Assembly: GCA_949840905.1 (NCBI GenBank)
Contig: CATKXW010000017.1
Span: 1 to 46,501 of the forward strand
Length of the DNA: 46,501 nucleotides
Source of the DNA: an uncultured Eggerthellaceae bacterium
GTDB taxonomy: Bacteria; Actinomycetota; Coriobacteriia; Coriobacteriales; Eggerthellaceae
Reading direction: 5' to 3'
In this document: positions 1 to 46,501 of the stretch, piece after piece
Position numbering within the stretch: the stretch's first letter is position 1
Layout of the letters: each line of letters begins with the position of its first letter
Position numbers and translations under genes: made by a program
Notes under the pieces: model-generated
The model's database searches: none
The model's input: only the letters and a program-made list of their open reading frames with translations
What the model was told of the DNA's origin: nothing

Positions 1-3000
1 AGCCAGACCGACAGTGGGTTCGCTGAGCCCCGTGCCCGTCCAACCAGTGAAGGTGTAGCCGGTGCGCACCGGATCGGGGATCTCCACGACGGCATTGCCG
101 TAGTCGTAGTGCGCAGGAGGCGCATCGCCGCTCGACCACGAACCGCCGCTCAGGTCATAGGCGATGTCGTAGCGATCGAGTTGCCATTGGGCGTAGACGG
201 TCGTGGTGGAGCCTTGCGGCATGGCCGGATAGTTCTGACCCACGTTGTACTTGGTGCCAGAGCCGTTGGCGTTGGTCGTCCAAGAGGTGATGGAATAGCC
301 GGTTCGCTTGAACAATATGTCATCGAAGGCGAAGGAGTAGGTGATCGGATTCGAGTTGCTGACCACCTTCCCCGAGCCCGGGATGTTGTCGTTCATGTTC
401 AGGTAGTAGAACTTCGTAGCCTCATTGCCCCAGTGTGCATAGTAGATCACACCTGGGTCGGTGGTCCCATAGGGAGCCGAGCTACCACCATCAGGAGCGG
501 TATACCATCCAAGAAAAGAGTAACCATCGCAATAAGGAATAGCATTCTGTGGCGTTATGAGCGCAGCACCTTTGTCGGAATAGGTGGCAGCGGTGGTGGT
601 CATCGTGAGGACGCCCGTGTTCGCATTCCTCCATTTGGCAGCCTTCCCTGATGGTGGATTAAGACTGAAGCGATTGATGACCGCGTTCGCCCGATTCTTA
701 TGGACCGGCTGGAAGGGAGATTCGAGCCATGTCAGCTCAGAAGAGGAGAGGGTGCATTTACTGGCAGGCATCTTGAAGGAAAAGCTAAAAGCCCCTCCGC
801 CTTGGATCGTCTCCATGGAGATGAAGCTACCGGTCTCAGGATTGCGTATACCAAGGAATTCTTTCGTTTCACTCGCTTCCCATCTCGCAAGACTTTGGTT
901 TATGGCCGTTTCGATGGTAGCTTCTGCTCCAGTTTGATAAAGCTTGAGCACGTTCACCGATACGATGGAGCCCACAGCCGGCGTCGTACCACCACCCGTC
1001 CAGGTCACATCAGCCCAGCACCCATAATCACTAGAGATAAAGTAGCCATTGCTCGATCCCTCGAAGAGCCTCGAAAGCCTAAGGTGGCCACCGGTGCCTG
1101 TTGGATTACCGTTCTCATCGCGTTGTCCGATCTTAATGGTCGTCGAGGAGGACGCTCCCCAATGGGCATAATAGGTCGCACCCTCGTCGGTGGTATTTTG
1201 CGGCACAACACTACCTCCAGATGGTTGCGTATACCATCCAAGGAAGGAGTATCCAGCGCAATATGGAATAGCATTCTGTGGGGTCCTCAGCACTCCCCCT
1301 CTATCTGAATAAGTTGCAGCAGCAACACCGTTCATAGCGGTAAGCCGTCCAGTGCTCGCATTCTTCCATTTGGCCACCTTCCCAGATGGTGCATTGAGCC
1401 CGAAATGGTTGATGACCGCATTTTCCCGTTCCTTGTGAACAGGCTGAAAAGTCGAGTCGAGCCATGATATCTTTGACGAGTCGATAGTGCACCCGGCGGT
1501 AGGCATCTTGAACGAGAAGGTGAAGGCATCCCCGCTCTGGATCGCTTCCATAGAAATATAGCTACCCGTATCGGGGTTACGGATGCCGATGAACTCTCTG
1601 CTCTCGCTCGCTTCCCATCGCGCGAGACTTTGACTTATGGCAGTTTCTATCGTAGCTTCGTCACCGGTCTGATAGAGCTTGAGCACCTCCACGGTGACGA
1701 TGGATCCAGCTGCTGGCGTCGTTCCGCCGCCGGTCCAGGTCACATCAGCCCAGCATCCATCGCCACTAGCGATGAAATAGCCTGACGAAGACCCCTCATA
1801 GATTCTTGAAAGCGTGAAGTATCCACCCGTACCAGTCGGATTGCCAGACGAATCGCGTTGGCCGATCTGGATGACGCCGCTCGATGCATAGGCAGCTCTT
1901 TCGTCAACGAGCGCTTCTTCAGAACCTTCGCTCGAAGGCGCGATCTGCACCGCGCTCGCACTTGTATCGATGTCGAGCTCATCGCCGACATCTACGCTAT
2001 CGCTAACCCCTACGGCGGCTTCTTCAGAATAGTCGATATGCGAGGTCGTGATAGACGCCACATCATCAGAAGCGATCGCTTCTATCTTCTTACCATCTTC
2101 GTTATAGATACCATCCCCTTGGAGCAGCTGGAATGCTGCGCTGTCCGCATCTGCGATGACCTGGTCCACCGAGGGGCAATGCGAGAACACCTCGGGGTCT
2201 ATGTCGGTCACGCTCGAAGCGATGCGGACAGCGCCCAGCCTGCCCTCGGGAATGAACAGGAGGCTCGTTTGGTCGGCGTCATAGAGTACGCCGTCGTACA
2301 TGGAATAGTTGGGATTGTCAGCAGAGACGATGACGTATCGCAGCGTGTCGAAGCCTGCGAGCGCACCATCTTCGATGTTCGTGATGGAAGCCGGGATGGT
2401 GATAGCGGTGATGCCAACAGCGGCGTTCGCTTCGGATCCATCGGAGGATGCGCCACCCTCGTCGACCGCGTCGATGCCATCAGGAGCAGAAGAGGGCACA
2501 TCCTCGCTCTCTTCGAATCCGCTCGTAGCTTCCTCGGACATCCCATCATGAGGAGCAAGCTCATCGATACCAGAGGTCCCGCCGGCGACCTCGGCAGTGA
2601 GAGACGCGAAAGCACCCTCAGCGATACGGGTCACGCCGTACTGCTCGGCACCATCGAAAGAGACGACAGAGGGCAAAACGATGGTCTGCGCTTCGATGAA
2701 GTCGCTCGGCAGCTTCGCATGATCCGCTGCCACGATGGCGACGGATTCACCACCAGGCTCCACCGCATAGGTGATGCCTCGGTAGACGAAAGAGGCTACG
2801 ACGACAGAATCAGGAGAGATGGGAGTTCCTAGGTCTGACTCGTCTGAGCCCTCGCCTTCTTCAGTAGCGCTCTCTCCGTCCGCCTCTGCCGCTTCGCTAG
2901 AAGCGTCGGTCGCAGGCTCCTGGATCGAGCCGTTGCTCATGCCAAGATCAACACCTGCGTTCGCTCCGCTGTTCTTGTTGGTATCAAGTGGCAGCTTAGC

Positions 3001-3429
3001 GCTCACCACAGGGATCGCCTTGGTGGACTCGAGGGTCTGAGCCAGAAAGAAGGTGCGCGTGGATTCCCCTTGGGCGATCACCGCATCGAGGACCTTATCC
3101 TCGTTGATGATGCCACCTGCCGGGATGGTCGCCTCAGAGGTGGAGCCATCCGAAGCCTGGGCATCATCATGGATCGACCCTTCACCCTCAGCAGAAGGAA
3201 CGGAGACCGACCCTTCTTCCAGAGCATCGTCGATCCCGCTCGTGCTCGCCTCAGGGGTCGAAGGCTGCTCATTGGCAGCGTTTTCCACCGTCGCTTCCGA
3301 CGGCTGGGTAACATCCTGCGCATCGCCGTCATCGGCGAAGGCAACAGCTGGCACCATAGTGATGCATAACGCTGCCGCAAAGAATGTGCGCATCAGTTTT
3401 TGCCCGAAGCTCGATGTATTCGTTCGCAT
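1..3429 (-). CDS. Large secreted repeat protein with InlB-type repeats (3' end outside window)
   Basis: I read this frame directly: it is open without a stop from ATG 3429 to the window edge (1143 codons), so the C-terminus and any wall anchor are missing. It starts with a signal peptide (hydrophobic FFAAALCITMVPAVAFA, likely cut after AFA). An acidic Ser/Ala-rich region follows, then a short BspA-like leucine-rich-type stretch around residues 280-400 (ITIPASITNIEDGALAGF). Two near-identical modules of about 245 residues begin at residues 520 and 765 (IQIGQRD / IKIGQRD), each ending in an InlB/Flg_new-like repeat (GYSFLGWYT ... YYAHWG). Two further InlB-like repeats follow (GYSITSWTT, GYTFTGWTG). 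A GGGAG ribosome site precedes the start. Known InlB-repeat proteins are surface or secreted adhesins; the ligand here is unknown. The gene is divergent from an XRE regulator. Confidence 0.85.
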   Translation of the reverse strand, partial: MRTNTSSFGQKLMRTFFAAALCITMVPAVAFADDGDAQDVTQPSEATVENAANEQPSTPEASTSGIDDALEEGSVSVPSAEGEGSIHDDAQASDGSTSEATIPAGGIINEDKVLDAVIAQGESTRTFFLAQTLESTKAIPVVSAKLPLDTNKNSGANAGVDLGMSNGSIQEPATDASSEAAEADGESATEEGEGSDESDLGTPISPDSVVVASFVYRGITYAVEPGGESVAIVAADHAKLPSDFIEAQTIVLPSVVSFDGAEQYGVTRIAEGAFASLTAEVAGGTSGIDELAPHDGMSEEATSGFEESEDVPSSAPDGIDAVDEGGASSDGSEANAAVGITAITIPASITNIEDGALAGFDTLRYVIVSADNPNYSMYDGVLYDADQTSLLFIPEGRLGAVRIASSVTDIDPEVFSHCPSVDQVIADADSAAFQLLQGDGIYNEDGKKIEAIASDDVASITTSHIDYSEEAAVGVSDSVDVGDELDIDTSASAVQIAPSSEGSEEALVDERAAYASSGVIQIGQRDSSGNPTGTGGYFTLSRIYEGSSSGYFIASGDGCWADVTWTGGGTTPAAGSIVTVEVLKLYQTGDEATIETAISQSLARWEASESREFIGIRNPDTGSYISMEAIQSGDAFTFSFKMPTAGCTIDSSKISWLDSTFQPVHKERENAVINHFGLNAPSGKVAKWKNASTGRLTAMNGVAAATYSDRGGVLRTPQNAIPYCAGYSFLGWYTQPSGGSVVPQNTTDEGATYYAHWGASSSTTIKIGQRDENGNPTGTGGHLRLSRLFEGSSNGYFISSDYGCWADVTWTGGGTTPAVGSIVSVNVLKLYQTGAEATIETAINQSLARWEASETKEFLGIRNPETGSFISMETIQGGGAFSFSFKMPASKCTLSSSELTWLESPFQPVHKNRANAVINRFSLNPPSGKAAKWRNANTGVLTMTTTAATYSDKGAALITPQNAIPYCDGYSFLGWYTAPDGGSSAPYGTTDPGVIYYAHWGNEATKFYYLNMNDNIPGSGKVVSNSNPITYSFAFDDILFKRTGYSITSWTTNANGSGTKYNVGQNYPAMPQGSTTTVYAQWQLDRYDIAYDLSGGSWSSGDAPPAHYDYGNAVVEIPDPVRTGYTFTGWTGTGLSEPTVGLA
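402..1872 (-). repeat. Tandem 735-bp duplication within the surface protein gene
   Basis: Two adjacent copies, about 1138-1872 and 402-1137, encode modules of roughly 245 residues that match across most positions. Both carry GCWADVTWTGGGTTPA, LKLYQTG, SLARWEASE, GIRNP.TGS.ISME, TPQNAIPYC and GYSFLGWYT. Nucleotide identity is clearly lower than protein similarity, so the duplication is not very recent. Confidence 0.85.
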
Positions 3430-3489
3430 TTTCACTCCCGACCGTGTTATCGAATGAGTAAGAACACAGCTTTTCGTGCAGTGTTACAA

Positions 3490-3555
3490 ATAGTCAACAC
3501 GTAGTTTATGAAAGAAGGTGAATCATAGTCAACATTCCCGGGCAAAGTTGACTAT
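3490..3555. promoter_or_regulatory. Operator-like repeats and leaderless promoter of the first XRE gene
   Basis: The 9-mer ATAGTCAAC occurs at 3490-3498 and 3525-3533, and its exact inverse GTTGACTAT at 3547-3555. The last two form a perfect inverted repeat with a 13-nt spacer (about 22 bp centre to centre). A possible -10 box TATAAG lies at 3553-3558, overlapping the inverse copy. Transcription would then begin about at the ATG at 3568, and no Shine-Dalgarno sequence precedes that ATG. This is the layout expected of an autoregulated, leaderless controller-type gene. That conclusion is inference from the layout. Confidence 0.55.
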
Positions 3556-3567
3556 AAGCTACACAAT

Positions 3568-3825
3568 ATGAATACACACAAGGACTTCAACAAGGTAAGA
3601 GAGCAGCTCGGACAGCGTATCGAGGGGCTGCGACGCGCCCAGGGACTGACCCAGGAAAAGCTCGGCAACATGGTGGGGCTCGATCGTACCTATATTCTGT
3701 CCATCGAGCATGGACGTCGCAATGTGGGCATCGACAACCTGGTGAAGATAGCGAGCGGCTTGGGCGTCACGCTGCCGGAGCTGTTCGATGGAATCGACGT
3801 CACAGGCTTGGTCGACGCCTCGTAG
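3568..3825 (+). CDS. Small XRE-family transcriptional regulator, controller-protein-like
   Basis: The 85-residue protein is almost entirely one Cro/C1-type helix-turn-helix domain (about residues 12-72). It carries the typical core LRRAQGLTQEKLGNMVGLDR, followed by IEHGRRNVGIDNLVKIASGLGVTLPELF. Size and layout resemble C (controller) proteins of restriction-modification systems and orphan XRE regulators. No restriction or methylase gene lies next to it in this window. The ATG has no ribosome site and sits about ten bases after a TATAAG box, so the mRNA is probably leaderless. Repeated ATAGTCAAC sites immediately upstream are candidate operators for the protein itself and possibly for the divergent surface protein gene. 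The targets are unknown. Confidence 0.85.
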   Translation: MNTHKDFNKVREQLGQRIEGLRRAQGLTQEKLGNMVGLDRTYILSIEHGRRNVGIDNLVKIASGLGVTLPELFDGIDVTGLVDAS

Positions 3826-3914
3826 ACTTTCTTCCGCACCATCATCTGCGCGGAAGCATCACGGAGCACCCCGTTCGCCTCCCGCTGCCCAAAAATGATA
3901 GAGGGTCGAAGCCG

Positions 3915-3936
3915 ACCGCTAGCGAGCGGTTTTTTT
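3915..3936 (+). terminator. Rho-independent terminator after the first XRE gene
   Basis: ACCGCT and AGCGGT form a six-base-pair stem with a four-base loop, followed by a run of seven T residues. It lies about 90 bp past the stop of the XRE gene. Confidence 0.7.
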
Positions 3937-4212
3937 ATGCCGGCAGACCGCTCCTCCTCCTCGGAACAAGACGATCCTCGCTCGATGCGCTCCAGACGCC
4001 TCCGACCCTTCCCCCTTTCGACAGGGCGCCGTTCGACACCGAGCCGACAAGGGAAAAGGATCCTGAAAAGACGGGAGAATCTTCATTCTGATTACGATTC
4101 CTCAACCCTTGATAACGGGGGAGCCCTTCTCCTTCTGAAGGTTCGAGCATCTGTGATAATTTAATCGACCGATAAAGATAGCATGACTTTTCCGCACTAT
4201 ATCATGCATATT

Positions 4213-4228
4213 GTGTACTATAGTCCAC
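4213..4228. promoter_or_regulatory. Palindromic operator candidate upstream of the second XRE gene
   Basis: GTGTACTATAGTCCAC is a 16-bp palindrome with one mismatched pair. Its half-sites share the ACTAT/ATAGT core of the repeats in front of the first XRE gene (GTTGACTAT), in an A+T-rich stretch. It could bind one or both XRE paralogues. It lies about 135 bp before the start codon, so it may serve a longer leader. Confidence 0.4.
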
Positions 4229-4363
4229 ATTTCATGAGATCACGACCTACGAGTCATGGAAGCGTAGCAGCGCGGAGGGCGCGGTCGTCTACGCGACGAC
4301 GCGACGGCATTTCGCCGAACATGCGGTCCGCGCTCGCTAACAGCGAGTGAAAGACGGTTGAAC

Positions 4364-4591
4364 ATGAATATAGAGAGCATCATCGAAAGGACCCGAGCAA
4401 CGCTCGGACGCAACGTGAAGAACATCCGCAAGCGCGAAGGGCTGAGCACCCAAGCGCTCGCGCGCACCTGCGGCATCCCTCGTGACGAGGTATGGGCCAT
4501 CGAGCGTGGAGAACGCGACGTACCCATCGACACCCTTGCAGTGCTGGCAGCCCATTTGGGCGTTTCGCTAGCAGAGCTGTTCGAGACCTAG
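4364..4591 (+). CDS. Second small XRE-family transcriptional regulator
   Basis: The 75-residue protein (77 if the TTG at 4358 is used) is a single Cro/C1-type helix-turn-helix domain: NVKNIRKREGLSTQALARTC, then IERGERDVPIDTLAVLAAHLGVSLAELF. It is clearly paralogous in layout to the gene at 3568, especially the end (IDTL..LA..LGVSLAELF). I prefer the ATG at 4364, but the ribosome site is weak (a GAGTG element partly inside a CTCGCT-AAC-AGCGAG hairpin at 4333-4347), so translation may be modest or structure-controlled. Its stop codon overlaps the stop of the convergent lipoprotein gene. The target genes are unknown. Confidence 0.8.
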   Translation: MNIESIIERTRATLGRNVKNIRKREGLSTQALARTCGIPRDEVWAIERGERDVPIDTLAVLAAHLGVSLAELFET

Positions 4592-6207
4592 CGCACGACG
4601 ATGGATGCCTGATCGGAGACCGAAGCATTCACCATCTGGAATGCCTTAGGGGCCGTATAGCTTACGATCGTCTCGCCCGATGCATTCAGCACCTCCACCG
4701 TCGAACCCGCCTCACCGGATAGGCGCTCCATAAGATGGGCTTGAGCACCCCCGGTCAGATCCTTGGCAAGAGGAGCTGAGCCCACCGCTATCAGCTCGCC
4801 TCCGTTCACTACTGCTTCGAGCTCATAATCAAGGCCTGTATCATCGCCATCGGACGCGCCGCTCACCAGCACGGTGCCTCCATTGATCTCGATCGATCCG
4901 TTGGAGTCGAGCCCATCGCCGCCAGCGTCGACCCGCAGAACGCCGCCGTCGATGCGGATGAGGCAGTCTTCGGAAGCACCGGGCATCACAGCGCGCCCGC
5001 CCATATCGCGGCTCTCCCGAGGTGGTTCGCCATCGGGAGGCTCGGGCGGCTGCCCATCGGAACGACCGATGCCGTTCTCGATGCCCTCGTCTGGCCGGTC
5101 GTCCCCTGCCGTCATGCCATTCTGGGGCGGCTCGGGCGGCTCCCCGTCGAAGGAGGCATCATCACGCACGAACCGTTCGCCGCGCCTGTCGCCTTCTCCA
5201 GCGCGCTCGGGCGGCTGCGCGCCGTCGAGCGAGCGCGGCGCATCCTCTGCACCTTGCGGCAAAGCGGGCGGCTGCGCCCCCTCAGCGGCATCGCTCTGCT
5301 GGCCGGAGCCATCGGCGGCGCTCCCTTCCTCCTCGGCCGCCGACGCGTTCACGCCATCGTCGCTGGCCACGATAGTGCTCTCGCCTCCAGCCACGATCAC
5401 CTTCTCCGCTTCGTAGCCTTCCACGCAGCTCTCCACGTTCACCGTGCCGGCCTCAAGGTAGAACAGATATTCCGAATGGAACGCATCGTCACCGGCATTC
5501 ACGGTGATGTCTCCTCCGGCGATCTTGATACAGTCCTTCCCATGGAAAGCGTCCTGCACACAGCTCACCGCGATGCGGCCTCCGGTCACCTTCAGGTCGT
5601 TCGTGGAAGCGATGCCGTGGTAGTGACTACCCGCCACCTTCAACGAGCCTGTGCCATTGATGACCAGGTCATCTTTGGAATACAGCACAGCCTTCGGGTC
5701 GTTGCCGTCGTCGGTGGACGCGTATTCGGCCCCGTCGGAGAGGACGTTGGTCGAGCCTTCGGCCAACGTGACGAACACCTTATCAGCCTGGCGCACGTAG
5801 AGCGCAGGACCGGTGTCGTTATGGATGGTCGCGCCGTCGAGCACGATCTGGGCCTTGTCATCCTCGCCGGGCAGGTCGACCACGATCAGGCCGTTATCGA
5901 GCGAGCCGCTCACAAGGTAAGCGCCATCGGCGGAGATGGTCACAACAGGACCTTCGGCGGTGGCTCCAGCACCGTCCACGATGACGACATCGCCGTTCAG
6001 CGTGATGCGCGTGGCGCTCGCTTCGTCATAGCTGGGATCCTTGTCTCGGTCGGTGAAGGTAAGATCGATCCCATCGCCCTGCATGCTGGCCGCGGAGCCT
6101 TCGCCTTCAGCAGCCTGGTCCTGCTGCGCCACCATGGCAGGCGTCGAGCAGCCGGCCAGGCCGACCGGCAACGCCACGCACAGAAGCGCGCTGATCATCT
6201 TCTTCAT
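4588..6207 (-). CDS. Cthe_2159-like carbohydrate-binding lipoprotein
   Basis: The 539-residue protein has a lipoprotein signal peptide (MKKMISALLCVALPVGLAGC, lipobox LAGC, Cys20). The body matches the Cthe_2159/DUF4353 type by eye: runs of short beta-strand repeats with G-G-x-I-x-V and D-A-F-H patterns (DAFHGKDCIKIAGGDITVNA, GDDAFHSEYLFYLEAGTVNV, DGLDSNGSIEINGGTVLV). These suggest a parallel beta-helix; characterised members bind acidic or cellulosic polysaccharide. A Pro/Glu/Asp-rich insertion with repeated PPEPP interrupts the helix at about residues 288-400. The gene directly follows the DUF4956 gene with no gap, so it is the last gene of the VTC operon. It is expected to sit on the outer face of the membrane. 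Confidence 0.8.
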   Translation of the reverse strand: MKKMISALLCVALPVGLAGCSTPAMVAQQDQAAEGEGSAASMQGDGIDLTFTDRDKDPSYDEASATRITLNGDVVIVDGAGATAEGPVVTISADGAYLVSGSLDNGLIVVDLPGEDDKAQIVLDGATIHNDTGPALYVRQADKVFVTLAEGSTNVLSDGAEYASTDDGNDPKAVLYSKDDLVINGTGSLKVAGSHYHGIASTNDLKVTGGRIAVSCVQDAFHGKDCIKIAGGDITVNAGDDAFHSEYLFYLEAGTVNVESCVEGYEAEKVIVAGGESTIVASDDGVNASAAEEEGSAADGSGQQSDAAEGAQPPALPQGAEDAPRSLDGAQPPERAGEGDRRGERFVRDDASFDGEPPEPPQNGMTAGDDRPDEGIENGIGRSDGQPPEPPDGEPPRESRDMGGRAVMPGASEDCLIRIDGGVLRVDAGGDGLDSNGSIEINGGTVLVSGASDGDDTGLDYELEAVVNGGELIAVGSAPLAKDLTGGAQAHLMERLSGEAGSTVEVLNASGETIVSYTAPKAFQMVNASVSDQASIVVR

Positions 6208-6903
6208 CTAGAGCACCTCTCTGGTCTTCGGCGCGTAGCCGAGGGATATCTTCAGATTGCCGTTCAAACAGCGCAGCTCGTCGATGAGCGCTTTCTCCAG
6301 GCCCTGAGCGCGCAGGCGCAGCGCATATTCCAACTGAAAGAGGCTGCCCATGTTCGTGGTCTGCACGTTCATCAGCTCGTATTCAGCGGCATAGCGACCC
6401 AAGACCTCCTCGAACACGCCGTCGTACTCGAGGTCCTCAGGAATGGTGATGCGCAACGTCTTGCCCGGTTCGCGCGGTTTACCGAACGGCGTGAGCACGT
6501 AGACGATGTTCACGACGGCCACGATGAGGGTGAATGCCACAGCCAACGCCAGATAGCCCATGCCCGTCGCCAGACCGATCGCCATGGCAAGGAACACGCT
6601 GCCGATGTCTTTCGCCGAGCCGGGAATGGAGCGGAAGCGCACCAGGTTGAACACGCCCATCACCGCGATGCCCGCGCCGAGATTGCCATTGACCAGCGTG
6701 ATGACCATCTGCACGATCAACGGCAGCAGCGCGAGAGTGACCACGAAGTTCTTGGAATGGTCGTGCCGGAACATGTACACCAGCGCGCACGCCACGCCGA
6801 GCGCGATGGAAGCCGCACAGCATAGCAGAAACTCCCCGGAGGTCACCTGCGAAGCGAGCGATGAGCTGGAGGCGAATATGGACGAGAGCGCGGAATCGAG
6901 CAT
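6208..6903 (-). CDS. DUF4956 family membrane protein
   Basis: The 231-residue protein has an N-terminal half of about four hydrophobic membrane spans (about residues 23-45, 53-75, 105-135) and a soluble C-terminal domain from about residue 145. The family signature NLVRFRSIPGSAKDIG follows the second span. Members typically occur beside VTC-domain polyphosphate polymerase-like proteins and Cthe_2159 proteins, exactly as here; the biochemical role of DUF4956 is not established. The stop directly abuts the lipoprotein start, and the start lies 3 bp after the VTC gene's stop, so the three genes are translationally linked. The ribosome site is GAAAGGAG. Confidence 0.85.
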   Translation of the reverse strand: MLDSALSSIFASSSSLASQVTSGEFLLCCAASIALGVACALVYMFRHDHSKNFVVTLALLPLIVQMVITLVNGNLGAGIAVMGVFNLVRFRSIPGSAKDIGSVFLAMAIGLATGMGYLALAVAFTLIVAVVNIVYVLTPFGKPREPGKTLRITIPEDLEYDGVFEEVLGRYAAEYELMNVQTTNMGSLFQLEYALRLRAQGLEKALIDELRCLNGNLKISLGYAPKTREVL

Positions 6904-6906
6904 GGG

Positions 6907-7965
6907 TCAGGCTCCTTTCTTCAAAGGTCGAGCAAGACGGAGGGAGCGCACCGCGCGCACCAGATGTGAAGCTTGACGGCAACGATCACGGCCATGGGCG
7001 CAGGTATGAACGCGAGCGGCGCAGGAAGGGAGGATGGTGCGCTCGGACGCAGCATCCATGATGCGAGCGGCCTCGCCGTACTTGGAGAACGAGCGTGGGC
7101 GGGCGCCCGCAGCGCTGAGCGCTCCGATCAACCAGCTCGGCAGAGCTGCAGCGGCCTTCAGCTCCATGATCGCCGTATCGGACGCGACGATAGGGCGCAG
7201 AGCAGCATCGGCGGCGTCAGCAAGATCGACGAAGCTCAGGTTCTCGTCGAAGGTGAGGCGCAAGCTATCTTCGCCCGCTTCGGGCATCCAAGCTGTTCGC
7301 CAGCATAAGATAGCCGCGCTCGGCCGCAGGTCAGCATAGCGTCCCAATGCCGCTTCCAGCTCGCGCGCGATCTGCCCATCGAGATACGAGCCGTGCGCAT
7401 CCGACGAAGCGGAGCATCTCTCGCCACGCTCAGATGCGAGAGGACAGAGGCGAGGGGATGTGTCCGTCCAAGATGACATGAGGCATCCCGCTTCGTCCTC
7501 GGCCGCCCTCCCGCACCTCCCTTCGACCAACGGGAACATGGCACGAGCAGCCTCGAAAGAAGATCCGCGCGAGAACGCCCAAGCAGCTGACAACGACGAG
7601 CGCACTCGACGCTTGTATACGATGCCTTCGAACTTCTTCTTCAGCTCGAAATAGACCGGTAGCGCATCGAGCGTTGCTCCATAGGTAGCGCGAGCCGCAT
7701 CCATTCCATCGCGGCAGAGCATGACGAGCGCCTCACCGGCCGTCACGCCGTACGCGCGCAGACGCAGCTTCTCCTTATAGCGAGGCTTCTCCAACGAACG
7801 CGCGATGATCGATCGGTCCGGCGTATCCAGATAAACGCTCGTGACGAGCGTGCGCCCATGGGCATCCGGCACCATATGTCCGAGCGCGGCTCGTTCGATG
7901 GCGCAGCGCTGCTCCGGATCGACGAGATACTTCTTCTCCCGCCGCTCGAAGACATTGTCAGCCAT
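6907..7965 (-). CDS. VTC-domain (polyphosphate polymerase-like) protein
   Basis: The 352-residue protein has the tunnel-fold motifs of the VTC/CYTH-like family: RREKKYLV (residues 8-15), YLDTPD (45-50), YKEKLRLRAYG (63-73), FELKKKFEGIVYKRRV (106-121), then DENLSFVD and IMELKA near residues 255-285, and FSKYG. In yeast Vtc4 the equivalent Lys/Arg-lined tunnel makes polyphosphate from ATP. Bacterial members linked to DUF4956 and Cthe_2159 genes are unproven and may act in envelope polymer chemistry instead. No membrane span is seen. The last 45 residues form a Cys/Arg-rich tail outside the usual domain. It is the first gene of the operon, with AGGAG nine bases upstream and three 11-bp repeats in its promoter. 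Confidence 0.85.
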   Translation of the reverse strand: MADNVFERREKKYLVDPEQRCAIERAALGHMVPDAHGRTLVTSVYLDTPDRSIIARSLEKPRYKEKLRLRAYGVTAGEALVMLCRDGMDAARATYGATLDALPVYFELKKKFEGIVYKRRVRSSLSAAWAFSRGSSFEAARAMFPLVEGRCGRAAEDEAGCLMSSWTDTSPRLCPLASERGERCSASSDAHGSYLDGQIARELEAALGRYADLRPSAAILCWRTAWMPEAGEDSLRLTFDENLSFVDLADAADAALRPIVASDTAIMELKAAAALPSWLIGALSAAGARPRSFSKYGEAARIMDAASERTILPSCAARVHTCAHGRDRCRQASHLVRAVRSLRLARPLKKGA

Positions 7966-8002
7966 GGATCGTCGCTCCTTTCCGCTCGAAGGTCGCAGAA
8001 AG

Positions 8003-8047
8003 GATGATACGGACCGAAGATTGAACGAAGATTGAACGAAGATTGAA
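8003..8047 (-). promoter_or_regulatory. Response-regulator binding array and promoter of the VTC operon
   Basis: Three perfect, contiguous copies of CGAAGATTGAA (plus strand; TTCAATCTTCG on the transcribed strand) occupy 8015-8025, 8026-8036 and 8037-8047. An 11-bp period is typical for OmpR/PhoB-type regulators. A -10-like TATCAT lies at 8003-8008 with no good -35 box, so the array covers the -35 position. The array lies between the histidine kinase stop and the VTC start, which implies the cognate regulator activates this operon. Confidence 0.7.
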
Positions 8048-8052
8048 AGGGC

Positions 8053-9318
8053 CTAGCGTGCCATAGGGAGCATGACGACGAAGGTGACCGACAGGGCGGC
8101 CTCATCGACGACCGCCTCGATGGTGCCGCCGTGGCCTTCGGCGATAGCACGCGCGATGGCGAGACCGAGACCGTAATGGCCGAGGCCCTCTTCCTGCTGC
8201 TCGCGAGCATCGTCGCCGCGAGCGAAACGCTCGAACAATACCGCGTCCTGAAGAGGCCCCGCTTCCTCAGGCGCGATGCCGTTGGTCACCGTCAGACGCG
8301 CCATGCGACCGCAACGGCTCAGCGCAAGGATGACCGGCATGCCGCTCGCACCGTGCGAAAAAGCGTTATCCAGCAGGACCGCTGTCAATCTCGCCAGTTC
8401 AGAGGCATCCCCTTCGACCTCGATACCCTCTTCGACATCGCAGGTGAAAGGCATGTTCTTCTCGAAAGCGAGCGGCTCGTTGGACAACGCCTCTTTCTCT
8501 ACGGTACGGCTCAGGTCGAGCACGGTACGGATCGCAGAGCGCTCCTCGCTCCGAGCGAGCGCGAGCAACTGGGTGACGAGCACCCCCATCCGTCCGTTCT
8601 CGTAGCGGATGTTATCGAGCCACAGGTTCTCGCCCACCTGCCGCTGCAGGAGCTCGGCATTGGCTTCCACTACCGCCACTGGCGTCTTCAGCTCGTGCCC
8701 CGCATCGGAGATGAAACGGCGTTGCTCCTCGTAGGCTTCCTGCATGGGGCGGACGATGAGACCAGCTAACGAACGCGCCACGAAGAACAGCACCACCAGC
8801 ACGACGGCCCCCACGATGAGCGTATAGCGAAACAGCGTGCCCATGCTCTCGACCACCAACGTATTGTCCATGAACGCCACCAGCGTGTAGCCCGGTGTGC
8901 GCTCCACCGCGAACAGCAGCGCGCCCTCAAGGCCGCTGCGCTCGCCGGTGGAGAGCGCATCTTCAGCCAGCGCCACCAGCTCGTCGTCGGAATAGCCATC
9001 GGGCCTATCGTTCTCCACGGCCATGACGGTACCATCCGCACCGAATAGCACGGCATAGAACGGGGCCGGGGCGGCTACGGGAGCAACGTCGTGAATGCGA
9101 GGGCGCTGCGCACCGGTGCGTTCCACGCCAGGTGGCAAGCGATCGGTCTGATAGGCGAGCGCATAGTCCTCCAGCATGCGCAGATCGCGATCGTGCACCT
9201 CTGCATAGCTGAACGCGTAGATGGCTGCGAGCGTGATCGCGAACAGCGCCACGAGCACTGCCATGATAGCGGCGACGATACGACGGCGCGAGCGTTCGAA
9301 CAGCGATCGCGCCGTCAC
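8053..9318 (-). CDS. Sensor histidine kinase
   Basis: The 421-residue membrane kinase starts at a GTG whose sequence overlaps the response regulator stop (GTGA). A first span (about residues 14-36) and a second (about 163-183) enclose an extracytoplasmic sensor domain. HisKA follows with FISDAGHELKTPVAVVEANA (phospho-accepting His208). The ATPase domain then carries LDNAFSHGAS (N box) and the G-box region GLGHYGLGLAIARAIAEGHG. It should autophosphorylate and pass phosphate to the regulator encoded just upstream. The 11-bp repeats found immediately after this gene suggest the pair controls the VTC/DUF4956/lipoprotein operon. The signal is not evident. Confidence 0.9.
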   Translation of the reverse strand: MTARSLFERSRRRIVAAIMAVLVALFAITLAAIYAFSYAEVHDRDLRMLEDYALAYQTDRLPPGVERTGAQRPRIHDVAPVAAPAPFYAVLFGADGTVMAVENDRPDGYSDDELVALAEDALSTGERSGLEGALLFAVERTPGYTLVAFMDNTLVVESMGTLFRYTLIVGAVVLVVLFFVARSLAGLIVRPMQEAYEEQRRFISDAGHELKTPVAVVEANAELLQRQVGENLWLDNIRYENGRMGVLVTQLLALARSEERSAIRTVLDLSRTVEKEALSNEPLAFEKNMPFTCDVEEGIEVEGDASELARLTAVLLDNAFSHGASGMPVILALSRCGRMARLTVTNGIAPEEAGPLQDAVLFERFARGDDAREQQEEGLGHYGLGLAIARAIAEGHGGTIEAVVDEAALSVTFVVMLPMAR

Positions 9319-10007
9319 GACCGCTCCTCGGAACAGCGCAGCTCATAACCGATGCCGCGCACCGCTTTTATCTCGGCACAAGATCCAACGAAGGCGAGCT
9401 TCTTCCGCGTGAACGTAAGGTAGACCTCTACCTTGTTGTATTCCGCTTCGCAGTCCAAGCCCCAGATGCGCTCGGCCAGCTGCTCGCGAGTGAGGATGCG
9501 CCCGCGATTGCGTAGGAAGTATTCCAAGATACGGTACTCTTTCTCGCTCAAGCGCACGGTCTCGCCAGTGAGGGGATTTTCCAAGGAGAACGTTGCAGGA
9601 TCGAGAGCGATATCGCCGCAGACGAGCATCTCGGAAAGCGCGGTCGCGGCCCCCCGACGCGAGAGCGCACGCAGACGCGCCAGCAGCTCTTGGGTGAGGA
9701 AGGGCTTGGTGAGATAGTCGTCGGCTCCCTCGTCGAGCCCGCGCACCTTATCCTCCACCTCGCCTTTCGCGGTGAGCATGAGGATGGGCGCGCTCGCTCC
9801 AGCTTGTCGCGCACCGCGGGCGATGGAGAATCCGTCTTGTCCGGGAAGCATCACGTCGAGCACGATGAGATCGTAGATGCCGCTGGCAGCCGCGAGCGCC
9901 CCTTCGCTGCCATCGGAGAACGCATCGACCTCATAGCCTTCCTGTCGCAGCAGCTCGCTGAGCGCCTGTGCCATCCGCCGTTCATCTTCTACGAGCAACA
10001 GCTTCAT
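9315..10007 (-). CDS. OmpR-family response regulator
   Basis: The 230-residue protein has an N-terminal receiver domain (acidic pocket E7/D8, phospho-acceptor D51 in LIVLDVMLPGQDG, T79, K101 in LTKPF). The C-terminal winged-helix trans_reg_C domain includes LSEKEYRILEYFLRN, GRILTREQLAERIWG and AVRGIGYEL. It partners the downstream overlapping kinase. A single TTCAATCT element at 10050-10057, matching the repeats in front of the VTC gene, lies next to a TATAAT box (10043-10048, minus strand) before this gene. Autoregulation is therefore possible. The start is ATG 10007. Confidence 0.92.
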   Translation of the reverse strand: MKLLLVEDERRMAQALSELLRQEGYEVDAFSDGSEGALAAASGIYDLIVLDVMLPGQDGFSIARGARQAGASAPILMLTAKGEVEDKVRGLDEGADDYLTKPFLTQELLARLRALSRRGAATALSEMLVCGDIALDPATFSLENPLTGETVRLSEKEYRILEYFLRNRGRILTREQLAERIWGLDCEAEYNKVEVYLTFTRKKLAFVGSCAEIKAVRGIGYELRCSEERS

Positions 10008-10042
10008 CGTCCAACTTCTTCTAAAGGGGTGACCTCGCGTCG

Positions 10043-10057
10043 ATTATACTTCAATCT
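10043..10057 (-). promoter_or_regulatory. Likely promoter of the response regulator gene with one regulator half-site
   Basis: Reading the minus strand, AGATTGAA (10057-10050) is followed by TATAAT (10048-10043), about 35 bp before the response regulator ATG. The half-site equals the core of the 11-bp repeats in front of the VTC operon. No standard -35 box is visible. The same region must also hold the divergent thrC promoter. Confidence 0.45.
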
Positions 10058-10112
10058 AATATATACAGCCCCGAGCGCCGTACCTGCGGCGATCAGGAAG
10101 AGAGGCTCCGTG

Positions 10113-11681
10113 ATGGCACAGCAACGCAGCGGCAGCAACCTTTATATCGATACGCGCGGCAAGCGGACGGAAGGCATCCCGTTCACCCAGGCCGTCATCG
10201 AGGGGCTGGCACCGGGCGGCGGCCTGTACGTGCCCGAGCGGCTGCCTCGCTTCATGCTGGAAGACATCATGGCTCTGGCCGAGCTGCCCTATGCTCAACG
10301 AGCGGCGGCCATCTATCGCGCCTTCGACATAGACCTCTCCGACGAGGTCATCGTCGAGCTGATGGAACGCTCTTATGGCAGCAACTTCGACACCGAAGCC
10401 ATAGCCCCCATCACGGCCTTGGACGACCGTACGTTCATCCTCGAGCTGTGGCATGGTCCCACCAGCGCGTTCAAGGACATGGCGCTGCAATGCCTTCCTC
10501 AGTTCTTCTCTGCCAGCGCCAAGCAACTGCGCGAGCGAGGCGAGCTCGACCACGACTTCTGCATCCTGGTGGCCACGTCCGGCGACACGGGCAAAGCCGC
10601 CCTCGAAGGGTTCAAGGGCGTCGACGGCGTCTCCATCGGCGTGCTGTATCCGAAAGACGGCGTGAGCGACATCCAACGTAAGCAGATGGTCACCACCACT
10701 GGGGACAATGTGAGCGTCTGGGGCGTATGCGGCAATTTCGACGATTGCCAGACCGGTGTGAAGCGCGTCTTCGGTGACGAGGCGTTCAACGCTGAGCTGC
10801 TGAGCGAGTTCTCGGTCGCTCTCTCCAGCGCGAACTCCATCAACTGGGGGCGCCTGCTACCTCAGATCGTGTACTACATCTCCAGCTATGCCGAGCTGGT
10901 CGCCCAGGGCAAGGTGGATGCCGGAGCCCCCATCGACGTATGCGTGCCCACCGGCAACTTCGGCAACATCCTCGCCGCCTGGTACGCCAAGCAGATGGGC
11001 ACCCCCATCGCCACCCTGCTGTGCGCATCGAACGAGAATCGCGTGCTCACCGACCTCATCAACACCGGCAGCTACGACATCTCCGATCGCGAGTTCGTGC
11101 TGACCCCTTCTCCTTCCATGGACATCCTCGTATCCTCCAACCTCGAACGGCAGCTGTTCGAGCTCACCGGACGCGACACCGACGCCATCGAAGGCTGGAT
11201 GCGCGACCTGAACGAAGACCGCGCTTTCCGCATCGACGCCGACACGTTCCGCAAGCTGCGCGACGGGTTCAAGGCCGACTCTATCGACAACGCCACGTGC
11301 TTGCGCACCATCAAAGAGGTGTTCGACGCTCACGATTACCTCATCGACCCCCACACGGCCGTCGCCTACGCCACAGCCGAGAACCTGCGCGGCGAGAACC
11401 CGGTGCTGGTGGCCTCCACGGCCCACTGGGCCAAGTTCGGCGACAACGTCTATCGGGCGCTTCATGGCATCCCCGCCGGAGAAGAGCTCCCCGCTGATGT
11501 GGCATCCCTCACCGGCTGCCAGCTCAACGAACTGATCGCGGAAGAGACCGGCAAGCATGACATCCCCGCTGGCCTCGCCGACCTCGATGCCATGACGGTC
11601 CGCTTCACCGATGCCATCGCCAACGACCAGGCAGCCATCGAAGACACCGTGAGAGCGTTCCTGGCAGCGAGAGATCGCTAA
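10113..11681 (+). CDS. thrC: Threonine synthase
   Basis: The 522-residue PLP enzyme converts O-phosphohomoserine to threonine. The N-terminal threonine synthase domain starts YIDTRGKRTEGIPFTQAVIEGLAPGGGLYVPE. The PLP lysine is K121 in HGPTSAFKDMALQCLPQ, and further motifs are ATSGDTGKAALEGF and VPTGNFGNILAAWYAK. Length and motifs fit the longer bacterial/fungal-type ThrC. I chose the ATG at 10113 because AGGAAGAGAGG lies seven bases upstream; the adjacent in-frame GTG at 10110 is possible, and the frame's further 5' extension is spurious. Homoserine dehydrogenase of the same pathway is about 29 kb away in this window. Confidence 0.95.
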   Translation: MAQQRSGSNLYIDTRGKRTEGIPFTQAVIEGLAPGGGLYVPERLPRFMLEDIMALAELPYAQRAAAIYRAFDIDLSDEVIVELMERSYGSNFDTEAIAPITALDDRTFILELWHGPTSAFKDMALQCLPQFFSASAKQLRERGELDHDFCILVATSGDTGKAALEGFKGVDGVSIGVLYPKDGVSDIQRKQMVTTTGDNVSVWGVCGNFDDCQTGVKRVFGDEAFNAELLSEFSVALSSANSINWGRLLPQIVYYISSYAELVAQGKVDAGAPIDVCVPTGNFGNILAAWYAKQMGTPIATLLCASNENRVLTDLINTGSYDISDREFVLTPSPSMDILVSSNLERQLFELTGRDTDAIEGWMRDLNEDRAFRIDADTFRKLRDGFKADSIDNATCLRTIKEVFDAHDYLIDPHTAVAYATAENLRGENPVLVASTAHWAKFGDNVYRALHGIPAGEELPADVASLTGCQLNELIAEETGKHDIPAGLADLDAMTVRFTDAIANDQAAIEDTVRAFLAARDR

Positions 11682-11702
11682 GACCGGCGAAGGGGGACGA
11701 TC

Positions 11703-12047
11703 ATGAGGTCGCTCGATAAGCTGAACGCTTCTGTGAAGCTCTCCATCCGCAATCCGAGGTCGAAGAGCGATTCGCTGTTCGGCCGCGGCATCGCCGAGCT
11801 GTGCCGCGGCATTCGCGACCTCGGCTCCCTTAACGCTGCCGCGAAGAGCATGGGCATGGCCTATAGCAAGGCCTGGCGCATCGTGAAAGACACCGAGGAG
11901 GCTCTGGGCTTTCCGCTGTTGAACCGCGATGGGGCCCATGGGAGCACCCTCACCCCTGAGGGTCATAAGCTCCTCGATGCCTACACCGCTGTGAGCGAGC
12001 TCTTGAACGCTCAGGCCCAAAAGGAGTTCCTGAAGGCGGTCGAGTAG
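11703..12047 (+). CDS. ModE-like winged-helix DNA-binding protein
   Basis: The 114-residue protein consists of one LysR/ModE-type winged helix: FGRGIAELCRGIRDLGSLNA, AAKSMGMAYSKAWRIVKDTE, then GFPLLNR and GSTLTPEGHKLLDAY. This matches the N-terminal DNA-binding domain of the molybdate regulator ModE. The molybdate-binding (TOBE) half is absent, so it is a single-domain regulator whose effector, if any, is unknown. It lies 21 bp after thrC with a strong GAAGGGGGA site and may be co-transcribed. A molybdoenzyme locus exists at 32-36 kb, but a link is speculative. Confidence 0.75.
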   Translation: MRSLDKLNASVKLSIRNPRSKSDSLFGRGIAELCRGIRDLGSLNAAAKSMGMAYSKAWRIVKDTEEALGFPLLNRDGAHGSTLTPEGHKLLDAYTAVSELLNAQAQKEFLKAVE

Positions 12048-12061
12048 ACCGCTTCATCGCT

Positions 12062-12436
12062 TCATACGACCGCCGCGATGCTGGGAGGCGTCAGCTCCAT
12101 CGACCAAGTGCGATCCGGCGCGCTCGCATCATGCATCTCGAAACGGATGCCCCATCCAGGCATGGAAGACGTTGCCTGGGCGAGCAGGGCCAACGGCAGC
12201 GGATCGTTCGCGACGATGACATCCTCGCGCGGCGCTGGCGCGGACAGAACGACATCCTCACGAGCGTTCACGAGCTTTTCACCATCTTCCCTGACGGACG
12301 TGATGACCGAGGTCTCGCTCGCGGCATCCCGAGCCTTCCGTTCGAGCTCTGGCTTGCTCCCGAACGAGTACATGCAGCCGTAGCAGACCTCCATGTCGTC
12401 GAATAGCGTCGTGTTGCATATGGGACAGGTCTTCAT
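12062..12436 (-). CDS. Small zinc-ribbon protein at the end of the Tad operon
   Basis: The 124-residue protein begins with a four-cysteine zinc ribbon (CPICNT at residues 4-9 and CYGCMYSFGSKPE at 18-30). A variable linker and a beta-rich C-terminal region (WGIRFEMHDASAPDRTWSME) follow. I do not recognise the C-terminal half. The start ATG overlaps the DUF192 stop by four bases, so it is translationally coupled to the Tad-operon genes upstream. The role is unknown; a cytoplasmic regulatory or scaffold protein would fit. Confidence 0.65.
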   Translation of the reverse strand: MKTCPICNTTLFDDMEVCYGCMYSFGSKPELERKARDAASETSVITSVREDGEKLVNAREDVVLSAPAPREDVIVANDPLPLALLAQATSSMPGWGIRFEMHDASAPDRTWSMELTPPSIAAVV

Positions 12437-12780
12437 CGTTCTTCCTCTCGCTCATCCCTCTTCGTCTCATCCCCTCTTCGGATGACCGTCAATCCCAAAC
12501 GGTCGCCCGGCTCCAACCAACCGCTTTCTTGCGCGAACCGCTCTACCGTGCCCGCCGCGCCGCGACAGCGCAAGCGCCGGCAGCTCTTCACCCGATGGTG
12601 TGACGCCAGCACCTTGCCTTCGCGATCCAGAAACGCGATATCCAGATCATGACCCATGCCCACCGTATGCACGTCATCGCATGGCATGAGCACATGCCAT
12701 GCCAGGTCACGAGCACGCCCGAGCAAGCCCCGTGCCCGTCCCCAGCGAGCGGTCAGAAGCTCCCACGGTATCGTCTCCAT
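12433..12780 (-). CDS. DUF192 family protein
   Basis: The 115-residue protein matches DUF192: RARGLLGR near the N-terminus, then VLMPCDDVHTVGMGHDLDIAFLDREGKVLA and a C-terminal G-D-x-L pattern (LEPGDRLGL). I chose the ATG at 12780 (METIPWELL) because GAGAGGGGA lies just upstream. The in-frame ATG at 12807 and TTG at 12816 lack good sites. DUF192 genes are often seen at the end of actinobacterial pilus loci, but their function is unknown. It is coupled to the zinc-ribbon gene by an ATGA overlap and follows the TadE-like gene closely. Confidence 0.8.
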   Translation of the reverse strand: METIPWELLTARWGRARGLLGRARDLAWHVLMPCDDVHTVGMGHDLDIAFLDREGKVLASHHRVKSCRRLRCRGAAGTVERFAQESGWLEPGDRLGLTVIRRGDETKRDEREEER

Positions 12781-12816
12781 CCGATCATCCCCTCTCTTCC
12801 TCTTCATAATGGCCAA

Positions 12817-13290
12817 CTAGAACAGCATTCCCGGTTTATAGGTATCTACGACGAAGGTCTTACGGTGCTCAAGAGCAGGGAGCGCCACGCCCCATAGCTC
12901 ATCACGTAGCCCGAGGCCGAACAGCGTCGGATGATAGGTCAGCTTCAACGTGAAGAGCCCATGGCCGAGCACGTCCCGCTCCGCGCTCACCTCGCACGCG
13001 AGGTTATCCGCCTCCAGCTGCTCTTCGAGCAGCGAACGTACCTGCGCGGTCGAATCCGCCAGGCTCTCTCCATAGCCGGGCGAAGTAGCGCACAAGCGCA
13101 CGGCGTCGCGAGCCATGCGATCGAACGCGGCGCACTCACCGAAGAACGCAAGACCGTTCACTGCCACCAACGCGATGATGAGCACCACCGGCAACACCAC
13201 CAACAGCTCCACGGTCATCTGACCTTCTTCCTCCCGCCAAGATCGTCGCATCGCCCGATGAACCGCCTCTCTCACCGCGCTCATGCCCAT
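12817..13290 (-). CDS. TadE-like pseudopilin (second)
   Basis: The 157-residue protein has a type-IV-pilin-like N-terminus: a short basic leader, then EEEGQMTVELLVVLPVVLIIALV with glutamate at +5 after the predicted Gly/Gln cleavage site. The hydrophobic segment at about residues 27-50 is followed by an extracellular domain containing two cysteines. It fits TadE-family pseudopilins processed by a prepilin peptidase. ATG 13290 and ATG 13284 are both possible; the latter gives an ATGA overlap with the TadG-like stop. Confidence 0.8.
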   Translation of the reverse strand: MGMSAVREAVHRAMRRSWREEEGQMTVELLVVLPVVLIIALVAVNGLAFFGECAAFDRMARDAVRLCATSPGYGESLADSTAQVRSLLEEQLEADNLACEVSAERDVLGHGLFTLKLTYHPTLFGLGLRDELWGVALPALEHRKTFVVDTYKPGMLF

Positions 13291-15470
13291 ACCCGCCTGC
13301 CCGTGATGCTCGCCTGCGCCGAGCGCACGCCCTCGATGCAGCGATCCACCATATCGCGAGCGCCATCGAGCAAGCTCTGGGGAAGCTTGACGATCACCGG
13401 ATAAGGCTCATCCAAGAAGGGCAGCTCCACTTCGGCTATCTTCACCCCTTCAGCTACGCGCTCCAATTCGTCGTAGGCACCGTCCTGTATGGCGTCCACC
13501 ACGCCCGAGAACAGATCGGTGGACTCGCCGAACACCTCGCGAGCCTTACGTTGTATCTCGCGATAACGGATCGAGAAGGCATCAGTGCCCGTTCCAGCAA
13601 CAGCTTCGGTGTTCACGAGCACCGGTTTCAGGGCATCGAGCTTCGCTGGTTCCAACCCGCATGCTTCGATACCGCTCTCTAGACGATCCGCAGCACGAGT
13701 GCCCAGACCCGCCAACGACTTCAACGGAATACCGTTCAGGCCGTCCTCGATGACGCCCAAGAGCGATCGCTGTCCCTCACCATAGGCCTGCAACGCCCAT
13801 GACCATCCATCGAGCGCGATACGGCCCGCTCCCACCGCCGCTCCTCCTCCATCGGCCCCGAACCCGTCAAGGAGCGCGGTGATGACCGATGACCCATCAT
13901 GAGCTGGATCGGCCACCAACGTAGCTCCGGCTACCGCCGCGCGGGCCCCCAGCTCGCCACCCGGCGCGAACGCGCTCTCGAAGCCTTCGTCCGTCGCCGT
14001 GGTCGTCGCATTCACCACCAGCGCGATGGCCCCTTTCGATCCGGGCGGTTCGGCGGAGATGCGCTTGTTTCCCAGATCAGCGATGACAGCGAGCAAGCGA
14101 TCGATGAGCGAATCGCTCTGATCCTCCAGTTCCGCCTTCTTCGGCCCGAGCTCGTCCATCACGCGCTGATGCTCCTCCGCAGCTTCCGCCACGATGCGGT
14201 AATGGTACTCGAAGCCGTTGTCGATCGACGAAGAGGCCGCAGCCACGTTGCCCAGGCTGCTGGGCCGAAACTCGCAAGCCGAGCAACGTTGGAACCCATC
14301 GGCTTGCGCCTCGAGCAGGCTCACCGATCCAGTTCCGATGGACCCTCCCGCTCGGGAGCAACCCGACCAAGCATGCATCACTTGGTGCCGCCCGTCCTCT
14401 GCCATCGTGACAGGATAGACGCTCTCGGTGTACATCGTCGTCGCCCGCATCTCCGCGGTGTTCCTGAACAGCAGCGGAAAGCTCGCCTCGAACGAGCCTT
14501 CTCCCTCGTGCACGTATCCCCGAGACAGCTCTTCTTGGGCATAGCGGTAGAACCGTTGACGCAAGGCCGCATCGCCCCGCGTCTCGTCATCTCCGTCTTC
14601 AGGAATGCCCTGAGCCGCCCGGGCTGCATAGTAAGCGCGCGCCCTTTCAAGGGCCGCCGCGAACGACCATGTGTCCACCGAGGCGAACAGAGGATTCTCC
14701 TCAGCGGACAGAGATGCCAGCGATGCTGCTCGCTCGTATTGGCAGCGACCAGGCGCGTTGCCGCAATCGGCCATGAAGCCCCTCATCTTATGCTCGTTCG
14801 CCTCCTGGGCGAGCTCTTCGACCTCTTGCGCCTTCTGGCGAATGTCCTCAGCGCCCACCGTCACGTCCTCTTGGGCGCTCCGTTCCTCTTCGGCGCGACC
14901 TACCTGAATGTCCTTGCCCTTCTCGGGCACGAGCATCGCCACCGCGAGATAAGATGATCCTCCCCCATCACCATCGTTGGCAAACCCCACCGTAGCCGCA
15001 TTGGCGGCCGCCAGAAACGGCAGCGCGGCTTGAAGCTTGCTCAAGCCCGCTTCCGCTCTTTCCGCGAACCCATCACGAGCATCCATGAGCTTCTTTCCCA
15101 GGTCGAGCAGCTTGACGGAGAGCGTCGCAGCCGGCGGCACGCAAGCGGCGACCACGCCGAGCGCAGACAACGTCAGGCTCAGCACCGAAAGCGACAGCAC
15201 GAGCGCGTCGCACACATGCACTGCGATCATGAACTCCGCTACCTCGTTCTCGGCTGCAAGAGCCGCCGCATCGGCCACATCCTGCACATCGGCCGAGAGC
15301 GAACCGATACGGTAGAGCTGAGCAGCCGAGAACAGGAGCGCCAACGTGACGAGCAGCGCCACTGCCACCCCTACCGTCGTGAACCCGTCTTCATCGACGA
15401 AACGATCGCCAACACATGCTGTCCTGGCAGGGGCCGAGGCCTCGCTCCTCCCTGCGGATCGGCTCCTCAT
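13281..15470 (-). CDS. Large TadG-like pilus-associated protein
   Basis: The 729-residue protein starts at ATG 15470, which overlaps the preceding TadE stop (ATGA); the frame is open further upstream but that part is antisense-like and overlaps tadE. After about 25 residues it has DEDGFTTVGVAVALLVTLALLFSAAQLYR, a pilin-like membrane helix, followed by SADVQDVADAAALAAENE, the typical TadG/'pilus assembly TadG-like' segment. A second hydrophobic stretch lies around residues 85-115. A long extracytoplasmic region rich in Glu/Ala helices, with six or more Cys (including a C-x2-C in CSACEF), makes up the rest. Unlike its neighbours the position after the presumed Gly cleavage site carries G rather than E at +5. 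It is probably a cell-surface component of the pilus machine. Confidence 0.75.
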   Translation of the reverse strand: MRSRSAGRSEASAPARTACVGDRFVDEDGFTTVGVAVALLVTLALLFSAAQLYRIGSLSADVQDVADAAALAAENEVAEFMIAVHVCDALVLSLSVLSLTLSALGVVAACVPPAATLSVKLLDLGKKLMDARDGFAERAEAGLSKLQAALPFLAAANAATVGFANDGDGGGSSYLAVAMLVPEKGKDIQVGRAEEERSAQEDVTVGAEDIRQKAQEVEELAQEANEHKMRGFMADCGNAPGRCQYERAASLASLSAEENPLFASVDTWSFAAALERARAYYAARAAQGIPEDGDDETRGDAALRQRFYRYAQEELSRGYVHEGEGSFEASFPLLFRNTAEMRATTMYTESVYPVTMAEDGRHQVMHAWSGCSRAGGSIGTGSVSLLEAQADGFQRCSACEFRPSSLGNVAAASSSIDNGFEYHYRIVAEAAEEHQRVMDELGPKKAELEDQSDSLIDRLLAVIADLGNKRISAEPPGSKGAIALVVNATTTATDEGFESAFAPGGELGARAAVAGATLVADPAHDGSSVITALLDGFGADGGGAAVGAGRIALDGWSWALQAYGEGQRSLLGVIEDGLNGIPLKSLAGLGTRAADRLESGIEACGLEPAKLDALKPVLVNTEAVAGTGTDAFSIRYREIQRKAREVFGESTDLFSGVVDAIQDGAYDELERVAEGVKIAEVELPFLDEPYPVIVKLPQSLLDGARDMVDRCIEGVRSAQASITGRRVWA

Positions 15471-16012
15471 CCGTCCCATCGGTTCACCCACCCTCTCGGT
15501 CGCAAGCCACCCTCCACCCCGCTCGTCCATGACGGCTGAACGGGCAGCGTCACCTCCACTGTTATCTCCAAGTTCCCATTCGCGTTCGTCAGACCGAGCA
15601 GGCCCGCTCCCGCATCTATGAGCGGCACTGGGCGCACTTCGTTGGCGATGAACACGGTGACCTCCGCCGTGGTCTCGCATCCCTCCATCTCGATCGACCA
15701 GGTGCAACCATCGCTATGACGATGGAACAGATCCTGTTCCGGCACGGCCGAAAGACGGCGGCGCAAGAACGCCTCCACCGTGGAGCGCTCGGTCTGGGCC
15801 GTGGTCGCCAGCAGGCGACAGGCCTCCGTCGCCGCCGCCTCCATGACGATGCGATCGTAGAGCACGATGCCCGGTTGCACGAGCAGCAGGATCACCGTCA
15901 TCAGCACCGGTAGCGCGAACGCCGCTTCCACCGTGCTCTGACCGCTCTCGCCTCGAAAGAGGCGAGAGCGAAGACGACGGGGAGCGATCAACGGTTCAGT
16001 AGAGGAACACAT
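15467..16012 (-). CDS. TadE-like pseudopilin (first)
   Basis: The 181-residue protein has a basic leader, then RGESGQSTVEAAFALPVLMTVILLLVQPGI, with the TadE pattern G|Q-S-T-V-E. EACRLLATTAQ and a beta-rich extracellular domain with two cysteines follow. TadE-type pseudopilins are needed for Tad pilus assembly and are cleaved by the prepilin peptidase. It overlaps the upstream small pilin gene by 17 bp and the downstream TadG-like gene by 4 bp, showing tight operon packing. Confidence 0.85.
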   Translation of the reverse strand: MCSSTEPLIAPRRLRSRLFRGESGQSTVEAAFALPVLMTVILLLVQPGIVLYDRIVMEAAATEACRLLATTAQTERSTVEAFLRRRLSAVPEQDLFHRHSDGCTWSIEMEGCETTAEVTVFIANEVRPVPLIDAGAGLLGLTNANGNLEITVEVTLPVQPSWTSGVEGGLRPRGWVNRWDG

Positions 16013-16238
16013 CTATGACCCCCGCAGCGCTCAACAATAGATGATGGGAAGCAGCCGAGAGCGCATGGTCGAGGAACGTCCCATCGTCCATAGCGCGCCA
16101 CACAGCCCCGAGCGCGATCACCACCACGAGAAAGGTTCCCAGGATGATGGCATATTCCACCGTGGACTGACCTCTATCCTCACGCAGCAACGTCGCCACG
16201 CGTCGTAAAGGCCCCGATCGCTTCCCGCCGTCACCCAT
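15996..16238 (-). CDS. Small Flp/TadE-type pilin-like protein
   Basis: The 80-residue protein has leader MGDGGKRSGPLRRVATLLREDRG, then QSTVEYAIILGTFLVVVIALGAV, i.e. a G|QSTVEY processing site with Glu at +5 and Tyr at +6 as in Flp pilins. The mature part (57 residues) is a single helix plus a short tail ending VIDVFLY. It could be a second Flp-type pilin or a minor pseudopilin. The ribosome site is GAGGTGGGGG. It lies 15 bp after the flp gene. Confidence 0.8.
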   Translation of the reverse strand: MGDGGKRSGPLRRVATLLREDRGQSTVEYAIILGTFLVVVIALGAVWRAMDDGTFLDHALSAASHHLLLSAAGVIDVFLY

Positions 16239-16253
16239 GATGCGTCCCCCACC

Positions 16254-16508
16254 TCACAAGCTGTTGATGCCATTGGAGATGGCATCCCACAGCTCCTGCA
16301 ACTTCGGGCGGAACACCGTGATGGCAAGGATGGCTATCACCACCAACACCCCGACCAAGATGGCGTACTCGGTGGTGCCCTGCCCCTTCTCATCGGCCAG
16401 GCGCACACGCGCTCGGCAGAACCATCGCAGCGCCCCATCGCTCACCGCTCGTCCTCGACGATACAGCGCACCTACGACCTTCGCTGACCCGATCTTCAGC
16501 TTCTCCAT
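16254..16508 (-). CDS. flp: Flp-family type IVb pilin
   Basis: The 84-residue prepilin has a 42-residue basic leader ending DEKG. The mature segment is QGTTEYAILVGVLVVIAILAITVFRPKLQELWDAISNGINSL, beginning with the Flp motif (Glu at +5, Tyr at +6 after the Gly|Gln cut). It is probably the main pilus subunit. It is unusual in standing after tadC rather than first in the operon. It has a strong ribosome site (AAGGAGATGGATC). Confidence 0.85.
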   Translation of the reverse strand: MEKLKIGSAKVVGALYRRGRAVSDGALRWFCRARVRLADEKGQGTTEYAILVGVLVVIAILAITVFRPKLQELWDAISNGINSL

Positions 16509-16524
16509 GATCCATCTCCTTCTC

Positions 16525-17499
16525 TCAAAGGCTTCCTGCCAGTTCCAGCAGCACCGGCCCTAGCACCAATATCAACATCGCGGGCAGCATGAGAGCACCG
16601 GTGGGCATCATCATCTTTATGGGTACCTTCGCCACCCGCTCCTGACGATGGGCCTTATGTTCGGCACGAGCCTCCCGCGCTACGTCTTCCAGCCCGTCAG
16701 TGAGCGCCGTACCGAAGCGCAGTGAGCGCACTACGTTATCGACCACCCGTCGGAACAGGAACGAATCGTAGGTGGCAGCGATAGCCCGCAGGGCTTCTTC
16801 GCGACGCACCAGCCCGCAGCTCCATTGCCGCTGGGCCGACCGGAACGCCCGGGCGAGAGCGGTATCGAAATAACGATCGTAGAGCGACAGCGCTCCGTCG
16901 AACGACAGTCCGCTGCGCATGCCCATGGCCAACACGTCCAACATCTCAGGAAGCCGCCTCTCCAGATCATGGGCACGCCAAGCAGCCCTCGCTTTCAAGG
17001 CCCCCGAGAGCAATCGCCACCCGAAGATCGCGCCCGCCCCTGCGAGCAACGCCGCCAGCTCCCCCGAGAACATCGCTCCTCCGAGCGCCCCCACAGCAGC
17101 ACCCGCCCCTGCGAGGCGCAAGCGAGCCTCGCGATAACCGTCGTAGCTCAGATCATCCTGCGAACCGGCGAGGGCGACGTTGCGAAGGAATCTATCGGGC
17201 ACCGCAGCAGATCGAGGCAGAAGGCGGCGCATGCGACCGACCTCTATCCCTCGGCTCGTTCGCTCCGCTAACACAAGAGCCCACGCTCTTAACGCTCCCG
17301 TCCCTTCGGATCCCTCGCCTTCGGACAGAGCAGATCCTCCCGAACCGCCGGAACCTCCGAGGTCCCCCAAAGCCATCAGAACATCCTGTCGTCGTCGCTT
17401 CTGCGACCGCTCGTCGGCGAGGCTCCACGCACAGGACCCCGCTACCGCCGCGCAAAGACAAGCTGCGACCGCGAGGACGGTCTGAGTCGCCACGACCAT
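16525..17499 (-). CDS. tadC: Tad pilus inner-membrane platform protein TadC
   Basis: The 324-residue protein has a type II secretion F domain in the C-terminal half. Membrane spans lie at about residues 2-25, 130-165 and 295-320. The core LERRLPEMLDVLAMGMRSGLSFDGALSLYD is the T2SSF pattern (P-E-x-L-x-x-L-x-x-x-x-R-S-G-x-S). It forms the platform with TadB for the TadA motor. It starts with GGAGGGGG upstream and lies 15 bp after tadB. Confidence 0.88.
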   Translation of the reverse strand: MVVATQTVLAVAACLCAAVAGSCAWSLADERSQKRRRQDVLMALGDLGGSGGSGGSALSEGEGSEGTGALRAWALVLAERTSRGIEVGRMRRLLPRSAAVPDRFLRNVALAGSQDDLSYDGYREARLRLAGAGAAVGALGGAMFSGELAALLAGAGAIFGWRLLSGALKARAAWRAHDLERRLPEMLDVLAMGMRSGLSFDGALSLYDRYFDTALARAFRSAQRQWSCGLVRREEALRAIAATYDSFLFRRVVDNVVRSLRFGTALTDGLEDVAREARAEHKAHRQERVAKVPIKMMMPTGALMLPAMLILVLGPVLLELAGSL

Positions 17500-17514
17500 C
17501 GATCCCCCTCCTTA

Positions 17515-18507
17515 TCATTCCTCGTCCGCCTTCAACATGCGTTGCACGATGATGATGCCCGCCGCGTCCATGGCCAGCGCCAAGGCAAGCAGCGCCATGC
17601 CTGCCCAACCAGAGAAGAACGGATCGAGGAACCCAGGGCTCATCAGCGAGAACAACGCCACCAGAACGAACGGCATGACCGTCACGATGCGCGCCGAGAG
17701 CTTTGCCTGGGTCGTTTGCACGCGAAGGCTTCGCCGCAAGCCCAGTTCGCTCTCGACCGACTCTTGCGCCGCCTCCAGCACCGCACCGATGCTGCCGCCG
17801 CTCTGATGCTGCGCGTCGAGCGCCACGGCGACAAAAGACAGCTCCGGCGCACGGTCGAATCCGCGCATCGCCTCAAGGGCTTCGGTGGTGGGAGCCCCCA
17901 TCTCCAGTCGTTGAGCTGCCACCTCGAACAACCTGCCCAGCGTGCCGCCGAGCTCATGGGACACCTGCTTCAACGTTTGCTGCAACGACAGGCCCGAACG
18001 AAAGCACACGTTCATCGAGCGGAGCGCTTCGGGCACCTCTTCGCGCAATGCCTCCCCGCACTTCTCCTGGTCGGCACGAGCCACCTGGAACAACGCCATC
18101 ATCGAGCCCGAAGCCACCGCTATGGCGCAAACGGACGAGCCGGTGAGCGCTCCCGCCACCAATGCCATCGCGAGCGCCCCTGTCACCAGGATCGAGAGCA
18201 CCGCCGCTCTATCGAGGATGGGAGCACCTTGTCCACCCTCGCCCCACAGCCGTCGCTCTAGCACCGCCGACACATCCTCCGTCGCGCGACGCACCACCGT
18301 CATCATCAGCAGCTTCCGCGCCAAAGGGAGCAAAGGCGGACACCCTTTCCGCAACCGTGCGACCCAACGGGAGCGCTCATCCAACGCCAGCGCCCCTGCC
18401 GCTCGCCCTCCACCCCGCTCTCCGCTGCTCCATGAGACCATGAGGAAGAGACCGCTCGCACCAGCGAGCATCACGCCGAGCGCGGCGAGCATGCCTGTTG
18501 CCACCAT
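17515..18507 (-). CDS. tadB: Tad pilus inner-membrane platform protein TadB
   Basis: The 330-residue protein has an N-terminal span, a further pair of spans around residues 125-160, and a T2SSF domain with LREEVPEALRSMNVCFRSGLSLQQTLKQV, plus a C-terminal hydrophobic pair (FVLVALFSLMSPGF; AGMALLALALAMDAAGIIIV). I chose ATG 18507 because a near-perfect GGAGGTGA precedes it by five bases. The open frame extends 72 bases upstream but overlaps tadA. With this start it overlaps the end of tadA by 37 bp. Confidence 0.88.
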   Translation of the reverse strand: MVATGMLAALGVMLAGASGLFLMVSWSSGERGGGRAAGALALDERSRWVARLRKGCPPLLPLARKLLMMTVVRRATEDVSAVLERRLWGEGGQGAPILDRAAVLSILVTGALAMALVAGALTGSSVCAIAVASGSMMALFQVARADQEKCGEALREEVPEALRSMNVCFRSGLSLQQTLKQVSHELGGTLGRLFEVAAQRLEMGAPTTEALEAMRGFDRAPELSFVAVALDAQHQSGGSIGAVLEAAQESVESELGLRRSLRVQTTQAKLSARIVTVMPFVLVALFSLMSPGFLDPFFSGWAGMALLALALAMDAAGIIIVQRMLKADEE

Positions 18508-19868
18508 GCCTTCACCTCCCTTTCCTCCACGATCCGCAGAGCTACCAGATCGGCCAGACAGCTCGGGCGCTCCTTCCATGAGCCGCTGGGCTCGAAGGGC
18601 CCGCGTTCATAGATGGTGTTCATGACGCAGCGCCGTCGTTCGCCATCGAAGGAGCATTCCGCTATGGCCGAGAGATAGCGCGACCCATCCGGGCCTCTCG
18701 ACACCTGCACCACATGATCGAACGCGCTTCCTATCTGCATCTCTATGGCATCCACGGGCAGGTCCATGGCGAAGCGCACCATGGTCACCATGCGCTCGAC
18801 CACATCGGCGGGACTGTTCGCATGCAGCGTGGTGAGCGACCCCTCATGACCAGTGGCCATGGCCTGCAACATGTCGATCGCCTCGCCGGCCCGGCATTCG
18901 CCCACGACGATGCGGTCGGGTCGCATGCGCAACGCGTTCACCACCAGGTCGCGGATGGTCACCTCCCCGAGGCCCTCCGCATTGCGCGGTCGCGCCTCCA
19001 ATCGCACCACATGGGGATGCTCGTCGAACTTCAATTCCAGGGCATCCTCGATGGTGATGATGCGCTCATCAGGCGGGATGCAGCAGGAGAGCGCGTTCAA
19101 CAACGTCGTCTTGCCGCTGCCCGTGCCGCCCGACACCACGATGCTCTTGCGACCTAGCACGAGCCACCGCAGAAAACGGCTCACGATCTCATCGAACGAA
19201 TCGCGCTGGACCATCTCGTCCAGGGTCATCGCCTTTCGCGTGAACGCGCGGATGGTGAGCGTGGGGCCATCGGGAGCAAGGGGCGGGATGATGGCGTTCA
19301 CGCGATGCCCCTGGGGCAACCGAGCGTTCACCATGGGCGATGCCTCGTCGAGCCGGCGTCCCAGAGGCTCGATGATGCGGTCGATGAGCACGCGCACCTG
19401 CTCATCGTCATCGAAGCGAGCTTCGCTCAGCACCAGCTTGCCATCGCGCTCGAAGTAGATGCTGCGCGAGCCGTTCACCATGATCTCGGTGATGGACTCG
19501 TCATAGACCATCTCCTCGATCGGCCCCAACCCGAACACCAGCGCCAGGAGCTCGTCGGTGAGCCGTCGCTTCCGCTCGACCGAACAGCGATCCCAGCGCG
19601 GCTCAGCAAGGACTTGGCGACAGGCCAGCCGCAGCTCGTTGCGCGCCCGCTCGGGATTCTCCGCCACAAGAGCAGCGACGGTCTCGAACGGCAACCGCTG
19701 CTGAACGCAGCGTCGCAGCGCCTCTACCGTGAAAGCCCTCGGCTGCTCTGCGAAGACCCGCTCCCTGGCGGGCGCACCTCCGGCCAGTCCTCGCTCGGAA
19801 CCCTCCGCGCCCGCGACGGTAGGCCTCTTTGGCGCTTCTGCTTTCTGCACCCGCTCGAGGAACGTCAT
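18471..19868 (-). CDS. tadA: Tad pilus assembly ATPase TadA (CpaF family)
   Basis: The 465-residue secretion ATPase powers pilus assembly. Seen motifs: EIMVNGSRSIYFERDGKL (NTD2 core), Walker A GGTGSGKT (residues 247-254), Asp box ITIEDALEL (271-279), Walker B VVGECRAGEA (321-330) and the His box GHEGSLTTLHA (340-350). The 13-bp gap to tadZ and strong GAGGGGG site support co-expression. The N-terminal 90 residues form a variable charged extension. Confidence 0.93.
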   Translation of the reverse strand: MTFLERVQKAEAPKRPTVAGAEGSERGLAGGAPARERVFAEQPRAFTVEALRRCVQQRLPFETVAALVAENPERARNELRLACRQVLAEPRWDRCSVERKRRLTDELLALVFGLGPIEEMVYDESITEIMVNGSRSIYFERDGKLVLSEARFDDDEQVRVLIDRIIEPLGRRLDEASPMVNARLPQGHRVNAIIPPLAPDGPTLTIRAFTRKAMTLDEMVQRDSFDEIVSRFLRWLVLGRKSIVVSGGTGSGKTTLLNALSCCIPPDERIITIEDALELKFDEHPHVVRLEARPRNAEGLGEVTIRDLVVNALRMRPDRIVVGECRAGEAIDMLQAMATGHEGSLTTLHANSPADVVERMVTMVRFAMDLPVDAIEMQIGSAFDHVVQVSRGPDGSRYLSAIAECSFDGERRRCVMNTIYERGPFEPSGSWKERPSCLADLVALRIVEEREVKAWWQQACSPRSA

Positions 19869-19880
19869 CGAAATACCCCC

Positions 19881-21350
19881 TCAAGCGACCGAGCGGCCCG
19901 CAGCGAGCCCGTCGGAAGCCATCATCTCGATCGCACCGCCCCGCTCCCGCTTGCCATGGCGGCCCCTGCGCGAGGACCGGCGCTCACCACGGGCACCGGC
20001 CTCCCAAAGCCGCCCCTTCGAACGCCCCCGCGCGATAGCGCCCGCAGCTCCCGGTCCGTTCTCGGGAAGCATCGTCACCAGCACGTCTTCGAGCGAAGCG
20101 CACAGTTCGTTCTTCTCTCGCAGCAGCTCCAACGGCATGCCAGCACCGCACGCCTCCTCCACCGAGCCACCGCCTTCTTTCAACTCCACCACATGAGCAC
20201 CGTTCAAGGCGCACGAGACGTCGATGGAGGTGAACAACCCATGACGAGAGCACCGATTCAGCGCGAATAGGAACGACCCTATGGCGATGCCGCTGCGCAG
20301 GCACACGTCAAGGGCATGTTGGCAGGCCCGCACCGACGAGGCGCGCTGATCGATGAGGAACAGCGTTCGCGCGCTGCGCTCTATCAGCGGTGCGTGGTAG
20401 TCGATCCAGCTCGCACCCGTATCCACGACCACCACGTCGAAGAATGGAACCACCCTGTCCAGGAGCTGCGGAAGATGGTGCGCACATGCCTCGGCCTCCT
20501 CCAGCTTGCGCGGCGCTGCGATGAACGCAGGAGCGGCTTCAGCCGATCGCAGCATCGCCATAGGATCGCTCGCCTGGAGCACATCGACCACCGTCGGAGC
20601 ATCCTTGGCGTTCAGGACCGTACGCAGATCGCCGAATTGCAGATCGCCGTCGATGAGCAGCGTCCTATGGCCGCGCGCCTGCGCGAGCAGCGCCGCATAG
20701 AGCGCCACCGTGCTCTTGCCTGCCCCGCCGCTGCCGCTCACCACCGAGAGCACCAGTGCGCTCTTGCCAGCTGGCACCTCCACCGGTGCGTCGCCACCGG
20801 CGGCGATGGGAGCCATCACCATGGTGCGATCGACACCGGCCTCCGAGGGCATCGTCGCCACCGGCCCGGCAACGGCCATCGCAGATGAGGGCGTCTTCGC
20901 CTTCTGAACACCTTGCGGACCGGTGCGAGAGAACGGCACCTTCGCCACTTCCCCTTCCCGCTTTCCCGAACCGGACATCGCCATCACGGCACGCCGCTGG
21001 GTCTCGGTGCGAAAGCGCTGGGCGAAGCGCCACAATGGCAGCACCTCGTCAACCTGGGCAGCGTGGGCACGGCTGAGCACCGAGCCCGTCGCATCGCTCA
21101 CCACCAAACGGATGGTGCGCAGCGGCGCATCCAGCTTCAGCGCCGCCCCGAGGTTGATCGCTTCCATGTCATCGGCGGATGCGATCCAGAACTCTTGGGG
21201 CATCGGTGCCTGCTGAGCATAGGACCGCAGCTCCATCGCACAAGAGAAGCTCGTCAACCAAGGCACCTCATCGAGCTTGACGCCCTCTAGGCCGATCATC
21301 TCCGGATGGCGCAAGCTCTCGCTATCGGCACAGAGCACTATCGGATCCAT
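19881..21350 (-). CDS. tadZ: TadZ/CpaE-type MinD-like ATPase
   Basis: The 489-residue protein has an N-terminal receiver-like region (residues 1-115) without a clear phosphorylation site. After a variable linker a ParA/MinD ATPase domain follows, with deviant Walker A GSGGAGKST (206-214), TLLIDGDLQFGDL (231-242) and VVVVDTGASW. TadZ/CpaE proteins place the pilus machine at the cell pole or membrane. It starts with GGGAGGGGA and overlaps the end of the cpaB gene by 13 bp. Confidence 0.88.
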   Translation of the reverse strand: MDPIVLCADSESLRHPEMIGLEGVKLDEVPWLTSFSCAMELRSYAQQAPMPQEFWIASADDMEAINLGAALKLDAPLRTIRLVVSDATGSVLSRAHAAQVDEVLPLWRFAQRFRTETQRRAVMAMSGSGKREGEVAKVPFSRTGPQGVQKAKTPSSAMAVAGPVATMPSEAGVDRTMVMAPIAAGGDAPVEVPAGKSALVLSVVSGSGGAGKSTVALYAALLAQARGHRTLLIDGDLQFGDLRTVLNAKDAPTVVDVLQASDPMAMLRSAEAAPAFIAAPRKLEEAEACAHHLPQLLDRVVPFFDVVVVDTGASWIDYHAPLIERSARTLFLIDQRASSVRACQHALDVCLRSGIAIGSFLFALNRCSRHGLFTSIDVSCALNGAHVVELKEGGGSVEEACGAGMPLELLREKNELCASLEDVLVTMLPENGPGAAGAIARGRSKGRLWEAGARGERRSSRRGRHGKRERGGAIEMMASDGLAAGRSVA

Positions 21351-22189
21351 GACGTTCCCCTCCCTTGATCACCATCGGCCATCACCGCTCCGCTCTCACG
21401 CGTCGAGCCGAGCGCTTCCGGCGCTCCTTCGCGCTGCGACCCCTCATCCGCCGAAGCAGCGCTCGCGCTCCGACTCTCCTCGCCCGCTTCGAGCTTCTGG
21501 TCGAGGACGCGGCTACGCAGGGCCTCAGGGTCCACTGATCCTTCCTGCTCGTCTTGAGAGGGCAGCACGAAATATAGTTCGAGATTCTCCGCAGCCGCGA
21601 TGACCTCCTGCACCTTTTCGGGAGCCACGGCCAGCGTGACCCATGTGATAGCAGCGGATCCCATACCGCTCGTACCCTCGCCAGCGCTGGTAGCGAGGAC
21701 GCTCGCGCGGGCGAGGATGCGCTCTGCTGTGCTCGGTCCTATGGCGTATACGTCGGTCTTCATGCCTGCCACCAGCGCACCACCGATAGCCTGCACCTCC
21801 CGTGCCGGCACGCTGACCGCCGCGAACCCCGATGGCACCTCAAGGGAAGCCCCTCTCGCATCGAAACGCTGAGCGAGGATCACCTCTCCTGCGAGCACTG
21901 AAGTGGCCGCCACCTTGCCCGTCACCTCGCCCGGATCGGTCACAGCACCTTCCGGCAACAGAGCAGCCACCCACATCTTGGTCTCGATAACGCCATCGGT
22001 GAGGGTCTCACCAGGAGCGATGTCGCGCTTCGCTACGCATACCTCGATCTGTTCGCCACCATAGCGCTCAAGAGCTTCGGCCCGCACCGCATCGGCTTGC
22101 TCATTCACTTGCATCAGATAGAGGCCCACGCACAGAGCGCACGCTATGCCGCACAGAACACCCAGCACCATCGACCGCTTCCGCTTCAT
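21338..22189 (-). CDS. cpaB: CpaB/RcpC-like SAF-domain protein
   Basis: The 283-residue protein has an N-terminal membrane anchor (SMVLGVLCGIACALCVGLYL). A SAF domain follows (VAKRDIAPGETLTDGVIETK ... VAATSVLAGEVILAQRFD), then an RcpC-like domain. The C-terminal 70 residues are low-complexity Glu/Ser/Ala. In diderms this protein works with the secretin; no secretin gene is present here, as expected for a monoderm. It is the first recognisable gene of the Tad operon. The start has a GAGGTGAT site. Confidence 0.85.
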   Translation of the reverse strand: MKRKRSMVLGVLCGIACALCVGLYLMQVNEQADAVRAEALERYGGEQIEVCVAKRDIAPGETLTDGVIETKMWVAALLPEGAVTDPGEVTGKVAATSVLAGEVILAQRFDARGASLEVPSGFAAVSVPAREVQAIGGALVAGMKTDVYAIGPSTAERILARASVLATSAGEGTSGMGSAAITWVTLAVAPEKVQEVIAAAENLELYFVLPSQDEQEGSVDPEALRSRVLDQKLEAGEESRSASAASADEGSQREGAPEALGSTRESGAVMADGDQGRGTSWIR

Positions 22190-22525
22190 CGGGCCATCAC
22201 CTCGCTCTCGATCCCTTCATGCGCTCCGCCCTTGCGAAGCTGCTTCAAGAGTGTAGCGATGCGACCTTGCAGAAACATTGCCCGAACTGCGGCTTTTTCT
22301 CCGGGGCGAGCACCCCGCGCCGGCCCCTGCCAACGCCCCCGTCTTGCTCCCCTCGAAGGTGCCATCCATGCTCACGAAAGAGCCGTCTCTCGCACCGCGC
22401 GATGTCCTCCGGAAAGACCCCCCCCCTCAAGGTCCCCCAGAACACCCCGCAACGACCCTGGCCCTTCTAACGGAAAGACCCTGCGGACGATGCCTCTTAT
22501 TCGATTGAGAGAGATAAGGAAGAAG
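22190..22525. other. 336-bp region upstream of the Tad operon without a convincing gene
   Basis: Short open frames exist on both strands, but none has both a ribosome site and protein-like composition. It probably holds the Tad operon promoter and leader. The 11-mer CGGAAAGACCC occurs twice on the plus strand (about 22,410 and 22,472), which may be a binding site pair. I saw no clear -10/-35 pair. Confidence 0.5.
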
Positions 22526-22600
22526 TGGTGGTCGCGGAGGGATTTGAACCCCCGACCTTGTGCTTGTAAGGCACCTGCGCTCCCGCTGCGCCACGCGACC
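22526..22600 (-). tRNA. tRNA-Val (anticodon TAC), CCA encoded
   Basis: Read on the minus strand this is a complete cloverleaf: acceptor GGTCGCG/CGCGACC with discriminator A and encoded CCA, D-arm GCGC...GCGC, anticodon loop CTTACAA (TAC, valine), five-base variable loop, and T-arm with TTCAAAT. The first pair of the anticodon stem is a G-A mismatch (positions 27-43); the other four pairs are intact. Confidence 0.93.
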
Positions 22601-22677
22601 ACGAATACCGTAGCCATACTAGCATACGAAGCGGTAGAATACCAAGAACATGCAAGGCACGATCCGAAGGAAGACCC

Positions 22678-23454
22678 ATGGCGAAACCCCAGTACACGCT
22701 CACATCCTACGACCCTGTTTACGTGGTAGCCGAAGAGGTGCGCATCCCCGAATCCATCATTCGCGAGCAGGCGCTCCGCTGGCTGCAGCTGAACGTGGCG
22801 AAGGAGGGCGAAGAGGCCAAGCTGACCGATGGCTGGATCGCCGCCCACACCGACGACTTCAAGACGGTGGACGAAGTGCTCATCTTCGTCCGCTACAACA
22901 TGTACCGCGATAACCGCGAGGTCCAAGAGCTCTCCGACCAAGACGCCGTCTGCCGCGAGCTGGCCACGCGCCTGGTGGAAGAACTTCCCGCCGAGCTGGT
23001 GGAGAACTCCCAATACGCCGCGCAGATGCGCCTCGAAGAGATGATCTCACGCAACGGCATGACCATGGAAGAGTTCTGCGCTCAGCGCGGTATCACCGAA
23101 GAGCAGCTGCGAGCCGATGTCGACGAGCGCACCATCCAGAGCCTCAAGGAGGACACCGCCCTCGAAGCCTACGCCCAGAAGCAGAACTACACCCTCGATG
23201 CCGAGGACTTCTACGCCATCATCCCGGGCGACTCCATCGAGGACAAGGCCCACAAGCGTCGCCAGATGGAGCTCGACGGGCGCCTCGCGCAAATGGAGGA
23301 GTACGCCAAGAAGACCAAGGCGCTCAAGGAGGTCATGGAGAACGCCATGATCAAGCGCAAGCCCACCGATACCGAGTGGCTGCGCTACGGAGACACGAGC
23401 CAAGACGTCCTCAACGCCAACAAGCAGTTCCCCGACAGCTTCGTCTCCCTGTAA
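22678..23454 (+). CDS. Trigger-factor C-terminal-domain-like protein
   Basis: The 258-residue, helix-rich, highly charged protein has no signal peptide or membrane span. The stretch LATRLVEELPAELVENSQYAAQMRLEEMISRNGMTMEEFCAQRGITEEQL resembles the chaperone (C-terminal) domain of trigger factor (P-x-x-L-V-E...R...L...G...E). The ribosome-binding motif and PPIase domain of trigger factor are both missing. It lies beside an FKBP and the true trigger factor gene on the other strand, supporting a folding-related role. A clear ribosome site (GAAGGAAG) and a downstream terminator frame it as a single-gene unit. Confidence 0.65.
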   Translation: MAKPQYTLTSYDPVYVVAEEVRIPESIIREQALRWLQLNVAKEGEEAKLTDGWIAAHTDDFKTVDEVLIFVRYNMYRDNREVQELSDQDAVCRELATRLVEELPAELVENSQYAAQMRLEEMISRNGMTMEEFCAQRGITEEQLRADVDERTIQSLKEDTALEAYAQKQNYTLDAEDFYAIIPGDSIEDKAHKRRQMELDGRLAQMEEYAKKTKALKEVMENAMIKRKPTDTEWLRYGDTSQDVLNANKQFPDSFVSL

Positions 23455-23475
23455 GCCGCCCCTTCCATCGACCAG

Positions 23476-23510
23476 AAGGCCCTCGGATCCGAACGGATCC
23501 GAGGGCCTTT
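23476..23510 (+). terminator. Strong terminator after the trigger-factor-like gene
   Basis: AAGGCCCTCGGATCCG pairs with CGGATCCGAGGGCCTT across a two-base AA spacer, followed by TTT. It lies 22 bp past the stop. Confidence 0.85.
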
Positions 23511-23536
23511 CCATCGCATAGCTCATCGCATGAGAA

Positions 23537-23568
23537 CGGGGCTGCCATGGCGAGCCATGACAGCCCCG
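23537..23568 (-). terminator. Hairpin downstream of the FKBP gene, probable terminator
   Basis: CGGGGCTG pairs with CAGCCCCG, with inner arms CATGGC/GCCATG. It lies about 30 bp beyond the FKBP stop on the minus strand. The following tract is not T-rich, so efficiency is uncertain. Confidence 0.5.
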
Positions 23569-23596
23569 CGACAAGAGCGTTGCTCCTGATCCCATC

Positions 23597-24115
23597 CTAC
23601 CTGAAGTCGTTGCCCTGATCGCCGCCCAGCAGCTTCGACTGCTCCTTCAGATGGCGAGCCTTCTCAGCGGCCGACACGAAGTTCTCCGGCGCATCCTCGA
23701 TGCCCAAGATCTCCACTTCGAATGTCAGGTCCTTGCCCGCCAACGGATGGTTCATGTCGAACAGCACCACGCCGTTCTCCACGGATATCACCGTCACCGG
23801 CGTGGGACGCCCGTCATCGCTGCTGGCGATATAGATGCGCTGCCCTGGCTTCACATTGCCCTTCGGCACCTGCTCCATAGGGATCTTCTGGGTGAAGTCC
23901 TCAAGGTACTCACCATAAGCTTCGTACTGGCCCACCACGAACGTCTTCTTCTCCCCCACCTCGTTCATGGCGAGGATCTCCTTCTCGAAGCCGTCGATGG
24001 CCATGTCCATGCCGGTCTGGAACACCATGGGGTTCTCAGCGTCAGCATAGCCGAACACGGTACCGTCATCGAGAGTGCCCTTATATGCGAGCGTCACGGT
24101 CGATCCCAATTCCAT
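23597..24115 (-). CDS. SlyD-like FKBP-type peptidyl-prolyl isomerase
   Basis: The 172-residue protein opens with VTLAYKGTLDDGTVFGYADAENPMVFQTG, the SlyD-type FKBP pattern. AIDGFEKEILAMNEVGEKKTF is the FKBP core. An insert-in-flap-like segment (QKIPMEQVPKGNVKPGQRIY ... PVTVISVENGVVLFDMNHPLAGKDLTFEVEILGI) matches SlyD chaperone domains. The C-terminus is not histidine-rich, so metal binding like E. coli SlyD is not indicated. It is cytoplasmic. It lies about 70 bp after the trigger factor gene on the same strand. Confidence 0.9.
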   Translation of the reverse strand: MELGSTVTLAYKGTLDDGTVFGYADAENPMVFQTGMDMAIDGFEKEILAMNEVGEKKTFVVGQYEAYGEYLEDFTQKIPMEQVPKGNVKPGQRIYIASSDDGRPTPVTVISVENGVVLFDMNHPLAGKDLTFEVEILGIEDAPENFVSAAEKARHLKEQSKLLGGDQGNDFR

Positions 24116-24183
24116 ACGTCATGTCTCCTTTCGAAAGCCCTCCTGCGCACCACAGAAGAGCTGCTGCTTCTTCTCGGCCAAGC

Positions 24184-25500
24184 TCAGGCAGCCGGGCCAT
24201 CCTCCACGATGGTCACCACTGCGTTATCGACGAGCCACTGCGTCGCCTTGTGCTGGCGCGCCATCTTATGCACGTCAGCCATGCGATGGGCATCCTCCCA
24301 CATCTTGCGCGTCGCCTGCGGATCGTCGTCGCCCTCGAACAGAGCGGCCACGTCCTCCTCGGTCACCTCCAGCCCCTTCTCGGCGAACAGGCTCTCTAGA
24401 GCACAGTCGATGGACGCGCGGCGCAGCGCCTCTTCGGCGATCTCGTCGCGCATCTCGTCGCCATTCACCGCGTTCTGCAACATCCACTGCTGCAGGTTCG
24501 TACCCTGCTTCTCCAGATCCTGCATGAACTCGCGGCCCACATCCTGACGGAAGAAGTCCACGTAATAGGCGGGAACCTCTCCGTCGAGCCGCTCCAGCAG
24601 CGCGTCGATGGCACGATCCACCTTCACGCGCGGCAGCTCTTCGGCCTTCTGCATCCCCACCGAGCGCTTCACCTGCGCACGCAGGTCGTCCACGTTAGCG
24701 CAACCCACCTTGCCGGCGAAGTCGTCATCGAGCTCGGGCAGCACGTACTTGCGGAAGCCGTCCACCTCCACCACGGCATGAAGCTCGCCATCACCGTAGT
24801 CGGAGTTGCCCTCTTCGTCTTTGGCCTCGAAGTCGAACTCGCGGATCTCTCCCGCCTTCGCACCGATCAGATGCTCGTCGAAGGAGGCAGGCATGGTACC
24901 TTGTCCCAGGCCTATCATGCGGCTCGTGCCCTTCAGGCCCGAGACCACCTTATCGTGGTTGGTCACCGTCAGGGTCACGTTCACGTAATCGCCCAGCGCA
25001 GCCTCATGGGCGGGATCGGTGATGTCCTCGAAGGAGTGATAGTGGTCGCGCAGCTGCTCGATCTGTCGGTCCACATCGCGATCGGTAGCTTCCTCAGGCG
25101 GCATCTCGATGCTGACCGGACCATAGTCGGTCAGCTTCATCAGCGGCGCCACCGGGCCCGACACCGTGAACGTGAACGCTGAGCCTTCCTCCGGCGGCGC
25201 TTCCACGTTGAACTGCGGTTCGTCGATGAAGATGACATCAGCTTCGTCGATGGCTGCGAAGCCGCCTTCGTTGATGAGCGTTTCCGCGACGCCGCCCATA
25301 GCACGGTCGTGGCCGCCCACGCTCTGCTCCAGCACCGCGCGCGGGGCCTTGCCCTTGCGAAAGCCCGCGATCTCGCGCTTGTTCAGCTCACCGAAGAACT
25401 GGTCGGTGTAGCGCTTCACCTCTTCGGGAGACGCTACCACCGTGAGCACGAGCTCCTGGCGCTCACCGTCATCTTCCCTCACCTTGTCTTTGACCCGCAC
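24184..25500 (-). CDS. tig: Trigger factor
   Basis: The 438-residue ribosome-associated chaperone and isomerase has an N-terminal ribosome-binding domain with signature GFRKGKAPRAVLEQ (about residues 46-59). The middle FKBP-like domain (about 160-240) contains GDYVNVTLTVTNHD and DEHLIGAKAGEIREFDFE. The C-terminal helical chaperone domain begins around residue 265. The start is GTG 25500 with GAGGGGGAATC just upstream. Length is close to the family norm. Confidence 0.93.
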   Translation of the reverse strand: MRVKDKVREDDGERQELVLTVVASPEEVKRYTDQFFGELNKREIAGFRKGKAPRAVLEQSVGGHDRAMGGVAETLINEGGFAAIDEADVIFIDEPQFNVEAPPEEGSAFTFTVSGPVAPLMKLTDYGPVSIEMPPEEATDRDVDRQIEQLRDHYHSFEDITDPAHEAALGDYVNVTLTVTNHDKVVSGLKGTSRMIGLGQGTMPASFDEHLIGAKAGEIREFDFEAKDEEGNSDYGDGELHAVVEVDGFRKYVLPELDDDFAGKVGCANVDDLRAQVKRSVGMQKAEELPRVKVDRAIDALLERLDGEVPAYYVDFFRQDVGREFMQDLEKQGTNLQQWMLQNAVNGDEMRDEIAEEALRRASIDCALESLFAEKGLEVTEEDVAALFEGDDDPQATRKMWEDAHRMADVHKMARQHKATQWLVDNAVVTIVEDGPAA

Positions 25501-25554
25501 GATTCCCCCTCGTCTCTCCTCCGTTTTCCCATGGCGACCATTGTACCGTAGAAG

Positions 25555-27951
25555 CTAGCTCTTATATATGTACATCGACACGGCACGGTAGCTCACGCCC
25601 TCCGCATCCTCCACCGTCGGCACGGTCTGGCCGGCCTTGTAGCCCTGGTTCGCGGCCACTTCATAGGAATCCTCGATGGATGGCTCGCCGAAACCAGCTG
25701 CCGCCAACCACGCGAGGTTCTCCTCTTGCGTGCGCGCCGCCTGGACACTGTTGCCGATCGCCCGTGCCGCGTCGATGACCTCCTGCGGCCGTGCCTCGCT
25801 CGCGAAGATGGTCTCCATGATGAGAAGGCCTCCCGGTCTCAGCACGCGGCTCATCTCGCGAATGGCCTGCTCTTGGTCGTAGAAGAGCGTCATCACGTTG
25901 TTCACGTACACCACATCGAACACCTCGTTGCCGATGCCCGCCTCGATCAAGTCTTCGGGAAAGGCCCAACGAAAGTCCATGTTGTCATGCTTCAGGCCAC
26001 TGTCATGCCATGCTCGATCCTGACCGTCCTTCGACTCGGCCACATAGGCGCGATTCCAATCGACGCCCCACGCCTCGCCTCCATCGCCCACCATGGCGCT
26101 GATCTTGTACACGCCACGACCGCGACGACAGCCGATGTCGAGCACCTTCTTATGAGCGAGCTCGCTCGCCGGTAGCAGCATCTTGCAGATGGTGGCGAAG
26201 CCGTACTCGAACTGCTTGCCGGCGTAGTAGGCCTTCAACATCGCCCGATCGATAGGCTTCACCTCACCTATGCAGGCTTGCCGATCGTCCGTAGCCCCTT
26301 CATCAGCTGAGCGCACGCTCGCACCTGACGACTCCTCCGGTGCCACCTGCACCTCCTGCACTACCGCGCTCGCGCTCGTGTCGATCAGCTTCAAGGGATC
26401 CTCGACGACTTCCGCCTCAGCCGCCGCTTCGATATTCTCGCTCAAACGATCCAGCATCTCCGCGCGCTCAGCCAAGCCCATACGTCCAGCATCCACCTGC
26501 AAATGCTCGTTATGAGCGTAGTAGCGTTCGTTGCCATGGTGGGCCACGAACTGGGTGGTCGCCCGACGCGTCGCGAGCTCGGCCATGAACACGAGCATCT
26601 CACGATCGCCGAAGCAACCATCGATGAAGTCGAAGGCGGCGTCCATCCGTGAGCCAACGTTTGCAACCAGCGGCTTCAACGCCTCCACCTGGCCTTTGTA
26701 CGCCTGCTCGATGGTATGGAACGCTTCATCCCCTTCTTCGGTGTCCTTCAAAGCGCACTGAGCGCCATAGCCCTTCAAGCGCTCGATGATCAGGCTCTCT
26801 CGTCGCACGAGAGCCTCGCTCGCCGTACCAGCCCGTCGCTTGCGCGCAAGCTCGCCCTCTCGCGCGGTGATGCGCGGCTGCAGCGCCGCTTCCACCGTCC
26901 CTCCGCCCAACAGCTCCGCCTTCGCCCCTCGCAGCTCATCGCGCAGCTGCAACATCACGGCCTCTTCGTCGAGCACGGCCGCGCACTCCCGCGCCAACAC
27001 ATCGAGCACAAGGCTCATCAGCGCAAGTCGCTCGTCGAACTCAGCGCCTTTGGCGCGTTCCTCGATGGCCGCGGGCGCTTCTCCGGCCAGGATGGCGTCC
27101 ACCTGATAATCAGAGCGATATTTCTCGAACAGCCCGTAGTACACAGCGAACTGATCGGCTATATCGTCATCGCGAAGGAACTGCACCACCAGCTCGCGAT
27201 CCACCGGCTTTCCCATGGCCTCGTACACGGTGATGAGGTCGGCTAGGTCCTCCCAGCCACGAGCCGTCACGAACGACTTGCCCCCACCAGGCTTGCTCTC
27301 CACTTTGTAGAAGCAGTCCTTCTTCGCCTCCAAGAACGTGGTCACGGCCGGATGTATCCCGCGCTCGGCAGCGTAGCGCTTCCATGCGCCGTGATCGGGC
27401 TCCACGTCTATCTCGCGCAAGCGATCGAGGGTGACGATGTCGAACTCATGCACCGAGCGGTTGTACTCCGGCGGATTCCCCGCGCAGACCACCACCCAGC
27501 CTTCGGGCACCTGATGGCTGCCAAACCGCTTGAACTGCAGGAACTGGAGCATCGACGGATAGAGCGTCTCCGAAACGCAATTGATCTCGTCGAGGAACAG
27601 GATGCCCTGGCGCAGCCCCGTCTCCTCCATATAGCCGTAAACGGCCGCCACGATCTCGCTCATGGTGTATTCCGATGCCTCGAACTCGACATCGCCGAAA
27701 CGACGGTGCTCGATGCGCGGAAGGCCCAGAGCGCTCTGACGCGTGTGGTGGGTCATGGAGTAGGACACGATGCCTATGCCCAGCTCTCGCGCCACCTGCT
27801 CCATGATGGCCGTCTTACCGATGCCGGGCGCGCCCAACAGGAACACCGGGCGCTGATGCGCCGAGGCGATGAGCGGCAACCCTGCCTCGTCCACCTTCAG
27901 ATAGGCTTCCACCGTATCTTTGATCTGCTGTTTCGCCGAAGCTATGTTCAT
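25555..27951 (-). CDS. MoxR-type AAA+ ATPase fused to a SAM-dependent methyltransferase
   Basis: The 798-residue protein has two recognisable catalytic parts. Residues 1-330 are a MoxR-type AAA+ domain: Walker A GAPGIGKT (40-47), Walker B LFLDEIN (118-124), then VVCAGNPPEYN and RLREIDVEPD. Residues 330-560 are helical and charged. From about 600 a class I methyltransferase starts: motif I VLDIGCRRGRG (603-613), acidic residue in WGVDWN, EVFDVVYVNNVM, then REMSRVLRPGGLLIMET. The frame is uninterrupted, so the fusion looks genuine. It lies 18 bp after the metallopeptidase/VWA gene; MoxR and VWA proteins classically act as chaperone pairs. The substrate is unknown. Confidence 0.85.
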   Translation of the reverse strand: MNIASAKQQIKDTVEAYLKVDEAGLPLIASAHQRPVFLLGAPGIGKTAIMEQVARELGIGIVSYSMTHHTRQSALGLPRIEHRRFGDVEFEASEYTMSEIVAAVYGYMEETGLRQGILFLDEINCVSETLYPSMLQFLQFKRFGSHQVPEGWVVVCAGNPPEYNRSVHEFDIVTLDRLREIDVEPDHGAWKRYAAERGIHPAVTTFLEAKKDCFYKVESKPGGGKSFVTARGWEDLADLITVYEAMGKPVDRELVVQFLRDDDIADQFAVYYGLFEKYRSDYQVDAILAGEAPAAIEERAKGAEFDERLALMSLVLDVLARECAAVLDEEAVMLQLRDELRGAKAELLGGGTVEAALQPRITAREGELARKRRAGTASEALVRRESLIIERLKGYGAQCALKDTEEGDEAFHTIEQAYKGQVEALKPLVANVGSRMDAAFDFIDGCFGDREMLVFMAELATRRATTQFVAHHGNERYYAHNEHLQVDAGRMGLAERAEMLDRLSENIEAAAEAEVVEDPLKLIDTSASAVVQEVQVAPEESSGASVRSADEGATDDRQACIGEVKPIDRAMLKAYYAGKQFEYGFATICKMLLPASELAHKKVLDIGCRRGRGVYKISAMVGDGGEAWGVDWNRAYVAESKDGQDRAWHDSGLKHDNMDFRWAFPEDLIEAGIGNEVFDVVYVNNVMTLFYDQEQAIREMSRVLRPGGLLIMETIFASEARPQEVIDAARAIGNSVQAARTQEENLAWLAAAGFGEPSIEDSYEVAANQGYKAGQTVPTVEDAEGVSYRAVSMYIYKS

Positions 27952-27969
27952 CGCTCGTTCCCTCCTCTA

Positions 27970-29631
27970 TCACAGGTTCCGCAGAGCATGTTCGTCCAGC
28001 ACCACTTTCATCGCCCAGGGTGGCACCGGCGGCGTCTGTTCGCCCTCCTCCGCCACGAACACGAAGGCCGCATCATAGTCGGGCGGTCGTTCCGGGAATT
28101 GCCCGAACCCGTCGGTGAAATAGATCAGCCCGCGCAGGTTCTCCAGCTCGCCGCGCTCGCACAGCATACTCACATGGTCGAAGGCCGGGCGGAAGTCGGT
28201 TCCGCCGAAGCCGCGCACCGTGAATCCCTCCGCAAGGGCATCTAGGTCGCAGCCGTCCTCTATGAGCAGATCGGACTGCACGCGCGAATCGCTCTGGATC
28301 AGGTGGATGCGCATCTTCCGAGCGAAGTCCTGAGAGCTCCGCATGATGTCGAACGTATGCTGCAAGAAGCGCTTCACCTGATCGCCCCTCACCGATTCCG
28401 ACGTATCCACCACGATGACGAAGTCACGTATGCGCTGGGTCTCTTGATATTCCAACGGCTCGATGAGCGGCATGTTGCCGTAGGTCTCAAGACCGAACAT
28501 ATAGGGCAGATAGTCGAACTCGTCCATGTTGACCTGCACTTCTTCGCTGCGCACCATGAATCGCTTCAAGAAGTCAGCGTAATCGAACGTCCTTCGATTC
28601 ACCAGCGCCAAGGTCGCCATCAGGCTTCCCGCCTCATCACCCCATTCCTTCGCGAAAGTCTCCAGATCCATCGCGATCTCCTTGGCGATGTCCTCCCACT
28701 CCTGCCTCTGACGCTCCTCGTCGGCCCTTTCAGCACGGGGTCGGTCCTGCGGCCCGTCGTCGAGGCCCGTGGGCGCTCCGTCTCGGGTTCCCTCTTCCAC
28801 AGAAGGAGGCCGCTCACCACCTTCGTCGCTCTCGCCATCGCGTGCACCCGAGGCCGCCCTCTCCTCGCCGGTGCTCGAATCTATCTCGCCGCGCGCATCT
28901 TCGGGCACGTTCTCGCCGGCCGTCTCGGTCCGCGACTCATCCACCTGCACATCAGGATCCTCGTCATCTTCGATCATCTCCTGTCGCTCGGCGCTCTGGG
29001 GTCCCTCCCCATCGCCTGCGTCGCGATCGTTGGCCGGCCATCCCCCATGGTCATCTCGCTCGAACAGCCCATGCCAGTCGTTGAGGGTGCTGCGGCCGAT
29101 GCCGCGGAAATGCTGCCCGCTCGGGGTCATCACCAAGCCATGGACGAACTCGTACACCTTGCCGGGCAACAACGAGCCCACCATCATGCGAAGCTGATCG
29201 AGGGCCTCTCGCCGTGCCGGATCATCAGTGCTCGCGAACCGAGCACCGCACAGCTCCATCACCACGTTCTCCACGATGATGTCGCATGCGAGGCTCCATG
29301 CCTCCTCATCTCCATGGTCGCGATCGTAAGGGTGACAGAAGATGCAGTGCATGATGAGATGAAGGTAGTCGCGCACCGTCTCTTCGTAGGACTCGCGGAA
29401 CCGCCCTATCACGCGAGGCGGATCATGGTAGACGGCTCGCCCGTCGGTCATGAGACCATAGCGGGCGCCCGCTCGCAACGGGGTCAGCTCCATGCGCCAG
29501 AGCGCCAGGTCGAGAAAGCGGAACTTCAGCATCAGCTGAGCGCGACATTCGTCGATGATGTCGGCAGCGAGCGCATCCTCGGCGAGCCGTTGTCGATACC
29601 TCGGATCCTCTCCTTCTGTAGCCGATATCAT
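27970..29631 (-). CDS. DUF2201-type metallopeptidase-like protein with C-terminal VWA domain
   Basis: The 553-residue protein has an N-terminal domain with a metal-site-like HLIMHCIFCH (H91, H95, H100) followed by SLACDIIVENVV, as in DUF2201 putative metallopeptidases; the classical HExxH glutamate is absent. Residues about 200-300 are an acidic Glu/Asp/Ser/Arg-rich linker. The C-terminal VWA-like domain (about 400-553) has the MIDAS motif DTSES in FVIVVDTSESVRG and later LIYFTDGFG. Such VWA proteins partner MoxR ATPases, and the next gene is one. It has a strong AGGAGGTG site and no signal peptide. Function is unknown beyond this pairing. Confidence 0.82.
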   Translation of the reverse strand: MISATEGEDPRYRQRLAEDALAADIIDECRAQLMLKFRFLDLALWRMELTPLRAGARYGLMTDGRAVYHDPPRVIGRFRESYEETVRDYLHLIMHCIFCHPYDRDHGDEEAWSLACDIIVENVVMELCGARFASTDDPARREALDQLRMMVGSLLPGKVYEFVHGLVMTPSGQHFRGIGRSTLNDWHGLFERDDHGGWPANDRDAGDGEGPQSAERQEMIEDDEDPDVQVDESRTETAGENVPEDARGEIDSSTGEERAASGARDGESDEGGERPPSVEEGTRDGAPTGLDDGPQDRPRAERADEERQRQEWEDIAKEIAMDLETFAKEWGDEAGSLMATLALVNRRTFDYADFLKRFMVRSEEVQVNMDEFDYLPYMFGLETYGNMPLIEPLEYQETQRIRDFVIVVDTSESVRGDQVKRFLQHTFDIMRSSQDFARKMRIHLIQSDSRVQSDLLIEDGCDLDALAEGFTVRGFGGTDFRPAFDHVSMLCERGELENLRGLIYFTDGFGQFPERPPDYDAAFVFVAEEGEQTPPVPPWAMKVVLDEHALRNL

Positions 29632-29657
29632 GGCACCTCCTATAGTCTCCTTCGATC

Positions 29658-31910
29658 CTACAGGTCGAAATCGAGAGCATCGCCCGCAAAGCGAGCGCGC
29701 TTGACCTCCAGCAGATAGCCTGTGATGGAAGCATCGCGCAGCGAGCTCAGACGATCGATGACGGCGAACAGATTGCTTTCATTCAGAAAACCGAGGTCGA
29801 GCAGACCGTCGATGAGAGAACGATCGTCATGTCTGACCGCCTCCACGCACAGCTCCTCGACGTTATCCCTCAGCACGCGCTCCGCGAGCTCTCGATTGAC
29901 CGCCGTCATGAACACAGGATCCCGAAGTCGCTCCACCAGATGACATCCCTGCTCGTAGAGGTCGAGCCGCTCATCGGTGGCAGCGTCGAAACCCGACGCT
30001 ATCACGATGGAGGTGTCATAGTGCTCGAAGAAGACCGCCGGTTCCACCCGCTCCGGGATGCTCAGAGCGAACGCCAACTGAGCTTCGCTTCGCTCGCTCT
30101 GCGGGAAGCGCACCTCATAGGATGTGCGCCCATCCCGCGGCTCGCTCAAGCCGATGCGCACCCGCGAGACCAGCCCGCTCAGAGCCAGCCCACGAATGCC
30201 CACGTTAGTGATCCAATCGCCGATGAGCAGCTCCTCCACGCCCTTCACGTTGTTCATGGCGTAGGGTGCCACCTCGTCCACCCGCTCATCCAAGCGCACA
30301 GTGCTCACCCCGCCCGTACAAAGGAGCAAGCGCAGCTTTCCCGTGGGCTTGCGCTCGAACAGCAGCCCTTCCTCAGCGAAGAAGCGCTCGTTATCGGCCT
30401 CCACCACCACCTCTTGCAGCTCGGGCGTACCGAGTCGGTGATGGGCGCCATAGGTGACCAGCGCGTTCTCACCAAGATGGACCAGCGTTTTCGGAAGGAC
30501 CGATCGCTCGATCGCCGTATCGAGGAAGGCTTCAGCCTCGATACGCTCGATAGCCTTCCCTCCCTCGATCATCCGGAGGCCGCGACAGCCCTTGAACGCC
30601 CCTTCGCCCACAACGCGCAGACTATCTGGCAGAACCACTTCGCACAGCGTTCCTTGGCCCGCGAAAGCGGCTGCCTCGATGAACGCCGTTCCAGGCTGCA
30701 CCTCATAGCGCTCGATCTCATCGGCCATCAACCGCGCGAAGCATAGACCGTCCTCGGTCTCTCGGTAGAGACCTCCTTGCTCGTCAAGATGCAGATGGAT
30801 GCCGCCCTCCCGGATACTGAACGTCGCCTCCGCGCCGCAGAACGTCACCCCTGTATGAGCCGCTACCGGATTCCCGAGCCGTTCGATGGTGGAGGGCACC
30901 TCCAGCTCGGTCAATCCGGTATTGGAGAAGCCGTTGTCCTTGATGGAAGCAAGGCCCTCGTTCAGAGTCACGCGAACGAGCTTCTCACAGTTGAAGAACG
31001 CCTTCTCCTTGATCTCGCGCAACCGAACGGGTGCCATGAGCTCCTCGATGCTCGTGCGCGAGAACGCGAACTCGCCTATGCTCCTCAAGCTCTCAGGAAG
31101 ACGAACGTCCTCCAGCGCCCCGAAGCCGCTGAACGCCTTCTTCGCGATGGTCTCGCACCCCTCGGCTACCGCGTAAGAGCTCACTGGGCGCACCAGCGCG
31201 ATGAGGCTGCGCCCATCTTTCGAGTAAAGGGCGGTGCCATCGGTGGTCAGATGCAGGTTCTCCTCTGCCACCTCGACGGTCTCGATCTCGCTCTTCGCGA
31301 ACGCACCTGGCTCCACTGCGGCGGTACCGGCACCGATGACCAGTTCTTTCAACGACGACATATCGAAGATGGACGGATCGATCTTCAGTAACGACCCCGG
31401 CAAGGTCAACGAGGTCAGCTTGCGGCAACTGCGCACCCAATGAGAATCGAACTCCTCGATACCGCGAGGGAATACGATGCGCTCAAGATCCTCGTTCTCC
31501 CGAAACGCACAAGGCCCTATGGAGGCGAGCGTATCAGGACAGACGATGGAGCGAACGCCATCTTGGCGAGCACAGGCATCCGGAGCCAATGCCATCACGG
31601 GCTTCCCCTCGATCGCCTCAGGGATGACGAGGGCTTCGCTCCTCGCTTCACACGACACGATGCGGATCCATTCTCCGTCGACGACCACATAGCGCCACGC
31701 AGTACCGCTCTCATCGACGGTATCGCGCACATCAGAGGTGCGCGCCCGATCCTCAGCAGCTGAGCGCTCGAAACGGGCACGACGCTCTCGCGCGAGCTCT
31801 TGCGCTCTCTCTACCTGGATCGCAGATGCTGGTCCATCGCTCAAAGCCATAGGAGTGAAACCTCCGAAGCATACATCGAGTTCGCTCAGATCCATCAAGG
31901 AAGCCCCCAT
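29658..31910 (-). CDS. Intracellular BspA-type leucine-rich-repeat protein
   Basis: The 750-residue protein has many LRR_5 (BspA/TpLRR) repeats across about residues 100-590, e.g. LESIG.FAF-like units (LRSIGEFAFSRTSIEEL, LREIKEKAFFNCEKLVRVTL, LRVVGEGAFKGCRGL). There is no signal peptide or wall anchor, unlike most BspA proteins, so it should be cytoplasmic. The C-terminal 120 residues are helical and repeat-free, with ankyrin-like phrases (DDRSLIDGLLDLGFLNESNLF). ATG 31895 is an alternative start. It is 26 bp upstream of the VWA gene and looks like the first gene of a three-gene operon. Recognition or scaffolding is the likely role. Confidence 0.78.
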   Translation of the reverse strand: MGASLMDLSELDVCFGGFTPMALSDGPASAIQVERAQELARERRARFERSAAEDRARTSDVRDTVDESGTAWRYVVVDGEWIRIVSCEARSEALVIPEAIEGKPVMALAPDACARQDGVRSIVCPDTLASIGPCAFRENEDLERIVFPRGIEEFDSHWVRSCRKLTSLTLPGSLLKIDPSIFDMSSLKELVIGAGTAAVEPGAFAKSEIETVEVAEENLHLTTDGTALYSKDGRSLIALVRPVSSYAVAEGCETIAKKAFSGFGALEDVRLPESLRSIGEFAFSRTSIEELMAPVRLREIKEKAFFNCEKLVRVTLNEGLASIKDNGFSNTGLTELEVPSTIERLGNPVAAHTGVTFCGAEATFSIREGGIHLHLDEQGGLYRETEDGLCFARLMADEIERYEVQPGTAFIEAAAFAGQGTLCEVVLPDSLRVVGEGAFKGCRGLRMIEGGKAIERIEAEAFLDTAIERSVLPKTLVHLGENALVTYGAHHRLGTPELQEVVVEADNERFFAEEGLLFERKPTGKLRLLLCTGGVSTVRLDERVDEVAPYAMNNVKGVEELLIGDWITNVGIRGLALSGLVSRVRIGLSEPRDGRTSYEVRFPQSERSEAQLAFALSIPERVEPAVFFEHYDTSIVIASGFDAATDERLDLYEQGCHLVERLRDPVFMTAVNRELAERVLRDNVEELCVEAVRHDDRSLIDGLLDLGFLNESNLFAVIDRLSSLRDASITGYLLEVKRARFAGDALDFDL

Positions 31911-31965
31911 CGTCTCGCCATGGAGGAACCAGCCGCTGTGGCCGATGCGTCTTCATCCCATATGA

Positions 31966-31998
31966 GAAGGTCCGCCGCTCTCTGCGACGGACCCCTTC
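31966..31998 (-). terminator. Terminator between the 116-residue gene and the LRR gene
   Basis: GGTCCG and CGGACC arms with inner CGC/GCG pairs form a hairpin about 33 bp past the stop at 32031, followed on the minus strand by TTCTC. It separates the upstream gene from the LRR-VWA-MoxR operon. Confidence 0.55.
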
Positions 31999-32030
31999 TA
32001 TCAGCGGCCCCGGCCCCGAGCCGCCCTTCG

Positions 32031-32381
32031 TTACTTCTGATAAAGCTTAGCCGTCTCCCACGGAGCGCCAGCCGGATTGAGCTTACGGCGTCGCGAGAGC
32101 TCATCCGAATGCATGATGCAATAGCGGAGGCCCTTCAACGTCACATACAGGCTCGCGATCTCATGGTTGGAGCCATGATTGAATACCTCGTAGGTCAGAT
32201 ACTCTCGGTCGATCATGGGCTGATAGACCTCACTGCCCTCCACCTTCTCGAGCAGTATGTTGGTCGCCTCGCGGCCGAGCTCATCCTGCTTCAACGAGAT
32301 GTTGTACAGGATGTTCTCCTGCTCCTCGGTCAAACGACCGATCTCTTCGATCTCTGCACGAATCTCTGCTTCTGTTGCCAT
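32031..32381 (-). CDS. Uncharacterised 116-residue protein downstream of the molybdoenzyme operon
   Basis: I do not recognise this protein. It starts with a charged coiled-coil-like helix (EAEIRAEIEEIGRLTEEQEN), continues with mixed helix/strand (REYLTYEVFNHGSNHEIASLYVTLKGLRYCIM) and ends in a basic tail. It has no signal peptide or span and a single cysteine. A perfect AAGGAGG site precedes the ATG, suggesting strong expression. A terminator at 32521-32565 separates it from the molybdoenzyme genes, so it has its own promoter; two inverted repeats lie in that promoter region. Any link to the molybdoenzyme rests on proximity alone. Confidence 0.75.
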   Translation of the reverse strand: MATEAEIRAEIEEIGRLTEEQENILYNISLKQDELGREATNILLEKVEGSEVYQPMIDREYLTYEVFNHGSNHEIASLYVTLKGLRYCIMHSDELSRRRKLNPAGAPWETAKLYQK

Positions 32382-32412
32382 GGATCAGCAACCTCCTTCG
32401 ATCACCATGCGA

Positions 32413-32495
32413 CCCCTCGCGACGACGCGAGGGCTTACGCGGTTCAAAGACAATGTATTGTCCGAGAAATCCGCTCCTCAGTGAACTTCTCGGAC
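32413..32495 (-). promoter_or_regulatory. Palindrome cluster upstream of the 116-residue gene
   Basis: Three inverted repeats are stacked here. GTCCGAGAA (32460-32468) pairs with TTCTCGGAC (32487-32495). GACAAT-GT-ATTGTC (32449-32462) overlaps it. CCCTCGCG/CGCGAGGG (32414-32433) makes a leader hairpin. The first two look like operators, the third like an RNA structure. No consensus -35/-10 pair is obvious. Confidence 0.45.
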
Positions 32496-32520
32496 CCTAC
32501 CTTCGCCCAATGTGAATCTA

Positions 32521-32565
32521 TCAAAAAGGCTCGCCCGACGCCATAACGTGAGCGAGCCTTTTTGA
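32521..32565. terminator. Bidirectional terminator at the end of the molybdoenzyme operon
   Basis: Perfect 14-bp arms TCAAAAAGGCTCGC and GCGAGCCTTTTTGA flank a 17-nt loop, giving A-stem-T structure on both strands. It lies 16 bp beyond the stop of the 91-residue gene. Confidence 0.88.
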
Positions 32566-32580
32566 TGACGCCGTATCGTT

Positions 32581-32856
32581 TTAGATACCAGCGTAGCCCT
32601 TGGAAGGATCGGAGTTGCCGACGCCGGTAGCCTCGTCGCCAGCTTCGTTGCCGGTGCGCTTCGTGGAGGTGTAGCCACCCCAAGCGCGGGCGATGAACTT
32701 ATCCTTCACCCAGAAGATCTGAGCCTTCATGAGGTCGGCCTGGGTGACTCCCTCTTCAGCCAAAGCCTCATCTTTGGACTTGCCCTCAGCCACGAGCTTG
32801 TTCAGAATCTCAGCGGCTTCGGGGGCATCAAGAGCCAAGAACTCATCGCGGGTCAT
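32581..32856 (-). CDS. Uncharacterised 91-residue protein of the molybdoenzyme operon
   Basis: I do not recognise this family with certainty. The N-terminal 55 residues are helical (LDAPEAAEILNKLVAEGKSKDEALAEEGVTQADLMKAQIF) with a helix-turn-helix-like rhythm. The tail is Gly/Thr/Asp-rich (GGYTSTKRTGNEAGDEATG, then DPSKGYAGI) and probably extended. There are no cysteines, signal peptide or spans. It is the last gene before the terminator and has a perfect AAGGAGG site. It could be an accessory subunit or assembly factor of the enzyme. A 9-bp-arm hairpin separates it from the small subunit gene. Confidence 0.78.
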   Translation of the reverse strand: MTRDEFLALDAPEAAEILNKLVAEGKSKDEALAEEGVTQADLMKAQIFWVKDKFIARAWGGYTSTKRTGNEAGDEATGVGNSDPSKGYAGI

Positions 32857-32889
32857 TGTGACCTCCTTGTCAGTCTTCGATCAACGATC

Positions 32890-32926
32890 CTCAGGGTCAC
32901 CGATCATCTGAATCGACGACCCTGAG
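32890..32926 (-). other. Intercistronic hairpin between small-subunit and 91-residue genes
   Basis: CTCAGGGTC (32890-32898) and GACCCTGAG (32918-32926) are perfect 9-bp arms with a 19-nt loop in the 91-bp gap. There is no T-run, so an mRNA processing or stability element is more likely than a terminator. Confidence 0.55.
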
Positions 32927-32947
32927 AAATCATACAATACTCTAGGC

Positions 32948-33307
32948 TTACAGCTGCCAGAGAACCATCGGACGATCGAACTCCTGCATCTTAGCGATCA
33001 TCTCTTCCAGAGTACCGTAGTACATGGAAGCGGACTCCTCGACCTGCACAGCGAGCGGACGCTGGCCGGCCTTGTCGCCATTGGTTCCCCAATGCTCGGA
33101 GAAGATAGAGGTCGGGCAAGGAACATAGAACCATTCCCAAGCGTCGCCCGTGTCGCCCTCGGCCTTACGGAAAGGACCGACCTGAACCTCTTTGATGCCG
33201 AACTGATCGAGAGGAAGACCCAGCTCTTCTTTACAACCGATCTCTGCAGCATGGTTGCCAGAGAAATAGGTGTAGTCGACGAGCAAAGCATACTTCTGAT
33301 CTGCCAT
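32948..33307 (-). CDS. Ferredoxin-type small subunit lacking nearly all Fe-S cysteines
   Basis: The 119-residue protein aligns by eye with the 4Fe-4S partner subunits of DMSO-reductase-family enzymes. VDYTYFSGNHAAEIGCKEE follows VDYxYCxGCHxCExACKEE, with C to F15, C to N18, C to A21 and only C25 kept. VPCPTSIFSEHW follows VPxPTDLCDLC (C to F69 and H72). RPLAVQVE before MYYGTLEEM replaces the usual PxCVxxC (C to A86 and E90). Thus seven of eight cluster ligands are gone while the fold-defining segments (LGLPLDQFGIK, YYGTLEEMIAKM) stay. It probably remains as a structural subunit without clusters. The reference pattern is from memory and needs an alignment. Confidence 0.8.
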   Translation of the reverse strand: MADQKYALLVDYTYFSGNHAAEIGCKEELGLPLDQFGIKEVQVGPFRKAEGDTGDAWEWFYVPCPTSIFSEHWGTNGDKAGQRPLAVQVEESASMYYGTLEEMIAKMQEFDRPMVLWQL

Positions 33308-33328
33308 TATTTCACTTCCTTTCGATGA

Positions 33329-35707
33329 CTAGTCAGCGTCGAGGCTGCGGACGCGGCGCATGTTGCACATAACGCCCTTGTAGGGTGCGCCGAAGCCGAG
33401 CTTGCCGATGTTCATGTGCGGCACGAGGCTGTTGAAGTTGGACTTCCACACACCGAACAGGTTGGGCTCTTCGCCGTCCTGCTCAGGGAACCACCAACCA
33501 TGAGCGCAGTTGATGATGCCGTCCTTCATGACCGGCGTGATCTCGGCCTTGAAGCGAGCCTCGCCGAACATGTTGTAGACCTCCACCCAGTCGCCGTCGC
33601 TGATGCCGTACTCGGCAGCGGTCGTCGGGTTGATCTGCACCCACGGCCACGGATCGATCTGGCGCAGGGACGGAACATGACGATGCTCGGAGTGGAAGGA
33701 GCTGTAGCGACGAGAGCCGGAAGTGGTGATCAGCGGATAGCCAGAAGCCATGTCGGGCTTGCTGATCGGGGAGTAGTTCGGCTCCTCGTAGTACGGCAGC
33801 GGATCCTCGCCCCAGGATTCGTACAGAATCGAGTAAGCCTCGATCTGGCCGGTAATCGTGTTGAAGCCAGGGTTGCCGTCGAAGCGGAGCATGCCCTTCT
33901 CGTACTTCTCGTACTCGAAGCCATGAGCACCAGGCTGATACAGACCGAGCTCCTGGAAGCCCTTCCAGTCGAAGCCGAGCTCCTTGAGCTGATCGCTGTA
34001 GAAGTCCTCCACAGCGGTCTGCAGAGCGTCGAGGTCGAGCTTGCCGCGACCCTGAGCGCTGGTCACAGCAGCCGGGGACTCGGACTGAGCCAGAGCGGCG
34101 ATGTCCAGGGTCTCACCAGCGGGCTTGTACCACGGCCACCAGGTCGGGTTCAGGCGCTGGCCGAAGATCAGGCAGATCTCAACGTCGGACTTAGCCTCGC
34201 CCACGGTGAGAGCCTTGTTCATGGGGCCCATGAACACGGTGTTACGACCGTAGTGCGTGAGGCAGATGCCATCATGCTCGGCCCAAGTGCTCATCGGCAG
34301 GAAGTAGTCGCCCACGGCCATGGCGGTCGGGGTGAGGGTGATGTCCTGGATGACGACGAACTCGAGCTTCTTCAGCGCGATGTGCCAACGCTTCGGCTGA
34401 GCGGAGCAGGTCGGAGCCAGGAAGTTGGAGCTGTTGAACCAGCCCATCTTCAGAGCATAGGGCTCGTCCGTCTCCATGGTGTTCAGGGTCTCGTCAGGCT
34501 GGGTGGTAGCCATACCAGTGGACAGACCCGGCCATGCGGCAGCACCGATGCGCTTGGACCACACAGCGTCGTCCATAGCGCCACGCTGCTCCATGCGCCA
34601 CTTGCCCAGGAGGGCAGAGGGAGGACCGAGGGTCAGGCCGCCCGGACGGTCGATGGAGCCGGCGAGACCGGCGAGGATGATGAATGCCTGGGACAGCTGC
34701 ACGCCATTCTTGTTCTGGTCGAATGCCAGACCCCAAGCCCAACCGATCGGACGCTCGGTACCGATGATGTGAGCGACCTTCTTGATGGTCTCAGCGTTGC
34801 AAGTGGTGATCTCGGCGACCTTCTCCACCGGATACTCAGCAGCGCGAGCCTTGACCTCGTCGAGGCCGTAGATCCACTTCTCAGCGAACTCATGATCGTA
34901 CTCGTCGTTCTCGAACATGAGGTTCATGATGCCGAGAGCCATGGCGGTGTCGGTCTGCGGACGAACCTGCAGGTTGATGTTGCCGTCATGAGCGCCGACC
35001 CAGGTGATGCGCGGGTCAACGGAGATGATCTTCGTGCCGAGCTTCATCATGTCGACGAGGCAGTGGCCGAAGAAACCGTCGCCGTTGGAAGGCAGCGGCT
35101 CCTTGCCCCAGACCACGACCCACTTGGAGAGGGTGTAGCGCGGGTCATGGTAGCTGCCCGGCAGGTGACCAGCGTAGTCGAGCTCAGGATAGCCTGCGCC
35201 GAGCACGTAGTCGGAGATGGAGCAACGAGGACCGTAGCAGGACCAACCGGACTGCGTATAGCAGCAGTTCGGGGACTGCAGCACGGAGAACGTCAGAGCA
35301 TAGTAGAAGATGCAAGCCTCACGGCCGGTACCACCGAAGCAGACGATGGACTCGGGACCGTAGGTGTTCTGGAAGTAGCGCACCTTCTCGCAGATCGTGT
35401 CGATAGCCTCATCCCACGACGTGCGCTCCCACTTCATCTTACCGCGATCCTCGCGAGCGCGCTTCATCGGGTAGATGACACGCTCGGGAGCATACGTGTA
35501 CTCACGGAGCGCAAGGTTCATGGCGTTAACACGACCAGTGGTGATCGGGTTATCGTCGTCACCCTCGATGCGGATCAGCTCACCATCCTTGGTGATGACC
35601 TTAACACCGTATCCAACCGGATGAGACCCTGGGGGGGACCAGGTGTTGGAGCGGGTAGCGACCGTGCCGTCGGAGCGCTCGACACGCCACTCTTTGCTGT
35701 AAGCCAT
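33329..35707 (-). CDS. Molybdopterin oxidoreductase-family catalytic subunit without the FeS site
   Basis: The 792-residue protein is a DMSO-reductase-family (bis-MGD) enzyme. Seen: KDGELIRIEGDDDNP (39-53), YAPERVIYPMKR (72-83), SWDEAIDTI (97-105), the Mo region SPNCCYTQSGWSCYGPR with C157 as likely metal ligand, KIISVDPRITWVGAHDG, GPPSALLG, and the C-terminal dinucleotide-binding domain (VQINPTTAAEYGISDGDWVEVYN). The N-terminal cluster motif is replaced: WSPPGSHPVGYGV has S24, S28 and Y33 where Cys is usual, and GRVNAMNLAL has N61. No Tat signal, so cytoplasmic. Relatives include catechol dehydroxylases, acetylene hydratase and pyrogallol transhydroxylase; the substrate is unknown. It is co-transcribed with its small subunit. 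Confidence 0.88.
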   Translation of the reverse strand: MAYSKEWRVERSDGTVATRSNTWSPPGSHPVGYGVKVITKDGELIRIEGDDDNPITTGRVNAMNLALREYTYAPERVIYPMKRAREDRGKMKWERTSWDEAIDTICEKVRYFQNTYGPESIVCFGGTGREACIFYYALTFSVLQSPNCCYTQSGWSCYGPRCSISDYVLGAGYPELDYAGHLPGSYHDPRYTLSKWVVVWGKEPLPSNGDGFFGHCLVDMMKLGTKIISVDPRITWVGAHDGNINLQVRPQTDTAMALGIMNLMFENDEYDHEFAEKWIYGLDEVKARAAEYPVEKVAEITTCNAETIKKVAHIIGTERPIGWAWGLAFDQNKNGVQLSQAFIILAGLAGSIDRPGGLTLGPPSALLGKWRMEQRGAMDDAVWSKRIGAAAWPGLSTGMATTQPDETLNTMETDEPYALKMGWFNSSNFLAPTCSAQPKRWHIALKKLEFVVIQDITLTPTAMAVGDYFLPMSTWAEHDGICLTHYGRNTVFMGPMNKALTVGEAKSDVEICLIFGQRLNPTWWPWYKPAGETLDIAALAQSESPAAVTSAQGRGKLDLDALQTAVEDFYSDQLKELGFDWKGFQELGLYQPGAHGFEYEKYEKGMLRFDGNPGFNTITGQIEAYSILYESWGEDPLPYYEEPNYSPISKPDMASGYPLITTSGSRRYSSFHSEHRHVPSLRQIDPWPWVQINPTTAAEYGISDGDWVEVYNMFGEARFKAEITPVMKDGIINCAHGWWFPEQDGEEPNLFGVWKSNFNSLVPHMNIGKLGFGAPYKGVMCNMRRVRSLDAD

Positions 35708-35888
35708 ACTTTCCTTCTTTCTCCACGTTTCCTACAGTTGCAGAAACATTTTTTCACGTGCCCGTGGTAGGCACGCTATCAACAAGCAGCTGGCTCGAGC
35801 CGAGGAGCACGGCCCGATAAGCTCGCCCTTCCCTACAGGGGTCCGCTTCAGCTGCCCGAAGCCAAGGTTGAAGCGCCGAAGCAGCTTC

Positions 35889-36152
35889 TTACATGCCCGG
35901 AGCCTTGGGGGCACCAGGAGCAGCCGGAGCACCAGGGGCACCAGGAGCAGCCGGGGCACCGGGAGCGCCACCAGCAGCGTTGATGGCATCCATGTTCGGG
36001 GTACCGTCTTCGTTCATGTACTTGCTGAAATCAGCCTTGCAGAAAGGGCAGGACTTCAGAACGAGACCGCCCATGGACTGCACGGGCTTACCGCACTCGG
36101 GGCACTTGTTGACGCCAGCTCCACCGGATGCGTCTGCGGGTCTAAAACACAT
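35889..36152 (-). CDS. Small zinc-ribbon protein with Ala/Pro/Gly tail, first gene of the molybdoenzyme operon
   Basis: The 87-residue protein starts MCFRPADASGG, has a zinc ribbon (CPECGKPV and CPFCKADF, about residues 17-43) and ends in repeated Pro-Gly-Ala units (GAPGAPAAPGAPGAP). I chose the ATG at 36152 because GAGGAGG stands seven bases upstream; ten more in-frame codons exist 5' but lack a site. I recall similar MCFRP-type proteins beside molybdoenzymes in Eggerthellaceae; the role is not established. It lies 181 bp upstream of the catalytic subunit, without a strong terminator between. Confidence 0.8.
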   Translation of the reverse strand: MCFRPADASGGAGVNKCPECGKPVQSMGGLVLKSCPFCKADFSKYMNEDGTPNMDAINAAGGAPGAPAAPGAPGAPAAPGAPKAPGM

Positions 36153-36310
36153 AAGCAATCCTCCTCGGATCTTCTCGCTCACAGCCCTCTCTCACTACCT
36201 GCACATGAGCATGCGAACATCCCATCACAAGACATAAGAGCGAGTTATGGGAGAACGCATGCTGTATATATGGTCAGATCGCGTTGGCTGTGAACTCTTC
36301 CTTTATTCCA

Positions 36311-36348
36311 CGCGTTTCGCATTATAGCAAAGACTAGCACGAAACGCG
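36311..36348 (-). promoter_or_regulatory. Promoter of the molybdoenzyme operon bracketed by an inverted repeat
   Basis: On the minus strand a perfect TATAAT sits at 36326-36321, with no recognisable -35 box. Perfect 9-bp arms CGCGTTTCG (36311-36319) and CGAAACGCG (36340-36348) flank it, one over the -35 position and one over the start point (about 29 bp centre to centre). This is a good candidate operator for the divergent LuxR-type regulator. Confidence 0.6.
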
Positions 36349-36492
36349 CGAGGGAAAACGCTCTTTCGCTCCTTTCGCGAATATGGTCAGCAAGTCTACT
36401 GAATAGTCCTCACCATCCGTCGATCCACGGGTTCGTTTTTCGTTTTCACCCTCTCAACCCGATAGGATGATTTTTTCGTTCAGGTAAAATGT

Positions 36493-36521
36493 TTGACCAG
36501 TTCACGGCTTTGGGTTATAAC
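36493..36521 (+). promoter_or_regulatory. Sigma-70-type promoter of the LuxR/12-TM regulator gene
   Basis: TTGACC (36493-36498) and TATAAC (36516-36521) are separated by exactly 17 bp. The expected leader is about 85 nt before the ATG at 36614. The close match to consensus suggests steady basal expression. Confidence 0.7.
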
Positions 36522-36613
36522 AGAGGGCACTCATGCGTCCGAAAGGACGCGCACGACGATGACCCGCACGAAGCCTCAGGCGCACGCACCGACGACAAAA
36601 GGGACGTATCTCC

Positions 36614-38386
36614 ATGGCAAAGGGCCTACCTCATATCACCGTAAGCGTCGGCCGACAGTCCGACGACGCCCAAACGACGAGCGACATCAATCTGCTCTCC
36701 GTGGGGCTGGGCCTCTACCAAGCCTGGATGTACCTTTCCATCTTCGGCTCAGGCGTCATCTTCATGGCTACCAAGTCACCTTCCTTGGGCGAGGCCATCT
36801 ATGCGTCATCGTTCGCCACCCAGGTGTTCGACGCCTACTTCATCACCGTGAGCCTGTGTCTGCTGCTCATCGCCTTCACCAATCAATTGCTGCTGCGCTT
36901 CTTCACCAGCAAGAGCGCGCTGCTCTGCGCAACGATGCTGGCCGTAGCCGGCTCGGTACTGGCCTTCCTGCCCGCTGGGGAGGAATCGGCGTGGCTCATG
37001 GCGGTAGGGGCCGGCATCTGCATGGGCATCGGCTCCAGCCTCATGATCGTGCTGTGGGGCACCGCGTTCGCCCGTTACGAGTTCACCACCATCATCCTGA
37101 ACACCGCCATCGCCCTCGCCATCGGCGTCATCGTCTACTTCACGTTCATCCAGTGGATGCGCACCGAGTTCTCATGCGCCATCGCGGCCGTGTGCCTGAT
37201 CATCAGTGCGCTGTTGCTGTGGAAGCTGGCTCCTATGCGCTCCTCGGCCACCGACGAGATACCGGTCTTCCGCCCTCTGCCGGTGCAACGCTCGCGCTTC
37301 ACCATGCGCGTAGGGATCCCCACCTTGCTCTTCGGCGTGGTACTGGGCATGCTGCTGTTCATCTGCATCGAGCGAGTGCTCGCCAACACGCGCCTGTCGG
37401 AACAGGTCATCGTGGGCGCTGCCGCCATCGTCAGCATGGGGCTCATATTCGTAGTGTCAGCCCTCATCTCTCATGAAGAAGCCCACTGGGACATGATCTT
37501 CCGGATCCTGGTGCCCATCGTGGGCCTTTCGTTGGTAGCTGTGCCCTACCTGAGCGGCTCGTGGTCCCTCATGGCAGAGTTCCTCGTCATCTGCGGCTAT
37601 ATCTGCATGCAGACGCTCATGTGGATATTCTTCTCGAACCTCGCCCAGGAATTCCGCCTCTCCCCTATCTTCGTGTTCGGCCTGGGCAACTGCATCGTGT
37701 CGGTGGGGACCATCGCTGGTGCGTACTTCGGGCGCATCATCTTGGAGTGCCTGATGACCCAGAGCGCAGCCTCGCTCGACCTCGGCGTGCCGCTCAATGT
37801 GGGGGATCTGGTGCTCGTACTGCTGTTGGCACTGCTGCTCGGCTATGCGCTGCTGCCCCGTCGTCGCGAGATCCGCGCTATCATCGTGCAGGGCCACAAC
37901 GTCGAGGGCGCCGGAGCTGCAATAGCAGAGCTCGACGGCGAAAGCGCGCCCGCGATCGAGGAGGGCGCTCCTGCGCGGCCGACGGAGCAGCCACTGGTGG
38001 CAGTTCCCACCCCGGGCATCCCCAACGCCGCCGCCCTCGCAGAGCAACAGGCCGAGGCTGCTCCTCCTGACCATTCCGACCAGCAAGTGGTGAAGCATCG
38101 CTTCCGGGATGCCTGCGAGGAGGTGGCCGACCGCTACCTGCTCTCACGCCGCGAATCGGAGGTCATGTTCTTGCTGGCGAAGGGGCATAACGCCTCCTAC
38201 ATCCAAGACAAGCTCTGCATCTCGCGCAGCACGGCGAAGACCCATATCAACCACATCTACAAGAAGCTGGACATCCATACCCAGCAAGAGCTGCTCAACA
38301 TGGTGGACGAGACCATGGACGAAGCCCAGTCCGACGCCCCTACCTCCACTGAAGAGCCCGATCCCAAGAGCATCTTCGCCGACTGA
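36614..38386 (+). CDS. Membrane-embedded LuxR-family regulator with about 12 spans
   Basis: The 590-residue protein has about twelve hydrophobic segments across residues 30-430, then an Ala/Pro/Glu linker, then a C-terminal LuxR/GerE helix-turn-helix (about 515-575: LLSRRESEVMFLLAKGHNAS, then SRSTAKTHINHIYKKLDIHTQQEL). In Eggerthella lenta, large LuxR regulators of this build sit beside and activate catechol dehydroxylase genes. By analogy this one probably senses a small molecule through the membrane domain and controls the divergent molybdoenzyme operon. The ribosome site is weak (AAGGGA). A strong terminator follows. Confidence 0.88.
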   Translation: MAKGLPHITVSVGRQSDDAQTTSDINLLSVGLGLYQAWMYLSIFGSGVIFMATKSPSLGEAIYASSFATQVFDAYFITVSLCLLLIAFTNQLLLRFFTSKSALLCATMLAVAGSVLAFLPAGEESAWLMAVGAGICMGIGSSLMIVLWGTAFARYEFTTIILNTAIALAIGVIVYFTFIQWMRTEFSCAIAAVCLIISALLLWKLAPMRSSATDEIPVFRPLPVQRSRFTMRVGIPTLLFGVVLGMLLFICIERVLANTRLSEQVIVGAAAIVSMGLIFVVSALISHEEAHWDMIFRILVPIVGLSLVAVPYLSGSWSLMAEFLVICGYICMQTLMWIFFSNLAQEFRLSPIFVFGLGNCIVSVGTIAGAYFGRIILECLMTQSAASLDLGVPLNVGDLVLVLLLALLLGYALLPRRREIRAIIVQGHNVEGAGAAIAELDGESAPAIEEGAPARPTEQPLVAVPTPGIPNAAALAEQQAEAAPPDHSDQQVVKHRFRDACEEVADRYLLSRRESEVMFLLAKGHNASYIQDKLCISRSTAKTHINHIYKKLDIHTQQELLNMVDETMDEAQSDAPTSTEEPDPKSIFAD

Positions 38387-38413
38387 CCCCACGCTCTTTC
38401 GCCCTGCTACGCA

Positions 38414-38448
38414 AGAAGGCCCGGGAACCTCGCGGTCCCGGGCCTTCT
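38414..38448. terminator. Terminator between the LuxR gene and the serA-type gene
   Basis: AGAAGGCCCGGGA pairs with TCCCGGGCCTTCT across a nine-base loop, with T-rich sequence after it on the plus strand and near-symmetric use for the convergent gene. Confidence 0.85.
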
Positions 38449-38484
38449 CTTTCTCTTATGGCGAACGGATGGTGCCGCCGGCCC

Positions 38485-39402
38485 CTACATGTTCACGCAG
38501 TGGACCTTGTTGCCGTTCTCAAGGTAATCCATGACCTCGGCCACGGCCATCTTCGCGCAGTTATCCTCGGCCTCCTTGGTGGAAGCGCCCAGATGCGGCA
38601 TGACGATGACGTTCTCGGCACCCGCCACCGCCGGGTTCGCGAAGTCGGTGACATAGCATCCCACCTTGCCGCTTCCCAGAGCGGCGAGCATCGCCTCATC
38701 GTCGACCAGCGTGTCGCGAGAGAAGTTAAGGAACACCACGCCGTCTTTCATAGAAGCGATGGCATCAGCGTCGATCATGCCCACCGTGGAAGGGATGGCC
38801 GGCACGTGGATGGTGATGAAGTCGGCCCGTTCGAACAGCGGTGCCAGATCGTCCACGTAGGTCATGGCCTCGGAGATGGCACGAGCCCGCTGCTCGTCGC
38901 ATCCCGGATCGTAGCCCACGGTCTTCATGCCCAGCGCCTCAGCTGCCTGCACCACCAGCTTGCCGATGGCACCTAGACCGATGACGCCCAAGGTCTTGCC
39001 CATGATCTCGCCACCGGCGAAGCGCTTCTTCTCCTTCTCGGCTGCCTTGGCGATGGTCGGGTCCTCGGCGTTGGCGCGCACCCACTCCACGCCGCCGATG
39101 ATGTCGCGGGAAGCCAAGAGCATGGCGGCCAGCACCAGCTCCTTCACGGCATTCGCGTTCGCGCCCGGCGTGTTGAACACGGCTATGCCCCGCTCTGCCA
39201 GGGCGTCGAGCGGGATGTTGTTCACGCCCGCGCCAGCGCGCGCCACAGCCTTCAAGCTCGCGGGAAGCTCCATCTCGTGCATGTTGGCCGAGCGCACGAG
39301 AATGGCGTCGGCCTCGCTCATATCATCAGTGATCTCGTATTCGTCGGTGAGCAGGGCCAGGCCCTCTTCCGAGATGTTGTTCAGGCAGTGGATCTTGTAC
39401 AT
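38485..39402 (-). CDS. serA: Short D-3-phosphoglycerate dehydrogenase-type 2-hydroxyacid dehydrogenase
   Basis: The 305-residue NAD-dependent dehydrogenase has the Rossmann motif GVIGLGAIGK (about 139-148) followed by GYDPG. Catalytic residues are in NFSRDTLVDDEAML (Arg) and VIVMPHLGASTKEAEDNCA (His). N-terminal VRSANMHEMELPASLKAVARAGAGVNNI is typical of SerA. It lacks any ACT or regulatory domain, so it is the short form. I chose ATG 39402, spaced correctly from GAAGGGT; ATG 39408 is too close to it. It lies 70 bp after a small membrane protein gene in the same direction. Confidence 0.85.
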   Translation of the reverse strand: MYKIHCLNNISEEGLALLTDEYEITDDMSEADAILVRSANMHEMELPASLKAVARAGAGVNNIPLDALAERGIAVFNTPGANANAVKELVLAAMLLASRDIIGGVEWVRANAEDPTIAKAAEKEKKRFAGGEIMGKTLGVIGLGAIGKLVVQAAEALGMKTVGYDPGCDEQRARAISEAMTYVDDLAPLFERADFITIHVPAIPSTVGMIDADAIASMKDGVVFLNFSRDTLVDDEAMLAALGSGKVGCYVTDFANPAVAGAENVIVMPHLGASTKEAEDNCAKMAVAEVMDYLENGNKVHCVNM

Positions 39403-39472
39403 AGCCATACCCTTCGCTTCCGTCGATCCGTCAGTTCGATTGCGGTGAAGAGCATACCCCTAACCCGCTGGT

Positions 39473-39721
39473 TCACAGCCGCGAGGCAAGGGAAATATCG
39501 GCAGCGAGCATCTCGATGAGCATGAATACGGCGATGAGCGCCGCCACGCCCAGCGCCGCGCCCAGGATGAGCCGCTTTCTGTGCTCCTTCTTGCGCGCCG
39601 GATCCTCCACCGGAGCCTCACGACGCCCCACGGACAGGTCGCCTTTGGCATGCAACAGGTTCGCGCGCTTCGCCTCTATGGCTTCATCATCGGTCAGAGG
39701 ACGCTGTTCGTTAGGAGACAT
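39473..39721 (-). CDS. Small single-span membrane protein upstream of serA
   Basis: The 82-residue protein has a charged N-terminal cytoplasmic part (SPNEQRPLTDDEAIEAKRAN), a basic stretch (RKKEHRKR) and one membrane helix (LILGAALGVAALIAVFMLIEML), then a short outside tail. I do not recognise the family. I chose ATG 39721 with GGAAAGG upstream; the longer open frame has no site. Probably co-transcribed with serA from the promoter at 39845-39873. The leader contains competing RNA stems. Confidence 0.7.
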   Translation of the reverse strand: MSPNEQRPLTDDEAIEAKRANLLHAKGDLSVGRREAPVEDPARKKEHRKRLILGAALGVAALIAVFMLIEMLAADISLASRL

Positions 39722-39763
39722 GATGGCCTTTCCTTCGAAGGGATGCTCTTCCCTATGATACGA

Positions 39764-39807
39764 CGAGAGCGACCCCGCCACCAAAGATCGCTCTCGGTCA
39801 GGCGGGG
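39764..39807 (-). other. Leader RNA with two mutually exclusive stems
   Basis: On the minus strand the order is A (39807-39801, CCCCGCC), B (39796-39788, CGAGAGCGA), A' (39779-39773, GGCGGGG), B' (39772-39764, TCGCTCTCG). A pairs perfectly with A' (7 bp) and B with B' (9 bp), but they interleave. With no spacer between A' and B', both cannot easily form at once, suggesting a two-state switch in the leader. Confidence 0.45.
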
Positions 39808-39844
39808 CCGCTTCTTGGAAGACCCTGTGTTTTAGACTGTATTC

Positions 39845-39873
39845 ACTATAAGACTATATCTACTGATTGTCAA
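39845..39873 (-). promoter_or_regulatory. Consensus promoter for the small membrane protein-serA unit
   Basis: Perfect TTGACA (39873-39868) and TATAGT (39850-39845) with a 17-bp spacer lie in an A+T-rich island. The start point would be near 39838, giving a leader of about 117 nt. Confidence 0.8.
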
Positions 39874-39918
39874 TAGACCCTATATGTTACTGTCGTCATT
39901 CTGTGAAAGCCGCAGGTC

Positions 39919-40293
39919 TTAGGCCTGCTTCGAAGGCCCGAGAATGCTGTTGACGATAGCCGATACGATGGAGATGACGATGGACGCCACGAAGGCGCTG
40001 CCGAACGTCGCGATATAGAACCCCGCATCGAACAGCCCATTGGCCAGCCAAGCTGCCAGATAGAGCAGCAGCGTGTTCACTACGATGTAGAAGATGCCCA
40101 GCGTGAACACCGACACCGGCAACGACAGCAGCTGCAAGATGGGCTTGATGGACATATTGATGAGCGAGAGCACTAACGCGAAGATGGCGATGCCCGCCCA
40201 CGCGGTACTATTGACCACCTCGATGCCCGGCACCAACCAAACAGCGGCTCCTACCGCCAATGCCGTAACGATCCAACGGATGATGAAACTCAT
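39919..40293 (-). CDS. Phage-holin-IV-family (YvlD-like) membrane protein
   Basis: The 124-residue protein has four hydrophobic spans filling nearly the whole chain (about residues 3-22, 28-46, 53-80, 90-112). NSTAWAGIAIFALVLSLINMSIKPIL followed by LLSLPVSVFTLGIF is the 'mycobacterial 4 TMS phage holin, superfamily IV' pattern. Despite the name these are ordinary housekeeping membrane proteins in many bacteria, with no phage genes nearby here. I chose ATG 40293 with a perfect AAGGAGG site. It is divergent from homoserine dehydrogenase. Confidence 0.85.
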   Translation of the reverse strand: MSFIIRWIVTALAVGAAVWLVPGIEVVNSTAWAGIAIFALVLSLINMSIKPILQLLSLPVSVFTLGIFYIVVNTLLLYLAAWLANGLFDAGFYIATFGSAFVASIVISIVSAIVNSILGPSKQA

Positions 40294-40390
40294 GGATACC
40301 GCCTCCTTCTCATCAAAGAGCGCACGCCGTTCTCCCTGTCGATCGGTCTCGAGCGGCGCAGCCATTCCGGCTTACTATGATGCGAGCCAT

Positions 40391-40396
40391 TATAAT
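40391..40396 (+). promoter_or_regulatory. Candidate -10 box for homoserine dehydrogenase
   Basis: A TATAAT stands 44 bp before the hom ATG. The expected -35 position does not match consensus. The same island reads TATTATAAT on the minus strand and could also serve the divergent membrane protein gene. Confidence 0.4.
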
Positions 40397-40439
40397 AGTG
40401 GGAACATGGCCATCGGCTCGCTAAGGAAGAGAGTGTAAT

Positions 40440-41723
40440 ATGACGGTAAGAATAGGCCTCGTGGGCACCGGCACCGTAGGGGGCGGCTGCATCGATATCC
40501 TACAGGCGCATCGCGCCGATTTCGCCCGCCATTACGGCATCGACGTGGAACTGGCCCGGGTATGCTCCCGCAATCCCGAGCAGGCCGAGAGCCACGGCGT
40601 AGCCGACCTCTTCACCGGCGATTATCACGATATCGTGAACGATCCCACCATCGACGTGGTAGTGGAGCTCATCGGGGGCACCACCGTGGCCCGCGACGTG
40701 GTGCTGAGCGCTCTGAACGCCGGCAAAGCCGTGGTGACGGCCAACAAGGCGTTGATGGCAACCCACGGCCAAGAGGTGATGGAAGCGGCCGAGCGCAACG
40801 GCGTAGAGGTGGCGTTCGAGGCCAGCGTGGGCGGCGGCATCCCCATCATCGACCCCCTCAAGCACTCCCTCATCGCAAACGAGATAACCTCGGTCATGGG
40901 CATCGTGAACGGCACCACCAACTATATGCTCACCCGCATGGCCGAAGACGACCTGAGCTACGAAGCCGCGCTGAAGGAGGCCCAAGCGAAAGGGTTCGCG
41001 GAAGCCGACCCCTCTGCCGACGTGGACGGCTTCGATGCCGCGGCGAAGATCGCCATCCTCGCCTCCATCGCGTTCAACTCTCGCGTCACCCTTGACGAGG
41101 TGTATACCCGCGGCATCACGAACATCTCCCCGGTCGACCTCGAAGCAGCCAAGGGCATGGGCTATGCGGTGAAGCTGCTGGCCATCGCCCATCGCACGGC
41201 AGCCGGCATCGATGTGCGCGTGCACCCCACCATGATCCCCGAAGACCACCAACTGGCCAAGGTGAACGGCGTGTTCAACGCCATCTACGTGGTCGGCGAT
41301 GCCGTGGGCGAGACGATGTTCTTCGGAGAGGGCGCCGGGGCCGGCCCGGCAGCGAGCGCGGTCATGGGAGATGTGCTGGAAGTAGCGCGGCATCTGGCCG
41401 CCGACGTGAAGCCCCTGGTGGGCTGCACCTGCACCGATGAGCTGCCCATCATGCCGCTCGAAGAGCTGTCCATGAAATACTACGTGCGCTTCACGGTGGA
41501 AGACCAGCTCGGCGTGTTGGCTACCATCGCGCGCATCTTCGCCGAGCACAACGTGAGCCTGCACTCGGTCATGCAGCGCGGACGCGAGGAGAGCGGCTCG
41601 GTGGACGTGGTCTATGTCACCCACCGCGCCCAGGAGCGCGACATCCGCGCCGCCATCGACGAGATAGAAGCGACCGAGGGCATGCTGCTAGCCGACCCCT
41701 CCCTCATCCGCGTGGAGGAGTGA
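40440..41723 (+). CDS. hom: Homoserine dehydrogenase with C-terminal ACT domain
   Basis: The 427-residue protein reduces aspartate semialdehyde to homoserine. The N-terminal NAD(P) site is GLVGTGTVGGG (6-16). TANKALMATHG and the catalytic-domain signature GIVNGTTNYMLTRM, then DPSADVDGFDAAAKIAILAS, follow. The C-terminal ACT domain (about 345-427: YYVRFTVEDQLGVLATIARIFAEHNVSL) indicates feedback control by threonine. Length is typical. The ribosome site is GGAAGAG. The gene ends in a terminator that lies inside an oppositely oriented small gene. Confidence 0.95.
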   Translation: MTVRIGLVGTGTVGGGCIDILQAHRADFARHYGIDVELARVCSRNPEQAESHGVADLFTGDYHDIVNDPTIDVVVELIGGTTVARDVVLSALNAGKAVVTANKALMATHGQEVMEAAERNGVEVAFEASVGGGIPIIDPLKHSLIANEITSVMGIVNGTTNYMLTRMAEDDLSYEAALKEAQAKGFAEADPSADVDGFDAAAKIAILASIAFNSRVTLDEVYTRGITNISPVDLEAAKGMGYAVKLLAIAHRTAAGIDVRVHPTMIPEDHQLAKVNGVFNAIYVVGDAVGETMFFGEGAGAGPAASAVMGDVLEVARHLAADVKPLVGCTCTDELPIMPLEELSMKYYVRFTVEDQLGVLATIARIFAEHNVSLHSVMQRGREESGSVDVVYVTHRAQERDIRAAIDEIEATEGMLLADPSLIRVEE

Positions 41724-41737
41724 GCTTCCCGAGAAGG

Positions 41738-41917
41738 TCAATCCCAGGGGTCGCGCTCGAACAGCGGCCGCGCCTCCTGGCGATCGGAGTAGGGATCGTA
41801 GCCATCATCGTCCTCGTTGGCGGCCCTTATGCAAGGATCCGGCATCCCCGATGCCGGATCCTTTTTCTTTCCGCTGTTCACCGCCTTATGCACGACGGTG
41901 ACCTTAGGCTGTTCCAC
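41738..41917 (-). CDS. Small 59-residue protein coupled to ferritin
   Basis: This short frame starts GTG 41917, one base after the ferritin stop (TAAGGTG), and encodes an acidic, Tyr/Pro/Asp-rich protein: VEQPKVTVVHKAVNSGKKKD, then SGMPDPCIRAANEDDDGYDP, ending QEARPLFERDPWD. The composition is protein-like and the ending is not what a random GC-rich frame gives. The start position implies translational coupling with ferritin. I do not recognise the family. The stretch encoding KKDPASGMPDP is at the same time the stem-loop terminator of the convergent hom gene. Confidence 0.6.
   Translation of the reverse strand: MEQPKVTVVHKAVNSGKKKDPASGMPDPCIRAANEDDDGYDPYSDRQEARPLFERDPWD
41833..41866 (+). 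terminator. Terminator of the homoserine dehydrogenase gene
   Basis: AAGGATCCGGCAT pairs with ATGCCGGATCCTT over a CCCCG loop, followed by five T residues. It lies 110 bp past the hom stop, within the coding region of the 59-residue gene on the other strand. Confidence 0.85.
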
Positions 41918-41918
41918 C

Positions 41919-42434
41919 TTACGCCTGAGCGAGCGGCGAGGGCGTGGTGTAGGTGCGGCCCGCGTACTCCTGGTTCAGCTCGAACAACGAACGAGCGTCG
42001 CCACCGAACAGCTTCATCTTGGTGATCATGTCGTCAGCGGTGTCCTCTTCCTCCAATTGCTCGTCGATGAACCAACCGAGGAACTTCTGCGTGCGATAGT
42101 CGTTGGCCTCCACCGCTGCCGCATAGATGTCGTTGATCAGAGAGGTCACGTACTTCTCATGCTCAAGGCCGGCCTCCAGCGGCTCCAGATGGTTGCTGAA
42201 GGTCTTGTCGGGCTGATCGATGGCCAGAAGCTTCACCTTCTCGCCGTTCTCATGCAGATAGTTGCGGAAGATGAGCGCATGGTCGCGCTCCTCCTGGGCC
42301 TGGATCTCGTACCAGTTGGCGTAGCCATCGAGGCCCTCTTCCTCGTAGTAGTCCGCGAAGGACAAATAGAGGTAAGCGGAGTACAGCTCCTTGTTGATCT
42401 GGTCGTTCAGCAGCTCATAGACCTTCTTATCCAT
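41919..42434 (-). CDS. Ferritin (non-heme, FtnA-type)
   Basis: The 171-residue four-helix iron-storage protein has ferroxidase ligands in KELYSAYLYLSFADYYEE (E16) and IQAQEERDHALIF (E49, H52), and further ligands around EANDYRTQKFLGWFIDEQLEEE. Length and motifs fit bacterial FtnA, which oxidises and stores iron in a 24-subunit shell. It has an AAGGAG site. It is followed at once by a coupled 59-residue gene. Confidence 0.93.
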   Translation of the reverse strand: MDKKVYELLNDQINKELYSAYLYLSFADYYEEEGLDGYANWYEIQAQEERDHALIFRNYLHENGEKVKLLAIDQPDKTFSNHLEPLEAGLEHEKYVTSLINDIYAAAVEANDYRTQKFLGWFIDEQLEEEDTADDMITKMKLFGGDARSLFELNQEYAGRTYTTPSPLAQA

Positions 42435-42717
42435 AGATGGGCTCCTTCGTCGCGATTTTTTGACCGTCGCCCATGATACGCGTTTCTGCGCCCGCGAAGG
42501 GTCGGGAGCATGAAACTTTTAAGGAGAGAAGATCGGCTCTACGGGCCCGGTGCGCGAACACGCCCACACTAAGAGCACAGGGTCGATGCACCTGAAGAGC
42601 GCTTCCCGCTCGCGGAATGCAAACGAAAGTTGCTAGCGCAACCGCACCCCTTCGGCCATCATAAGAGCCCAGAGAGAATCCCTCCTATCACGCATATCAC
42701 GCACACGAAGGATCGAC

Positions 42718-45700
42718 ATGCTGCAACTGAAGCACATCCGCAAGTCCTATACCACCGGAGATTTCACGCAGATGGCCCTGAACGACATCTCAGTGTCGTT
42801 CCGCGACAACGAGTTCGTAGCCATCCTCGGCCCTTCGGGGTCGGGCAAGACCACCATGCTCAACATCATCGGCGGCCTCGACCACTACGACACCGGCGAC
42901 CTCATCATCGACGGCATATCCACCAAAGAGTACAAGGATCGCGACTGGGACACCTTCCGCAACAATCGCATCGGGTTCGTTTTCCAAAGCTACAACCTCA
43001 TCCCGCACCAGACCATCCTCTCTAACGTAGAGCTGGCCCTCACCCTTTCCGGCGTGGATCGCGAAGAGCGCGCTCGCCGCGCGAAGGAGGCTTTGGAGGC
43101 CGTGGGGCTCGGCGAGCACGTGAACAAGAAGCCCTTCCAGCTCTCCGGCGGCCAGATGCAGCGCGTGGCCATCGCTCGTGCGCTCATCAACGACCCCGAG
43201 ATCGTGCTGGCCGACGAGCCGACCGGCGCGCTCGACTCCAAGACCAGCGTCCAGATCATGGATCTGCTCACCGACATCGCCAAAGATCGCCTCGTGGTGA
43301 TGGTGACCCACAACCCCGAGCTCGCCGAAGAGTATGCCACGCGCATCGTGCACCTAGCCGACGGCGAGATCAAGAGCGACACCGACCCTTTCGAGCCCAC
43401 CGAAGAGGAGATGCACGAGAGCGAAAAGGAAGTGCGCCCCGCCTCCATGAGCTTCCTCACGGCCCTCTCGCTCTCCTTCAACAACCTGATGACGAAGAAG
43501 AGCCGCACCATCATGACCGCAGTGGCGGGCTCGATCGGCATCATCGGCATCGCGGCGATCCTCGCGCTGTCCAACGGCGTGCAGAACTACATCAAGAGCG
43601 TGGAGGAGGAGACGCTGTCGCTGTACCCCCTCCAGATCACCTCCACCGGCTTCGACATGACCGCCATGATGGCCTCCTCCATGGGCATGGGCGCAGACGC
43701 GAGCGCTGACGGTACGGACGAGGCGACTGCCGAAGAGGACAACACCCTGCATGAGTGGCGCTACGTCACGAGCATGTTCGATAGCGTGCAGAGCAACGAC
43801 CTCGCCTCCCTCAAGGAGTTCTTCGACAGCGACCAGAGCGGCATCGACGCCTACGTGAACTCCATAGACTACACTTACAACGTGGTACCGCAGATATTCG
43901 ATGCGGATACCGATGACGGTGTGCGCCAGATAAACCCCGACACCTCCTTCGCCTCCATGGGCCTCGGGTCGACCACCTCCACCAACTCCATGCTCTCCAT
44001 GGGCATGTCCACCGACGTGTTCGGGGAGATGATGGGCGACACATCCATCATCGAAGGACAATACGACGTGAAGGCCGGCCATTGGCCCGAACGTTACAAC
44101 GAGTGCATGCTGGTGCTGTCCCGCGACGGCGAGATAGCCGACGTGTTCCTCTATGCGCTGGGCCTGCGCGACCACGACGAGCTGGAGACCATGGTCAAGC
44201 AGTTCGTGAACGAGGAGACCATCGACATACCCGAAGAAGAGCTGACCATAAGCTACGACGATGTGCTGAACGTGAAGATGAAGCTGGTGAACGCCGCCGA
44301 CTTCTATCAGTTCGACGAAGCCCACGACGTATGGCTCGACAAGACCGATGACGAGGAGTTCATGCGCGCCCTAGTGGATGCCGGCGAGGAGCTCTCGATA
44401 TCGGGCATCGCCATGCCGAATCCCGACGCGGGCGTCTCGGCCTTGGGCACGGGCGTCTTCTATACTCCCGAGCTCATCACCCACCTGATCGACCAGGCCG
44501 CTCAGACCAAGATCGTACAAGACCAGGTGGCCGACCCCACCAAGAACGTGTTCAACGGAAAGCTGTTCACCGACGAGGATGACGAAGACGACTTCGCCAT
44601 GGACTCGCTGTTCAGCATCGACCAGAACGCCATCGCCAACGCCTTCCAGTTCGACGAGAGCGCCCTTCAGATGGACGAGAGCGACTTCGACATGGGATCG
44701 ATGGATCTGGGTAGCATGGACATGGGGGCGATGGACACCGGCTCTATGGATATGGGCTCGATGGACATGGGCTCGATGATGCCCGATCTGGACATGAGCG
44801 ATATCGATATGAGCGGCATCGCGAACGATCCTGCGCTCCAAGCCCAGATGGCCCAGATCGCACAGGCCATGTCGGCCGAGATGGCAGCCGGCTTCACCGA
44901 CTGGCTGCAAGCTCCGAACGCCACCGACCCCAGCAAGACGAATCGCGACTACTACCTCGACCCCGCCAACGGGGGTCTGACAGCCGCCTTCCAAGACTAC
45001 ATGTCCAGCGCAGGCGCCGCCATCCAACAGAAGTACATGAGCCAGATGACCGCTCTGGTGGGCAGCACCGTGGCCGCCCAAGTAGCCCAGACCATGGCCG
45101 CGCAGATGCAGGGTGCGATGGCCCAGATGTCGCAAAAACTGGCCGCAGCCATCCAAAGCCAGATAGCTGCCCAGATGGCCGCCATCCAGACCCAGATCCA
45201 AACTCAGATCCAAGGGGCCATGCAGTCCACCATGGAACAGCTCATGGGCCAGCTCTCCTCTCGTATGTCCTCCGCCATGAGCTTCGATACCAATGCCTTC
45301 GCCAACGCCTTCAGCTTCAACATGACCGAAGACGACCTTTCCGCCCTGATAATGTCGATGATGACGGGCGGCGAGGATTCCTACGACAACAACCTCGCCA
45401 AGCTGGGCTATGCCGACCTCGCCAAGCCGAGCGGCATCGACATCTATCCCACCGACTTCGAGAGCAAACAAGAAGTGATCGCCATCCTCGACGGCTACAA
45501 CGAGCGTATGGTGGCCGACGGGGCCGAAGAGAAGGAGATAACCTACACCGATCTGGTGGGCACGCTGATGACCTCGGTGACCACCATCATCGACATGATC
45601 AGCTACGTGCTCATCGCCTTCGTGGCCATCTCGCTGGTGGTCAGCTCCATCATGATCGGCGTCATCACCTACATCTCGGTGCTGGAACGCAAGAAGGAGA

Positions 45701-45999
45701 TCGGCATCCTGCGCGCCATCGGTGCGAGCAAAGGCGACGTGAGCCGCATCTTCAACGCCGAGACCATCATCGAAGGCCTCGCTTCGGGCATCCTCGGGGT
45801 AGGCGTGACGGCGCTGGTGTGCATCCCTGTGAGCGCCATCGTCCTTGCGCTGTTCAACGTGCCTGACGTCGCATCGCTGCCCCTCGGCGCAGCCGCCATC
45901 CTGGTGGCGATCAGCGTGTTCCTCACCTTCATCGCAGGCCTCCTGCCCGCCTCCAGCGCCAGTCGCAAAGACCCCGTGGAAGCGTTGCGCAGCGAGTAG
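42718..45999 (+). CDS. ABC transporter with fused ATPase and FtsX-type permease
   Basis: The 1093-residue protein resembles MacB/YvrO-type fusions. The N-terminal ATPase (1-225) has Walker A GPSGSGKT (about 39-46), Q-loop FVFQSYN, signature LSGGQ and Walker B EIVLADEP. A first membrane span lies near residues 265-290. A very large extracytoplasmic domain (about 290-960) follows, containing GSMDM repeats (nt 44690-44784) and Gln/Met/Ala-rich helices. The FtsX domain has three spans (about 960-1080: ISLVVSSIMIGVITYISVLERKKEIGILRAIGAS). Such proteins usually export peptides or act in envelope stress; the substrate is unknown. Confidence 0.9.
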   Translation: MLQLKHIRKSYTTGDFTQMALNDISVSFRDNEFVAILGPSGSGKTTMLNIIGGLDHYDTGDLIIDGISTKEYKDRDWDTFRNNRIGFVFQSYNLIPHQTILSNVELALTLSGVDREERARRAKEALEAVGLGEHVNKKPFQLSGGQMQRVAIARALINDPEIVLADEPTGALDSKTSVQIMDLLTDIAKDRLVVMVTHNPELAEEYATRIVHLADGEIKSDTDPFEPTEEEMHESEKEVRPASMSFLTALSLSFNNLMTKKSRTIMTAVAGSIGIIGIAAILALSNGVQNYIKSVEEETLSLYPLQITSTGFDMTAMMASSMGMGADASADGTDEATAEEDNTLHEWRYVTSMFDSVQSNDLASLKEFFDSDQSGIDAYVNSIDYTYNVVPQIFDADTDDGVRQINPDTSFASMGLGSTTSTNSMLSMGMSTDVFGEMMGDTSIIEGQYDVKAGHWPERYNECMLVLSRDGEIADVFLYALGLRDHDELETMVKQFVNEETIDIPEEELTISYDDVLNVKMKLVNAADFYQFDEAHDVWLDKTDDEEFMRALVDAGEELSISGIAMPNPDAGVSALGTGVFYTPELITHLIDQAAQTKIVQDQVADPTKNVFNGKLFTDEDDEDDFAMDSLFSIDQNAIANAFQFDESALQMDESDFDMGSMDLGSMDMGAMDTGSMDMGSMDMGSMMPDLDMSDIDMSGIANDPALQAQMAQIAQAMSAEMAAGFTDWLQAPNATDPSKTNRDYYLDPANGGLTAAFQDYMSSAGAAIQQKYMSQMTALVGSTVAAQVAQTMAAQMQGAMAQMSQKLAAAIQSQIAAQMAAIQTQIQTQIQGAMQSTMEQLMGQLSSRMSSAMSFDTNAFANAFSFNMTEDDLSALIMSMMTGGEDSYDNNLAKLGYADLAKPSGIDIYPTDFESKQEVIAILDGYNERMVADGAEEKEITYTDLVGTLMTSVTTIIDMISYVLIAFVAISLVVSSIMIGVITYISVLERKKEIGILRAIGASKGDVSRIFNAETIIEGLASGILGVGVTALVCIPVSAIVLALFNVPDVASLPLGAAAILVAISVFLTFIAGLLPASSASRKDPVEALRSE

Positions 46000-46018
46000 C
46001 GACCTCTTCATACGGCCA

Positions 46019-46058
46019 GAAGATCCCCTCGACGACGGTCGCCGTCGAGGGGATCTTC
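46019..46058. terminator. Terminator after the ABC transporter gene
   Basis: GAAGATCCCCTCGACG pairs perfectly with CGTCGAGGGGATCTTC over an eight-base loop, with T-rich sequence after it on the plus strand. Confidence 0.88.
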
Positions 46059-46062
46059 CTTC

Positions 46063-46240
46063 TTACGAGACCAGCGAGGCTTCGCCCTCCTTCTGTCGCA
46101 CCTCCATGGTGCCAGCAGCAGCATCCATGCTCAGAGCGACCCTATCTCTCCTATGCGGAGCCCTGCGCTCTCGCACAGCTCCTTCGGCATGAGGATGCCC
46201 ATGCGAGCTGCCCCCGCTTGTTCAGCTCGGTGGTATCCAT
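46063..46240 (-). pseudogene. Frameshifted AbrB/MazE-like antitoxin remnant
   Basis: Three frames read in order give a coherent small AbrB/MazE-type protein: MDTTELNKRGQL from ATG 46240, MGILMPKELCESAGLRIGEIG from 46202, and MDAAAGTMEVRQKEGEASLVS from 46128 to TAA at 46063. The joins need two frame changes (the span is 178 bp, not a multiple of three). The recognisable core is K-R-G-Q-L ... I-x-M/L-P-K-E-L-C-E-x-A-G-L-x-x-G. No toxin gene is seen beside it. Either the gene decayed or the sequence has two base errors. Confidence 0.7.
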
Positions 46241-46428
46241 GATGCCTCACGAGCTCCTTTCTGGGATGCGACAAGTGGGGGGGGTCAAGCACAACAGAAC
46301 GGGAGATCGTCTACGAGAGATCGTCCGCACCTCCCCCACTTCTCCGCTTCTTCTGTCACATCTTCCATCTGGTGGTCTTAGGGAGCTGTCCGCACGAACG
46401 CACCAGAAGGTCGGTCCCTTCTGCCGCC

Positions 46429-46501
46429 TCAGAACCTCTCACGCTCGAGCGCGGTCAGGTCCACCGTGAACACGAGGCGTCCCACAGCTTCCGAGACGTC
46501 T
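46429..46501 (-). CDS. 3' end of an unidentified gene at the right edge
   Basis: An open frame enters at the right edge and ends with TGA at 46431-46429: DVSEAVGRLVFTVDLTALER then ERF. Codon usage fits the rest of the window. Too little is present to name it. Confidence 0.5.
   Translation of the reverse strand, partial: DVSEAVGRLVFTVDLTALERERF

Follow-up and report, generated by a model that had tools for sequence, protein, structure and literature searches.

Iron-sulfur ligand loss in both subunits of an Eggerthellaceae molybdenum enzyme matching the hydrocaffeic acid dehydroxylase Gp Hcdh

In a 46,501-nucleotide stretch of DNA from an uncultured Eggerthellaceae bacterium (GCA_949840905.1, contig CATKXW010000017.1; hereafter the window), we found a two-subunit molybdenum enzyme in which the residues that bind iron-sulfur clusters have been replaced in both subunits. 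With a probability of roughly 0.7, the pair is an orthologue of the hydrocaffeic acid (HCA) dehydroxylase of Gordonibacter pamelaeae (Gp Hcdh) in which the Fe-S relay was removed on one ancestral branch and the molybdenum site was kept, a donor delivers electrons directly, and the small subunit has a structural or docking role. The Gordonibacter complex and its activity were already known; what appears to be new is the loss of Fe-S ligands in it. The features of the two subunits are as follows.

32948..33307, minus strand: small subunit, 119 aa, homologue of a two-cluster 4Fe-4S subunit with 7/8 ligand cysteines replaced; Unk-9B orthologue
33233..33265, minus strand: first former ligand motif, F15-S-G-N18-H-A-A21-E-I-G-C25
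33038..33103, minus strand: second former ligand motif, F69...H72...A86...E90
33329..35707, minus strand: catalytic subunit, 792 aa, bis-MGD molybdenum enzyme (Pfam Molybdopterin 6e-21, Molydop_binding 1.8e-18)
35609..35647, minus strand: former FS0 motif 1 (N21 ... S28 ... Y33), from alignment to relatives
35516..35527, minus strand: former FS0 motif 2 (N61-A-M63-N64), from alignment to relatives; the Arg/Lys beside FS0 has become M63
35237..35239, minus strand: C157, the metal-ligand cysteine, kept

Replaced cluster ligands in the two subunits

The small subunit is encoded by an open reading frame that was recovered exactly as an earlier note on this DNA had described it, as a ferredoxin-type protein with one of eight cluster ligands left. 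Positions 15, 18, 21, 25, 69, 72, 86 and 90 are cysteine in all 21 cysteine-bearing relatives (hence both former motifs), and read F, N, A, C, F, H, A and E in the window, C25 being the sole cysteine kept. The window protein has no match in Pfam or NCBIfam, Fer4 included, and its homology to a 4Fe-4S subunit is therefore drawn from profile comparison. Its family matches the cysteine-bearing relatives over the whole length with a probability of 99.9 (E 1.9e-31, 38% identity, 110 columns). The Fer4 search that the earlier note had proposed thus gave no direct hit, and the homology that it was meant to reveal was found at the profile-profile level. The nearest cysteine-bearing relatives, which include three proteins in the window's own genome (36-41% identity), have two four-cysteine motifs each. 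Up to 8/10 of the cysteine-bearing relatives match Fer4_11 or Fer4_2 in Pfam, and as a profile they match chain B of 2VPW, the Fe-S subunit of a thiosulfate/polysulfide-type reductase, and formate dehydrogenase Fe-S subunits in PDB; PDB sequence searches with the window small subunit or its profile returned nothing meaningful. AlphaFold2 models of both subunits, built from shallow alignments, reached pLDDT values of only 55.3 and 42.9.

The loss extends to the catalytic subunit, as the earlier note had stated. All 30 catalytic subunits of the cluster-free clade have N, Y, N and N at FS0-site positions 21, 33, 61 and 64, with S at the variable position 28; among their relatives, cysteines are present at 33, 61 and 64 (21/23 each), usually with one more at 21 or 28. 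Across the 792 positions, seven switches are specific to the clade, six of them at the FS0 site (A22T, C33Y, L60V, C61N, R63M and C64N) and the seventh away from it (G251Q). The window protein has no cysteine before residue 106 and no TAT motif at its N-terminus. C157 is invariant in 33/33 family members and falls within the stretch that aligns to the metal-ligand cysteine of acetylene hydratase (2E7Z); the ligand loss is confined to electron-transfer residues, and the active site is retained. Position 63, the Lys/Arg adjoining FS0, we take from motif alignment to correspond to Lys44 of Escherichia coli formate dehydrogenase H. In that enzyme, K44M causes the loss of >90% of the cluster (PMC12176258). 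A review describes the Fe-S motif as absent from Gordonibacter catalytic subunits; contrary to this, the relatives that we examined have cysteines at an unusual FS0-like spacing, and it is the cluster-free clade that is without them.

Inspection of the sequences found no CxxCxxC-type motif left in the pair. The absence of clusters is predicted from ligand loss, and clusters bound by other cysteines would still be compatible with the sequence alone.

Match to Gp Hcdh

Gp Hcdh (Unk-9), which dehydroxylates the coffee polyphenol hydrocaffeic acid in G. pamelaeae, was described in 2024 with a catalytic subunit of 770 aa, which is 17/29% identical/similar to the 1193-aa Hcdh of E. lenta, and with a regulator that shares 44% identity and 60% similarity with E. 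lenta HcdR (PMC11585353). We identified the cluster-free clade with Gp Hcdh from such published numbers (lengths, identities and hosts), not from an accession. The catalytic subunit of the clade is 770 aa long in Gordonibacter and Paraeggerthella, and the window pair is 86-87% (catalytic subunit, 792 aa) and 91-92% (small subunit) identical to the 770-aa Gordonibacter enzyme and its partner over the full length. The regulator at the Gordonibacter locus is 44.0% identical and 60.6% similar to an E. lenta regulator that adjoins a TAT enzyme whose length is exactly 1193 aa and is the only E. lenta regulator match at E<=1e-60 (the comparison genome is taken to be E. lenta DSM 2243). The 770-aa large subunit is 18.4/30.0% identical/similar to that 1193-aa enzyme, a weakly discriminating value, with control paralogues at 20-21/30-32. 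The published hosts are Gordonibacter, P. hongkongensis RC2/2 A, E. isourolithinifaciens DSM 104140 and R. massiliensis (PMC11585353); the clade shares the first three among cultured organisms, and Raoultibacter at the genus level.

Gordonibacter has dozens of homologues and no accession guided the match, so we considered whether the clade is only closely related to Gp Hcdh, with figures that agree by coincidence. This is very improbable, as the regulator values (44.0/60.6), the lengths of 770 and 1193 and the host list all agree, and P. hongkongensis has three family members only at E<=1e-60, the other two having reading frames that are open over 756 and 842 codons. Locus L164, considered as a possible Gs Vadh, the published neighbour of Gp Hcdh, has neither the LysR gene nor the two transporters published for Gs Vadh.

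Gp Hcdh was purified under air from HCA-grown cells with one Mo per protein, and in an assay with methyl viologen and dithionite it reduces HCA with a kcat of 28.3 per min and a Km of 0.24 mM; its deletion abolished HCA-dependent ATP formation, and in human gut metatranscriptomes its genes rank as the two most highly expressed of G. pamelaeae (PMC11585353). Among catechol dehydroxylases in such metatranscriptomes, it is reported to have the highest transcription. The earlier note knew of no described complex with the observed pattern; the complex itself had been described, as Gp Hcdh, while the word "iron" is absent from the main text of that paper and Fe-S ligand loss is not mentioned there (PMC11585353). 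Because of this silence, and because a later paper gives Gordonibacter-type enzymes an Fe-S subunit, the ligand loss in the Gp Hcdh clade appears to be so far undescribed, judged from the main text.

Around the unit, the window shares with the Gp Hcdh locus an orthologous operon, a divergent LuxR-type regulator and synteny, with nine genes in the same order as in Gordonibacter. The neighbouring genes are listed here.

32581..32856, minus strand: p91, conserved 91-aa protein, third gene of the unit
32031..32381, minus strand: p116, conserved 116-aa protein, fourth gene of the unit
35889..36182, minus strand: zinc-ribbon-like protein, 97 aa, often directly upstream of the unit
36614..38386, plus strand: divergent LuxR-type regulator, 590 aa (GerE 3.4e-11), of the class of substrate-specific catechol dehydroxylase regulators

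Two differences from the Gp Hcdh locus were found. An MFS transporter (about 568 aa) is encoded at the Gordonibacter, Raoultibacter, Paraeggerthella and Ellagibacter loci (L140, L166, L139, L158, L159 and L085), whereas the window's genome has an intact 77% homologue of the Gordonibacter-locus protein on another contig (C11:27085-28788). The window regulator is 36.1% identical to the Gordonibacter one (36.4/54.8% identical/similar to that of E. lenta Hcdh), and at just 36% identity the inducer or substrate in the window organism could differ from Gordonibacter's. Orthology would make hydrocaffeic acid the substrate of the window enzyme; the published activity is that of the Gordonibacter enzyme only.

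Further downstream (25555-31910), the window encodes AAA+/methyltransferase, VWA-type and BspA-type LRR proteins, which are 51-66% identical to, and in the same order as, those of Gordonibacter; these genes mark an old conserved neighbourhood. Neither p91 nor p116 has a recognisable redox motif, and their weak Pfam matches, below curated cut-offs, were left unused. By eye, p91 is HTH-like and the C-terminal half of p116 winged-helix-like. Among 13 genomes searched, p116 is confined to cluster-free loci. Genes similar to p91 also lie near other molybdenum enzymes at L134-L137, which are distant members of the family whose 4Fe-4S subunit carries cysteines, and p91 may have a more general accessory function.

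Conservation and origin of the cluster-free pair

Among 37 small subunits of the cluster-free clade, N18, A21, C25, F69 and A86 are each present in 37/37, and F15, H72 and E90 each in 35/37, the other two having Y, W and D, respectively. L107 (genome G422), one of the two earliest-branching relatives, has C25T too, which leaves it with none of the eight ligands. A metal site of another kind, built from C25, H19, H72, N18 and E90, could have taken over from the clusters, and in keeping with this H19, N18 and E91 are invariant, and C25 and H72 nearly so in the main clade. Such a site is very unlikely nonetheless, given the Thr at position 25 in L107, the change of H72 to Trp or Ala in early branches, and the frequent occurrence of H19 in cysteine-bearing relatives; no ligand set is conserved clade-wide.

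Most of the replaced ligand sites show synonymous codon variation, and pairwise dN/dS has a median of 0.09, a sign of strong purifying selection. The earlier note had asked whether both losses fall on one branch; in each subunit's tree the cluster-free forms have a single origin and make up one clade (support 100/100). The small-subunit tree has a long stem (1.3 changes per site) and short branches within the clade. As the replacing residues are fixed, dN/dS is about 0.09, each subunit gives one clade (100/100) and large-small-p91-p116 is a conserved operon across genera, the cluster-free state is conserved and not the result of decay.

The earlier note had seen in the double loss a relaxed need for electron transfer, with the complex itself retained. 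This view fails, since the clade matches a purified Mo-containing reductive dehydroxylase that consumes electrons and supports ATP formation and is thus a reductase. Drift under relaxed constraint would be in line with the joint disappearance of the ligands and with the long small-subunit stem, but is scarcely credible for an operon kept across genera under this selection, with fixed replacement residues and with Gp Hcdh genes so highly expressed in the human gut.

We found the cluster-free small subunit in 38/138 genomes of the family (16/48 genera) and in four further families in the order. In 396 genomes across the phylum, the only cluster-free homologues belonged to the same family, and a plasmid search gave no match. 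A Raoultibacter paralogue, L116 (G085:C2:1674-1677k), has lost FS0 and has all eight small-subunit cysteines, with a p91-like gene nearby. Its placement as sister of the cluster-free clade has a support of 65/15, the alternative placement is not rejected (p-AU 0.46), and it may be an intermediate of stepwise loss. Both L116 and L121 (G037:C3:47-49k) have catalytic subunits without most FS0 cysteines (C33W, C61N/S and C64G/F) and small subunits that keep all eight; the two are possible intermediate stages. Raoultibacter also encodes a second, more divergent cluster-free copy (L143, G085:C2:356000-373000; large subunit 74-76%), whose neighbours resemble corrinoid protein and URO-D-type methyltransferase genes, which suggests a methoxy-aromatic context.

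Electron supply and relation to other molybdenum enzymes

Among PDB entries, the catalytic subunit is matched best by acetylene hydratase (2E7Z, E 3.1e-71), the closest solved homologue, which likewise has a cysteine metal ligand and catalyses a redox-neutral reaction. Together with the restriction of the loss to electron-transfer residues beside an intact active site, this is consistent with a redox-neutral enzyme of the hydratase, isomerase or transhydroxylase type that needs no relay and so lost its clusters. It was our initial hypothesis and was dropped once the clade matched Gp Hcdh, which is electron-consuming in the methyl viologen/dithionite assay and supports ATP formation. We consider it unlikely also because acetylene hydratase, a single-subunit enzyme, retains its own [4Fe-4S] cluster with N-terminal ligands. 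Pyrogallol-phloroglucinol transhydroxylase has a serine metal ligand and a cluster-bearing small subunit, unlike the window enzyme with C157 and lost ligands.

The window enzyme resembles the Gordonibacter-type catechol dehydroxylases (Dodh and others; PMC7028382, PMC11887054) in its two cytoplasmic subunits, bis-MGD cofactor, LuxR-type regulators and lack of a TAT signal, and in having acetylene hydratase as the nearest solved structure. The generalisation that the second subunit of these enzymes binds Fe-S clusters does not extend to it, with 7 of 8 cysteines (8 of 8 in L107) and the FS0 site lost. El Hcdh shares with Gp Hcdh the substrate hydrocaffeic acid, by published assay, and a related regulator (44% identity), but is a 1193-aa enzyme with a TAT signal, an Fe-S subunit with 17 cysteines, a membrane anchor and FS0-type cysteines.

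In the reading that we favour, a Gp Hcdh-type enzyme would be a molybdenum reductase that takes the para-hydroxyl off hydrocaffeic acid, and one ancestral branch would have lost the two small-subunit clusters, the large-subunit FS0 and the adjoining Lys/Arg while retaining the Mo active site. Because the enzyme still reduces its substrate with no recognisable relay, electrons would arrive by another, so far undescribed route; the published assay is silent on the natural one, as Mo can be reduced by methyl viologen and dithionite even where no relay exists. A soluble donor may pass electrons straight to Mo/pterin, in the manner of S/N-oxide reductases that have no FS0, and what was once a ferredoxin subunit may be kept for structure and stability or for docking of the donor. 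Enzymes of the TorA/BisC type are functional S/N-oxide reductases without FS0. DorA is likewise a reductase without FS0 (PMC10100899). All of these differ from the window enzyme in their serine ligand and in having no ferredoxin-like partner, and are not its close relatives. More tentatively, we picture a respiratory Mo reductase in which the ferredoxin-fold subunit has become a cluster-free docking or insulating part, a dedicated donor feeds Mo/pterin, and p91 and p116 may join the route.

If Gp Hcdh does work cluster-free, the picture of a Mo subunit paired with an Fe-S subunit would fail for the most expressed member of these dehydroxylases, and the absence of clusters could help explain how it survives purification in air. 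The clade would then be a natural system from which a multi-cluster relay has been removed, with close cluster-bearing relatives to compare.
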